From Oryzomonas sagensis (lineage in GTDB: Bacteria; Desulfobacterota; Desulfuromonadia; Geobacterales; Pseudopelobacteraceae), in NCBI RefSeq assembly GCF_008802355.1, contig NZ_VZRA01000009.1, forward strand, positions 1 through 36,895: a DNA stretch of 36,895 bases, written 5' to 3'. Positions 1 through 36,895 of this stretch are shown here, piece after piece. Each line of letters starts with the position of its first letter. Position 1 is the first letter of the stretch. A program made the translations under genes and the position numbers. Below the pieces are notes generated by a model that ran no database searches, had not been told where the DNA came from, and saw only the letters and a list, made by a program, of their open reading frames with translations.

Positions 1-545
1 AGCTTCATGAAGTAGCTGACTTCGGCGTCGGTGTTTTTGTACCCGTTCAGGTACGCGGCAACGCCGAAGGCGAAGTCGTGGTCCCGGGTCGCCTCGCCAT
101 TCAGGTCGAAGTAGACGTTGCGGCCGCCCATCACCGAGAAGGCAACTGGACCGACATTCTTCAGGTCGATCTTGCCACCGTCGATCAGGGCAGAACCCGC
201 CGCGTAGTTGACGAATTGCCGACCGAGGCGAATGTCCACCTTGTCGAACAGGTTGCTGTAGTCGCCGTACAGGTAGTAGAGCCGACCGTTGATACCCTCA
301 CCGTTGCGGATGTCTTCGGTGACACGGCCGTATCCCTGGAATGACAGCTTGCCTTCTTTGTCGATCTGGGTGACCGACAGGTTGAGATACTCTCCGAATT
401 CGGCCTGTTTGTTGCCGGTAAAGATGTCGTTGAACCAGCCAAACTGGGTCGAGCTTCTGCCGTGAATCTCCGCCGACCACGCAGCGGTCGAGCCAAACAC
501 AACCGCTGAACAGGCCAACAGGCAGAATAATCTTTTACATGTCAT
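1..545 (-). CDS. outer-membrane porin-like beta-barrel protein, N-terminal part (runs off window)
   Basis: Reading the minus strand from the ATG at 545 gives about 181 residues with no stop before the window edge. The protein opens with a signal peptide (MTCKRLFCLLACSAVVFG, cleavage near AWSA), followed by alternating polar/aromatic strands typical of an outer-membrane barrel, for example LYYLYGDYSNLF and VDIRLGRQFVNYA. A strong ribosome-binding site (AGGAGGT on the minus strand, 551-557) lies 5 nt upstream and fixes the start. The R-x-G-R-Q pattern resembles porin or alginate-export-type barrels, but the exact family cannot be told from this fragment. The 3' end is outside the window. Confidence 0.8.
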   Translation of the reverse strand, partial: MTCKRLFCLLACSAVVFGSTAAWSAEIHGRSSTQFGWFNDIFTGNKQAEFGEYLNLSVTQIDKEGKLSFQGYGRVTEDIRNGEGINGRLYYLYGDYSNLFDKVDIRLGRQFVNYAAGSALIDGGKIDLKNVGPVAFSVMGGRNVYFDLNGEATRDHDFAFGVAAYLNGYKNTDAEVSYFMK

Positions 546-764
546 CAGAAACCTCCTTTCATGTAATCTCAAATCTTGAAAACCAAGCGAAGTCATTGCG
601 CTTCTTCACCACCTTTCGCCCCTCTTTGGGGTACATCTTGTGAAAACGCAAAAACATGTACCAACCAAGAAACAGCATTATTCCCAATTGCCCGAGGACT
701 CTCCATTCCGCTTTTCAACAGGTACATTGTGAGTAAACAATAAAATTTGTGCGCTCTATGGGCC

Positions 765-781
765 AGTGGTTGCCAACCACT
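765..781. promoter_or_regulatory. 17-bp palindrome, possible operator
   Basis: The sequence AGTGGTTG-C-CAACCACT has two perfect 8-bp arms around one base. It lies about 220 bp upstream of the porin-like start, in the AT-rich upstream region. It is too short-looped for a stable RNA hairpin, so a protein-binding site is the simpler reading. The binding protein is unknown. Confidence 0.3.
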
Positions 782-955
782 TTAAAAATATCAGGCTCCA
801 ATGACAGGAGAGACTCGGTTGGGAAATAATGCCGGCGATTGGTACGCCGTTGCACCGCAGGGCCTCAGAGTATATCCGGCAACGAGACGGCGTGGCTCTG
901 TAACGCGAAAAACAGTTTTCAAGAAAATGGAATCTGTGGATGGGGGGCCGGTGGG

Positions 956-1096
956 ATGGCTTTTTGCCGTTTGTTGAACCGTCGTGATCTGCTCGATTTT
1001 TTTAAAAGGGCTCTCGACGAAGTAGTGGCCGGCGTTGCTGTGGCCGCAGCAGGAATTGCCGTAATGGTAATGATTCAGGGAAGAAAACGAGAATAG
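956..1096 (+). CDS. tentative small single-pass membrane protein
   Basis: A 46-codon ORF starts MAFCRLLNRRDLLDFFKRAL, an amphipathic basic N-terminus, and continues into one hydrophobic segment (VVAGVAVAAAGIAVMVMI) ending with basic residues. G-rich sequence lies about 10 nt upstream but no clear Shine-Dalgarno site. The opposite strand is also open across the region, so coding is unproven. Listed only because a 1.2 kb gap is unusual here and the peptide has a sensible membrane topology. Confidence 0.2.
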   Translation: MAFCRLLNRRDLLDFFKRALDEVVAGVAVAAAGIAVMVMIQGRKRE

Positions 1097-1634
1097 AAAA
1101 AAAGGCGCCAGAAAAGGCGGGAAGAGGAGCATTCGGTACATATGCAAGTTCATTTGCAAATAACAATACACAGGGGAGGTTCCTCAATGAGAAGATGTAA
1201 TCTCTGCCCAGCAGTGTAATCGTCAATCATTCTATCAGCAGCGATGTCAACAACATGACACTAACAGATAACAAGATGAAATCACTATGATTATATTCTA
1301 TTTTTCATAACAACGATTTTAGCTGCCCCCGGGTGCTGATGATTGGCCAAACCATTTAAAATTATAGCAACTTTCCCTCTTTCTTTAGTGACTATAGGTA
1401 ACATTCTACCTGCAAGTTTTCAAACGTCAAATTTTTTCACTCTTTTTTTTGCACAATTTATGAAAAATTCAACGAAAATTTTTCAATATTTAATAAGAAC
1501 AGCACGTTATCTAACCCGCTGAATAAACGTCACAAATCGCAAACAACCGTATGAAAAACCGGGAAAAACGACAGAAAGAGCAATAAACGGAAGAAAAACG
1601 ATGGGAGGAGGCGTCAAATTTCTGAAAGCCCTAT

Positions 1635-1667
1635 GCTCGAGGCGTGGACAAGCGTCCGGCCTCGAGC
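1635..1667. other. strong hairpin downstream of the histidine kinase gene
   Basis: GCTCGAGGC and GCCTCGAGC form a 9-bp stem, and an inner GGAC-AAGC-GTCC stem extends it. There is no U-run on either side, so it is not a standard intrinsic terminator. It lies about 90 nt past the stop of the minus-strand histidine kinase gene and may stabilise the mRNA 3' end. Confidence 0.4.
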
Positions 1668-1757
1668 GACCAAACTGCGGATTACTTGCCCCTGCCATGC
1701 CTGGTGCATTATTGCAATGGCGGGATTATTACCATCGGGATACTGGAAAGCGCGACC

Positions 1758-3599
1758 TCATGAGGCGGGTTGAAACGCGCCCCCATGGGCGGATACCTGC
1801 AGTGGGCCGCGTAGGGGCATCTCGATCCTGAACTCAGCACCATCGGCCAGATTTCGGGCTATCAGCCTGCCCTCCATATTCTTCTCCGCTATGACCTTGG
1901 ACATGTAAAGGCCGATTCCGGTACCTTTGCCCGGCTCCTTGGTCGTAAAATACGGGTCGAACACCTTGGGCAGCACATCGCCAGCTATGCCGCCGGCGTT
2001 ATCCGCAATGGTTGCAACCGCAAGCGCATTATCGCGGAAAACGCGTATGGTGATACGCGGCTTGGGGGTCTTCCGTTCCAGCAGTACATCCTTGGCATTA
2101 TTAATGATATTGATCAACATCTGGGAATACTCGTTGGGGTATCCCACAACACAGACATTCTGCTCTGCGTCGAATGCGATGGTGATGCCGTAGTTCCGAA
2201 GGGCCGGCGACATGAATTTGATGGTCCTCTCAATGACCTTGTTGACGATGAACTCGCTTTTTTCCTTATCCGGCCTGAAAAAGAAGCGAAAATCGTCAAT
2301 GGTATTCGACATGAACAGGATGACATCCATGGCCACCTTGACTTCATGATTTAGAATTTCCTTATTGAGTTCGCCATGTTCCGACATTTCCTGCAAATTC
2401 TGGATAATCAGGCCTACATTATTAAGCGGTTGGCGCCACTGGTGCGATATATTGCTGATCATTTCCCCCATTGCGGCAAAACGCCCCTGCTGGATGAGCA
2501 GCTGGTCCTTCTCCCGGAGTTCCTTCAGCGTCGTGGCGATGCGATCCTCAAGAGAGCGATTGACCTCCTCAAGCTGCTGTTGTTTGACCGCCAGGTTCAC
2601 CTCTGCCAGATGCCGTTCGGCTATCTCTTCCTCCAGTAAGCCCGCCTGTTCCTGAAGGGTCTTTTGGGCCTTTTCCAGCTTGGCCATGCTTTCCGTAAGC
2701 CGCGCATTAAGACGTTTGATGGAATAGTACCGCCACCCTCCCATCACCAGAACCACCAGGGCAAGCGTCGCCCCTGTGGTTCCGGCAACCCGCCGGGCAT
2801 TCCAATACGGCTCCGGCGTACCCCACCATTTCCGATACAGTGCCTGGTATTCGGGCGAACCGACAAACCCCTCGAGAACCTTGTTGAGACGGGCCGCAAG
2901 GACCAGATTCCCCTTGCGCAGCGCCATGGCCCGCTTCCCGTCGATGACCGGCTCTCCGACTGTTTTTATCTTGTCGCCCACGCCCGCCTCGTTGGCAAGC
3001 TTCATTATATTCGGCGTCGCCGTCAAGGCAGCATCGATCTGTCCCGAGAGAAGCTCGAAGATCAGGGAATGCAGGTTGGGATAGGTATTGATGGTTATGT
3101 CAGGGACGCCTTTAAGGTAGTGTTCTCCGACGCTTTCCTTGATTACGCCGATCTTGATACCCGGGATAATGCCGTAAAAGCGCGATTCGTGGCTGCGGAC
3201 CGTCAAATGAACCGGCACCGATTCCACCGGCTCCGTAAAGGTGAACAATTTGCTCCGCGCATCGTCAACGAGCAGGTTCGGGATCAGGTCCGCCTTGCCG
3301 CTCAAAACCAGATGTTCGACCTCATCCCACTGCTGCCCGAACACATAGACCACCTTCAAGCCGGCCCGACGGGCGATCTCGTTCATGACATCAACGGCAA
3401 AGCCGACCGGCTTTCCGGTCTGGCGGTCCTGGGAATAGGTCGGCGGAAAATCGGGCGGGATTGCGGCAACGATCGTGTCCGACGCCACCGGTGGAGGGGC
3501 GAGGTCCTCTGCGCGGGCGGCAAAGGCCATACCGAGTGCCGCGACCGTGAGAACGATCACTGTTATGCGAGTCTTCATCCGGTTCGTCGTCGCCAGCAT
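1758..3599 (-). CDS. membrane sensor histidine kinase with periplasmic solute-binding domain
   Basis: Two-component sensor kinase of 613 residues. A signal segment (about 8-30) leads into a bacterial solute-binding domain of the SBP_bac_3/PBPb type (about 42-262, with GFAVDVMNEIARRAG and FTFTEPVESVPV), so a small ligand is probably sensed in the periplasm. One transmembrane helix (about 273-290) is followed by a coiled coil (about 295-365) and a kinase core. The phospho-acceptor is H386 in ISNISHQWRQPLN; the ATP-binding part has the N box (INIINNAKD, about 497-504), DNAGG (533-537) and GTGIGL (559-564). AAGGA lies 6 nt before the ATG at 3599; a second Met at 3578 is possible. No response regulator is adjacent, so it is an orphan kinase in this window. 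Confidence 0.92.
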   Translation of the reverse strand: MLATTNRMKTRITVIVLTVAALGMAFAARAEDLAPPPVASDTIVAAIPPDFPPTYSQDRQTGKPVGFAVDVMNEIARRAGLKVVYVFGQQWDEVEHLVLSGKADLIPNLLVDDARSKLFTFTEPVESVPVHLTVRSHESRFYGIIPGIKIGVIKESVGEHYLKGVPDITINTYPNLHSLIFELLSGQIDAALTATPNIMKLANEAGVGDKIKTVGEPVIDGKRAMALRKGNLVLAARLNKVLEGFVGSPEYQALYRKWWGTPEPYWNARRVAGTTGATLALVVLVMGGWRYYSIKRLNARLTESMAKLEKAQKTLQEQAGLLEEEIAERHLAEVNLAVKQQQLEEVNRSLEDRIATTLKELREKDQLLIQQGRFAAMGEMISNISHQWRQPLNNVGLIIQNLQEMSEHGELNKEILNHEVKVAMDVILFMSNTIDDFRFFFRPDKEKSEFIVNKVIERTIKFMSPALRNYGITIAFDAEQNVCVVGYPNEYSQMLINIINNAKDVLLERKTPKPRITIRVFRDNALAVATIADNAGGIAGDVLPKVFDPYFTTKEPGKGTGIGLYMSKVIAEKNMEGRLIARNLADGAEFRIEMPLRGPLQVSAHGGAFQPAS

Positions 3600-3842
3600 G
3601 ATGTGTCCTTAAGAGGTCGGCTCAATACGTAGTATGGTGTTTAAGTGTTATACCTCGCAGACGCCGGATTGCAAGGGAGTATGCGATAAATCCAGGTCAC
3701 CCATGAAAACCGTTCCAAGGCGGCATCGGCTTCGGAGACACCTTCGGCGGAGGCTGGGATGCGGGATGAGCACAGGCGTAAAAAGCTGAAGATCGTGGAA
3801 GCGCCAACCATGGTTGAAAACTTCCGCAAACCGGCAGCCGGT

Positions 3843-4538
3843 CTATCCAATGAGTTTTGCTATGCCAAACGCCGCCGCCGCCGCGATTCCTCCGACAAGG
3901 ACCGTTTGCCAGGCACTCCGCACCGGCCGGTTCGTGGTAAAGTGTCCCTTGACAAAACCAAACACAAACAGGGCCAGCAGCGTGACGACCATGGAACCGA
4001 CCAAAGCCGCATGCACGGAGTGCAAAAAGAAATAGGGGGCCAACGGCACCAGGCCGCCCGTAACATACGAGAGGGCGATGGTCAGGGCGCTGCTTCGCGC
4101 CCGGCGGGGGTCCGGCTCTTCGAGCCCCAATTCAAACTTCATCATAAAGTCAACCCATCGGGTGCGGTCGGAGCTGATCGCCCCCACAACAGCCGTCACC
4201 GTATCCTCAGGAAGCCCATAACCGCGGAAAATCTGGGCGACCTCGTTCGCCTCGCTTTCGGGGACTTCGTGCGTCTCGCGCTCTTCACGGGCCAATTCGG
4301 CCGCAAAATGTTCCGCATCGGTCCGCGCCGCCAGATATCCCCCCAGCCCCATGGCAATCGCACCCGCCGCGATCTCGGCGAGACCTGCGATTATAATGAG
4401 GCCCGTGGAATCAACGGCCCCCGACAACCCCGCCGCAAGCGCGAACGGAACCGTCAAACCATCCGACATGCCTATGACAATATCGCGTACCGTATCGGAT
4501 GCGGTAAAATGTTTTTCCCCCTGGGCGGTCATTGACAT
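3843..4538 (-). CDS. VIT1/CCC1 family Fe2+/Mn2+ transporter
   Basis: Integral membrane protein of 231 residues of the VIT/CCC1 (DUF125) family, which moves ferrous iron or manganese out of the cytosol (known for the family). Seen: the N-terminal SDGLTVPFALAAGLSGA segment, the helix pair AGLAEIAAGAIAMGLGGYLAARTDAEHF, a charged cytosolic acidic region carrying the likely metal-binding Glu residues (about 78-150), the hallmark ELGLEEPDPRRA, then YVTGGLVPLAPYF and two C-terminal helices. Length and order are complete. It stands alone between the kinase gene and the DUF2127 gene, with about 76 nt to the latter. Substrate (Fe or Mn) cannot be decided from sequence. Confidence 0.9.
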   Translation of the reverse strand: MSMTAQGEKHFTASDTVRDIVIGMSDGLTVPFALAAGLSGAVDSTGLIIIAGLAEIAAGAIAMGLGGYLAARTDAEHFAAELAREERETHEVPESEANEVAQIFRGYGLPEDTVTAVVGAISSDRTRWVDFMMKFELGLEEPDPRRARSSALTIALSYVTGGLVPLAPYFFLHSVHAALVGSMVVTLLALFVFGFVKGHFTTNRPVRSAWQTVLVGGIAAAAAFGIAKLIG

Positions 4539-4614
4539 CCGGCACCTGCAATCATCCTGAAGACAACGATCATATGTTCCAACCTCCGGACAGCGAAACG
4601 AATGAATTGAGCCT

Positions 4615-5121
4615 TTAAGGAGACAATAACGGGGGGGCTTTCCGCCGCGACCTCAACAAAGCATAGGCCAGGTATCCCACAACCCCCAGGTTCACAACCA
4701 ACACGGTCATCTTGGGCCACGTCATCCCGCGCATGACTTCAAACAGTTCGACAGGTATGTACATCCCGCCGGTCAGCAAACCGAACCACTCCGCCCACGG
4801 CATCCGTTTCCAAAGGCCCACCGCCTCCACGAAACGCACAATTGCGTAACATAACGCAGAAAGGGCAAGCCCCCAGAGTTGCAGATCCGTCACGTGGGTA
4901 GCCGCATCGATGAAGATTTGTGGATAGTGGCGGGCAGGATTGATATGCAAGTGTCGAACGAGTTGCTCGGCAACCTGATGGACATCTTCGTGAATGAACG
5001 CCAGTATCCCCAAACCGGTCAACAGGACGATCATCCCCTTGGCCCCCTCGAAGAGCGCTACGACACGAAGTCCGCCAAGCTTTGCAGGGTTTTCGGCATT
5101 ATTGTGCATGTATTTTTTCAC
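4615..5121 (-). CDS. DUF2127 family inner-membrane protein
   Basis: Predicted 168-residue membrane protein matching the DUF2127 pattern: an N-terminal LRVVALFEGAKGMIVLLTGLG helix, then a His-rich extramembrane stretch, then LWGLALSALCYAIVRFVEAVGLWKRMPWAEW and TGGMYIPVELFEV, and a last helix ending in a basic tail. Four transmembrane segments are visible. The function of the family is unknown. It precedes the VIT-type transporter gene in the same direction, so the two may be co-transcribed. A short upstream in-frame region gives no better start than the one used. Confidence 0.8.
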   Translation of the reverse strand: MKKYMHNNAENPAKLGGLRVVALFEGAKGMIVLLTGLGILAFIHEDVHQVAEQLVRHLHINPARHYPQIFIDAATHVTDLQLWGLALSALCYAIVRFVEAVGLWKRMPWAEWFGLLTGGMYIPVELFEVMRGMTWPKMTVLVVNLGVVGYLAYALLRSRRKAPPLLSP

Positions 5122-5178
5122 GTGTTCGGCGTAGACGGCGGCATGGCAACGGCGTTGCAGCCGGTCGAATGAAACGAG

Positions 5179-5201
5179 AAAACCGGGGGCATCCCGGTTT
5201 T
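5179..5201 (-). terminator. intrinsic terminator after the 63-aa gene
   Basis: AAAACCGGG and CCCGGTTTT form a 9-bp stem around a 5-nt loop, ending in a T-run on both strands. It lies 29 nt past the stop of the minus-strand ORF 5230-5421 and separates it from the DUF2127 gene. Confidence 0.6.
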
Positions 5202-5229
5202 AGGTCAAGTTCCCCGCGGGGCATGTCCG

Positions 5230-5421
5230 TCATGATCGGCGTTTCGGCCCCGGCTTGCCCTGCTTCTGTTCCTTCAGCAACTGCCGCCAGAGTTTCGTCA
5301 TTACCGCCTCGCAACGTTCCCTATCGGAAATCCGCAATCTCTGGGTGCACACGACCGTGCCATCCACATTGACAATGCGCTCCAGAGTGTTCTCGTTTGC
5401 CCAGATGATAATGTTCTGCAT
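5230..5421 (-). CDS. small hypothetical protein (63 aa)
   Basis: Unrecognised 63-residue protein. It starts MQNIIIWANENTLERIVNVDG and ends in a basic tail (KQGKPGPKRRS). A run of Gs on the minus strand (GGGGGGAC) lies just upstream of the ATG as a possible ribosome-binding site, and an intrinsic terminator follows the stop. Those two signals support a real single-gene transcript. No function is proposed; the basic C-terminus would allow nucleic-acid contact, but that is speculation. Confidence 0.55.
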   Translation of the reverse strand: MQNIIIWANENTLERIVNVDGTVVCTQRLRISDRERCEAVMTKLWRQLLKEQKQGKPGPKRRS

Positions 5422-5591
5422 CTTGTCCCCCCCACGCGAGGGTCTTCACGGCAGTCCTCCTGATCATTGTTAAAAAGTAATAGAAAAGTGTGATTAGTCA
5501 AGCAACGTATACACGGAGAGGTCAAAGCTGATCAGGTCGTGTTGGTGACGGCAGCCGCATCCGGGCAAGCGTTTTTCTCTGACCGGAAAAT

Positions 5592-5627
5592 AAAAACCCG
5601 CTGCCGGAGAAGAGACGGCAGGGGGCG
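5592..5627 (-). terminator. intrinsic terminator after the 71-aa gene
   Basis: On the minus strand CTGCCG and CGGCAG pair, flanked by CCC/GGG, and are followed by TTTTTATTTT. It lies about 34 nt after the stop of the minus-strand gene ending at 5661. Confidence 0.55.
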
Positions 5628-5660
5628 ATTATATCGGGCAATTCCGGCCATTCACCGGGG

Positions 5661-5876
5661 CTATATCGCTGAGTTCGACTCGTTCATCTCATGGGGATCA
5701 TACGCAGCATCCGCAAAATCGTAGGAGCCCATCTCATCCTTCAGGTCTTTAATCGCGTCATAGGCCTTCAGGATCAGAGAGCCGACATCAGGGGATTGGC
5801 GGGCCTCATAGGCACGTTTCAGCGTATCCAGTGCAGAATCAGCCAGTACAGCAGAAGTGGTGTAGGAACCAGGCAT
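5661..5876 (-). CDS. small hypothetical protein (71 aa)
   Basis: Acidic 71-residue protein of unknown function, beginning MPGSYTTSAVLADSALDTLK and ending in an Asp/Glu-rich tail. A strong GGAGGA site lies 6 nt before the ATG at 5876; an upstream in-frame ATG at 5927 has no such signal and is rejected. It is mostly helical in appearance, with no membrane segment. A terminator follows the stop, so it looks like a monocistronic gene. Confidence 0.6.
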   Translation of the reverse strand: MPGSYTTSAVLADSALDTLKRAYEARQSPDVGSLILKAYDAIKDLKDEMGSYDFADAAYDPHEMNESNSAI

Positions 5877-6216
5877 ACGTCTTCCTCCATGTGACGCTAA
5901 AAATGTACCTTCAAGCGGATATCGCACCGTTTCAAATCAGATTACCGGCACGGTACCATCCCGCATGACAGGCGCCCTCCATTCCGATTCGCGGGGCGAA
6001 CGTCCGTTGCAAACGAGATATTCAGATTTTAAAACGATGGTTCCCCATAAAAACGTGCTGAAGGGTGGGCACGCATTGCTTTCTATCGGAAATATACGAG
6101 CATAAATCATTTGTGTAAATAGAAAATAAACCGATAAACCGTTGCCTCACGTGCCATAGCGCCACGGCAACATTTAGCCAGGTCAACCGCCGTTTAATCC
6201 CGCCCTGCCCCGCCCG
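5877..6216. other. 340-bp intergenic stretch
   Basis: It holds the upstream region of the 71-aa gene and the downstream region of the helicase gene. I see no hairpin with a U-tract, no convincing sigma-54 or sigma-70 promoter, and no small ORF with a good ribosome-binding site. Confidence 0.5.
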
Positions 6217-8658
6217 CTACTCCCTGTCCCGGCTTCGAGACGAAGCTGGCGGCGCTACCACCGCCTCCCCGGGCTCTGTACCCCAAAAATCGGCGACGTC
6301 ACGCAAAATACTGCCCGAGACGGCCTCGGCAACATCCGCAGTGAACCAGTCGGCCGGCATCGCCTGACTGAAACCAGGCTCCAGAAACCGTCTATCCATC
6401 AGGACGATAAGCCCCCGGTCCGTCTCGGAGCGGATGACCCTGCCGGCGGCCTGGATCGCCTTGGCCATGGCGGGTATCGTGTAGGCATATTCAAAGCCGG
6501 CAGCGTATTTTTGCTGGTAATACGACCGCATCTGTTCCCGTTCCAGATCATAGGTGGGCAACGGCGGCCCCACCACAAAGGCCCCGATAATCGTCTCCCC
6601 CGCGTAGTCCATCCCTTCGGAGAAGGAACCGCCCTGCACGGCAAAGACGATTGTCGGCGTGCCTTGGCTGCGGAGATTCTCGACGACCGCCTCTATGCCG
6701 GCAGCCTTCATGCCCCGCTCCTGACACACCGCCACAAAGCCTGCCGGCGGTTGGAAGAGAGCGGCCACCCGCTCCAGAAACTCAAAGCTCGGCAGAAAGA
6801 CGAAATAGTTGCCCTTGCGCAGCGCCGCCACCCTCCGGACCGCCTCGGCAATTTTGGCGTAGTTGCGTTCGCGGTGGCTGTAACGGGTGGATATCTGGGG
6901 GATGATCAGGAGCTTGCGCCGCTCTTTCGGAAACGGGCTGGCAAATTCCGCCGTCCTCACCCGGTCCCCCTTCAGGCCGGAAAGGCGCACATAATAGTCA
7001 AAGGGTTTCAGGGTCGCCGAGAACCCCACCACCTGCTCGTAGTCGGCATAGCAATCCTCCAGCATTGCCGAGGCGTCGCAACAGGTTATCTTCACCGTGC
7101 CGCCGGTCCCATGGGGGTGAAAGGTGGTGAAAAATTCCTGCCGATCGGGATGGCCGATGAACTCCAGGGTTTCCGTGAATTCGCCCCAATAGTGACAGAG
7201 CCGCAGAATCACGTCCTGGCGGGGTATCTCCACGCCCGAATCCAGGTAGCGGGAGAGAAAGGCGCTGAGCCGGGAGTGCATCGTGAAAAACAGGTCCGTG
7301 GGTGGATCGATCCGCTGCGGCCTGGTGACACCGGGCGCATGACAGGCAGCGACAGCCTGCAGGCAACCGTCAAGAAGTTCCTCGGCCTCGTGGCGAAAGC
7401 GTGGGGCCACCGCCTGTATCTCGCCACGCATATTTTCCAGCACCACGGACGAGAGCGCCGGCGAATAGTAATCCATGGCCCGCGCCGGAAGGTTGTGGGC
7501 TTCGTCGATCACCAGGTTGGGCTTGCCGGTCTGATCGACGCCGATGTCCGCCATGCGGCCCAATGCCGAGCGCGGGGCGAACACGTAGTTGTAATCGCAG
7601 ATGATGATGTCCGCCTCGCGGGCACTATCCAGTTGCAACTCGAACGGACAGACCCGGTACTGCTCCCCCAGGTCGCGAAAGGTGCGAGCCTTCAGCTTCC
7701 TCTTCCGTGCCAGTATATCGAGCAGCCCCTCCCCATAGACCTTCCCGTAGTAGTCCCTGGCATACTCGCAGTAGTCGGGATTGCACAGCGGCTCGTTCAT
7801 GAAGCAGATCTTCCCCTTGGCGGTGATGGAGAGGGATTTCAGCTTTGCCCCCGCTTCCTGGAAGCGGGTGACGGCGTCCTCGGCCACGGAGTGCTGGCTG
7901 TTTTTCGGCGTGACGTACACGACCCTCTGTCCCCGGCTCAGGGCCTCCTTCGCTACGGGATACAGCACGCCGACGGTCTTTCCGAGGCCCGTGGGGGCCT
8001 GGATGAGCATGGGGCGCTTCTCCGCCATGAACCGCTCGATGGTCGCCATGAGCTCGATCTGGCCGGGGCGGGGGTTGGCAAAGGGAAAGGTGAACGAGGC
8101 GGCGGCCTTTCTCCGCCGGGCGGCGCGCTTCTCCGCCCGCTGCGCGTCGACGACCAGTTCGTCAAGGCGGCGGTCGAGCCACTGTTCGTACCGGACCGGA
8201 TCGAGGAGCAGATCGAGGTCGTCCGAATCGCCGCTGCGGGTGGAGACCAGATGGAAGGAGAGAGCGGGAACAACCTGGTGTTCCCGCCAGTAGCAGTACC
8301 CGTAGGTCAACAGTTGCAGGCAGTAGGGATGATCCATGGGACCAGCAGCCAGATGCTGCGCCAACTCCCGGATGTTGAAAGTGCTCTTGATCTCCTCGAT
8401 CTTCGGCACCTCGTGACGGAAGATCCCGTCCATCCGGCCATCGACCCGAAATGCGTACCCTTCCCTCTCGAACAGGCCGCTGATCGGCACCTCGGCCTGA
8501 TAGGCCGGGTCGGCCTTTACCCGCTGCCTCTGCACCCGGACATGGATCTCCTGCCCCTCGGCGGCCTGGCGGCCGTAGCCCGAATGGGTTTCGATGCTGC
8601 CGGTCCGCGGGGCGGGCAGGGCAAAATCCCTAAGCGGCATGGCGATCAGCTTCGTCAC
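6217..8658 (-). CDS. Fe-S XPD/DinG-type DNA helicase with N-terminal PD-(D/E)XK nuclease domain
   Basis: Superfamily 2 helicase of 813 residues. The N-terminal 170 residues carry RecB/Cas4-type nuclease motifs: GRMDG (D77), EEIK (E89, K91) and QLLTY (Q115, Y119). The helicase part has Walker A APTGLGKT (221-228), four cysteines spaced as in the XPD/DinG Fe-S cluster (about C285, C292, C297, C337), the DEAH box in VIDEAHNL (385-388), motif III-like VVGFSATLKPF, and motif VI QAAGRVIRSETDRG near the C-terminus. The family unwinds DNA 5' to 3' and the nuclease domain predicts cleavage; both are inferred from motifs. The start overlaps the topoisomerase stop by 4 nt (ATGA), so the two are translationally coupled. 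E. coli DinG lacks the nuclease domain. Confidence 0.9.
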   Translation of the reverse strand: MTKLIAMPLRDFALPAPRTGSIETHSGYGRQAAEGQEIHVRVQRQRVKADPAYQAEVPISGLFEREGYAFRVDGRMDGIFRHEVPKIEEIKSTFNIRELAQHLAAGPMDHPYCLQLLTYGYCYWREHQVVPALSFHLVSTRSGDSDDLDLLLDPVRYEQWLDRRLDELVVDAQRAEKRAARRRKAAASFTFPFANPRPGQIELMATIERFMAEKRPMLIQAPTGLGKTVGVLYPVAKEALSRGQRVVYVTPKNSQHSVAEDAVTRFQEAGAKLKSLSITAKGKICFMNEPLCNPDYCEYARDYYGKVYGEGLLDILARKRKLKARTFRDLGEQYRVCPFELQLDSAREADIIICDYNYVFAPRSALGRMADIGVDQTGKPNLVIDEAHNLPARAMDYYSPALSSVVLENMRGEIQAVAPRFRHEAEELLDGCLQAVAACHAPGVTRPQRIDPPTDLFFTMHSRLSAFLSRYLDSGVEIPRQDVILRLCHYWGEFTETLEFIGHPDRQEFFTTFHPHGTGGTVKITCCDASAMLEDCYADYEQVVGFSATLKPFDYYVRLSGLKGDRVRTAEFASPFPKERRKLLIIPQISTRYSHRERNYAKIAEAVRRVAALRKGNYFVFLPSFEFLERVAALFQPPAGFVAVCQERGMKAAGIEAVVENLRSQGTPTIVFAVQGGSFSEGMDYAGETIIGAFVVGPPLPTYDLEREQMRSYYQQKYAAGFEYAYTIPAMAKAIQAAGRVIRSETDRGLIVLMDRRFLEPGFSQAMPADWFTADVAEAVSGSILRDVADFWGTEPGEAVVAPPASSRSRDRE

Positions 8659-10532
8659 TTCCCGCTCCTCCCCCGGGTCTTCTTCGTGGCCGGGGCCTTG
8701 ACCGTGCCGGCGTCGCCCGGGGCCGTTTTCCCCAGCAGCCCGTCGATAAACGCCGACATGGCCCGTGACGATTCCAGCGCATCCTTGGGGATCTCCCTGT
8801 CGTGCTTTTTGGCCAGGTCGGTGCCGAATTTCAACTGCGCCGGGGATGGGGGATAGACGCCGCCGGGACCGGCAGCCGCCCTCTGGGGCGGCCGGGCAAA
8901 CTTCATCTTGGAGTGCACCCCCTTGACGAAGGTGACCCAGGAGGCGTCGCCCCCCTCCACCTTGTCCAGGTACGACTCCATCTTCCTGGTAAGTTCCAGG
9001 TCGATGATCCAGGGGTGATCCTTGGCCAGGAAATCGAAAAGCCGTTCGGCCACGTCCGTGGCGTGGATCTTCCCCTTCTTGACCACAATGTAGTTTCTGG
9101 CCTTGATCGTCCCCATGATCGAGGCATAGGTGGAAGGCCTGCCGATGCCGTGCTTCTCCAGCGCCTTGACCAGGGTCGCCTCGGAATAGCGGCCCGGCGG
9201 CTTGGTCTGCTTCTCGTCCAGCTTCTGGCCGGTCTTCTCCACCGTCTCCCCGGTCACCAGGGGGGGGAGCCTCTGGTTATCATCCTCGTCGTCCTTGTCA
9301 CCCTCCCTGACCTCGCTGTAGACCTTCAGAAAGCCGTCGAACTTCATCACCCTGCCGGTGGCCCGGAACGGTTCCCCGGCGCAGCCGATCTCCACGGTCG
9401 TCGAGTCATAGACCGCCGCCGCCATCTGGGAGGCCACGGTGCGCCGGTAGATAAGGGTATAGAGCTTCTCGTGGTCCGCCCCCAGCCCCTCCTTCGAGAC
9501 GACCCCGTGGATGTCGCCGGTTGGGTGCATATGGGTCGGCCTGATCGCCTCGTGGGCCTCGGCCTGGCTGTTTTTGGACTTATAGGAGTTCGGGGCTTTG
9601 GGGAGGTACGACGGCCCCAGGGAGCGGCCCACATGGTTTCTGATATCGGCGATGAATTCGTCGGCGATGCGGACGGAATCGGTACGGTGGTAGCTGATCA
9701 GGCCCGCCTCGAAGAGCTGCTGGGCCAATCGCATCGCTATCTCCGGGGAGATCTTGAGCTGCGAGGATGCCGCCGCCTGCATATCCACGGTGGTAAACGG
9801 GGCCTTGGGGTTCTGCCGGGTCTCCTTGGTTTCCACCTTGAGGATGTCGGCGGTCCGGGCGGCGGTCACCGCCAGGAGAATCGCCTCGGCCTTGGCCTTA
9901 TCCGTCAGATTGCCCCCCCTGTGCTTGGCCGCGAAGGCGACCTCATCCTTTTGCAGCGTGATCGAGACGACATAGAAGGGCTCCGGGTTGAAGGTGCGGA
10001 TTTCCCGTTCCCGTTCCACACAGAGGCGGACCGCCGGGGCCTGCACCCGGCCGACCGAAAACCTCCCCTTGAGGGCATTGCTGGCGATGGGGGAAAGGAT
10101 ATACCCCACGACCCGGTCACCCACCCGGCGCCCCAGAAAGGCATCGTACAGGCCGGAGTTGGTGTTCTCCCACGGGATCGACTTTTTCATGGCCTCATCG
10201 ATACCCTTTTGGGTGATCTCGTGGATCTCCAGGCGATGGATCGACCGGGCGATCTTCCGAACCTCGTCGAAGACATGGGTCCCGATGGCATACCCTTCAC
10301 GGTCCGGGTCGGTGGCGATATACACGTCCTGTCCCTTGGCGGCCGTTTTGATCTGCCTGATCCGGTCAGCCTTGCCCTTGTCCAGGATAAACGTCGGCGC
10401 ATAGGTATCCAGGTCCACGCCCATGGCGTCGGTCGGCAGGTCTTTGAAATGGCCGACGGTGGCGAGTATCTGCGCGTTGATATAGGATTTGATCTTCTTT
10501 ATCTTGTTTGGCGATTCAATGACGAGCAGCAT
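8655..10532 (-). CDS. type IA DNA topoisomerase
   Basis: Type IA topoisomerase of 625 residues, which relaxes negatively supercoiled DNA through a covalent 5'-phosphotyrosine. The TOPRIM domain has the catalytic Glu in VIESPNK (E6) and the acidic motif TDPDREG (74-80). The active-site tyrosine is Y281 in ISYHRTDSVRI. Further family blocks are GRVQAPAVRLCVERE, AEAHEAIRPTH and LVKALEKHGIGRPSTYASI. It lacks the C-terminal C4 zinc fingers of housekeeping TopA; the tail (PPSPAQLKFGTDLAKK) is a short motif seen in accessory topoisomerases. This and its size suggest a second, specialised TopA rather than the main one. It is the first gene of a two-gene unit with the nuclease-helicase. Confidence 0.92.
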   Translation of the reverse strand: MLLVIESPNKIKKIKSYINAQILATVGHFKDLPTDAMGVDLDTYAPTFILDKGKADRIRQIKTAAKGQDVYIATDPDREGYAIGTHVFDEVRKIARSIHRLEIHEITQKGIDEAMKKSIPWENTNSGLYDAFLGRRVGDRVVGYILSPIASNALKGRFSVGRVQAPAVRLCVEREREIRTFNPEPFYVVSITLQKDEVAFAAKHRGGNLTDKAKAEAILLAVTAARTADILKVETKETRQNPKAPFTTVDMQAAASSQLKISPEIAMRLAQQLFEAGLISYHRTDSVRIADEFIADIRNHVGRSLGPSYLPKAPNSYKSKNSQAEAHEAIRPTHMHPTGDIHGVVSKEGLGADHEKLYTLIYRRTVASQMAAAVYDSTTVEIGCAGEPFRATGRVMKFDGFLKVYSEVREGDKDDEDDNQRLPPLVTGETVEKTGQKLDEKQTKPPGRYSEATLVKALEKHGIGRPSTYASIMGTIKARNYIVVKKGKIHATDVAERLFDFLAKDHPWIIDLELTRKMESYLDKVEGGDASWVTFVKGVHSKMKFARPPQRAAAGPGGVYPPSPAQLKFGTDLAKKHDREIPKDALESSRAMSAFIDGLLGKTAPGDAGTVKAPATKKTRGRSGK

Positions 10533-10880
10533 AATAAAACCTGTAAAATTTGATTCGAGTCACTCCACCGCTAGGGGAGGATAATCTCTATACCATATTT
10601 CACGTCACGTTACGAATGCCGTGCGAGTTTCCTCCCCTTCGCACCCGGAGACAGCACGCCACAGGCGGCCGTTTCCAATGGACGGAGCCAGAAATCGTGA
10701 AAGAAACGTCGCCTTTATTGTTGGCGCATGATAATGATATATAATTCATGTGATCAAGGGTCCAAGCCGCCTGTTTCCAGAGGGGAGCGGGACGGGCAAC
10801 AAATCCGGTGCATAGTTACCAGCGGTGAGTCCGGTTTACGGCACATGCCGTCCATGAAATCGGAACAAAAGGCCAATACA
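10533..10880. other. 348-bp divergent intergenic stretch
   Basis: It separates the minus-strand topoisomerase gene from the plus-strand 86-aa gene. It contains a plus-strand promoter-like pair (10718-10745) and a small perfect hairpin ACGGCA-CA-TGCCGT (10838-10851) about 30 nt before the 86-aa start. No promoter for the topoisomerase gene was clear. Confidence 0.5.
10718..10745 (+). promoter_or_regulatory. putative sigma-70 promoter
   Basis: TTGTTG and TATAAT are separated by 16 bp. The -10 box is perfect. It would give a leader of about 130 nt before the 86-aa gene. Confidence 0.4.
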
Positions 10881-11141
10881 ATGACAATCAATCAACTGGT
10901 GGAACTGATCAGGCACATCGAGGAAGAGCACAACTTCTTCAACCGGAAAACGGGACACCGGGTGGTGAAATTCATAACCCCTCTGATTGACACGCGTGGC
11001 AACGGGATGGTGGTTGCGGTGGATTTGCAGGGGTATGGCTGGGAAAATACCTTCGACTCCAGGAAGGGGCAGCAAGAGACCCCCTCTTCGATGTTCAATT
11101 CGATTATGACCTTTCTGGACACGTCTGACGAGGACATCTGA
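10881..11141 (+). CDS. hypothetical protein (86 aa)
   Basis: Unrecognised 86-residue soluble protein. It begins MTINQLVELIRHIEEEHNFF and ends in an acidic tail (TSDEDI). The ATG at 10881 has AAAGG about 6 nt upstream and a plausible promoter further up. Upstream in-frame ATGs exist (about 10728, 10845, 10854) but lack a better ribosome-binding site. The central GNGMVVAVDLQGYGWENTF is a likely beta hairpin. No function is proposed. Confidence 0.65.
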   Translation: MTINQLVELIRHIEEEHNFFNRKTGHRVVKFITPLIDTRGNGMVVAVDLQGYGWENTFDSRKGQQETPSSMFNSIMTFLDTSDEDI

Positions 11142-11205
11142 GGTCCCAACCCGTGAAGATACGGGACGGGAAGGTGGAGAAATCACCCACAAGTAAGGAT
11201 ACATT

Positions 11206-11280
11206 ATGCAAGCTGCCGTTTTCGTTGACTTCACCAACACACCGTACCATACTGTGATCTCCTCCTTCAGTTGTGTTTAG
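11206..11280 (+). CDS. possible small peptide (24 aa)
   Basis: A 24-codon ORF beginning MQAAVFVDFTNT starts 7 nt after TAAGGA and stops 6 nt before a strong intrinsic terminator. The spacing of ribosome-binding site, ORF and terminator looks like a small expressed gene or the tail cistron of the 86-aa transcript. It has no known relative that I recognise. Too short to judge by composition. Confidence 0.35.
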   Translation: MQAAVFVDFTNTPYHTVISSFSCV

Positions 11281-11286
11281 ATCACC

Positions 11287-11325
11287 AGGCCCCTTGGGAA
11301 GCTCAGTTCCAAGGGGCCGCCTTTT
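11287..11325 (+). terminator. intrinsic terminator after the 86-aa gene
   Basis: GGCCCCTTGG (11288-11297) pairs perfectly with CCAAGGGGCC (11309-11318), followed by GCCTTTTT. It ends the plus-strand transcript that includes the 86-aa gene and shields the MarR operon. Confidence 0.8.
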
Positions 11326-11449
11326 TGCCGTCAGGTCCGTTATGGTGCGCCCCTCCCCCTCCAGGTCGTCACCCTCCCCCAGCAGGCCGTCCGTTCTCCC
11401 GGTTTCAGGGCTTTGCGTATGCCCCGGCCTCATCCTCCCGGTTTACCGC

Positions 11450-11484
11450 TTGACAAATACTTCTGATTCAAATTAATCTGATAC
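11450..11484 (+). promoter_or_regulatory. MarR-EmrAB operon promoter and possible operator
   Basis: A perfect -35 box TTGACA (11450-11455) is followed after 18 bp by TAATCT (11474-11479). The direct repeat TCTGATTC/TCTGATAC overlaps the -10 region (about 11462-11484). MarR proteins usually repress their own operon from sites overlapping the promoter, so autorepression is expected; that is inference. Confidence 0.5.
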
Positions 11485-11511
11485 GAAATATTTATTACCC
11501 CAGAGGACTCT

Positions 11512-11982
11512 ATGGACGAACAAACAAGGCAGGACAACAGCATACGTTTTGGCGCCAGGCTCGGTTATGCCTCACGGCAATGGCGCAGGGCCGTGGACGA
11601 GCGGCTGCAACCGTTCGGGCTCACCGAAGCGACGTGGCTTCCCCTGCTGCACATTGCGCGGAACGAGCCGCTGCGGCAAAAGGATCTGGCGGAGGTGGTC
11701 GGTATCGAATGTTCCACCCTGGTCCGACTGATCGACGCTCTCGATAATGGCGGGCTGATCAAGCGCGTGCCCGATGGCGACGACCGGCGCGCCAAGCTCC
11801 TGTCCCTTACCCCGAGCGGACGCCTACTGGTCGAGAAGGTGGAAGCGGCGGCCGCCATTATCCGCCGCCAGATATTCGCCGGTATCAGCGAAGAGGAGTT
11901 GGCAATCGCCCTCAACGTGATCGATCGCATCTGCGACGGGCTCAACAGGACCTGGACAGAGAAACCGGAGGATGCGGCATGA
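11512..11982 (+). CDS. MarR family transcriptional regulator
   Basis: Winged-helix regulator of 156 residues. The DNA-recognition part is visible as LRQKDLAEVVGIECSTLVRLIDALDNGGLI (about 55-85), followed by the wing with the family hallmark DDRRAKLLSLTPSGR. N- and C-terminal helices form the dimer interface in this family. AGAGGA lies about 7 nt before the ATG. The stop overlaps the start of the EmrA-like gene (ATGA), so the regulator is the first cistron of an efflux operon and probably represses it until a lipophilic ligand binds, as known for EmrR/MprA. Confidence 0.9.
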   Translation: MDEQTRQDNSIRFGARLGYASRQWRRAVDERLQPFGLTEATWLPLLHIARNEPLRQKDLAEVVGIECSTLVRLIDALDNGGLIKRVPDGDDRRAKLLSLTPSGRLLVEKVEAAAAIIRRQIFAGISEEELAIALNVIDRICDGLNRTWTEKPEDAA

Positions 11983-13112
11983 GCGGCGGGACCACAACCA
12001 CATCCATGAGGATTCGCGCGGTTCTGCGCGGAGCCAGGTTTGGCGCGGCGCGGCACCCCGTCGTCCTCGTCGTGCTGTTTCTCGCACTGCTGGCCTGCGG
12101 GGTTTGGCTGCACAACCGGCTGACCCATGTGGAGGAGAACGACGCCAAGACGGCCGGCGAGGTCGTTACCATTGCCAGCCGGCTCGATGGCTGGCTGGTC
12201 ACCCGGCCGGTGATCGAGGGGGACCATGTGCGCAAAGGACAGGTGCTGGGGGAACTGGACACGCGCGACGCCAAGCTGCGGCTGGCCACGCTGGAAAACA
12301 ACCTGGCGGCCCACGACGCCCAGATCCGCGAGATCGCGATCCAGCGCGACACCACAGAGAAGACGACCACGGCGGGGATCGCCGACGCCCGGGCCCAAGT
12401 GACTGCCGCCAGGGAGGCCGTGGCGATGATCGCACCCCAGACGGACTTGGCCCGTGCCGATTTTGCCCGTTCCGATGCGCTGGTGGGCCAGGGAGCCGTT
12501 TCCCGCGAGAACTGGGACCACGCGCACAGCACCAAGCTCCAGAACGAGGCGTCATTGCGCCAGGCCCGGTCGCAACTCACCGCCCGGCAGGCGACCTTGG
12601 CGCAAACGGTCGCCCAGCGCGGCCAGGTGGCCATGCTGGGGCAGCAGATCGAGGTGCTGCGCCGCGAGCGGGCGGCCCTTGCCAGCCAGGTGGCGCAGGT
12701 GCGCCAGGAGATCGCCGACCGCACCCTGCGCGCACCCTGCGACGGCATCGTGGACAGGACCTTCATCCATGCGGGCGACTACGTGCAGGCCGGGCAGTGG
12801 CTGATGATGCTCCATGACCCGAACGACATCTGGGTGGAAGCCAACGTCAAGGAGACCGCGGTCGGCAAAGTCCGCGTCGGTCAAGCGGTAAGCGTGGCGG
12901 TGGACGCCTATCCGAACCTCGGGCTGCACGGGCGGGTGATACGCGTCGGCAACGCCGCCACCAACCAGTTCGCCCTGTTGCCCAGCCCCAACCCATCCGG
13001 CAACTTCACCAAGATCACCCAACGGGTGCCGGTCCGCATCGCCATCGACAAGCCCAAACAGCCGCTGCAACCCGGCCTCATGGTCGAGGTTTCCATCGAT
13101 GTCGCCCATTGA
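11979..13112 (+). CDS. emrA: EmrA/HlyD-type membrane-fusion (periplasmic adaptor) protein
   Basis: Adaptor subunit of 377 residues linking an inner-membrane MFS pump to an outer-membrane channel. One N-terminal membrane anchor (about 27-46, VVLVVLFLALLACGVWL) is followed by the first half of a barrel-sandwich domain (VVTIASRLDGWLVTRPV), a long helical hairpin rich in Ala/Gln/Arg (about 100-240), the second half (LRAPCDGIVDRTFIHAGDYV) and a beta-barrel domain. The order is that of EmrA. It starts inside the MarR stop codon and overlaps the pump gene by 14 nt, so the three genes are coupled. Substrate is unknown; EmrAB-type pumps export hydrophobic drugs and uncouplers. Confidence 0.9.
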   Translation: MSGGTTTTSMRIRAVLRGARFGAARHPVVLVVLFLALLACGVWLHNRLTHVEENDAKTAGEVVTIASRLDGWLVTRPVIEGDHVRKGQVLGELDTRDAKLRLATLENNLAAHDAQIREIAIQRDTTEKTTTAGIADARAQVTAAREAVAMIAPQTDLARADFARSDALVGQGAVSRENWDHAHSTKLQNEASLRQARSQLTARQATLAQTVAQRGQVAMLGQQIEVLRRERAALASQVAQVRQEIADRTLRAPCDGIVDRTFIHAGDYVQAGQWLMMLHDPNDIWVEANVKETAVGKVRVGQAVSVAVDAYPNLGLHGRVIRVGNAATNQFALLPSPNPSGNFTKITQRVPVRIAIDKPKQPLQPGLMVEVSIDVAH

Positions 13113-14661
13113 GGCCTATGCCGAGCGCTTCGGCGCCCGGTATAAATGGCTCGCAACCGGCACCGTCATGCTCGGCACCATCGTCACCACCGCCGCCTCT
13201 ACCATGGTCAATGTGGCGCTGCCGGACATCATGGGCGCTTTCGGCCTGGGGCAGGATCAGGTCCAGTGGCTCTCCACCGGCTTCCTGGCGGCGATGACGG
13301 CCACCATGCTGCTGACCGCCTGGGCGCTTGGCCGCTTCGGCTATCGCATGGCGTTCCTCGGCGCACTGGCGGTGTTCGTCGCCGGAACCTTGGCCGGGGC
13401 GGTCAGCACCACCAGCAACGAAATCATCCTGGCGCGGGTGCTCCAAGGCATGGCCTCCGGGCTGATCCAGCCGGTGGCGATGGTGGTGCTGTCGGAGGTC
13501 TTCCCCCGCGACCAGCGTGGCCGGGCCATGTCCATCTATACCCTGGGCGTGGTGTTGGCGCCGGCGCTCGGCCCGACCGTGGCCGGCTATCTGGTGGATG
13601 AATACAGTTGGCGCGACGTGTTCCTGGCGGTCATACCGGTGTGTCTGGCCGCCATGGCGGCGACCGCGCTGTTCCTGCCCGGCCGCGACACCCGGCAGGA
13701 GGCGGCTTCCCACCGCTTCGACGGGATCGGCTTTCTCTTCCTGTGCATTTTTCTGGTCTGCCTGCTGAGCGCGCTCTCCAACGGGCAGCGCGAGGGGTGG
13801 AGCTCGGACCTGATCCTGGCCCTGTCCCTGGCGGCCCTCGCTGCCGGCGTTGCCTTCATCGCCTGGGAGCTGACGTACCTGCGGCCGCTGCTGAATCTGC
13901 GCGTCTTCGTCAATGGCCGGTTCGCGGCAAGTTGCCTGGTTGCCTTTGCCCTGGGGGTGGGCATCTACGGTTCCACCTATATCGTGCCCATGTTCGTGCA
14001 GCTCGTGCAGGGGTACACCCCCACCCGCTCCGGCCTGTTGCTGATGCCCGCAGGCTTTGCGCTGGCGCTGACGGCCCCGGTAGCCGGGCACCTTGCCGAT
14101 CGAATGCCCCCCTGGGGGCCGGTCATGGCCGGACTGGCCCTGTTCGGCCTGTCCAACTGGCTGTGCGCCGGGGCCGATGTGGATGCGTCGTTCCGGCTCT
14201 TTGCCTGGTGGATCATTCTGGGCCGTATCGGGCTGGGGCTGATAACGCCGTCGTTGAACGCCGGCGCCCTGCGCGCCCTGCCCCACGAGTTGCTGGCGCA
14301 AGGCTCGGGCGCCCTGAATTTCATACGCCAACTCGGGGGCGCCATGGGGGTCAATCTGCTGTCCGTGCTGATCGACCGGCGGACCACCTTCCACGGCGAT
14401 GCCCTGGCCCAGGCCATGACTCCGGCATCGGCGGCGGCGAGCAATGCCGTGCAGCAGCTCGGGTTGATGCTGACCCACTGGGGCAATCCGTTCGGCAGCC
14501 GTCTGCCCAGCGGCGCACCGCCGGCGGCCATGAACTATCTGGAAAGAATACTGGTGCCGAAGGCGCAGTGGCTGGCCTATCAGGATGGTTTTCACGTGGT
14601 CGCGGTGATGTTTTTCGCCGCGTTGCTGCCGGCCTTGCTTATGCGGCGGCGGGCGAGGTAG
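13099..14661 (+). CDS. emrB: EmrB/QacA-type MFS drug transporter (DHA2, 14 TM)
   Basis: Proton-driven multidrug exporter of 520 residues with about 14 hydrophobic segments. Visible family features are the start motif TMVNVALPDIMGAFG in TM1, QWLSTGFLAAMTATMLLTAW in TM2, LGRFGYR in loop 2-3 and the antiporter motif C in APALGPTVAGYLVDEYSWRDVF. The C-terminal region MNYLERILVPKAQWLAYQDGFH also matches EmrB-type pumps. The ATG lies within the end of the emrA-like gene (14-nt overlap) and an intrinsic terminator follows. Last gene of the MarR-regulated operon. Confidence 0.93.
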   Translation: MSPIEAYAERFGARYKWLATGTVMLGTIVTTAASTMVNVALPDIMGAFGLGQDQVQWLSTGFLAAMTATMLLTAWALGRFGYRMAFLGALAVFVAGTLAGAVSTTSNEIILARVLQGMASGLIQPVAMVVLSEVFPRDQRGRAMSIYTLGVVLAPALGPTVAGYLVDEYSWRDVFLAVIPVCLAAMAATALFLPGRDTRQEAASHRFDGIGFLFLCIFLVCLLSALSNGQREGWSSDLILALSLAALAAGVAFIAWELTYLRPLLNLRVFVNGRFAASCLVAFALGVGIYGSTYIVPMFVQLVQGYTPTRSGLLLMPAGFALALTAPVAGHLADRMPPWGPVMAGLALFGLSNWLCAGADVDASFRLFAWWIILGRIGLGLITPSLNAGALRALPHELLAQGSGALNFIRQLGGAMGVNLLSVLIDRRTTFHGDALAQAMTPASAAASNAVQQLGLMLTHWGNPFGSRLPSGAPPAAMNYLERILVPKAQWLAYQDGFHVVAVMFFAALLPALLMRRRAR

Positions 14662-14696
14662 GCGGAACTTTTTTCTGTATCGAAATGATACAAATG

Positions 14697-14730
14697 ACGG
14701 CACTTGAGCATGGTTCAAGTGCCGTTTTTT
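14697..14730 (+). terminator. intrinsic terminator of the MarR-EmrAB operon
   Basis: ACGGCACTTGA (14697-14707) and TCAAGTGCCGT (14715-14725) form an 11-bp perfect stem followed by a T-run. It ends the efflux operon and marks the start of an AT-rich segment. Confidence 0.85.
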
Positions 14731-14984
14731 AATGTGATAACGGGGAGATATGACTGTTGGCATTTTTATGTTAATTATTTTAACACTGCGATATTGCGTT
14801 GAATTATGGGTTTGCTTGGAGTAGAAGGGGGAAGGTCGGGGGTTTGCCTGTGGCGGGTTGGAGGTGCTGCGGAGTTGCTGATTGAAGTATGAAGCCAGAA
14901 GAATAGGTATAGTGCCCCTGTAATTCCTTGTCAAAAAGTTGAGAACAAGTCTGGATTTATAAATTGTGTAGGTCTGACACCCGT
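14731..14984. other. left flank of the AT-rich island
   Basis: Base composition changes abruptly after the efflux-operon terminator. I see no gene. The stretch GTAGGTCTGACACCC just before the zinc-ribbon gene resembles sequence often found at repeat/transposon ends, but no matching partner was found nearby. Confidence 0.4.
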
Positions 14985-15152
14985 ATGCTTCCTCCGCAGT
15001 CGAAAAATAATAAAAAATGTCCAAATTGTGGGAACGAAATGAAGGTTAGAGAAAAGAAGTCAGGAGAAGAGGCAGGAAAGAAGTTCTTAGTATGCATCAA
15101 ATACCCTGAATGCTGGACTATTGAACCATATGTAGAGCCAAAGTGGTTTTAA
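14985..15152 (+). CDS. small topoisomerase-type C4 zinc-ribbon protein
   Basis: 55-residue protein with one zinc ribbon: CPNC, then LVCIKYPEC, giving C-x2-C ... C-x5-C as in the C4 fingers at the C-terminus of bacterial topoisomerase I. In that family the finger binds single-stranded DNA. Here it stands alone after a Lys-rich N-terminus (SKNNKK). The ATG at 14985 was chosen; an in-frame start at 14964 is possible and neither has a strong ribosome-binding site. It lies in the AT-rich segment, upstream of the HEPN-motif gene on the same strand. Confidence 0.6.
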   Translation: MLPPQSKNNKKCPNCGNEMKVREKKSGEEAGKKFLVCIKYPECWTIEPYVEPKWF

Positions 15153-15223
15153 AGCTATTATTATATTTATAAGACCCTGTGTTACTGAAACTTAGACAAG
15201 TTCTAATAAATATACGGTTCCAC

Positions 15224-15235
15224 TATACATGTATA
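15224..15235. promoter_or_regulatory. operator-like palindrome upstream of the HEPN-motif gene
   Basis: TATACATGTATA is a perfect 12-bp palindrome, and CAC/GTG flank it with a one-base offset, giving a near-symmetric 19-bp site. It lies about 67 bp before the HEPN-motif start. No regulator gene is adjacent. A role in repression is inferred. Confidence 0.35.
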
Positions 15236-15301
15236 TGTGGCAGCATAACTACTCAATAAATATTTATACTACTAAATTACTTGTGGCAAAGGACGACTAA
15301 A

Positions 15302-16504
15302 ATGAAATTTACCTCTTACATAGCCAACAGGCTTCAATCGTTCTCATTAGACTGTAAAATTGAAAATGAATTTGTAGTATTAACCATCGATGGCACGCCA
15401 ATTAAAATCAGGATAGATGATGAGTGGGAGCAAGCTTACCAGCAGTACAAGACAGCGAAAAGCATAACATTCGACACTACAACGAGAATCTTGTGCCACA
15501 ATAAAGCAGTCGAAGTTCCACTTATGAGGCTTGATCAAGAATTTTATCGCGACCTACAATACCTATTTACAGATAGTAGCGGTAATACCGTATCTATATC
15601 TAGAAGCACTGCTATGTACTCGTTTGCACATTTTGATTCAGATGAATATCCTAAATATTTTGAAAGAGTGGTGAAACGCCGAATAACCGGAAGGAGCAGA
15701 ACTAGTTTCCCCATAAATGCATTAATGACTAATCCATTTACAGCTACTTATACAGCAAAATCAAGGAAGAAGCCATCAAATCTTTTCGAAAAATCGATAT
15801 CTAAAATTAAGGCCTGTCTATTTAAGCTAGCTGTAGAACAACGTGATTGTCTTGAAATATGGAAAGCTAAAGACCAGCGATGTTTACCATTGCACACAGA
15901 TAACACATCAGATGATTTTAGTATTCCAAAAGCCGAATATGAAGATAATGTAGTAAGTTACTATAAGGTAGCACGAAGTAGCCCATTCCCAAGCCAAAGT
16001 TTTTTAGATTATTTTCACGTTCTTGAATATCATTTTCTTAGAGTAACTGAAGACAAGTTACATCACCAAATAAGAACAATGGTATATCAGACAAACTTTA
16101 GAGCTAACGAAGATGGTTTGGATAGAATAATTGCGTTAGTAAGAAGCTCTGACGCAATAAATGATGAGACCGAAATGTTGAGAAGTGTCATTCAAAAATT
16201 TGTACCTGAGCATGATTTTATATCCTACCTTAAGAGCGTAGAAGATGACTGCGGTCATAAGATATATACCAAAAAACGAAAAATATTCGGTGAACATCTC
16301 GAAATATCCACAGCAGAAGGGCATGCCATCTCAAATGCCGCTAAAGTTTTAAAACATATTCGTAATGCCATTGTGCATTCGAGTGATAGGTACAAAAGGG
16401 AGGACTGCCATATTCCACTTTCAGAAAGCGAGAATGTTATAGAAGAGTTCATCCCTATAATCAGATATTTTGCTGAGAAGGTAATTTACGGTACGGCAAA
16501 CTAA
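15302..16504 (+). CDS. HEPN-motif protein, candidate defence or toxin gene
   Basis: 400-residue protein not recognised as a named family. The C-terminal third is helical and carries R354-N-A-I-V-H359, the R-x4-H motif of HEPN ribonucleases, preceded by an LEYHF helix (S-F-L-D-Y-F-H-V-L-E-Y-H-F). The N-terminal 180 residues look beta-rich. This layout (variable N-terminal domain plus C-terminal HEPN) is like ApeA-type abortive-infection proteins, but the match is by motif only. The ATG at 15302 has AAGGA about 10 nt upstream; codons before it read TTG and are rejected. Base composition is clearly more AT-rich than the surroundings, and an integrase remnant lies just downstream, both suggesting horizontal gain. 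Confidence 0.65.
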   Translation: MKFTSYIANRLQSFSLDCKIENEFVVLTIDGTPIKIRIDDEWEQAYQQYKTAKSITFDTTTRILCHNKAVEVPLMRLDQEFYRDLQYLFTDSSGNTVSISRSTAMYSFAHFDSDEYPKYFERVVKRRITGRSRTSFPINALMTNPFTATYTAKSRKKPSNLFEKSISKIKACLFKLAVEQRDCLEIWKAKDQRCLPLHTDNTSDDFSIPKAEYEDNVVSYYKVARSSPFPSQSFLDYFHVLEYHFLRVTEDKLHHQIRTMVYQTNFRANEDGLDRIIALVRSSDAINDETEMLRSVIQKFVPEHDFISYLKSVEDDCGHKIYTKKRKIFGEHLEISTAEGHAISNAAKVLKHIRNAIVHSSDRYKREDCHIPLSESENVIEEFIPIIRYFAEKVIYGTAN

Positions 16505-16615
16505 TTTCTGAAAGTCCAACCAACGGGTGGTGCGTTCGAGACCGCACACCCTCATCTCCGCTATAAAGCAACCTGTTCTTGCCATTGCCCTGACTTGTCC
16601 TTATCGGGGCGCCAG

Positions 16616-16753
16616 TTACACCGTTCGCTTTAATGGTATGACTTTCGCTACAGCCTTCAATCCATCCAGGTAATCCGCCCATAGCTGCATCATCTTCCGG
16701 CGTTCGACAAGGTGAGCCGTCCGGTTGTATGCTCTGCCGTTCGGGTCTTTTAC
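16616..16753 (-). pseudogene. 3' remnant of a tyrosine-family phage integrase
   Basis: On the minus strand the frame ending at the TAA at 16616-16618 encodes DPNGRAYNRTAHLVERRKM then MQLWADYLDGLK, which matches the typical C-terminal tail of P4/lambda-like integrases (A-Y-x-R-x3-L-x-x-R-R-x-x-M-x-x-W-A-D-Y). The frame stays open upstream to about 16816 but similarity stops near 16753, and none of the catalytic R-H-x-x-R or Tyr blocks are present. It is the trace of an integrated element whose remaining cargo may be the AT-rich HEPN segment. Confidence 0.6.
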
Positions 16754-16853
16754 GGCAGGGCGCGGGGTCAGGCTTGCATCTTTGCAATTTCCATAAGGCC
16801 ACCTAAGGAGACGTAGTTAAGTTCGTTAACTTGACCACTGCCCCCCTCCCCCA

Positions 16854-17087
16854 TCAAATCCGCGCCCCCGAATCATGCTGCCCAACCACCCTCCCCGAGG
16901 CATACGACTCCGCGGGGCAAACGTCATGCCGGTGTTCCGCCACCCAGCGGGATAAACCGTCTGCGGTGATGATGCCGATGGCGCTCAGCATGACAAATAC
17001 CGAGCATGCCACCGCCCACCGCTTGTTGAACATTCCGAATAGTGCGGCCAAACATGCAGCCGCCAGCAGGGCAATCTTATAGTTCAT
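16854..17087 (-). CDS. small membrane protein (77 aa)
   Basis: Unrecognised 77-residue protein with two hydrophobic segments: IALLAAACLAALFGMF and WAVACSVFVMLSAIGIITA. The hydrophilic C-terminus contains one Cys and several His. GGGAGAGG lies about 7 nt before the ATG. It is followed by the integrase remnant. No function is proposed. Confidence 0.45.
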   Translation of the reverse strand: MNYKIALLAAACLAALFGMFNKRWAVACSVFVMLSAIGIITADGLSRWVAEHRHDVCPAESYASGRVVGQHDSGARI

Positions 17088-17122
17088 CGCAGGGCCTCTC
17101 CCGATTAGTTAATGTGCTTGCC

Positions 17123-17212
17123 TCAATCAAAGCAGCGTAAAAGACCATCTGCGTTCGCAAGCGTAATTGCAACGGCATACGTGATTGCCATGACGATGAT
17201 TATCATTCTCAC
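17123..17212 (-). CDS. possible 29-aa membrane peptide
   Basis: A GTG-start ORF of 29 codons encodes a single hydrophobic helix (MIIIVMAITYAVAITLA) and a short polar tail. GGAGAGGG lies 5 nt before the GTG, a strong site. It sits between the 154-aa secreted protein gene and the 77-aa membrane protein gene on the same strand, 35 nt before the latter, so the three may form one transcript. Confidence 0.35.
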   Translation of the reverse strand: MRMIIIVMAITYAVAITLANADGLLRCFD

Positions 17213-17260
17213 AGCTACCCTCTCCTTGTGATGAGACACGTAATCATACCGTTCCGGGCT

Positions 17261-17725
17261 TTAACGCCTTTCCCATTCGCGCCTGTCTTCATGCCGTTCT
17301 TCGCGCCGATCTTCCCTCCTGACCTCGGGCCGGTGAATCTGCCCGCGGTAATGGTCCCGGTCGCGGTCATAGCGCCTGAACTCGGCTTCGCGGAACCGCC
17401 GGAAGTCTCTCAGGTTGTGCCGGACCAGGAGCGGCGGCATCGTTCTTCGCTCCACCCGTACCAATGGCCCGCCGTAGTACGAGGTCCGATACCAGAAACC
17501 ATTGCTGAAGATAAAGTAGTCGCGGCCGATGTACGCCATATCATACGGCGTCCCGACGGCAACGTAATAGCCCAGATCCGGCACGAAGACAAACTGGGGC
17601 GGAGGCGCAGAGGTGGGTATTCCGATGTCTACATTGACGTTGAGCCCGGCATGGGCGATGGAAGCGGTCGCGGCGACAAGCGCACCCGCGACGAGGAACG
17701 GCATGCGGTTCATAAAGATCTTCAT
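17261..17725 (-). CDS. secreted/periplasmic hypothetical protein with charged C-terminus
   Basis: 154-residue exported protein. The signal peptide runs to about residue 26 (FLVAGALVAATASIAHA). The middle has a conserved-looking block, FVPDLGYYVAVGTPYDMAYI followed by YFIFSNGFWYRTSYYGGPLV, and the C-terminal third is highly charged (RDFRRFREAEFRRYDRDRD and repeats of Arg, Glu, Asp). I recall similar proteins in Geobacter genomes, always annotated as hypothetical. Function unknown; the Tyr/Trp-rich core suggests a small beta-sheet fold. Confidence 0.7.
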   Translation of the reverse strand: MKIFMNRMPFLVAGALVAATASIAHAGLNVNVDIGIPTSAPPPQFVFVPDLGYYVAVGTPYDMAYIGRDYFIFSNGFWYRTSYYGGPLVRVERRTMPPLLVRHNLRDFRRFREAEFRRYDRDRDHYRGQIHRPEVRREDRREERHEDRREWERR

Positions 17726-17804
17726 AGGTTCTCCTTGGTGTGCAGGGGCATATTTCGGTAGACGCGGGGAAGGTCCATTGGGTTACAGGGGTAAACGAAT
17801 TTTC

Positions 17805-17838
17805 GACAAAAAATGCCCCTGATTTCTCAGGGGCATTT
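17805..17838 (-). terminator. intrinsic terminator of the lipoprotein gene
   Basis: AAATGCCCCTGA (17811-17822) and TCAGGGGCATTT (17827-17838) form a 12-bp perfect stem around TTTC. On the minus strand it is followed by TTTTTT. It lies 46 nt after the stop of the lipoprotein gene. Confidence 0.85.
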
Positions 17839-17883
17839 CAACTTACCCGGACAGGTCACCCATATAATATCTTGCTCCAAACC

Positions 17884-19767
17884 TTACATCGAACCTGTTC
17901 CCCAGATTATGATGCTTTTCCCCGAAGAATTTACGGCTACCCGCGGCACCGGAAAGACCGTGTATCCGTCATAGGCCGCCCCCATGGTCGCAATCAGTTG
18001 TGATATCCCCCAACCGGACGACTGGAGGTACTGGGCCGACCTCACGGTAACAGCCGCCGACTCTATCTGATACCAGACCAAGGTTGCGTTCCCCGATGGG
18101 TCCACGGCAATGTGCTGGTCATAGGTGTTGCCGATGTTCTCGCTGATCTCCGCAGGGGCGTCCCACACTCCGCTCGCCGCGCTGTAATGGCTTGCGGCCA
18201 CATACTGCCTTCCCTCGGTGTCCAACTGTTGCTCCCACGTTGCGAAGGCGTTCCCATGGGCGTCGAGCGCGACTTCCGGGGAATAGCACTCACCTGTCAC
18301 GCTGTTTGCAACGGTCTTCGGGGCTTCCCAACTTCCCCCGGCCGGTTGCCGGCTGGCCCAGACATCGAAGTAACCGGAGTTATTGTTCTGAATCCATGCC
18401 GCGAGGATATCCCCGGCGGGGTCAATCGCCAGCGAGCCCTGGCCGTAGATCGGGTTGGCGCTGCTGCTCACTTTCGTGCGGGTCGCAAACCCGCCGGCTG
18501 TGGTTCCCGTCGCCACCCAGATGTCGCTTGCGTCGCCATTGCCGCCTCTGCCGTCGGTTCTCTGAAACTGGTTGTATATCACCGCAGCCGTGCCGGAGTT
18601 GTTGGCAACGACCTTGTAGCCATAGGCGGAGTTCGTGCCGGTGGACAGCATTGCCGGTGTCGACCAGGCATTGTTCGCCACGGAATATTGGCTGGTGTAC
18701 ACATCGAAGTGGCTGCTGACGGCGGCATCCGACTGGTTCCACATGATCACGGCATTCCCGGCCGCGTCAATGGCAATCGACGGCACCCCGGACGGGCCGG
18801 TGGCACTCGATACGGCACTCGTCAGCTTTTTGGGGCTGCCCCATCCGGAACCGGCAACATAGCGGTTCACCCAGACGTTGTTGAGCTGATTGTCGGACTG
18901 CATCCAGACGACAACGGCATTCCCGTTCCCATCTATCGCCACTTTCGGCATCATGGCAAAGCCGGTGGCCGTGCTGATCTGCGTTGCGGATTGTTCGGAA
19001 TTCAGCCACCGGGCCTGGATCACGCTTGCGCCGTAGCCGGTCCCCGTATAGCTCCACCATACGGCAAGCCCGTCTCCGGCCTCGGAGACCTTGAGGTCCG
19101 GGTCCTGGGCCACGGCCGCTGAGTCGTTTGCCCAATTCATGGCGGAAACGCTGTTGGCCAGTGCCGGCGATGCCGTGGCGCTGAACAGGGTCGCTCCCGA
19201 ACTCCTGTCGGTTATCGACACGGTGCCCGAGACAGAGGTAACCGCCACATGGTCGAGCAGGCCGTCCATGCCGGAGCCGTTCGCCGAGAATTTCCCGGAA
19301 ATGGGGTCCATGTCGGCGCCGTAGCTCGCAAGAAGGGGTTTCAGGCTATTCCGGAGGTTCGCCGTTGCGGCCGGGAGGTTCGCTGCAATGGTGCTGAAGG
19401 TGGTCGGGCTCGGCGCCTGGTACGCGGCATCCAGGTCCGTGCTGCTCGCTGCCGCCGCTACGATCATCTGGGTCAAGGGGGTGATGTTCGCCGTGCCGGC
19501 GGCAGCGGCAAACGAATACATCGTCTTCCCTCCCCAGCTTGCCTTGAGCATGAACGGGGGTTTGAGTGCCGAGACGTCGAATGAAAACGTCCCGTCCGTG
19601 GTCGCCATCGACAGCTCATGTCCTGCCGAATCCTTGAGAAAAATGGTCCCGGACACGGCGGCGCCCGTTGCGGCAACACCGGAAACCGTCATGGTGGAAT
19701 TTGACGACTGCCCCCCGCTGCACCCCAACAACAGTAGGCCGATGACTGCCAGTATCATGTTTCGCAT
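17884..19767 (-). CDS. large lipoprotein with beta-propeller-like repeats
   Basis: 627-residue predicted lipoprotein with lipobox LLLLGC (Cys16). Residues about 25-200 contain a carboxypeptidase-regulatory-like beta domain (VAATGAAVSGTIFLKDSAG) and a helical stretch. From about 220 on there are repeats of roughly 50-60 residues built around V-A-I-D-x-x-G-N-A-x-x-x-W (VAIDGNGNAVVVW, IAIDAAGNAVIMW, LAIDPAGDILAAW, VALDAHGNAFATW, IAVDPSGNATLVW, VAVNSSGKSIIIW), which suggests a beta propeller on the cell surface or in the periplasm. Function is unknown. It is monocistronic, with a terminator downstream. Confidence 0.8.
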   Translation of the reverse strand: MRNMILAVIGLLLLGCSGGQSSNSTMTVSGVAATGAAVSGTIFLKDSAGHELSMATTDGTFSFDVSALKPPFMLKASWGGKTMYSFAAAAGTANITPLTQMIVAAAASSTDLDAAYQAPSPTTFSTIAANLPAATANLRNSLKPLLASYGADMDPISGKFSANGSGMDGLLDHVAVTSVSGTVSITDRSSGATLFSATASPALANSVSAMNWANDSAAVAQDPDLKVSEAGDGLAVWWSYTGTGYGASVIQARWLNSEQSATQISTATGFAMMPKVAIDGNGNAVVVWMQSDNQLNNVWVNRYVAGSGWGSPKKLTSAVSSATGPSGVPSIAIDAAGNAVIMWNQSDAAVSSHFDVYTSQYSVANNAWSTPAMLSTGTNSAYGYKVVANNSGTAAVIYNQFQRTDGRGGNGDASDIWVATGTTAGGFATRTKVSSSANPIYGQGSLAIDPAGDILAAWIQNNNSGYFDVWASRQPAGGSWEAPKTVANSVTGECYSPEVALDAHGNAFATWEQQLDTEGRQYVAASHYSAASGVWDAPAEISENIGNTYDQHIAVDPSGNATLVWYQIESAAVTVRSAQYLQSSGWGISQLIATMGAAYDGYTVFPVPRVAVNSSGKSIIIWGTGSM

Positions 19768-20103
19768 AACCCCTCCATAATTTCCACATCTGGGATGGGG
19801 TTCAGCACGAAGTGTACCGGCGCTGACAAGAGACTTGATTTGTTGTTTGAATTAGCGCAGTTACATGACAACACACCAACAATAGTGCTGCCACATGAAC
19901 TGCTGGAGAGAAGATCATCCGTGCACATTTTGCATATTAAGGGAGATACCGCCCGTTTGTGATGACAAAAATTGTCAACGCACAGGGAAAAACCGGCAGG
20001 GAACTCCCCAAGGGGCCGCGTCTACATTTTTCATTTTGGGGAACTCCCCAAGGAGCCGCGTCTACATTTTTCATTTTGTGCAGAATGCAGACCCTACAAA
20101 AGT
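19768..20103. other. 336-bp intergenic stretch with tandem repeat
   Basis: It holds the upstream region of the lipoprotein gene (minus strand) and a 40-bp tandem duplication at 20001-20080. No further gene is supported. Confidence 0.5.
20001..20080. repeat. two tandem copies of a 40-bp unit
   Basis: Copies at 20001-20040 and 20041-20080 differ at two positions only (G/A at unit position 14 and a G/T near the end). Each contains GAACTCCCCAAGG, then CCGCGTCTACATTTTTCATT. The first copy also contains the palindrome CCCCAAGGGG. It lies just downstream of the GIY-YIG remnant. Confidence 0.9.
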
Positions 20104-20344
20104 CTACCAAAGCCGTTTGCCGGCAAAGGCGCGTCCAGAGCCGGATTTCAAGTATTTTTCGAAATCGGCCGCCTTGGCTTCGTCGCTAAAAGCCAGATAG
20201 CCGACCAACGTCCAAGGGCGGAATTTTGCGGTGTGGGTTGACTGGCCGGCGTTATGAGCGGCAAGACGATTCTCAACATGGGAGGTAAGGCCAACATAGC
20301 GTTGTTCGGGGTGGGATATGCTCTGGAAGAGATACGTATTTCAC
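20104..20344 (-). pseudogene. GIY-YIG family nuclease gene, apparently frameshifted at its start
   Basis: The minus-strand frame ending with TAG at 20104-20106 encodes EQRYVGLTSHVENRLAAHN, then KFRPWTLVGYLAF and EKYLKSGSGRAFAGKRLW, a clear small GIY-YIG domain protein (YhbQ/UvrC-like group). Read upstream, the frame gives YLFQSI (the GIY half-motif) and then meets a TGA at 20341-20343. A GTG at 20344 with GGAGAG 4 nt upstream begins M-K-Y-V in another frame; restoring two bases in that codon region would give the normal start M-K-Y-V-Y-L. So the 5' end looks shifted by a small deletion. Use of a rare ATA start is the alternative. It lies just after the tmRNA terminator. Confidence 0.6.
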
Positions 20345-20386
20345 AAATCTCTCCAATCAACAAGGCGAATAAAAGCCCGCCTACGC

Positions 20387-20440
20387 AAAAAGCCAAGGCT
20401 TCGCCCGACAGGCACATGGCCTGCCAGCCGAAGCCTTGGC
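20387..20440 (-). terminator. tmRNA terminator hairpin
   Basis: GCCAAGGCTTCG (20392-20403) pairs perfectly with CGAAGCCTTGGC (20429-20440), with an inner CAGGC/GCCTG stem. On the minus strand it is followed by TTTTT. It begins 7 nt past the tmRNA 3' end. An extra GCCTACGC/GCGTAGGC pair flanks it. Confidence 0.8.
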
Positions 20441-20446
20441 GTAGGC

Positions 20447-20800
20447 TGGTGGAGGTGCCGGGAGTCGAACCCGGGTCCGAAGAACCTACCATCTGAGCTA
20501 CTACACCGTTAGTCCGTTGCTCGATTTAACCGGCACTATGCGCAAAGGACAAGGCATTGTACTGGCGGTCCCGTAAATTTCGGGGTGCGCTACGGGCGTT
20601 GCGCCTCCCTATCCGGTAGTGAATGACGCCCCCTTCTTACCACCGGCATCTGGGTCGGGGACGCCTGTTAAGCTGCGAGAGCTACAGGAGTGTTATAATT
20701 GTCGGCAATTAATGCCGGTGCAGGTTTATTAAGGTCGGCCACCTGCCCCGACCCGGTGCAACCCAGATTTTCACTTCCCCGTCGAAACCTTTACACCCCC
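20447..20800 (-). ncRNA. ssrA: tmRNA
   Basis: One-piece transfer-messenger RNA of about 354 nt, which frees stalled ribosomes together with SmpB. The 5' end GGGGGTGTAAAGGTTTCGAC and the 3' end GGTTCGACTCCCGGCACCTC followed by CACCA form the tRNA-like acceptor and T arm; CCA is encoded. The 7-bp acceptor stem GGGGGTG/CACCTCC pairs with one G-U. The tag reading frame (20668-20706) starts at GCC and encodes ADNYNTPVALAA before TAA, ending in the usual protease signal ALAA. The smpB gene is directly upstream on the same strand. Confidence 0.95.
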
Positions 20801-20845
20801 CTTTGAAAAAAATTCCACACGCCGCAGTGACGTGTCCTCGTGCCG

Positions 20846-21304
20846 TCAACCCCGATTACGCGCCTTCAGGGTCTGGGATATCTCCCGCTGTGTATCCCTT
20901 TTTTTAAGGTCTTCACGTTTATCGTATAGTTTCTTGCCTTTGGCAAGCCCTATCTCGACCTTTACCAGCCCATCCTTGAAATAGAGCCTGAGCGGTATGA
21001 TCGAATACCCTTGCTCCCTGACCTTGCCGTAAAGCCGGGTGATCTCCTTGCGATGCAAGAGCAGCTTGCGCTGGCGATCCGGCTGGTGGTTCTGGCGGTT
21101 GCCGAAGTCATAGGGCGCGATATGCAGGTTGTTCAGCAGGGCCTCACCATCGCGGATCAGCATGAAAGCGTCGGTCAGGTTGACGGTGCCGGCCCGCAGC
21201 GATTTTACCTCGGTCCCCTGAAGCACCATCCCGGCTTCCAGTTTTTCCTCGATAAAATATTCATGGTAGGCCTTCTTGTTGTTGCAGATCAGTTTCTCAC
21301 CCAT
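20846..21304 (-). CDS. smpB: SsrA-binding protein
   Basis: SmpB of 152 residues, the protein partner of tmRNA in trans-translation. Seen: the N-terminal NNKKAYHEYFIEEKLEAGM, GTEVKSLRAGTVNLTDAF of the OB-fold core, PYDFGNRQNHQPDRQRKLLL, and the basic C-terminal tail GKKLYDKREDLKKRDTQRE that reaches the decoding centre. Length is normal. The start at 21304 (MGEKL) fits the family; an in-frame ATG at 21316 has no better ribosome-binding site. The ssrA gene begins 45 nt downstream, so both may share a transcript or be adjacent units. Confidence 0.96.
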   Translation of the reverse strand: MGEKLICNNKKAYHEYFIEEKLEAGMVLQGTEVKSLRAGTVNLTDAFMLIRDGEALLNNLHIAPYDFGNRQNHQPDRQRKLLLHRKEITRLYGKVREQGYSIIPLRLYFKDGLVKVEIGLAKGKKLYDKREDLKKRDTQREISQTLKARNRG

Positions 21305-21445
21305 ATGTGCAATCATAGCAAAATCGGCGCTGAAAGGGAAATCATATCCTGCGTCGCGAAACGGTAATTATTTCGTAACATTTTTTTCACCGTCAGGAGG
21401 CTTTTGCGTATTGACAAACAATTTTCTTTTGGATTATATGGTTAC

Positions 21446-21603
21446 ATATTCCTCGTTAGCAGAGGCGTTTGCACAAACACAGGCTACTGCCCAAAAATGT
21501 CGAAAGACGCCAATGGGTAGACCAGGTCTTGCCGGATTAAGGCTTGACTTAACGTAGCTGGTCATTGACCTACGTTGTGCACTGCCGAAAGTCAACCAGT
21601 GGG
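21446..21603 (+). promoter_or_regulatory. M-box (ykoK) Mg2+ riboswitch
   Basis: The conserved core of the M-box is readable in order: CCTCGTTAGCAGAGGC, ACAGGCTACTGCCCAAAAAT, GTCGAAAGACGCCAATGGGT, then TTGCCGG, AAGGCTTG, and the 3' block GCACTGCCGAAAGTC. These match the known M-box consensus blocks. It precedes a terminator and the MgtE-like/NRAMP operon. Known behaviour of the class: high Mg2+ folds the RNA and allows termination, low Mg2+ permits read-through. Confidence 0.9.
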
Positions 21604-21626
21604 GAAACGGTTTCTTTGCGTGCGCC

Positions 21627-21660
21627 AAAGGCCCTTTCTCCGAAAGGGCCTTTTCTTTTT
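21627..21660 (+). terminator. riboswitch-controlled terminator
   Basis: AAAGGCCCTTTC (21627-21638) and GAAAGGGCCTTT (21642-21653) form a 12-bp stem with a 3-nt loop, followed by a T-rich run. It lies between the M-box and the start of the MgtE-like gene, where the expression platform of an attenuating riboswitch should be. Confidence 0.85.
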
Positions 21661-21673
21661 TGGGGTTACCATT

Positions 21674-22933
21674 ATGAACACGGAATACAGCGAAATATAC
21701 CTGAGCGCCGTCATCGGCCGTTCGGTGATCAACAGCAGAGGCGAAGAGCTCGGGCTCCTCCGCGACCTCATCATGGTGCCGGGCGAGGTGTTCCCCGAGG
21801 TGTCGCACATCGTGATCAAGGGGCGCATGGGCAAGATGCTGCTCCCCTGGAGCGAGGTGTCGCTGTTTACCCATGTGGTGATATCGGCTGCCGGCGTCGC
21901 CCCGCCCGGCCTTTGCGCCTATGAATACCGCGAGGCGGAGATCCTGGTGCGGCGCGACCTGTTGGACAAGCAGATCGTGGACGTGGACGGTGCCAAGGTG
22001 GTGCGCGTCAACGATATCAAGCTCGGCAAGCTCCACGACAAGTTGTGCATATTCTCCGTCGATATCGGCTTTCGCGGATTGCTGCGCCGCCTGGGATACG
22101 AACGGTTCGGCGACAGTGTGGCGCGGCTGATCAAAAAGAACATTCCCAATACCGAGATCAGTTGGGAGTATGTCCAACCGTTGGAGCCCCATTCGTCGAA
22201 ACTGGCCCTCAATATCGCCCGCAACCAGATGAACGAGATTCATCCGGCCGACCTGGCGGATATTATCGAGCAGATTCCGATCAAGAACATCAAGACCGTG
22301 CTCGAAAACATCGACCCGGAGACCACCGGCGACACCATCTACGAACTGGAACCGGAGATGCGCAGTGTGGTCATCGGCCAGATGGATGCGGAACATGCCT
22401 CGGACATCCTGGAAGAGATGTCCCCGGACGATGCCGCCGACGTTCTCGCCGACCTGTCGGAAGAGACGGCACAGCAACTGCTGGGGCTGATGGACGATGA
22501 AGAGAAAGAGGAGATCGAAGAGCTGCTGGTACACGAGGAAGATACGGCCGGCGGTTTCATGACCAGCGAATTCCTCACCCTCCCCCTGAACCATACGGTT
22601 GGCGCCGCCATCGCCGATGTGCGCCGGCTCGCGGGGGAGATCGAGACTATCAATTATGCCTATCTCCTGGATGACGCCGAACATCTGGAAGGGGTGCTCA
22701 GCCTCCAGGATTTGCTCGCCGCCAAAGACGATGAACTCATCGTCGATATCATGGAAGACAACATCAGAAGCGTGAATGTGGGCGACGACCCGGAGGAGAT
22801 TCTGGAAACCCTCACCCGGTACGACCTGACGGCAGTACCGGTGCTTGACGAGGACCAACGCATGGTGGGGATCGTCACCGTCGACGACGTCCTTGCCCAC
22901 TACCTGCCGCGCCTGGTGAAGAAGAGAGGATAG
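21674..22933 (+). CDS. soluble PRC-barrel / MgtE_N / CBS protein, probable Mg2+ sensor
   Basis: 419-residue cytosolic protein. The N-terminus has one or two PRC-barrel-like segments (about 7-65, VIGRSVINSRGEELGLLRDL; and about 95-150, KQIVDVDGAKVVRVNDIKLG). Residues about 185-290 are the MgtE N-terminal helical superhelix (HPADLADIIEQIP, MDAEHASDILEEMSPDDAAD), and about 293-412 are two CBS domains ending in DLTAVPVLDEDQRMVGIVTV followed by DDVLAHYLP. In MgtE these domains sense Mg2+ and gate the channel, but the transmembrane channel domain is absent here. The NRAMP-family transporter gene starts 11 nt downstream, so this is likely its regulator. The ATG at 21674 follows GGGG, right after the riboswitch terminator. 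Confidence 0.88.
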   Translation: MNTEYSEIYLSAVIGRSVINSRGEELGLLRDLIMVPGEVFPEVSHIVIKGRMGKMLLPWSEVSLFTHVVISAAGVAPPGLCAYEYREAEILVRRDLLDKQIVDVDGAKVVRVNDIKLGKLHDKLCIFSVDIGFRGLLRRLGYERFGDSVARLIKKNIPNTEISWEYVQPLEPHSSKLALNIARNQMNEIHPADLADIIEQIPIKNIKTVLENIDPETTGDTIYELEPEMRSVVIGQMDAEHASDILEEMSPDDAADVLADLSEETAQQLLGLMDDEEKEEIEELLVHEEDTAGGFMTSEFLTLPLNHTVGAAIADVRRLAGEIETINYAYLLDDAEHLEGVLSLQDLLAAKDDELIVDIMEDNIRSVNVGDDPEEILETLTRYDLTAVPVLDEDQRMVGIVTVDDVLAHYLPRLVKKRG

Positions 22934-22944
22934 GAAGAAACGTC

Positions 22945-24243
22945 ATGTTCACCGGAATATCGCTATTCAAATTCCTCAAGCCGCTCAAGAGCGTGACCCC
23001 CAGGAACATCATGCTGTTCCTGGCCATCCTCGGTCCCGGCATCATCACCGCCAATGTGGACAACGATGCCGGCGGCATCACGACCTATTCCCTGGCCGGG
23101 GCCAACTACGGCAACGACCTGCTCTGGACCATGCTCCCCACGACCATCGCCCTGGTGGTGGTCCAGGAGATGTGCGCCCGCATGGGCGCCGTGACCGGCA
23201 AGGGGCTCGCCGACCTGATCCGCGAGTCGTTCGGGGTCAAGGTCACCTTCTACGTGATGATCGCCCTGCTTTTGACCAACATGGGCAACTCCATCTCCGA
23301 GTTTGCCGGCATCGCCGCCAGCCTCGAAATCTTCGGCATCAGCAAGTATGTGTCGGTCCCCATCAGCGCCGTGGTGGTCTGGCTGTTGATCGTCAAGGGG
23401 TCGTACAAGACCGTGGAGAAGGTGTTCCTGGTGGCCTGCATGGTCTATGTCGCCTACCCCATCGCCGCCGTCATGGCCGGCCCCAAATGGGACATCATCC
23501 TCAAGGCCAGCGTGATCCCGACGTTTCGCTCGGACAGCGCCTTCACCATGACCCTGATCGGCCTCGTGGGCACCACCATCGCCCCCTGGATGCAGTTCTA
23601 CCAGCAATCGGCCGTGGTGGAGAAGGGGATCACGGCGGAACAGTACGCCTTTACCAGGCTGGACGTCATCTTCGGCTGCATCATGGCCATCGTGGTGGCC
23701 TTTTTCATCGTGGTGGCCTGCGCCGCCACCATCAATGTCCAGGGGCTGAAGGTGGAGACCGCCGCCGACGCGGCCATGGCGCTCAAGCCGCTGGTGGGCA
23801 GGCACGCATCCACCCTGTTCGCCTTTGGCCTCTTCAATGCGTCCCTGTTCGCAGCTTGCATCCTGCCGCTCTCCACGGCCTTCTACATCTGCGAGGGCAT
23901 GGGGTGGGAGTCGGGGGTGGACAAGGATTTCGAGCGGGCCCCCCAGTTTTTCTGGCTCTTCACCGTGATCATCGTCATCAGCGCCGGCCTGATCCTGGCC
24001 CCCAACGCCCCGTTGCTCAAGATCATGTTCATCTCCCAGGTGGTCAACGGCGCCATGCTGCCGTTCATCCTGATCTTCATGCAACTGCTGGTGAACGACC
24101 GCAAGCTCATGGGCAGCTTCGTCAACGGCCCCGTCTTCAACATCATCGCCTGGCTGACGGTGATAATCATGATCGTCATGACCGTGGTCATGACCCTTGA
24201 CATGATCCTCCCCGGAGCGCTCAAGGGGCTTGTGACCTTTTAG
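22945..24243 (+). CDS. NRAMP-family transporter, probable Mg2+ transporter (NRMT-like)
   Basis: 432-residue membrane protein with about 11 hydrophobic segments and the NRAMP start LAILGPGIITANVDNDAGG. The metal-site motif of TM1, DPGN in Mn2+/Fe2+ NRAMPs, reads D41-A-G-G44. The TM6 motif, normally with M-P-H, reads GTTIAPW (A213-P214-W215), so the soft Met ligand that selects transition metals is missing. That loss is described for NRAMP-related magnesium transporters. Together with the M-box upstream and the MgtE-like partner, Mg2+ uptake is the likely role; this is inference from motif and context. A bidirectional terminator follows. Confidence 0.88.
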   Translation: MFTGISLFKFLKPLKSVTPRNIMLFLAILGPGIITANVDNDAGGITTYSLAGANYGNDLLWTMLPTTIALVVVQEMCARMGAVTGKGLADLIRESFGVKVTFYVMIALLLTNMGNSISEFAGIAASLEIFGISKYVSVPISAVVVWLLIVKGSYKTVEKVFLVACMVYVAYPIAAVMAGPKWDIILKASVIPTFRSDSAFTMTLIGLVGTTIAPWMQFYQQSAVVEKGITAEQYAFTRLDVIFGCIMAIVVAFFIVVACAATINVQGLKVETAADAAMALKPLVGRHASTLFAFGLFNASLFAACILPLSTAFYICEGMGWESGVDKDFERAPQFFWLFTVIIVISAGLILAPNAPLLKIMFISQVVNGAMLPFILIFMQLLVNDRKLMGSFVNGPVFNIIAWLTVIIMIVMTVVMTLDMILPGALKGLVTF

Positions 24244-24263
24244 CCCCAGCCCGGCGCACACGG

Positions 24264-24300
24264 AAAAGGCCCGTCGGATATCCGGCGGGCCTTTGGGGTT
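24264..24300. terminator. terminator between converging operons
   Basis: AAAGGCCCGTCGGA (24265-24278) pairs with CCGGCGGGCCTTT (24282-24294), with one G-T pair. It is followed by GGGGTTTT on the plus strand and CCTTTTCC on the minus strand. It ends the NRAMP operon and lies 20 nt past the stop of the converging DUF4124 gene. Confidence 0.75.
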
Positions 24301-24319
24301 TTCGCTCCTGATGCAGGTG

Positions 24320-24847
24320 CTATTTTCTGTACTCGGCGGGCAGGCCGACCTTGTTGGCGGCGTCGTTCAACTCGTTGTACGCCGCGACGGCGTCGTTATA
24401 GCGCTTCTGCGTCGCCCGGAACTCCTGGGGAAGCCCCTGGATGCGCTCGCGGGATATGCCGACCGGCTTCTTGATGAGTTCTTCCAGTTCCGTCAACTCC
24501 TTTTCGAGCAGTTTAACCTCGGCGTAACGCCCCTTGAACTCCTGCTGCCAGATTTCCGCCTTTTTCCCGCCATACTGGTTGTTGGCGGCGTCAGTCCCCG
24601 CGCCACTCCTGCCCGTTTCCGGCAACGCCGCCTGCTGCCCCGCACCGGCGCCCTTCCCGCTGTCGGCGGCCGGCTGAGCATCGATGTCCCCCAGCCTGCG
24701 CACCTTCTTTCGGTACTGCTTCGGCACGCTGTAGTAATCGTCGCTGAAGTTGACGGTACCGCTCTTGTCGGTCCAGGAGTAGGTTTCCGCCATCGCCGGC
24801 AGCGACCACAGGAGCATCACCGCCACAACCGTTACAATCCGTTTCAT
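24320..24847 (-). CDS. exported DUF4124 domain protein
   Basis: 175-residue protein with a signal peptide (MKRIVTVVAVMLLWSLPAMA) followed directly by the DUF4124 motif ETYSWTDKSGTVNFSDDYYSVP. A low-complexity Ala/Gly linker (about 58-90) leads to a helical coiled coil (about 95-160, VKLLEKELTELEELIKKPVG). Periplasmic; function of the family is unknown. The ATG at 24847 has GGAGAGAGGA just upstream. It lies 19 nt downstream of the HIT-domain stop, so it is probably the last gene of the long purine operon. Confidence 0.8.
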   Translation of the reverse strand: MKRIVTVVAVMLLWSLPAMAETYSWTDKSGTVNFSDDYYSVPKQYRKKVRRLGDIDAQPAADSGKGAGAGQQAALPETGRSGAGTDAANNQYGGKKAEIWQQEFKGRYAEVKLLEKELTELEELIKKPVGISRERIQGLPQEFRATQKRYNDAVAAYNELNDAANKVGLPAEYRK

Positions 24848-24866
24848 GATCTCAAATCCTCTCTCC

Positions 24867-25958
24867 TTACCCCGGAGGCCAGGTAAAATCACGTCCGGCC
24901 AGGAGGTGAAAATGGATGTGGAATACCGATTGCCCGACCCCTTCGCCATTGTTCTGCACCACACGAAAGCCGGACTCGGCATATCCCTTCTGGCGGGCTA
25001 TTTCCCCCGCCTTTCTCATGATAGAGCCGACAAGGGCGTCGTCCTGTTCGGTCATATCGAGACAGTTGACGAAATGCCTCTTCGGCAGAAGGAGGAGATG
25101 CAGGGGCGCTTTGGGGGCGATGTCTTCGATGACCAGAATCTGATCGTCCTCAAACACTTTTTTTGACGGTATCTCGCCGCGGATGATCTTGCAGAAGATG
25201 CACGCGTCCATGGTTGTTCCCTCCGGTATTTCCAGCAATATCAAAAACTCCCGGTTGCCGTCCGCCCCCAGGATAGGTGAATCGCACACCCCGCGCACCA
25301 GAACGCCAAGCTCCGTTGCGGCCCGCCTGACGCCTGCGATGGCCTGCTCGTGAGCGGCCGGGTCGCGGACGATGCCCCCCTGTCCCACGTCGCCCCGGGG
25401 CACCTCGAACTGGGGCTTGATCAAGGCGATGACACGGCCGCCCGGCCGCATCAGCCCGACCACGGCCGGCAGGACTCTGGAGAGCGGGATAAAGGAGGCG
25501 TCGATGACCGCCAGTGCCGGTACTTCATTGAGCCGGTCCGGGGTGAGGTGGCGGATGTTGGTCCGCTCCAGATTGACGACCCGCGGGTCCTGGCGCAGCT
25601 TCCACGCCAACTGGCCGTACCCCACGTCCACCGCAAAGACCTTGCGGCTCCCGGACTGTAACAGGCAATCGGTGAACCCACCGGTGGAGGCCCCCACATC
25701 CAGGGCCACCAGCCCGCCCACGTCCACGCCGAATGCGTCCAGCGCCTTTTTGAGCTTGAGGCCGCCCCGGCTGACGTAGGGCAGCGCCTCCCCTTTGATG
25801 CGGATTTCCGCAGCGGCCGTCACCTGCTGTCCGGCTTTGTCGGCGGCATGGTCGCCCACCACCACCTGGCCGGCCATGATGAGGGCCTGGGCCTTTTCCC
25901 GGGTGGGGGCCAGGCCGCGCGCGACCATCAGCTTATCCAGGCGTTCCTTTGTCGCCAT
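24867..25958 (-). CDS. tlyA: TlyA-type rRNA 2'-O-methyltransferase fused in frame to a HIT domain
   Basis: 363 residues. Residues 1-248 are a complete TlyA: an S4 RNA-binding domain (RLDKLMVARGLAPTREKAQALIMAGQVVVG) and an FtsJ-like methyltransferase (LDVGASTGGFTDCLLQSG, IDASFIPLSRVLP, ALIKPQFEV), which methylates ribosomal RNA using SAM. Residues 250-363 are a complete HIT nucleotide hydrolase (MDACIFCKIIRGEIPSKK) with the histidine triad FHIHFHLL. No stop codon separates them. A strong GGAGGG sits 7 nt before the Met codon at 25211, so the HIT part (24867-25211) can also be made alone. The two are probably normally separate neighbours. The ATG overlaps the pyrE stop by 1 nt. Confidence 0.88.
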   Translation of the reverse strand: MATKERLDKLMVARGLAPTREKAQALIMAGQVVVGDHAADKAGQQVTAAAEIRIKGEALPYVSRGGLKLKKALDAFGVDVGGLVALDVGASTGGFTDCLLQSGSRKVFAVDVGYGQLAWKLRQDPRVVNLERTNIRHLTPDRLNEVPALAVIDASFIPLSRVLPAVVGLMRPGGRVIALIKPQFEVPRGDVGQGGIVRDPAAHEQAIAGVRRAATELGVLVRGVCDSPILGADGNREFLILLEIPEGTTMDACIFCKIIRGEIPSKKVFEDDQILVIEDIAPKAPLHLLLLPKRHFVNCLDMTEQDDALVGSIMRKAGEIARQKGYAESGFRVVQNNGEGVGQSVFHIHFHLLAGRDFTWPPG

Positions 25959-26498
25959 TAAGCGACGAGTTCAGACCTTGTGAAGATGGTCCTCAACCAA
26001 TACCCCTCGGCCTCGATGTTCTCCCGGCCGCCTTCCTCGCGGTCGACCAGGGTGACGATGCCCAGCACCTTCAGCCCCTCTTCTTCGGCCCGGCGCACGG
26101 CCTTCATGGAGGAACCGCCGGTGGTGACCACGTCTTCGACGATCACCACGCCGGTTCCGGCGGGCAGGTTCTTGCGCCCCTCCAGCCACTGGCCGGTGCC
26201 GTGCCCCTTGGGCTCCTTGCGGATGATGAAGGCGTGCATCTTCCTGCCGTCCAGATGGGCGGCAATGGAGGTCGCCGTGGCGATCGGGTCGGCGCCAAGG
26301 GTGATGCCCCCCACCGCTTCCACCCCTGCCACGTCCTTGATCGCCTCGTAAAAGAGCTTGCCCACCAGAAAACCGCCTTCGGCGTGCAGCGTGGTCTGTT
26401 TGCCGTCAAAATAGAAATCGCTCTGCCGGCCGGAGGCCAGGGTCACGAGCCGTTTTTCATAGGACAGCTCCAGGATGATCTTCTTCAGTTTTTCACGG

Positions 26499-26506
<8 letters not shown>
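25958..26506 (-). CDS. pyrE: orotate phosphoribosyltransferase
   Basis: PyrE of 182 residues, which joins orotate to PRPP to make OMP in pyrimidine synthesis. The PRPP motif is [15 protein letters not shown] (about 120-134). Other blocks are [33 protein letters not shown] and [13 protein letters not shown] (catalytic Lys loop). Length is normal. The start lies inside the end of purF (8-nt overlap), so pyrimidine and purine synthesis genes are translated together. Confidence 0.95.
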
Positions 26507-27926
<1,420 letters not shown>

Positions 27927-27951
27927 TGCTTAAGGCTCCGTTGTACCGATT

Positions 27952-28779
27952 TTAAACGAGATTTTTCCTCACATACTCCGCCGCGTTGCGGTACAGCTTC
28001 AGACCATCCCCCTCTTCCGGCAGCTCTTCCCGGGTCCAGCGGGGATGTTGGGTGTAATGCACAAAGGCCTCGGGATGGGGCATCAGGCCCATCAGGCGGC
28101 CGGTCGGGTCGCACAGCCCGGCGATGGCGTTCTGGGCTCCGTTGGGATTCAGGGGAAACTCCATGGTCGCCGCCGCGTAATCCGGACCGGAGTATTTCAG
28201 TACCGCCAGGTGTTCCCGCTCGATGCGCTCCAGGGTTGCAGGCGAATCGCAGAGGAATTTCCCCTCGCCGTGGCGCATCGGCAGGTAGATACCGTGCTCG
28301 ATCCCCGTGGTGAAGACGCTGGGCGAGGCCGCATCGGTCTTCAGATACACCCACCGATCCTGAAAACGACCGCAGTCGTTAAAGGTCAGGGTCGTGCGCT
28401 GGGTCAGGAAATCGCCGTCAAAACCGGGCAACATGCCCATCTTGACCATCAACTGGAAGCCGTTGCAGACCCCCAGGATCAGCTTGCCGGCAGCGATGAA
28501 ACGGGTGAACTGCTCCACCAGTTTTTCGCCCGTACCGCTGACGCCGGCGTGTTTCAAGCGGTTGGCCTGGGCCTTGGCGCTCCCCAGGTCGTCCCCGTCC
28601 AGAAAACCGCCGGTCAGGTTGAGAAAATGGAAGTCGTCCAGCCGGACCTCTCCGGAGAGGATCTCGGCGATATGGGCGATGACCGCCTCGTCGAAGCCTC
28701 CCAGACGGCACGCATGGGCCGCCTCGGTCTCGCAGTTGGTGCCGTTTCCGGTGATGACGATGGCTCTCGTTTTTTTCAT
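27952..28779 (-). CDS. purQ: phosphoribosylformylglycinamidine synthase glutaminase subunit
   Basis: PurQ of 275 residues, a class I glutamine amidotransferase that supplies ammonia to PurL for FGAM synthesis. The nucleophile is the Cys in ILGVCNGFQLM, and the His-Glu pair is in LMPHPEAFVHY. It is longer than the 230-residue PurQ of Bacillus and resembles the glutaminase domain of large PurL enzymes. The start has TAGGA upstream. It lies 18 nt after the restriction-modification cassette that separates it from its partner purL. Confidence 0.93.
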   Translation of the reverse strand: MKKTRAIVITGNGTNCETEAAHACRLGGFDEAVIAHIAEILSGEVRLDDFHFLNLTGGFLDGDDLGSAKAQANRLKHAGVSGTGEKLVEQFTRFIAAGKLILGVCNGFQLMVKMGMLPGFDGDFLTQRTTLTFNDCGRFQDRWVYLKTDAASPSVFTTGIEHGIYLPMRHGEGKFLCDSPATLERIEREHLAVLKYSGPDYAAATMEFPLNPNGAQNAIAGLCDPTGRLMGLMPHPEAFVHYTQHPRWTREELPEEGDGLKLYRNAAEYVRKNLV

Positions 28780-28797
28780 ATAGCTATTCCTATTGGT

Positions 28798-29478
28798 CTA
28801 TTTACTGTTGTACTTTGTTTTCTTTTCGAACAAACGGGGTTGAGGCAATTCAATTACTTTTTGATTATTCCAAATAATGCCGTTTCGTTTGTTTCCCTCT
28901 TCGGATATTTCATTCCCCCATGCAACCCAACCTGGCTGAGGGTGCCGGCAGAATAATTCCAAATATGGGCCTGGACTGCATGACTCAATCAAACCATACT
29001 GCTCGTCGGGTTTACGTGAGTGTTCACGTTTGTTTGAAGAAATAATATTTACTTGGCGGCGTCCGGCATCCAGAGTTCGCATTTTTCCACGTATTCCGAA
29101 TAAGATCAATTCTGTAACATTACGAAAGTAAAAACCGACTCCACGACCATCGGGGCCGCCATCTTTTCTTGTTTTATACCAAACCAGATTACTTTTGTAA
29201 GTGAAACCCCAACGACGCATGACTTCAAGCCCCTCGGCGAGAAGTGCATTGGGAACCCAAAGATAGAGGTGACTCTTTTGAGCAGCGACGTCTTGGACTG
29301 GCAGCGACATTATTTCTTCAAGCGCCATCGTGGGGTAACGAAGCAGGCGTTGGTGTTCAGGCGCCATTTTGCCAGTCCGATTGTTAAACTGCCAGGGTGG
29401 ATCGGCTAATATTGTACCGAACTCTCCTGTAATTCTTCTTTTAAAATCATCGACAGCAGTACTGTTTTGTTTGCTCAT
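28798..29478 (-). CDS. MT-A70 family adenine-N6 DNA methyltransferase of a type II R-M system
   Basis: 226-residue MT-A70-type methyltransferase. The catalytic motif is D26-P-P-W29 in ILADPPWQF. Other blocks are LYLWVPNALLAEGLEVMRRW, SNLVWYKT and the RNVTELILFG strand. The family transfers methyl from SAM to adenine N6. Its ATG overlaps the stop of the restriction-enzyme gene by one base (TGATG), which fixes this start over an in-frame ATG 54 nt upstream. It should protect host DNA from the adjacent nuclease. The segment is more AT-rich than the pur genes on both sides. Last gene of the cassette, 18 nt before purQ. Confidence 0.88.
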   Translation of the reverse strand: MSKQNSTAVDDFKRRITGEFGTILADPPWQFNNRTGKMAPEHQRLLRYPTMALEEIMSLPVQDVAAQKSHLYLWVPNALLAEGLEVMRRWGFTYKSNLVWYKTRKDGGPDGRGVGFYFRNVTELILFGIRGKMRTLDAGRRQVNIISSNKREHSRKPDEQYGLIESCSPGPYLELFCRHPQPGWVAWGNEISEEGNKRNGIIWNNQKVIELPQPRLFEKKTKYNSK

Positions 29479-30068
29479 CAGCAGTCCTCGAGATAAAGTG
29501 ATTTTTTGATACCGAAAACCAAGAGAGGACAACCGGCACCGCCGCCACCTTCGATTCGTGGCAACAGTTTACTCATATGTGTCGTTGAAGAACCGTAAGA
29601 AGAACCGCGCTCCAAACTGTCAAAAACGTCCTGAAGCTCATCGCAGCGAGTAATAATGATACCGGCACAAATCGCTCGAAGATCAAAAAGCAAGCGAAAA
29701 TTATTTAAATCTCGATCAAAAAAAGGATCTTTATTGTTCCATTCTATTTCAAGAGCAACACGATTTTTATAACAATCAACCTTATGTGTTGGAGAATCCA
29801 TCTGATGTTGGTCAACTATGACTTTTGTCTCAAAAGATTTTTCAACCCATCCTTTTCTCGAGAATGCACTGTCAATTGACTCAGCAACCTTGGATTTTCT
29901 GCCACCACCGACGGTAATCCAACTTTTCCTAAGTCGAAACTCCATCAAAATTGAAATAATATCATTCCATTCACTTGTGAAGTCACTCTTTAAGATAGCA
30001 CATGCATGTTTCCATTCGTGTACTTCATAATTATCACGAATATAGTCAGGAATTAGCTCAATACCCAT
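29478..30068 (-). CDS. BglII/BstYI-family type II restriction endonuclease
   Basis: 196-residue protein with the BglII-family active site: D98 in HKVDCY, then E107-I-E109 in VALEIEWN, matching the D-x8-E-x-(Q/E) spacing of BglII (as I recall it). The NKDPFFDRDLNNFRLLF stretch after it is also typical of the family. BglII and BstYI cut sites with a GATC core, so a GATC-containing target is likely; the outer bases cannot be predicted. The start has GGGG 5 nt upstream. The gene begins 45 nt after the purL stop. AT-rich and apparently foreign relative to the pur genes. Confidence 0.85.
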   Translation of the reverse strand: MGIELIPDYIRDNYEVHEWKHACAILKSDFTSEWNDIISILMEFRLRKSWITVGGGRKSKVAESIDSAFSRKGWVEKSFETKVIVDQHQMDSPTHKVDCYKNRVALEIEWNNKDPFFDRDLNNFRLLFDLRAICAGIIITRCDELQDVFDSLERGSSYGSSTTHMSKLLPRIEGGGGAGCPLLVFGIKKSLYLEDC

Positions 30069-30113
30069 AACGACCCCATTTCAGCACAATCATTTGATAG
30101 GCATACCAGCCTC

Positions 30114-33104
30114 TTACAGCTCCCTCAATGTCTTCTGCCAGGCTTCCTTCAACTCCGCCAGCCCGGCACGCACAACGGCGGCACCATTCAGTCCCACGAT
30201 GGCGAGCACCGGCTCCGGGGTCACCACGCCGATGGAGGCGAAACAGTTGCCGCTCATGATGTTCTCAAATTCTTCCCGTTGTTCGGGGTGAACCGTAACA
30301 AGATGGCGCGATGCCGATTCGGAAAAGAGCAGCGTCGCATCGGATTTACCCGCCATGTCCCCTTTCCAGAGCACCCGGGAGAGTTCCAGGCTCATGCCGT
30401 AGCCCCCGGCAAAGGCCGACTCGGCCGCGGCCACGGCCAGGCCGCCGTCGGAGAGGTCGTGGCAGGAGGCCGCCAGCCGCTGCGTGACCGCCTGATGGTA
30501 GGCTTGGTAGCGTCGGTAGGCCCGGCCGGTGTCCACCAGTGGCACCTTGTTGCCGATGGCGCCCTTGAGGGCAAAATATTCGGAACCGCCCAACTCGTCG
30601 CCGGTTTTGCCCAGCAGATACACGATATCGCCCGGCCGTTTCACGTCCATGGTGACGGCGTTGCGGGCATCCTCGATCTTGCCGATCACCGAGAAGAGCA
30701 GGGTCGGCGGAATGGAAATCTTGGTGGAGCCGTCGTAGAAATCGTTCTTCATGGAATCCTTGCCCGAGATCAGCGGCAGGTTGTAGGCCATGCAGATGTC
30801 GTACAGCGCCTGGTTGGAACGCACCAGTTGGGCCATCTTGTAGGGGCCGTCCGGGGTTTTCTCCGACAGGACCGGGTCGCACCAGCAGAAGTTGTCCAGG
30901 CCGGCCACCAGATCAAGGGAGCCGCCCACGGCCACGTAGTTGCGCAACGCCTCGTCGATGGCGTTGGCGGTCATGTGGTAGGTATCGATATCGGAATAGC
31001 GCGGGCAGATGCCGTGGGCCGTCACCACCCCTTCGAAGGAATCCAGGATCGGCCGCACCACGGCGGCGTCGGAGGGGCCGTCGTTGGCAACGCCGCTGAA
31101 CGGCTTCACCACCGAGCCCCCCTGGACCTCGTGATCGTAGCGGCGCACTACCGACTCCTTGGAGCAGATGTTGAGCGCCCCGAGCAGGGCGGCCAGATCG
31201 TCGGAGTAATCCCCCTTGACCTCGACAACCGGTTCGGCATGCCGGGGCGGGTCCCATTTGGCGGGCAGTTGCAGCGGCGGCAGCCCCTCGTGCATGAACG
31301 CCATGGGCAGCCAGGCTACGGTACGGTCATCATAGAGGATATGGAATACGCCGTTGTCGGTGAATTCGCCCAGTACCGTGGCCTCGACGCCGAAACGTTT
31401 GGCCATGGCCAGGAACTCGTCGATCCGTTCGGGCGGCACCGCCAGGGACATGCGTTCCTGGGCTTCGGAGATGATAATTTCCCAGGGGTTGAGTCCGGGA
31501 TATTTAAGCGGGGCTTTAGCGAGGTCCATGCGACAGCCGCCGCACTCGCCGGCCATCTCGCCCACCGAGGAGGAAAGCCCCCCGGCGCCGTTGTCGGTGA
31601 TGAAGCGGTAGAGCGCCTTGTCCCGCGCCCGGATCAGGAAGTCGAACATGCGTTTCTGGGTGATCGGGTCGCCGATCTGCACCGCCGTGACCGGCGAGTT
31701 TTCGTTCAGCTCTTCGGACGAAAAGGTCGCGCCGTGAATGCCGTCCTTGCCGATACGGCCGCCGGTCATCACGATCAGGTCCCCCGGTTTGATGGATTTC
31801 TCGTGGCTCGGCTGGCCGTTGATCTCACTCGGCATGATCCCGGCGGTACCGCAGAAAACCAGCGGCTTGCCGGCGAAACGCTCGTCAAAGACCAGAGAAC
31901 CGTTCACCGTGGGGATGCCGCTCTTGTTGCCGCCATGCTCGACCCCCTCCACCACCCCTTCGTAGATGCGGCGGGGATGGAGCAGGCGCGCGGGGAGCGC
32001 TTTTTCATAGAACGGGTCGGCGAAGCAGAACACGTCGGTATTGAAGATCAGCTTGGCCCCCTGGCCGGTGCCGAAGGGGTCGCGATTGACCCCCACAATG
32101 CCGGTCAACGCCCCGCCGTAAGGGTCCAGGGCCGACGGCGAGTTGTGGGTTTCCACCTTGAAGACCAGCGACTGCCGGTCATTGAATTTGATCACCCCGG
32201 CATTGTCCTTGAACACCGACAGGCAGAAGTCCTTATCGCCCAATTTAGCGCGCACATCCCTGGTGGTCCGCTGGATGAACGACTTGAACAGGGATTTGAT
32301 CTCCTGCTTGTTGCCCTCTTCATCCTCGTACTGCACCGTACCGGAAAAGATCTTGTGCTTGCAGTGTTCCGACCAGGTCTGGGCCAGGCACTCCAACTCC
32401 ACATCGGTCGGGTTGGCGCCCAGGCCTACGGTGGCGCGCTCCGCCACGACCTGCGGGTCGCGGTAATGGGCCTGGATGATCCGCATCTCCTCCAGGGTCA
32501 GGGCCAGAACCCCCTCCTTGCTGATACGCAGCAACTCCTCGTCAGACACGTTCAGATCAATTTCACTGACCTCGGCCTTGGCCTCGGCCAGCACCTTGGG
32601 GACCGTCGGCGCAAAACCGCGCTTGGCCATGAAATCGGCGGCCGAGAGCACGCTGTAGCGCTGAATGAGGGTGTTGCACAAGAGGCCGGTGGCGATTTGC
32701 TCGACATCGGCGACCTCAAAGGCGCCCTTCAGCAGGTACTGCACCGAATAGTAGACCCCTTCGCCGGCGGCAAAAGAACGGCCGGTCAGGTATTCCACGG
32801 CTTCCCGGGCGGTGCGCCCCACGTTGTCGGTCACGCCGGGGCGGAAACCGACCTCCACGGCACAATCGAAACCGGCCGCCAAGGGCCGTTCGATGCTCCA
32901 CTCCTGGATCACCGGGTCGCTGAACGGGCCTGCCGCGGCCTGTTGCAGCTCCTCCGGCGTCAAGGCGGCATCAACGGTATACACGTCGATGGTGCGGACC
33001 TCGTCCACCGCCAGATGCAGGAAATGCTCGATCTCCCGCTTGATCCGTTCACCGCAGGCGTCGCGGACGCTCTCCTTCAGGGCAACTTCAATTCTGTGCG
33101 CCAT
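30114..33104 (-). CDS. purL: phosphoribosylformylglycinamidine synthase, PurSL-type
   Basis: 996-residue synthetase subunit that converts FGAR, ATP and ammonia to FGAM. The first 170 residues form a PurS-like domain (MAHRIEVALKESVRDACGER), fused to the PurL core: TWSEHCKHKIFSGTV, FKVETHNSPSALDPYGGALT, GVNRDPFGTGQGAKLIFNTD, HGGNKSGIPTVNGSL, DGIHGATFSSEEL and DNGAGGLSSSVGEMAGECGG. It lacks a C-terminal glutaminase, which is supplied by PurQ. It starts 1 nt after the mscS-like stop. The partner purQ is displaced by the restriction-modification cassette. Confidence 0.95.
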   Translation of the reverse strand: MAHRIEVALKESVRDACGERIKREIEHFLHLAVDEVRTIDVYTVDAALTPEELQQAAAGPFSDPVIQEWSIERPLAAGFDCAVEVGFRPGVTDNVGRTAREAVEYLTGRSFAAGEGVYYSVQYLLKGAFEVADVEQIATGLLCNTLIQRYSVLSAADFMAKRGFAPTVPKVLAEAKAEVSEIDLNVSDEELLRISKEGVLALTLEEMRIIQAHYRDPQVVAERATVGLGANPTDVELECLAQTWSEHCKHKIFSGTVQYEDEEGNKQEIKSLFKSFIQRTTRDVRAKLGDKDFCLSVFKDNAGVIKFNDRQSLVFKVETHNSPSALDPYGGALTGIVGVNRDPFGTGQGAKLIFNTDVFCFADPFYEKALPARLLHPRRIYEGVVEGVEHGGNKSGIPTVNGSLVFDERFAGKPLVFCGTAGIMPSEINGQPSHEKSIKPGDLIVMTGGRIGKDGIHGATFSSEELNENSPVTAVQIGDPITQKRMFDFLIRARDKALYRFITDNGAGGLSSSVGEMAGECGGCRMDLAKAPLKYPGLNPWEIIISEAQERMSLAVPPERIDEFLAMAKRFGVEATVLGEFTDNGVFHILYDDRTVAWLPMAFMHEGLPPLQLPAKWDPPRHAEPVVEVKGDYSDDLAALLGALNICSKESVVRRYDHEVQGGSVVKPFSGVANDGPSDAAVVRPILDSFEGVVTAHGICPRYSDIDTYHMTANAIDEALRNYVAVGGSLDLVAGLDNFCWCDPVLSEKTPDGPYKMAQLVRSNQALYDICMAYNLPLISGKDSMKNDFYDGSTKISIPPTLLFSVIGKIEDARNAVTMDVKRPGDIVYLLGKTGDELGGSEYFALKGAIGNKVPLVDTGRAYRRYQAYHQAVTQRLAASCHDLSDGGLAVAAAESAFAGGYGMSLELSRVLWKGDMAGKSDATLLFSESASRHLVTVHPEQREEFENIMSGNCFASIGVVTPEPVLAIVGLNGAAVVRAGLAELKEAWQKTLREL

Positions 33105-33105
33105 G

Positions 33106-34194
33106 TCAGTTGGTTCCTTTTTCCATGATCACCGTCCTGATGGGGAACGGGATTTCGATGCTATTTTCGGTAAAGCGGCGAATAATCAGCGAGTTGACCT
33201 TATCGGTGGTACCGAACAGGCGGGAGTACTCCTCCACCCAGAAAAAGAGCGACATATTCAGGGCCGAATCGCCAAAGGAGACAAAATATGCTTCGGGCGC
33301 CGGGTCGCGCAGCACATCCTCCACCTCCAGGGCCGTGGCCACCAGAAGCGCCTTGACCCTATCCACGTCGCTGCCGTAGGCCACGCCGATATTGACGCGC
33401 CCCTTGGCGCGGGCATCCGGGAAAGCCTGGTTGATCAACATGGTATTGCACAGGTCCGAGTTGGGGATGATCAACAGTTGGTTGTCCATGGTTTTGATCT
33501 TGGTGCTGCGCAGGCCGATGCCGGCCACATCCCCCACCTGGCCGCCCGACAGTTGGATGCGGTCGCCGATTCGAAAGGGCTGGTCGAGCATGAGGGTGAA
33601 GCCCGAGATCATGTGGGCCAGGGTATCCTTGGCGGCCATGCCGATGGCCAGGGAGCCGATGCCGAGTGCGGTGACCAGCGAGAAGATGTCGTAGTTGAAA
33701 TGCTTGAGGATGACGATCAGCGCCGCCCCCATCAGGAACAGCATGGTGACTTTTTCCGCAATCGGGATCATGTGCCGGGAGATCAGGGCATCGGTATCGT
33801 GCTGCCGGCCGGCGATATACCACTGCAACAGTTCGTCAAAGGCGTGGTAGATCAGGTTGAAGACGATGATCACCAGGACGATGAAGAGAACGCCGGAGAA
33901 GACCGTGATCAACTTTTCATGCAGCGGCAGGGAACGGATCGCCAGGTAGATGCCCGATGTGACCAGAAGCCGCGAGACATGGGGGGTAATGCGGTGGAGG
34001 ATGCGGTCGTCCAGGTCGGTGCTGGTGAAGGAGGCCAGCCGCTTGCCCCACTTGTCCAGCGCCATGACGATCAGTTGGGCCAGCATCCAGAAAATGGCCA
34101 GGATCAGGAGCGCGCCCAGGATTTCCTTGGCCCAGAACAGGATGGGGCCGTCCGTATCCAGCGGCCGGAAAAGCCCTTGGATCATATCCAGCAT
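33106..34194 (-). CDS. MscS-family small mechanosensitive channel
   Basis: 362-residue MscS-type channel. Several N-terminal membrane helices (WAKEILGALLILAIFWMLAQ and others) precede the pore helix region ALGIGSLAIGMAAKDTLAHMISG and the beta domain FRIGDRIQLSGGQVGDVAGIGLRSTKIKTMDNQLLIIPNSDL. The family opens under membrane tension to release solutes. The ATG at 34194 lies 1 nt past the purB stop; a longer reading inside purB (to 34299) is rejected. It sits between purB and purL, an unusual place, and is probably co-translated with them. Confidence 0.9.
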   Translation of the reverse strand: MLDMIQGLFRPLDTDGPILFWAKEILGALLILAIFWMLAQLIVMALDKWGKRLASFTSTDLDDRILHRITPHVSRLLVTSGIYLAIRSLPLHEKLITVFSGVLFIVLVIIVFNLIYHAFDELLQWYIAGRQHDTDALISRHMIPIAEKVTMLFLMGAALIVILKHFNYDIFSLVTALGIGSLAIGMAAKDTLAHMISGFTLMLDQPFRIGDRIQLSGGQVGDVAGIGLRSTKIKTMDNQLLIIPNSDLCNTMLINQAFPDARAKGRVNIGVAYGSDVDRVKALLVATALEVEDVLRDPAPEAYFVSFGDSALNMSLFFWVEEYSRLFGTTDKVNSLIIRRFTENSIEIPFPIRTVIMEKGTN

Positions 34195-34195
34195 T

Positions 34196-35491
34196 CTATT
34201 CACCGAATACCCGCTTGAAGATGGTATTGACATGTTTGAGGTGGTAGTTGAGATCGAACGATTCGCGGATTTTGGCCTCGCCCAGAGCGCCGACCACATC
34301 CTGGTCGGCCAGCAATTCCTGCTGGAAATCCTTGCCCTGCTCCCAGACCTTCATGGCGTTGCGCTGAACCATACGATAGGCGGCCTCCCGCGACACACCA
34401 GCCTGAGTCAAATCGAGGAGGATTTTCTGGGAGAAGACCAACCCCTTCATCTTGTTCAGGTTGTCCAGCATATTCTTGGGGTAGACCACCAGGTTCTTGA
34501 TCAGGCCGTTCAAGCGCCGCAGGGAAAAGTCGAGCGCCACCGTGGCGTCCGGGGCGATGTAGCGTTCCACCGAGGAGTGGGAGATATCCCGCTCGTGCCA
34601 CAGGGCCACGTCTTCCAGCGCCGGGATGCACATGGAGCGGATATAGCGGGCCTGTCCGGTCAGGTTTTCGGAGAGGATCGGGTTGCGCTTGTGGGGCATA
34701 GCCGACGACCCCTTCTGTCCCTTGCTGAAAAACTCTTCAGCCTCCAGCACCTCGGTGCGCTGCAGGTGGCGGACCTCGATGGCGATGCGCTCAATGGAGG
34801 AGGCGATCAGTGCCAGGACACAGAAGTACTCGGCATGACGGTCACGGGGGATAACCTGGGTCGAGACCGGCTCGGGCGTGAGCCCCATCTTTTTGCAAAC
34901 GTACTCTTCCACAGAGGGGTCGATATTGGCGAAGGTGCCCACTGCCCCGGATATGGCGCCGGTGGCGATGTTTTCGCGCGCTGCGGTCAGGCGCTGGCGG
35001 TTGCGCTGCATCTCGGCATACCAGGAGGCCAGCTTGAGGCCGAAGGTGACCGGCTCGGCATGGATGCCGTGGGAACGGCCGATGCATACGGTATCCTTAT
35101 GTTCCAGGGCGCGTTCCTTGATCGATGCAAGCACCATATCCAGGTCGGCCAACAGTTCGTCGGCGGCCTGGACCAACTGCACCGACAGACAGGTATCCAG
35201 CACGTCGGAGGAGGTCATCCCCTGGTGGATGAAGCGCGCCTCCGGCCCGACATATTCGGACACCGAGGTGAGGAATGCGATCACGTCATGCTTTACCTCG
35301 GCCTCGATCGCGTCGATACGGGCGATATCGAAGTTCCCCTTCTCACGGATGACCGGTACAACCTCCTTGGGGATGACCCCCAATTCGGCCTGGGCCTCAC
35401 ACGCCAGGGTCTCTATCTCCAGCCAGATGCGGAAACGGTTTTCGGGCTCCCAGATGCGGGCCATGTCGGGGCGGGTATAACGAGGTATCAT
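34196..35491 (-). CDS. purB: adenylosuccinate lyase
   Basis: PurB of 431 residues, which splits fumarate from SAICAR and from adenylosuccinate. The signature GSSAMPHKRNP is present (about 260-270), with the catalytic region HQGMTSSDVLDT and GRSHGIHAEPVTFG earlier. Length is normal. AGGAG lies 7-8 nt before the ATG and a TATAAT-like -10 box lies just upstream, so purB is the first gene of the operon. Confidence 0.96.
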   Translation of the reverse strand: MIPRYTRPDMARIWEPENRFRIWLEIETLACEAQAELGVIPKEVVPVIREKGNFDIARIDAIEAEVKHDVIAFLTSVSEYVGPEARFIHQGMTSSDVLDTCLSVQLVQAADELLADLDMVLASIKERALEHKDTVCIGRSHGIHAEPVTFGLKLASWYAEMQRNRQRLTAARENIATGAISGAVGTFANIDPSVEEYVCKKMGLTPEPVSTQVIPRDRHAEYFCVLALIASSIERIAIEVRHLQRTEVLEAEEFFSKGQKGSSAMPHKRNPILSENLTGQARYIRSMCIPALEDVALWHERDISHSSVERYIAPDATVALDFSLRRLNGLIKNLVVYPKNMLDNLNKMKGLVFSQKILLDLTQAGVSREAAYRMVQRNAMKVWEQGKDFQQELLADQDVVGALGEAKIRESFDLNYHLKHVNTIFKRVFGE

Positions 35492-35517
35492 ATGGTAACT
35501 CCTGGTATCAATTTGAA

Positions 35518-35523
35518 ATTATA
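35518..35523 (-). promoter_or_regulatory. putative -10 box of the pur operon
   Basis: A perfect TATAAT occurs on the minus strand about 27 nt upstream of the purB start. No good -35 box is seen at 16-18 bp, so this promoter may need an activator or is only a chance match. Confidence 0.35.
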
Positions 35524-35545
35524 GGGCCGCTAAATCTAGAAAAAG

Positions 35546-35710
35546 CAGTTCACCACAAAGGCACAAAGGACACAAAGCATACACAAAGAATAATTTCAGC
35601 TAATTATATGACAATTTCATTATTGGCTCGACTCACCTTCGGGGAGAACGCCTTTCGCCGCTAACCCTGAGAATCCTTTGTGCTCTTTGTGTCTTTGTGG
35701 TGAATAACTG
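35546..35710. repeat. long imperfect inverted repeat with CACAAAG units
   Basis: The left arm (35546-35577) has CAGTTCACCACAAAGGCACA and CACAAAG repeats. The right arm (35676-35710) has the complement, CTTTGTGCTCTTTGTGTCTT and TGTGGTGAATAACTG. They flank about 98 bp. CACAAAG is repeated three times per arm. Similar elements are scattered through genomes of this bacterial group, from memory. It separates the MBL gene from purB. Confidence 0.8.
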
Positions 35711-35721
35711 CCGTCTTTAGG

Positions 35722-36492
35722 TTAAATCGTCATAACGTCACTTGCCGTGTATTGGTCACCGATCACAATCCGGGGGGCGCAGACGTTCTGGTCGCGCAGA
35801 AAGGCGTCGGTGGTGCGGACCACGTAGTCCGGGTGGTTATTGACCTCGGACAGGTGGGCCATCACCAAAGCCTCCAGCCCGGCGTGGGCCAGATCGAAGA
35901 GCAGTTCCAGCGATTCCTCGTTGGAAAGATGGCCGTGGCGCGACTTGATGCGCTGCTTCAGCTCCCAGGGATAGGGGCCGTTCATCAGCATCTCCACATC
36001 GTGGTTCGATTCCAGGTTCAGCGCCCGACACCCGCGCAACTTTTCCGCCACCAGGCGGGTGGCGATCCCCAGGTCGGTGGCCGAGCCGCAGCGCCCCTCC
36101 CCCGACTCCAGGATAAAGCCGACCGGGTCGCAGGCGTCGTGGGTAATGGGGAACGGATCGACCTGCACGTCCCGCAACGTCAGGGCGCAACCGGCTTCGA
36201 ACTCGATCAACTGCGTCTTGTGCAGGTATTTCTCCGCTTTTTTGCACACCAGATGGCTGGCGACCACCGGCACCTTGAACTTGCGGGCAAAGGCCCCCAC
36301 ACTGCGGATATGGTCGATATGCTCATGACTGACCAGCACGGCATGGACTGCGGCGGCATCGATGCCCCGGGTCTCCATGCGGAGCAACGTTTCGCGCAGC
36401 GATAGCCCCACATCGATCAACAGACGCGTATCGCCTGTTTCGACATACAGACAGTTGCCTTTGCTGCCGCTGGCCAGCGAACAGATTTTCAC
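35722..36492 (-). CDS. YycJ-like MBL-fold metallohydrolase
   Basis: 256-residue metallo-beta-lactamase-fold protein. The metal motif is HEHIDH in AVLVSHEHIDHIRSVGAFA, with later histidines in PITHDACDPVGF, NLESNHDVEML, RHGHLSNEES and MAHLSEVNNHP. The start KICSLASGSKGNCLYVETGDT is typical of YycJ/WalJ-type proteins, whose suggested role is as a DNA exonuclease in mismatch repair or wall-related processing. The GTG at 36492 has GGAG about 6 nt upstream and fits the family; an in-frame ATG at 36534 would add 14 unrelated residues. Confidence 0.85.
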   Translation of the reverse strand: MKICSLASGSKGNCLYVETGDTRLLIDVGLSLRETLLRMETRGIDAAAVHAVLVSHEHIDHIRSVGAFARKFKVPVVASHLVCKKAEKYLHKTQLIEFEAGCALTLRDVQVDPFPITHDACDPVGFILESGEGRCGSATDLGIATRLVAEKLRGCRALNLESNHDVEMLMNGPYPWELKQRIKSRHGHLSNEESLELLFDLAHAGLEALVMAHLSEVNNHPDYVVRTTDAFLRDQNVCAPRIVIGDQYTASDVMTI

Positions 36493-36534
36493 ACGGACTC
36501 CAGGATTCCCGGACTGACGAAGCACATGCCCCAA

Positions 36535-36765
36535 AATGGCATAAACAACAGAAGGATTTCAGAAAGTTATGGTTGACGCACGACGGCGTTTATGTGGCTT
36601 AATAATAAACACTACTTATACTCGAAGCGCAGAATAGTTTCAAGGGTAATCATGGTATCCTTACACCACATTCTGTGAATGGTGAATGGTAAGACGTGAA
36701 TGAAGAGCCGGCCGTGCCCCATTCACGATTCACGCTTCCCGATTTTTCCGTGAGTGAAACGCAAT
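36535..36765. other. intergenic region with GTGAAT/ATTCAC repeats
   Basis: Several copies of GTGAATGG (about 36676-36705) face ATTCACGATTCACG (about 36720-36734), forming a loose inverted repeat between the MBL gene and the 5S terminator. No gene is seen. Confidence 0.4.
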
Positions 36766-36804
36766 CGAGCCCTTCAGGAATGCTCCTGAAGGGCTCGTTG
36801 TTTT
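36766..36804. terminator. hairpin terminator at the end of the rRNA operon
   Basis: CGAGCCCTTCAGGA (36766-36779) and TCCTGAAGGGCTCG (36784-36797) form a 14-bp perfect stem around ATGC. It lies just past the 3' end of the minus-strand 5S gene; the T-run is better on the plus strand (TTGTTTT). Confidence 0.75.
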
Positions 36805-36810
36805 AATTAT

Positions 36811-36895
36811 TCCCGGCGGCGACCTACTTTCCCACACAGCTACCCGTGCAGTATCATCGGCCCTGAGGGGCTTAACTTCCGTGTTCGAGATGGGA
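36811..36895 (-). rRNA. 5S ribosomal RNA, 3' part (cut by window edge)
   Basis: The minus strand reads TCCCATCTCGAACACGGAAG then TTAAGCCCCTCAGGGCCGAT and ends GGGAAAGTAGGTCGCCGCCG, the conserved 3' two-thirds of bacterial 5S rRNA. The 5' part lies beyond the window. It implies that an rRNA operon ends here, transcribed toward the pur region. Confidence 0.93.

Follow-up and report, generated by a model that had tools for sequence, protein, structure and literature searches.

Why does a restriction-modification (R-M) pair lie between two subunit genes of the purine operon, where did it come from, and how might it be expressed? These questions are raised by a stretch of 36,895 nucleotides from Oryzomonas sagensis (contig NZ_VZRA01000009.1, positions 1 to 36,895), here called the window. 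The reading that we favour, with a probability of roughly 0.8, is that the pair is a Type II R-M system of the Nph3I kind, gained horizontally, expressed by read-through and representing a recurrent arrival in a cargo slot. According to this reading, a compact cassette would have entered cleanly after the stop codon of purL and ahead of the purQ start, and would be read through from the purine operon, lacking any promoter or controller gene that we could find. The nuclease would cut RGATCY, the methyltransferase, translated by stop/start coupling with the nuclease, would produce RG-m6A-TCY, and the cassette tail would give purQ a new ribosome-site-like motif. The slot would have been taken by the same cassette lineage at least twice, and probably three times.

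A cassette gained at the purL-purQ junction

The gene order on the minus strand was confirmed to be purL, nuclease, methyltransferase and purQ, with gaps of 45, -1 and 18 nt, as given in a preliminary description of the window. The upstream flank, purL (30114..33104), encodes FGAM synthase II with PurS fused N-terminally (Pfam AIRS, AIRS_C, FGAR-AT_linker and PurS; 97% amino acid identity to the nearest sister genome, G002), and is followed by a leader of 45 nt between its stop codon and the nuclease ATG (30069..30113). The restriction endonuclease of 196 amino acids belongs to the BglII/BstYI family (29478..30068), and the next gene encodes an MT-A70 adenine methyltransferase of 226 amino acids with an ADPPW motif (28798..29478). 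A spacer of 18 nt with an AGGAA ribosome-site-like motif (28780..28797) leads to purQ, which encodes the glutaminase subunit (27952..28779; PF13507, E=6e-86; 97-98% amino acid identity to G002), and the same gene run continues with purF (26499..27926; Pfam GATase_7 and Pribosyltran). The methyltransferase ATG at 29478 overlaps the nuclease stop codon as TGATG, which yields the protein of 226 amino acids, and a longer open reading frame (ORF) of 244 amino acids begins at an upstream TTG.

The cassette of about 1.3 kb contains neither a mobility gene nor a third gene. It had been described as AT-rich and as flanked by neither integrase nor repeats. The GC content was indeed low, at 39.5% in the nuclease gene and 44.7% in the methyltransferase gene versus 63% in purL and 62% in purQ, and none of the 8 window proteins scanned for families was an integrase. 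The neighbourhoods of the two junctions (131 and 121 nt) had no common word of 7 nt or longer, so no flanking direct repeat is present there, and no target duplication was detected by this word comparison. It was also noted that the N-terminus of PurL is a PurS domain (PF02700, residues 4-72), so that a single protein unites two subunits of the FGAM synthase complex. Elsewhere in the window, a single ORF of 363 amino acids (24867-25958, minus strand) combines an S4/FtsJ (TlyA-like) methyltransferase with a HIT/DcpS domain, and is either a true fusion or the product of a lost stop codon.

The cassette was suspected to be absent from close relatives, and a comparison of the purL-purQ intervals bore this out. 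All five other genomes of the genus (G001 to G005) have an empty junction, with only 4 nt, TGAC or TGAT, from the last purL codon to the purQ ATG, at the place where the window has TAA, the 45 nt leader, the two genes, 18 nt and ATG; the leader is likewise missing from these empty sites. Matches to the BglII family were found in none of the five genomes, two of which are incomplete (G001 88%, G005 83%). The cassette is therefore a gain. Over the final 60 nt of purL the window and G002 agree at 59 positions, and over the initial 60 nt of purQ at 55, with all purQ mismatches within the first 20 nt (15 of 20 equal; 15 to 17 of 20 across the five sisters). The flanks are thus native to the genus, except perhaps for the first few purQ codons.

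To place the junction in a wider context, 141 genomes of the order were searched, of which 135, the window's included, had a PurQ match, and 131 regions from 130 genomes were compared after partial or broken PurQ matches in G021, G045, G074 and G096 had been left out. The assumption that purL and purQ normally adjoin did not survive this comparison. The window's family is represented, its own genome excluded, by 70 regions, 10 of which were cut without a measurable interval, and recQ lies between the two genes in 47 of the 60 assessable regions. The other intervals are of at most 10 nt (10 regions) or contain an R-M cassette (2) or a PAS-GGDEF protein (1). The remaining three families contributed 61 regions, all but 1 of them measurable. 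The interval is of at most 350 nt in 56 of these, and the others contain a Uma2-type gene (2), recQ (1) or a gap of 413 nt (1).

Extra ORFs of at least 70 amino acids occur in 16 of the 47 recQ intervals. We scanned 20 slot ORFs from 14 genomes (G093, G116 and G127 excluded) for families, and all but 3 had a match. The matches include a Phd antitoxin with PIN (G015), PIN (G097 and G121), a HicB-like antitoxin (G125), HEPN (G090), HepT-like and NTase-binding proteins (G097), a nucleotidyltransferase (G008), a D12 adenine methyltransferase (G131), an SNF2 helicase (G101), a DUF4143 ATPase (G024), Uma2 (G023), DUF6880 (G092), an HTH protein (G098), a cupin (G097) and a GGDEF protein (G129). PADLOC models matched 6 of 10 slot ORFs, in several cases with a candidate system or with a helicase domain of general occurrence. 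In G131 (locus L223, 5365-7570, between purL and recQ), the D12-class methyltransferase gene overlaps that of a protein of 376 amino acids with no match in Pfam or PADLOC, and these two may be another R-M pair in the slot, unrelated to that of the window.

The purL-purQ junction in the window's family is thus a compact slot for repair, toxin-antitoxin and restriction-like cargo, open to a survey of defence or toxin genes. It resembles the core defence hotspots described for Pseudomonas aeruginosa in being a fixed place in the core genome that gathers varied defence genes, but according to that account the hotspots are built by numerous mobile elements (PMC10250203), whereas the slot in the window is the junction of two subunit genes within a single gene run.

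The two family members with an R-M cassette in this interval also emerged from a scan of a species-genome collection, in which at least 525 loci of the nuclease family were confirmed and the best 80 were analysed. Among these 80, the two closest nucleases, in loci L048 (92% identity) and L049 (90%), both lie between purL and purQ, and the remaining 78 are at most 77% identical. L048 and L049 correspond to genomes G132 and G020 (records Geobacter sp. UBA4074 and UBA5730), which belong to a second genus of the same family. Their PurL and PurQ proteins are 77-78% and 80-82% identical to those of the window, and their cassettes have the same kind of stop/start overlap, as TAATG. The cassette is missing from the junction in 10 of the 12 assessable genomes of that genus.

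This shared position raises the question of whether free cassettes were inserted repeatedly, or whether the cassette has long been resident at the junction in unsampled relatives and has spread through homologous recombination of the pur genes on its flanks. The second route is a serious contender, though somewhat less likely than not. In its favour, none of the best 80 of at least 525 loci exceeds 85% identity except the two at purL-purQ, and copies of a purL 3' end abut purQ in G131 and G133, where some cargo may have come with the purL end. By BLAST, a stretch of 41 nt in G131 that stops 3 nt short of purQ resembles a purL 3' end (85%, E=3e-7). Of the 30 nt directly ahead of purQ, 29 in G131 and 24 in G133 (L226; a copy not reported by BLAST) are those of the empty junction of G137, in comparison with 5-12 of 30 for the six further large intervals of that genus against any of four empty junctions. 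These copies hint that a purL end accompanied some of the slot cargo on entry. The window cassette has no trace of such a copy before purQ. Against recombination, purL of the window is native throughout, to its very end, and the purQ start is largely so; given the matches to G002, with mismatches only in the first 20 nt of purQ, any imported tract would be very short, although this comparison is blind to a donor from the same genus. Judged by eye, the three cassettes also differ from each other in both leader and tail.

Expression and genomic neighbourhood

A scan of positions 28600-30600 for sigma-70-type promoter sites gave none (2.1 expected), and the only terminator-like site in this interval (2.3 expected) is on the other strand, leaving none on the coding strand. 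Since neither a promoter-like sequence nor a controller gene was found for the cassette, its transcripts probably arise by read-through from the operon around it, and the stop/start overlap suggests that translation of the methyltransferase is probably coupled to that of the nuclease.

The placement of the endonuclease gene before the methyltransferase gene had been considered unusual, but it is the rule for this pair: just behind the nuclease gene and on its strand, a methyltransferase was matched in 77 of the 80 best loci (at least 525 in all), and two of the three exceptions (L074 and L083, but not L121) stop shortly past the nuclease. The same order within one operon is described for EcoRI and Eco29I, which are likened here by gene order and differ in having known promoters of their own as well as reverse promoters (PMC3874152). 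It was also noted that on plasmid NZ_CP099632.1 (L277) a related nuclease (58% identity) is followed by an opposite-strand gene annotated as DNA adenine methylase, so the partner gene may be exchangeable.

Since EcoRI and Eco29I are reported to transcribe the modification gene separately (PMC3874152), the cassette could likewise have a promoter of its own, at the purL end or, for the methyltransferase, inside the nuclease gene, and so escape control by the pur operon. We regard this as unlikely, if less so than the alternatives treated below. Room for a promoter is suggested by the 21 related loci with an upstream neighbour on the opposite strand, which have a median leader of 150 nt. The leader in the window is only 45 nt and the promoter scan was negative, and leaders are also shorter in the 37 loci that lie behind a same-strand neighbour (median 61 nt; p=3e-5), though short leaders are a general trait of genes in operons. 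Read-through from the purine operon is the simplest account of its probable expression.

Same-strand neighbours (ORFs of at least 150 amino acids) were found upstream in 37 of 58 loci, downstream in 33 of 53 and on both sides in 17 of 39, raw counts that rest on mechanically called ORFs and include related, non-independent loci. They show that operon-like interiors are common homes of the nuclease family, and do not imply a preference. Of 30 neighbour ORFs of relatives that were scanned, 28 had a match (the exceptions being L101:2711-5959 and L126:4255-5964). Within the 80 best loci (at least 525 in all), gltB-like and gltD-like genes are on either side of the pair in L060, and a dihydroorotase-like amidohydrolase and a DHODB Fe-S subunit in L063. 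The upstream neighbour is dapD in L050, L051, L064 and L071 by scan, with an ORF in L096 that is alike by length and gap only, nadE in L086, tatC in L068, DAHP synthase in L103 and the ribonucleotide reductase small chain in L111. A chorismate synthase gene begins 9 nt downstream of the methyltransferase in L067; an ORF of 369-373 amino acids occupies this position in five Rhodobacteraceae loci (L067, L094, L099, L114 and L116), of which L067 is the one scanned.

One might go further and propose that this R-M lineage, having no promoter or regulator of its own, targets core biosynthetic operons, where it inserts precisely after the stop codon of one subunit gene and before the start codon of the next, that restriction follows host biosynthetic transcription, that loss or mis-excision harms an essential pathway, and that purL-purQ, besides being preferred as a target, serves the family as a general defence slot. 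The repeated use of purL-purQ and the relatives at gltB-gltD, at dihydroorotase-DHODB subunit, after dapD and before aroC can be cited in favour of this proposal, which we consider doubtful; if true, it would tie restriction capacity to host biosynthetic transcription.

R-M systems between housekeeping genes are already known. NmeDI of Neisseria meningitidis resembles the window in lying between two subunit genes, pheS and pheT, and further systems in this species are described between hldA and hldD and between leuD and leuB (PMC7973814). NmeDI differs in its enzymes, with a restriction enzyme predicted for RCCGGY and an associated VSR, according to the same source (PMC7973814).

Enzyme kind and predicted specificity

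The nuclease matched PF09195 with 155.9 bits (cut-off 26, E=1e-45) and the methyltransferase matched PF05063 (MT-A70) with 111.6 bits (cut-off 23.9, E=5e-32) and contains ADPPWQF. Neither protein had a match in NCBIfam. The nuclease was also unmatched in PADLOC and PHROGs, while the methyltransferase was assigned to MTase_II by PADLOC and to four PHROGs families, two of which are named DNA methyltransferase. Searches of PDB sequences with the nuclease, as a single sequence or as a profile of its alignment A1, returned no restriction enzyme, and the relation to BstYI surfaced by fold comparison only. The predicted structure (pLDDT 92) had its best match in BstYI (PDB 2p0j, 1vrr and 1sdo; E to 3e-8, TM 0.62-0.70), followed by BamHI, and all 8 matches at E of at most 0.001 were chains of these two enzymes, which suggests a BstYI/BamHI-like fold at a sequence identity to BstYI of just 18-20%. 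The residues D98, E107 and E109, which we take to be the acidic catalytic residues with a role as in BamHI and BglII, are invariant across the 30 aligned sequences.

The pairing of a nuclease of this fold with an MT-A70 methyltransferase had been thought notable, but it has already been characterised as R.Nph3I/M.Nph3I of the Nitratiruptor phage NrS-3, where a BglII-family nuclease gene likewise precedes an MT-A70 gene on one strand (PMC10734518). A search of annotated phages with the nuclease matched 5 records, including Nitratiruptor phages NrS-2 and NrS-3. The NrS-3 nuclease and methyltransferase are each 65% identical to those of the window, with the same Pfam families and order, and the same arrangement occurs in a Mesorhizobium phage. 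The enzymes of the window are thus a further example of a characterised kind, with the difference that Nph3I is carried by a temperate phage (PMC10734518) and the window pair by a host biosynthetic operon.

As described, R.Nph3I cleaves each of the four RGATCY probes unless m6A blocks it, and SMRT sequencing revealed RG-m6A-TCY at almost 100% in phage and host; the adjoining M.Nph3I strongly favoured GGATCC in its assay, with more than 95% methylation versus about 32% for the other three sites (PMC10734518). BstYI is an RGATCY isoschizomer that, unlike R.Nph3I, is not sensitive to m6A (PMC10734518). From the homology to the Nph3I pair, the best fold match to BstYI and the three invariant acidic residues, the specificity of the window pair is expected to be RGATCY for cleavage and RG-m6A-TCY for methylation, a sharp prediction to draw from sequence alone. 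The earlier expectation of m6A in a motif with a GATC core is a sound prediction. The pair is most likely active on RGATCY and reliant on purine-operon read-through for its expression.

Counts of RGATCY sites gave observed/expected ratios of 0.69 in the window's own genome (273 kb), 0.71 and 0.78 in the other carriers and 0.78, 0.80 and 0.65 in non-carriers, with small samples for G132 (80 kb) and G006 (60 kb). Carriers and non-carriers are similar, so these counts are no independent sign of RGATCY restriction. That depletion is not specific to carriers would fit a pair that has lost restriction, or retains a negligible amount, and serves mainly as a methylation system, as would the internal stops in the nuclease frame of some relatives (L338, L342 and L073), which are apparently decayed copies. 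We nevertheless consider such a system very improbable in the window, where the nuclease frame is intact and the three acidic residues are those conserved in 30 of 30 aligned sequences. Furthermore, the nucleases of the three purL-purQ cassettes are 90-92% conserved while their silent sites are at chance; with both proteins about 86-92% identical, this indicates strong purifying selection on both cassette genes.

History of the cassette in two genera

The silent-site measure used here is the identity at fourfold-degenerate sites above that of a codon-box shuffle. Between G020 and G132 this excess was 0.03 for the cassette (50 of 148 sites, 47 by chance) versus 0.35 for purL, purQ and purF together (581 of 816, 453 by chance), and 0.27 for mscS. 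As a control, recQ in the slot tracked purL in three pairs (0.17/0.20, 0.23/0.16 and 0.10/0.10). With cassette silent sites at chance and those of the neighbours above it, the cassette copies must have split before the two genomes did, and at least one of the genomes has obtained its present copy separately, as a new arrival or a replacement. The cassette copies of G020 and G132 were thus clearly not co-inherited.

A single old insertion that predates the split of the two genera, then passed down vertically and disappeared from most descendants, would explain why three genomes of two genera share junction, gene order and stop/start overlap and why their nucleases form one clade in a tree of 39 rows (support 100/97, inner order without support), but it is contradicted for this pair by the silent sites, and the empty junctions in 5 of 5 same-genus genomes and the 10 of 12 second-genus genomes without the cassette leave it the least credible of the alternatives.

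The history favoured here, in which one cassette lineage reached the same junction repeatedly, and the purL-purQ slot itself were not found in our searches of the open-licence literature. The question has been posed of how complete R-M systems turn over rapidly despite their poor presence in mobile elements (PMC4176335), and the window provides a defined case, with a 1.3-kb cassette free of mobility genes, clean junctions, intact empty sites in sister genomes and recurrence at this junction in a second genus.

The silent sites indicate that this lineage has reached purL-purQ at least twice, either as a first arrival or by replacing an older copy. In comparisons of the window's genome with G020 and G132, the excess was 0.00 and 0.05 for the cassette, 0.17 and 0.21 for purL, purQ and purF, and 0.17 and 0.22 for mscS. 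The difference between the cassette and its neighbours is modest here, about 2-3 standard errors by a rough estimate, and points with less force in the same non-vertical direction; the lineage probably arrived at the junction three times.
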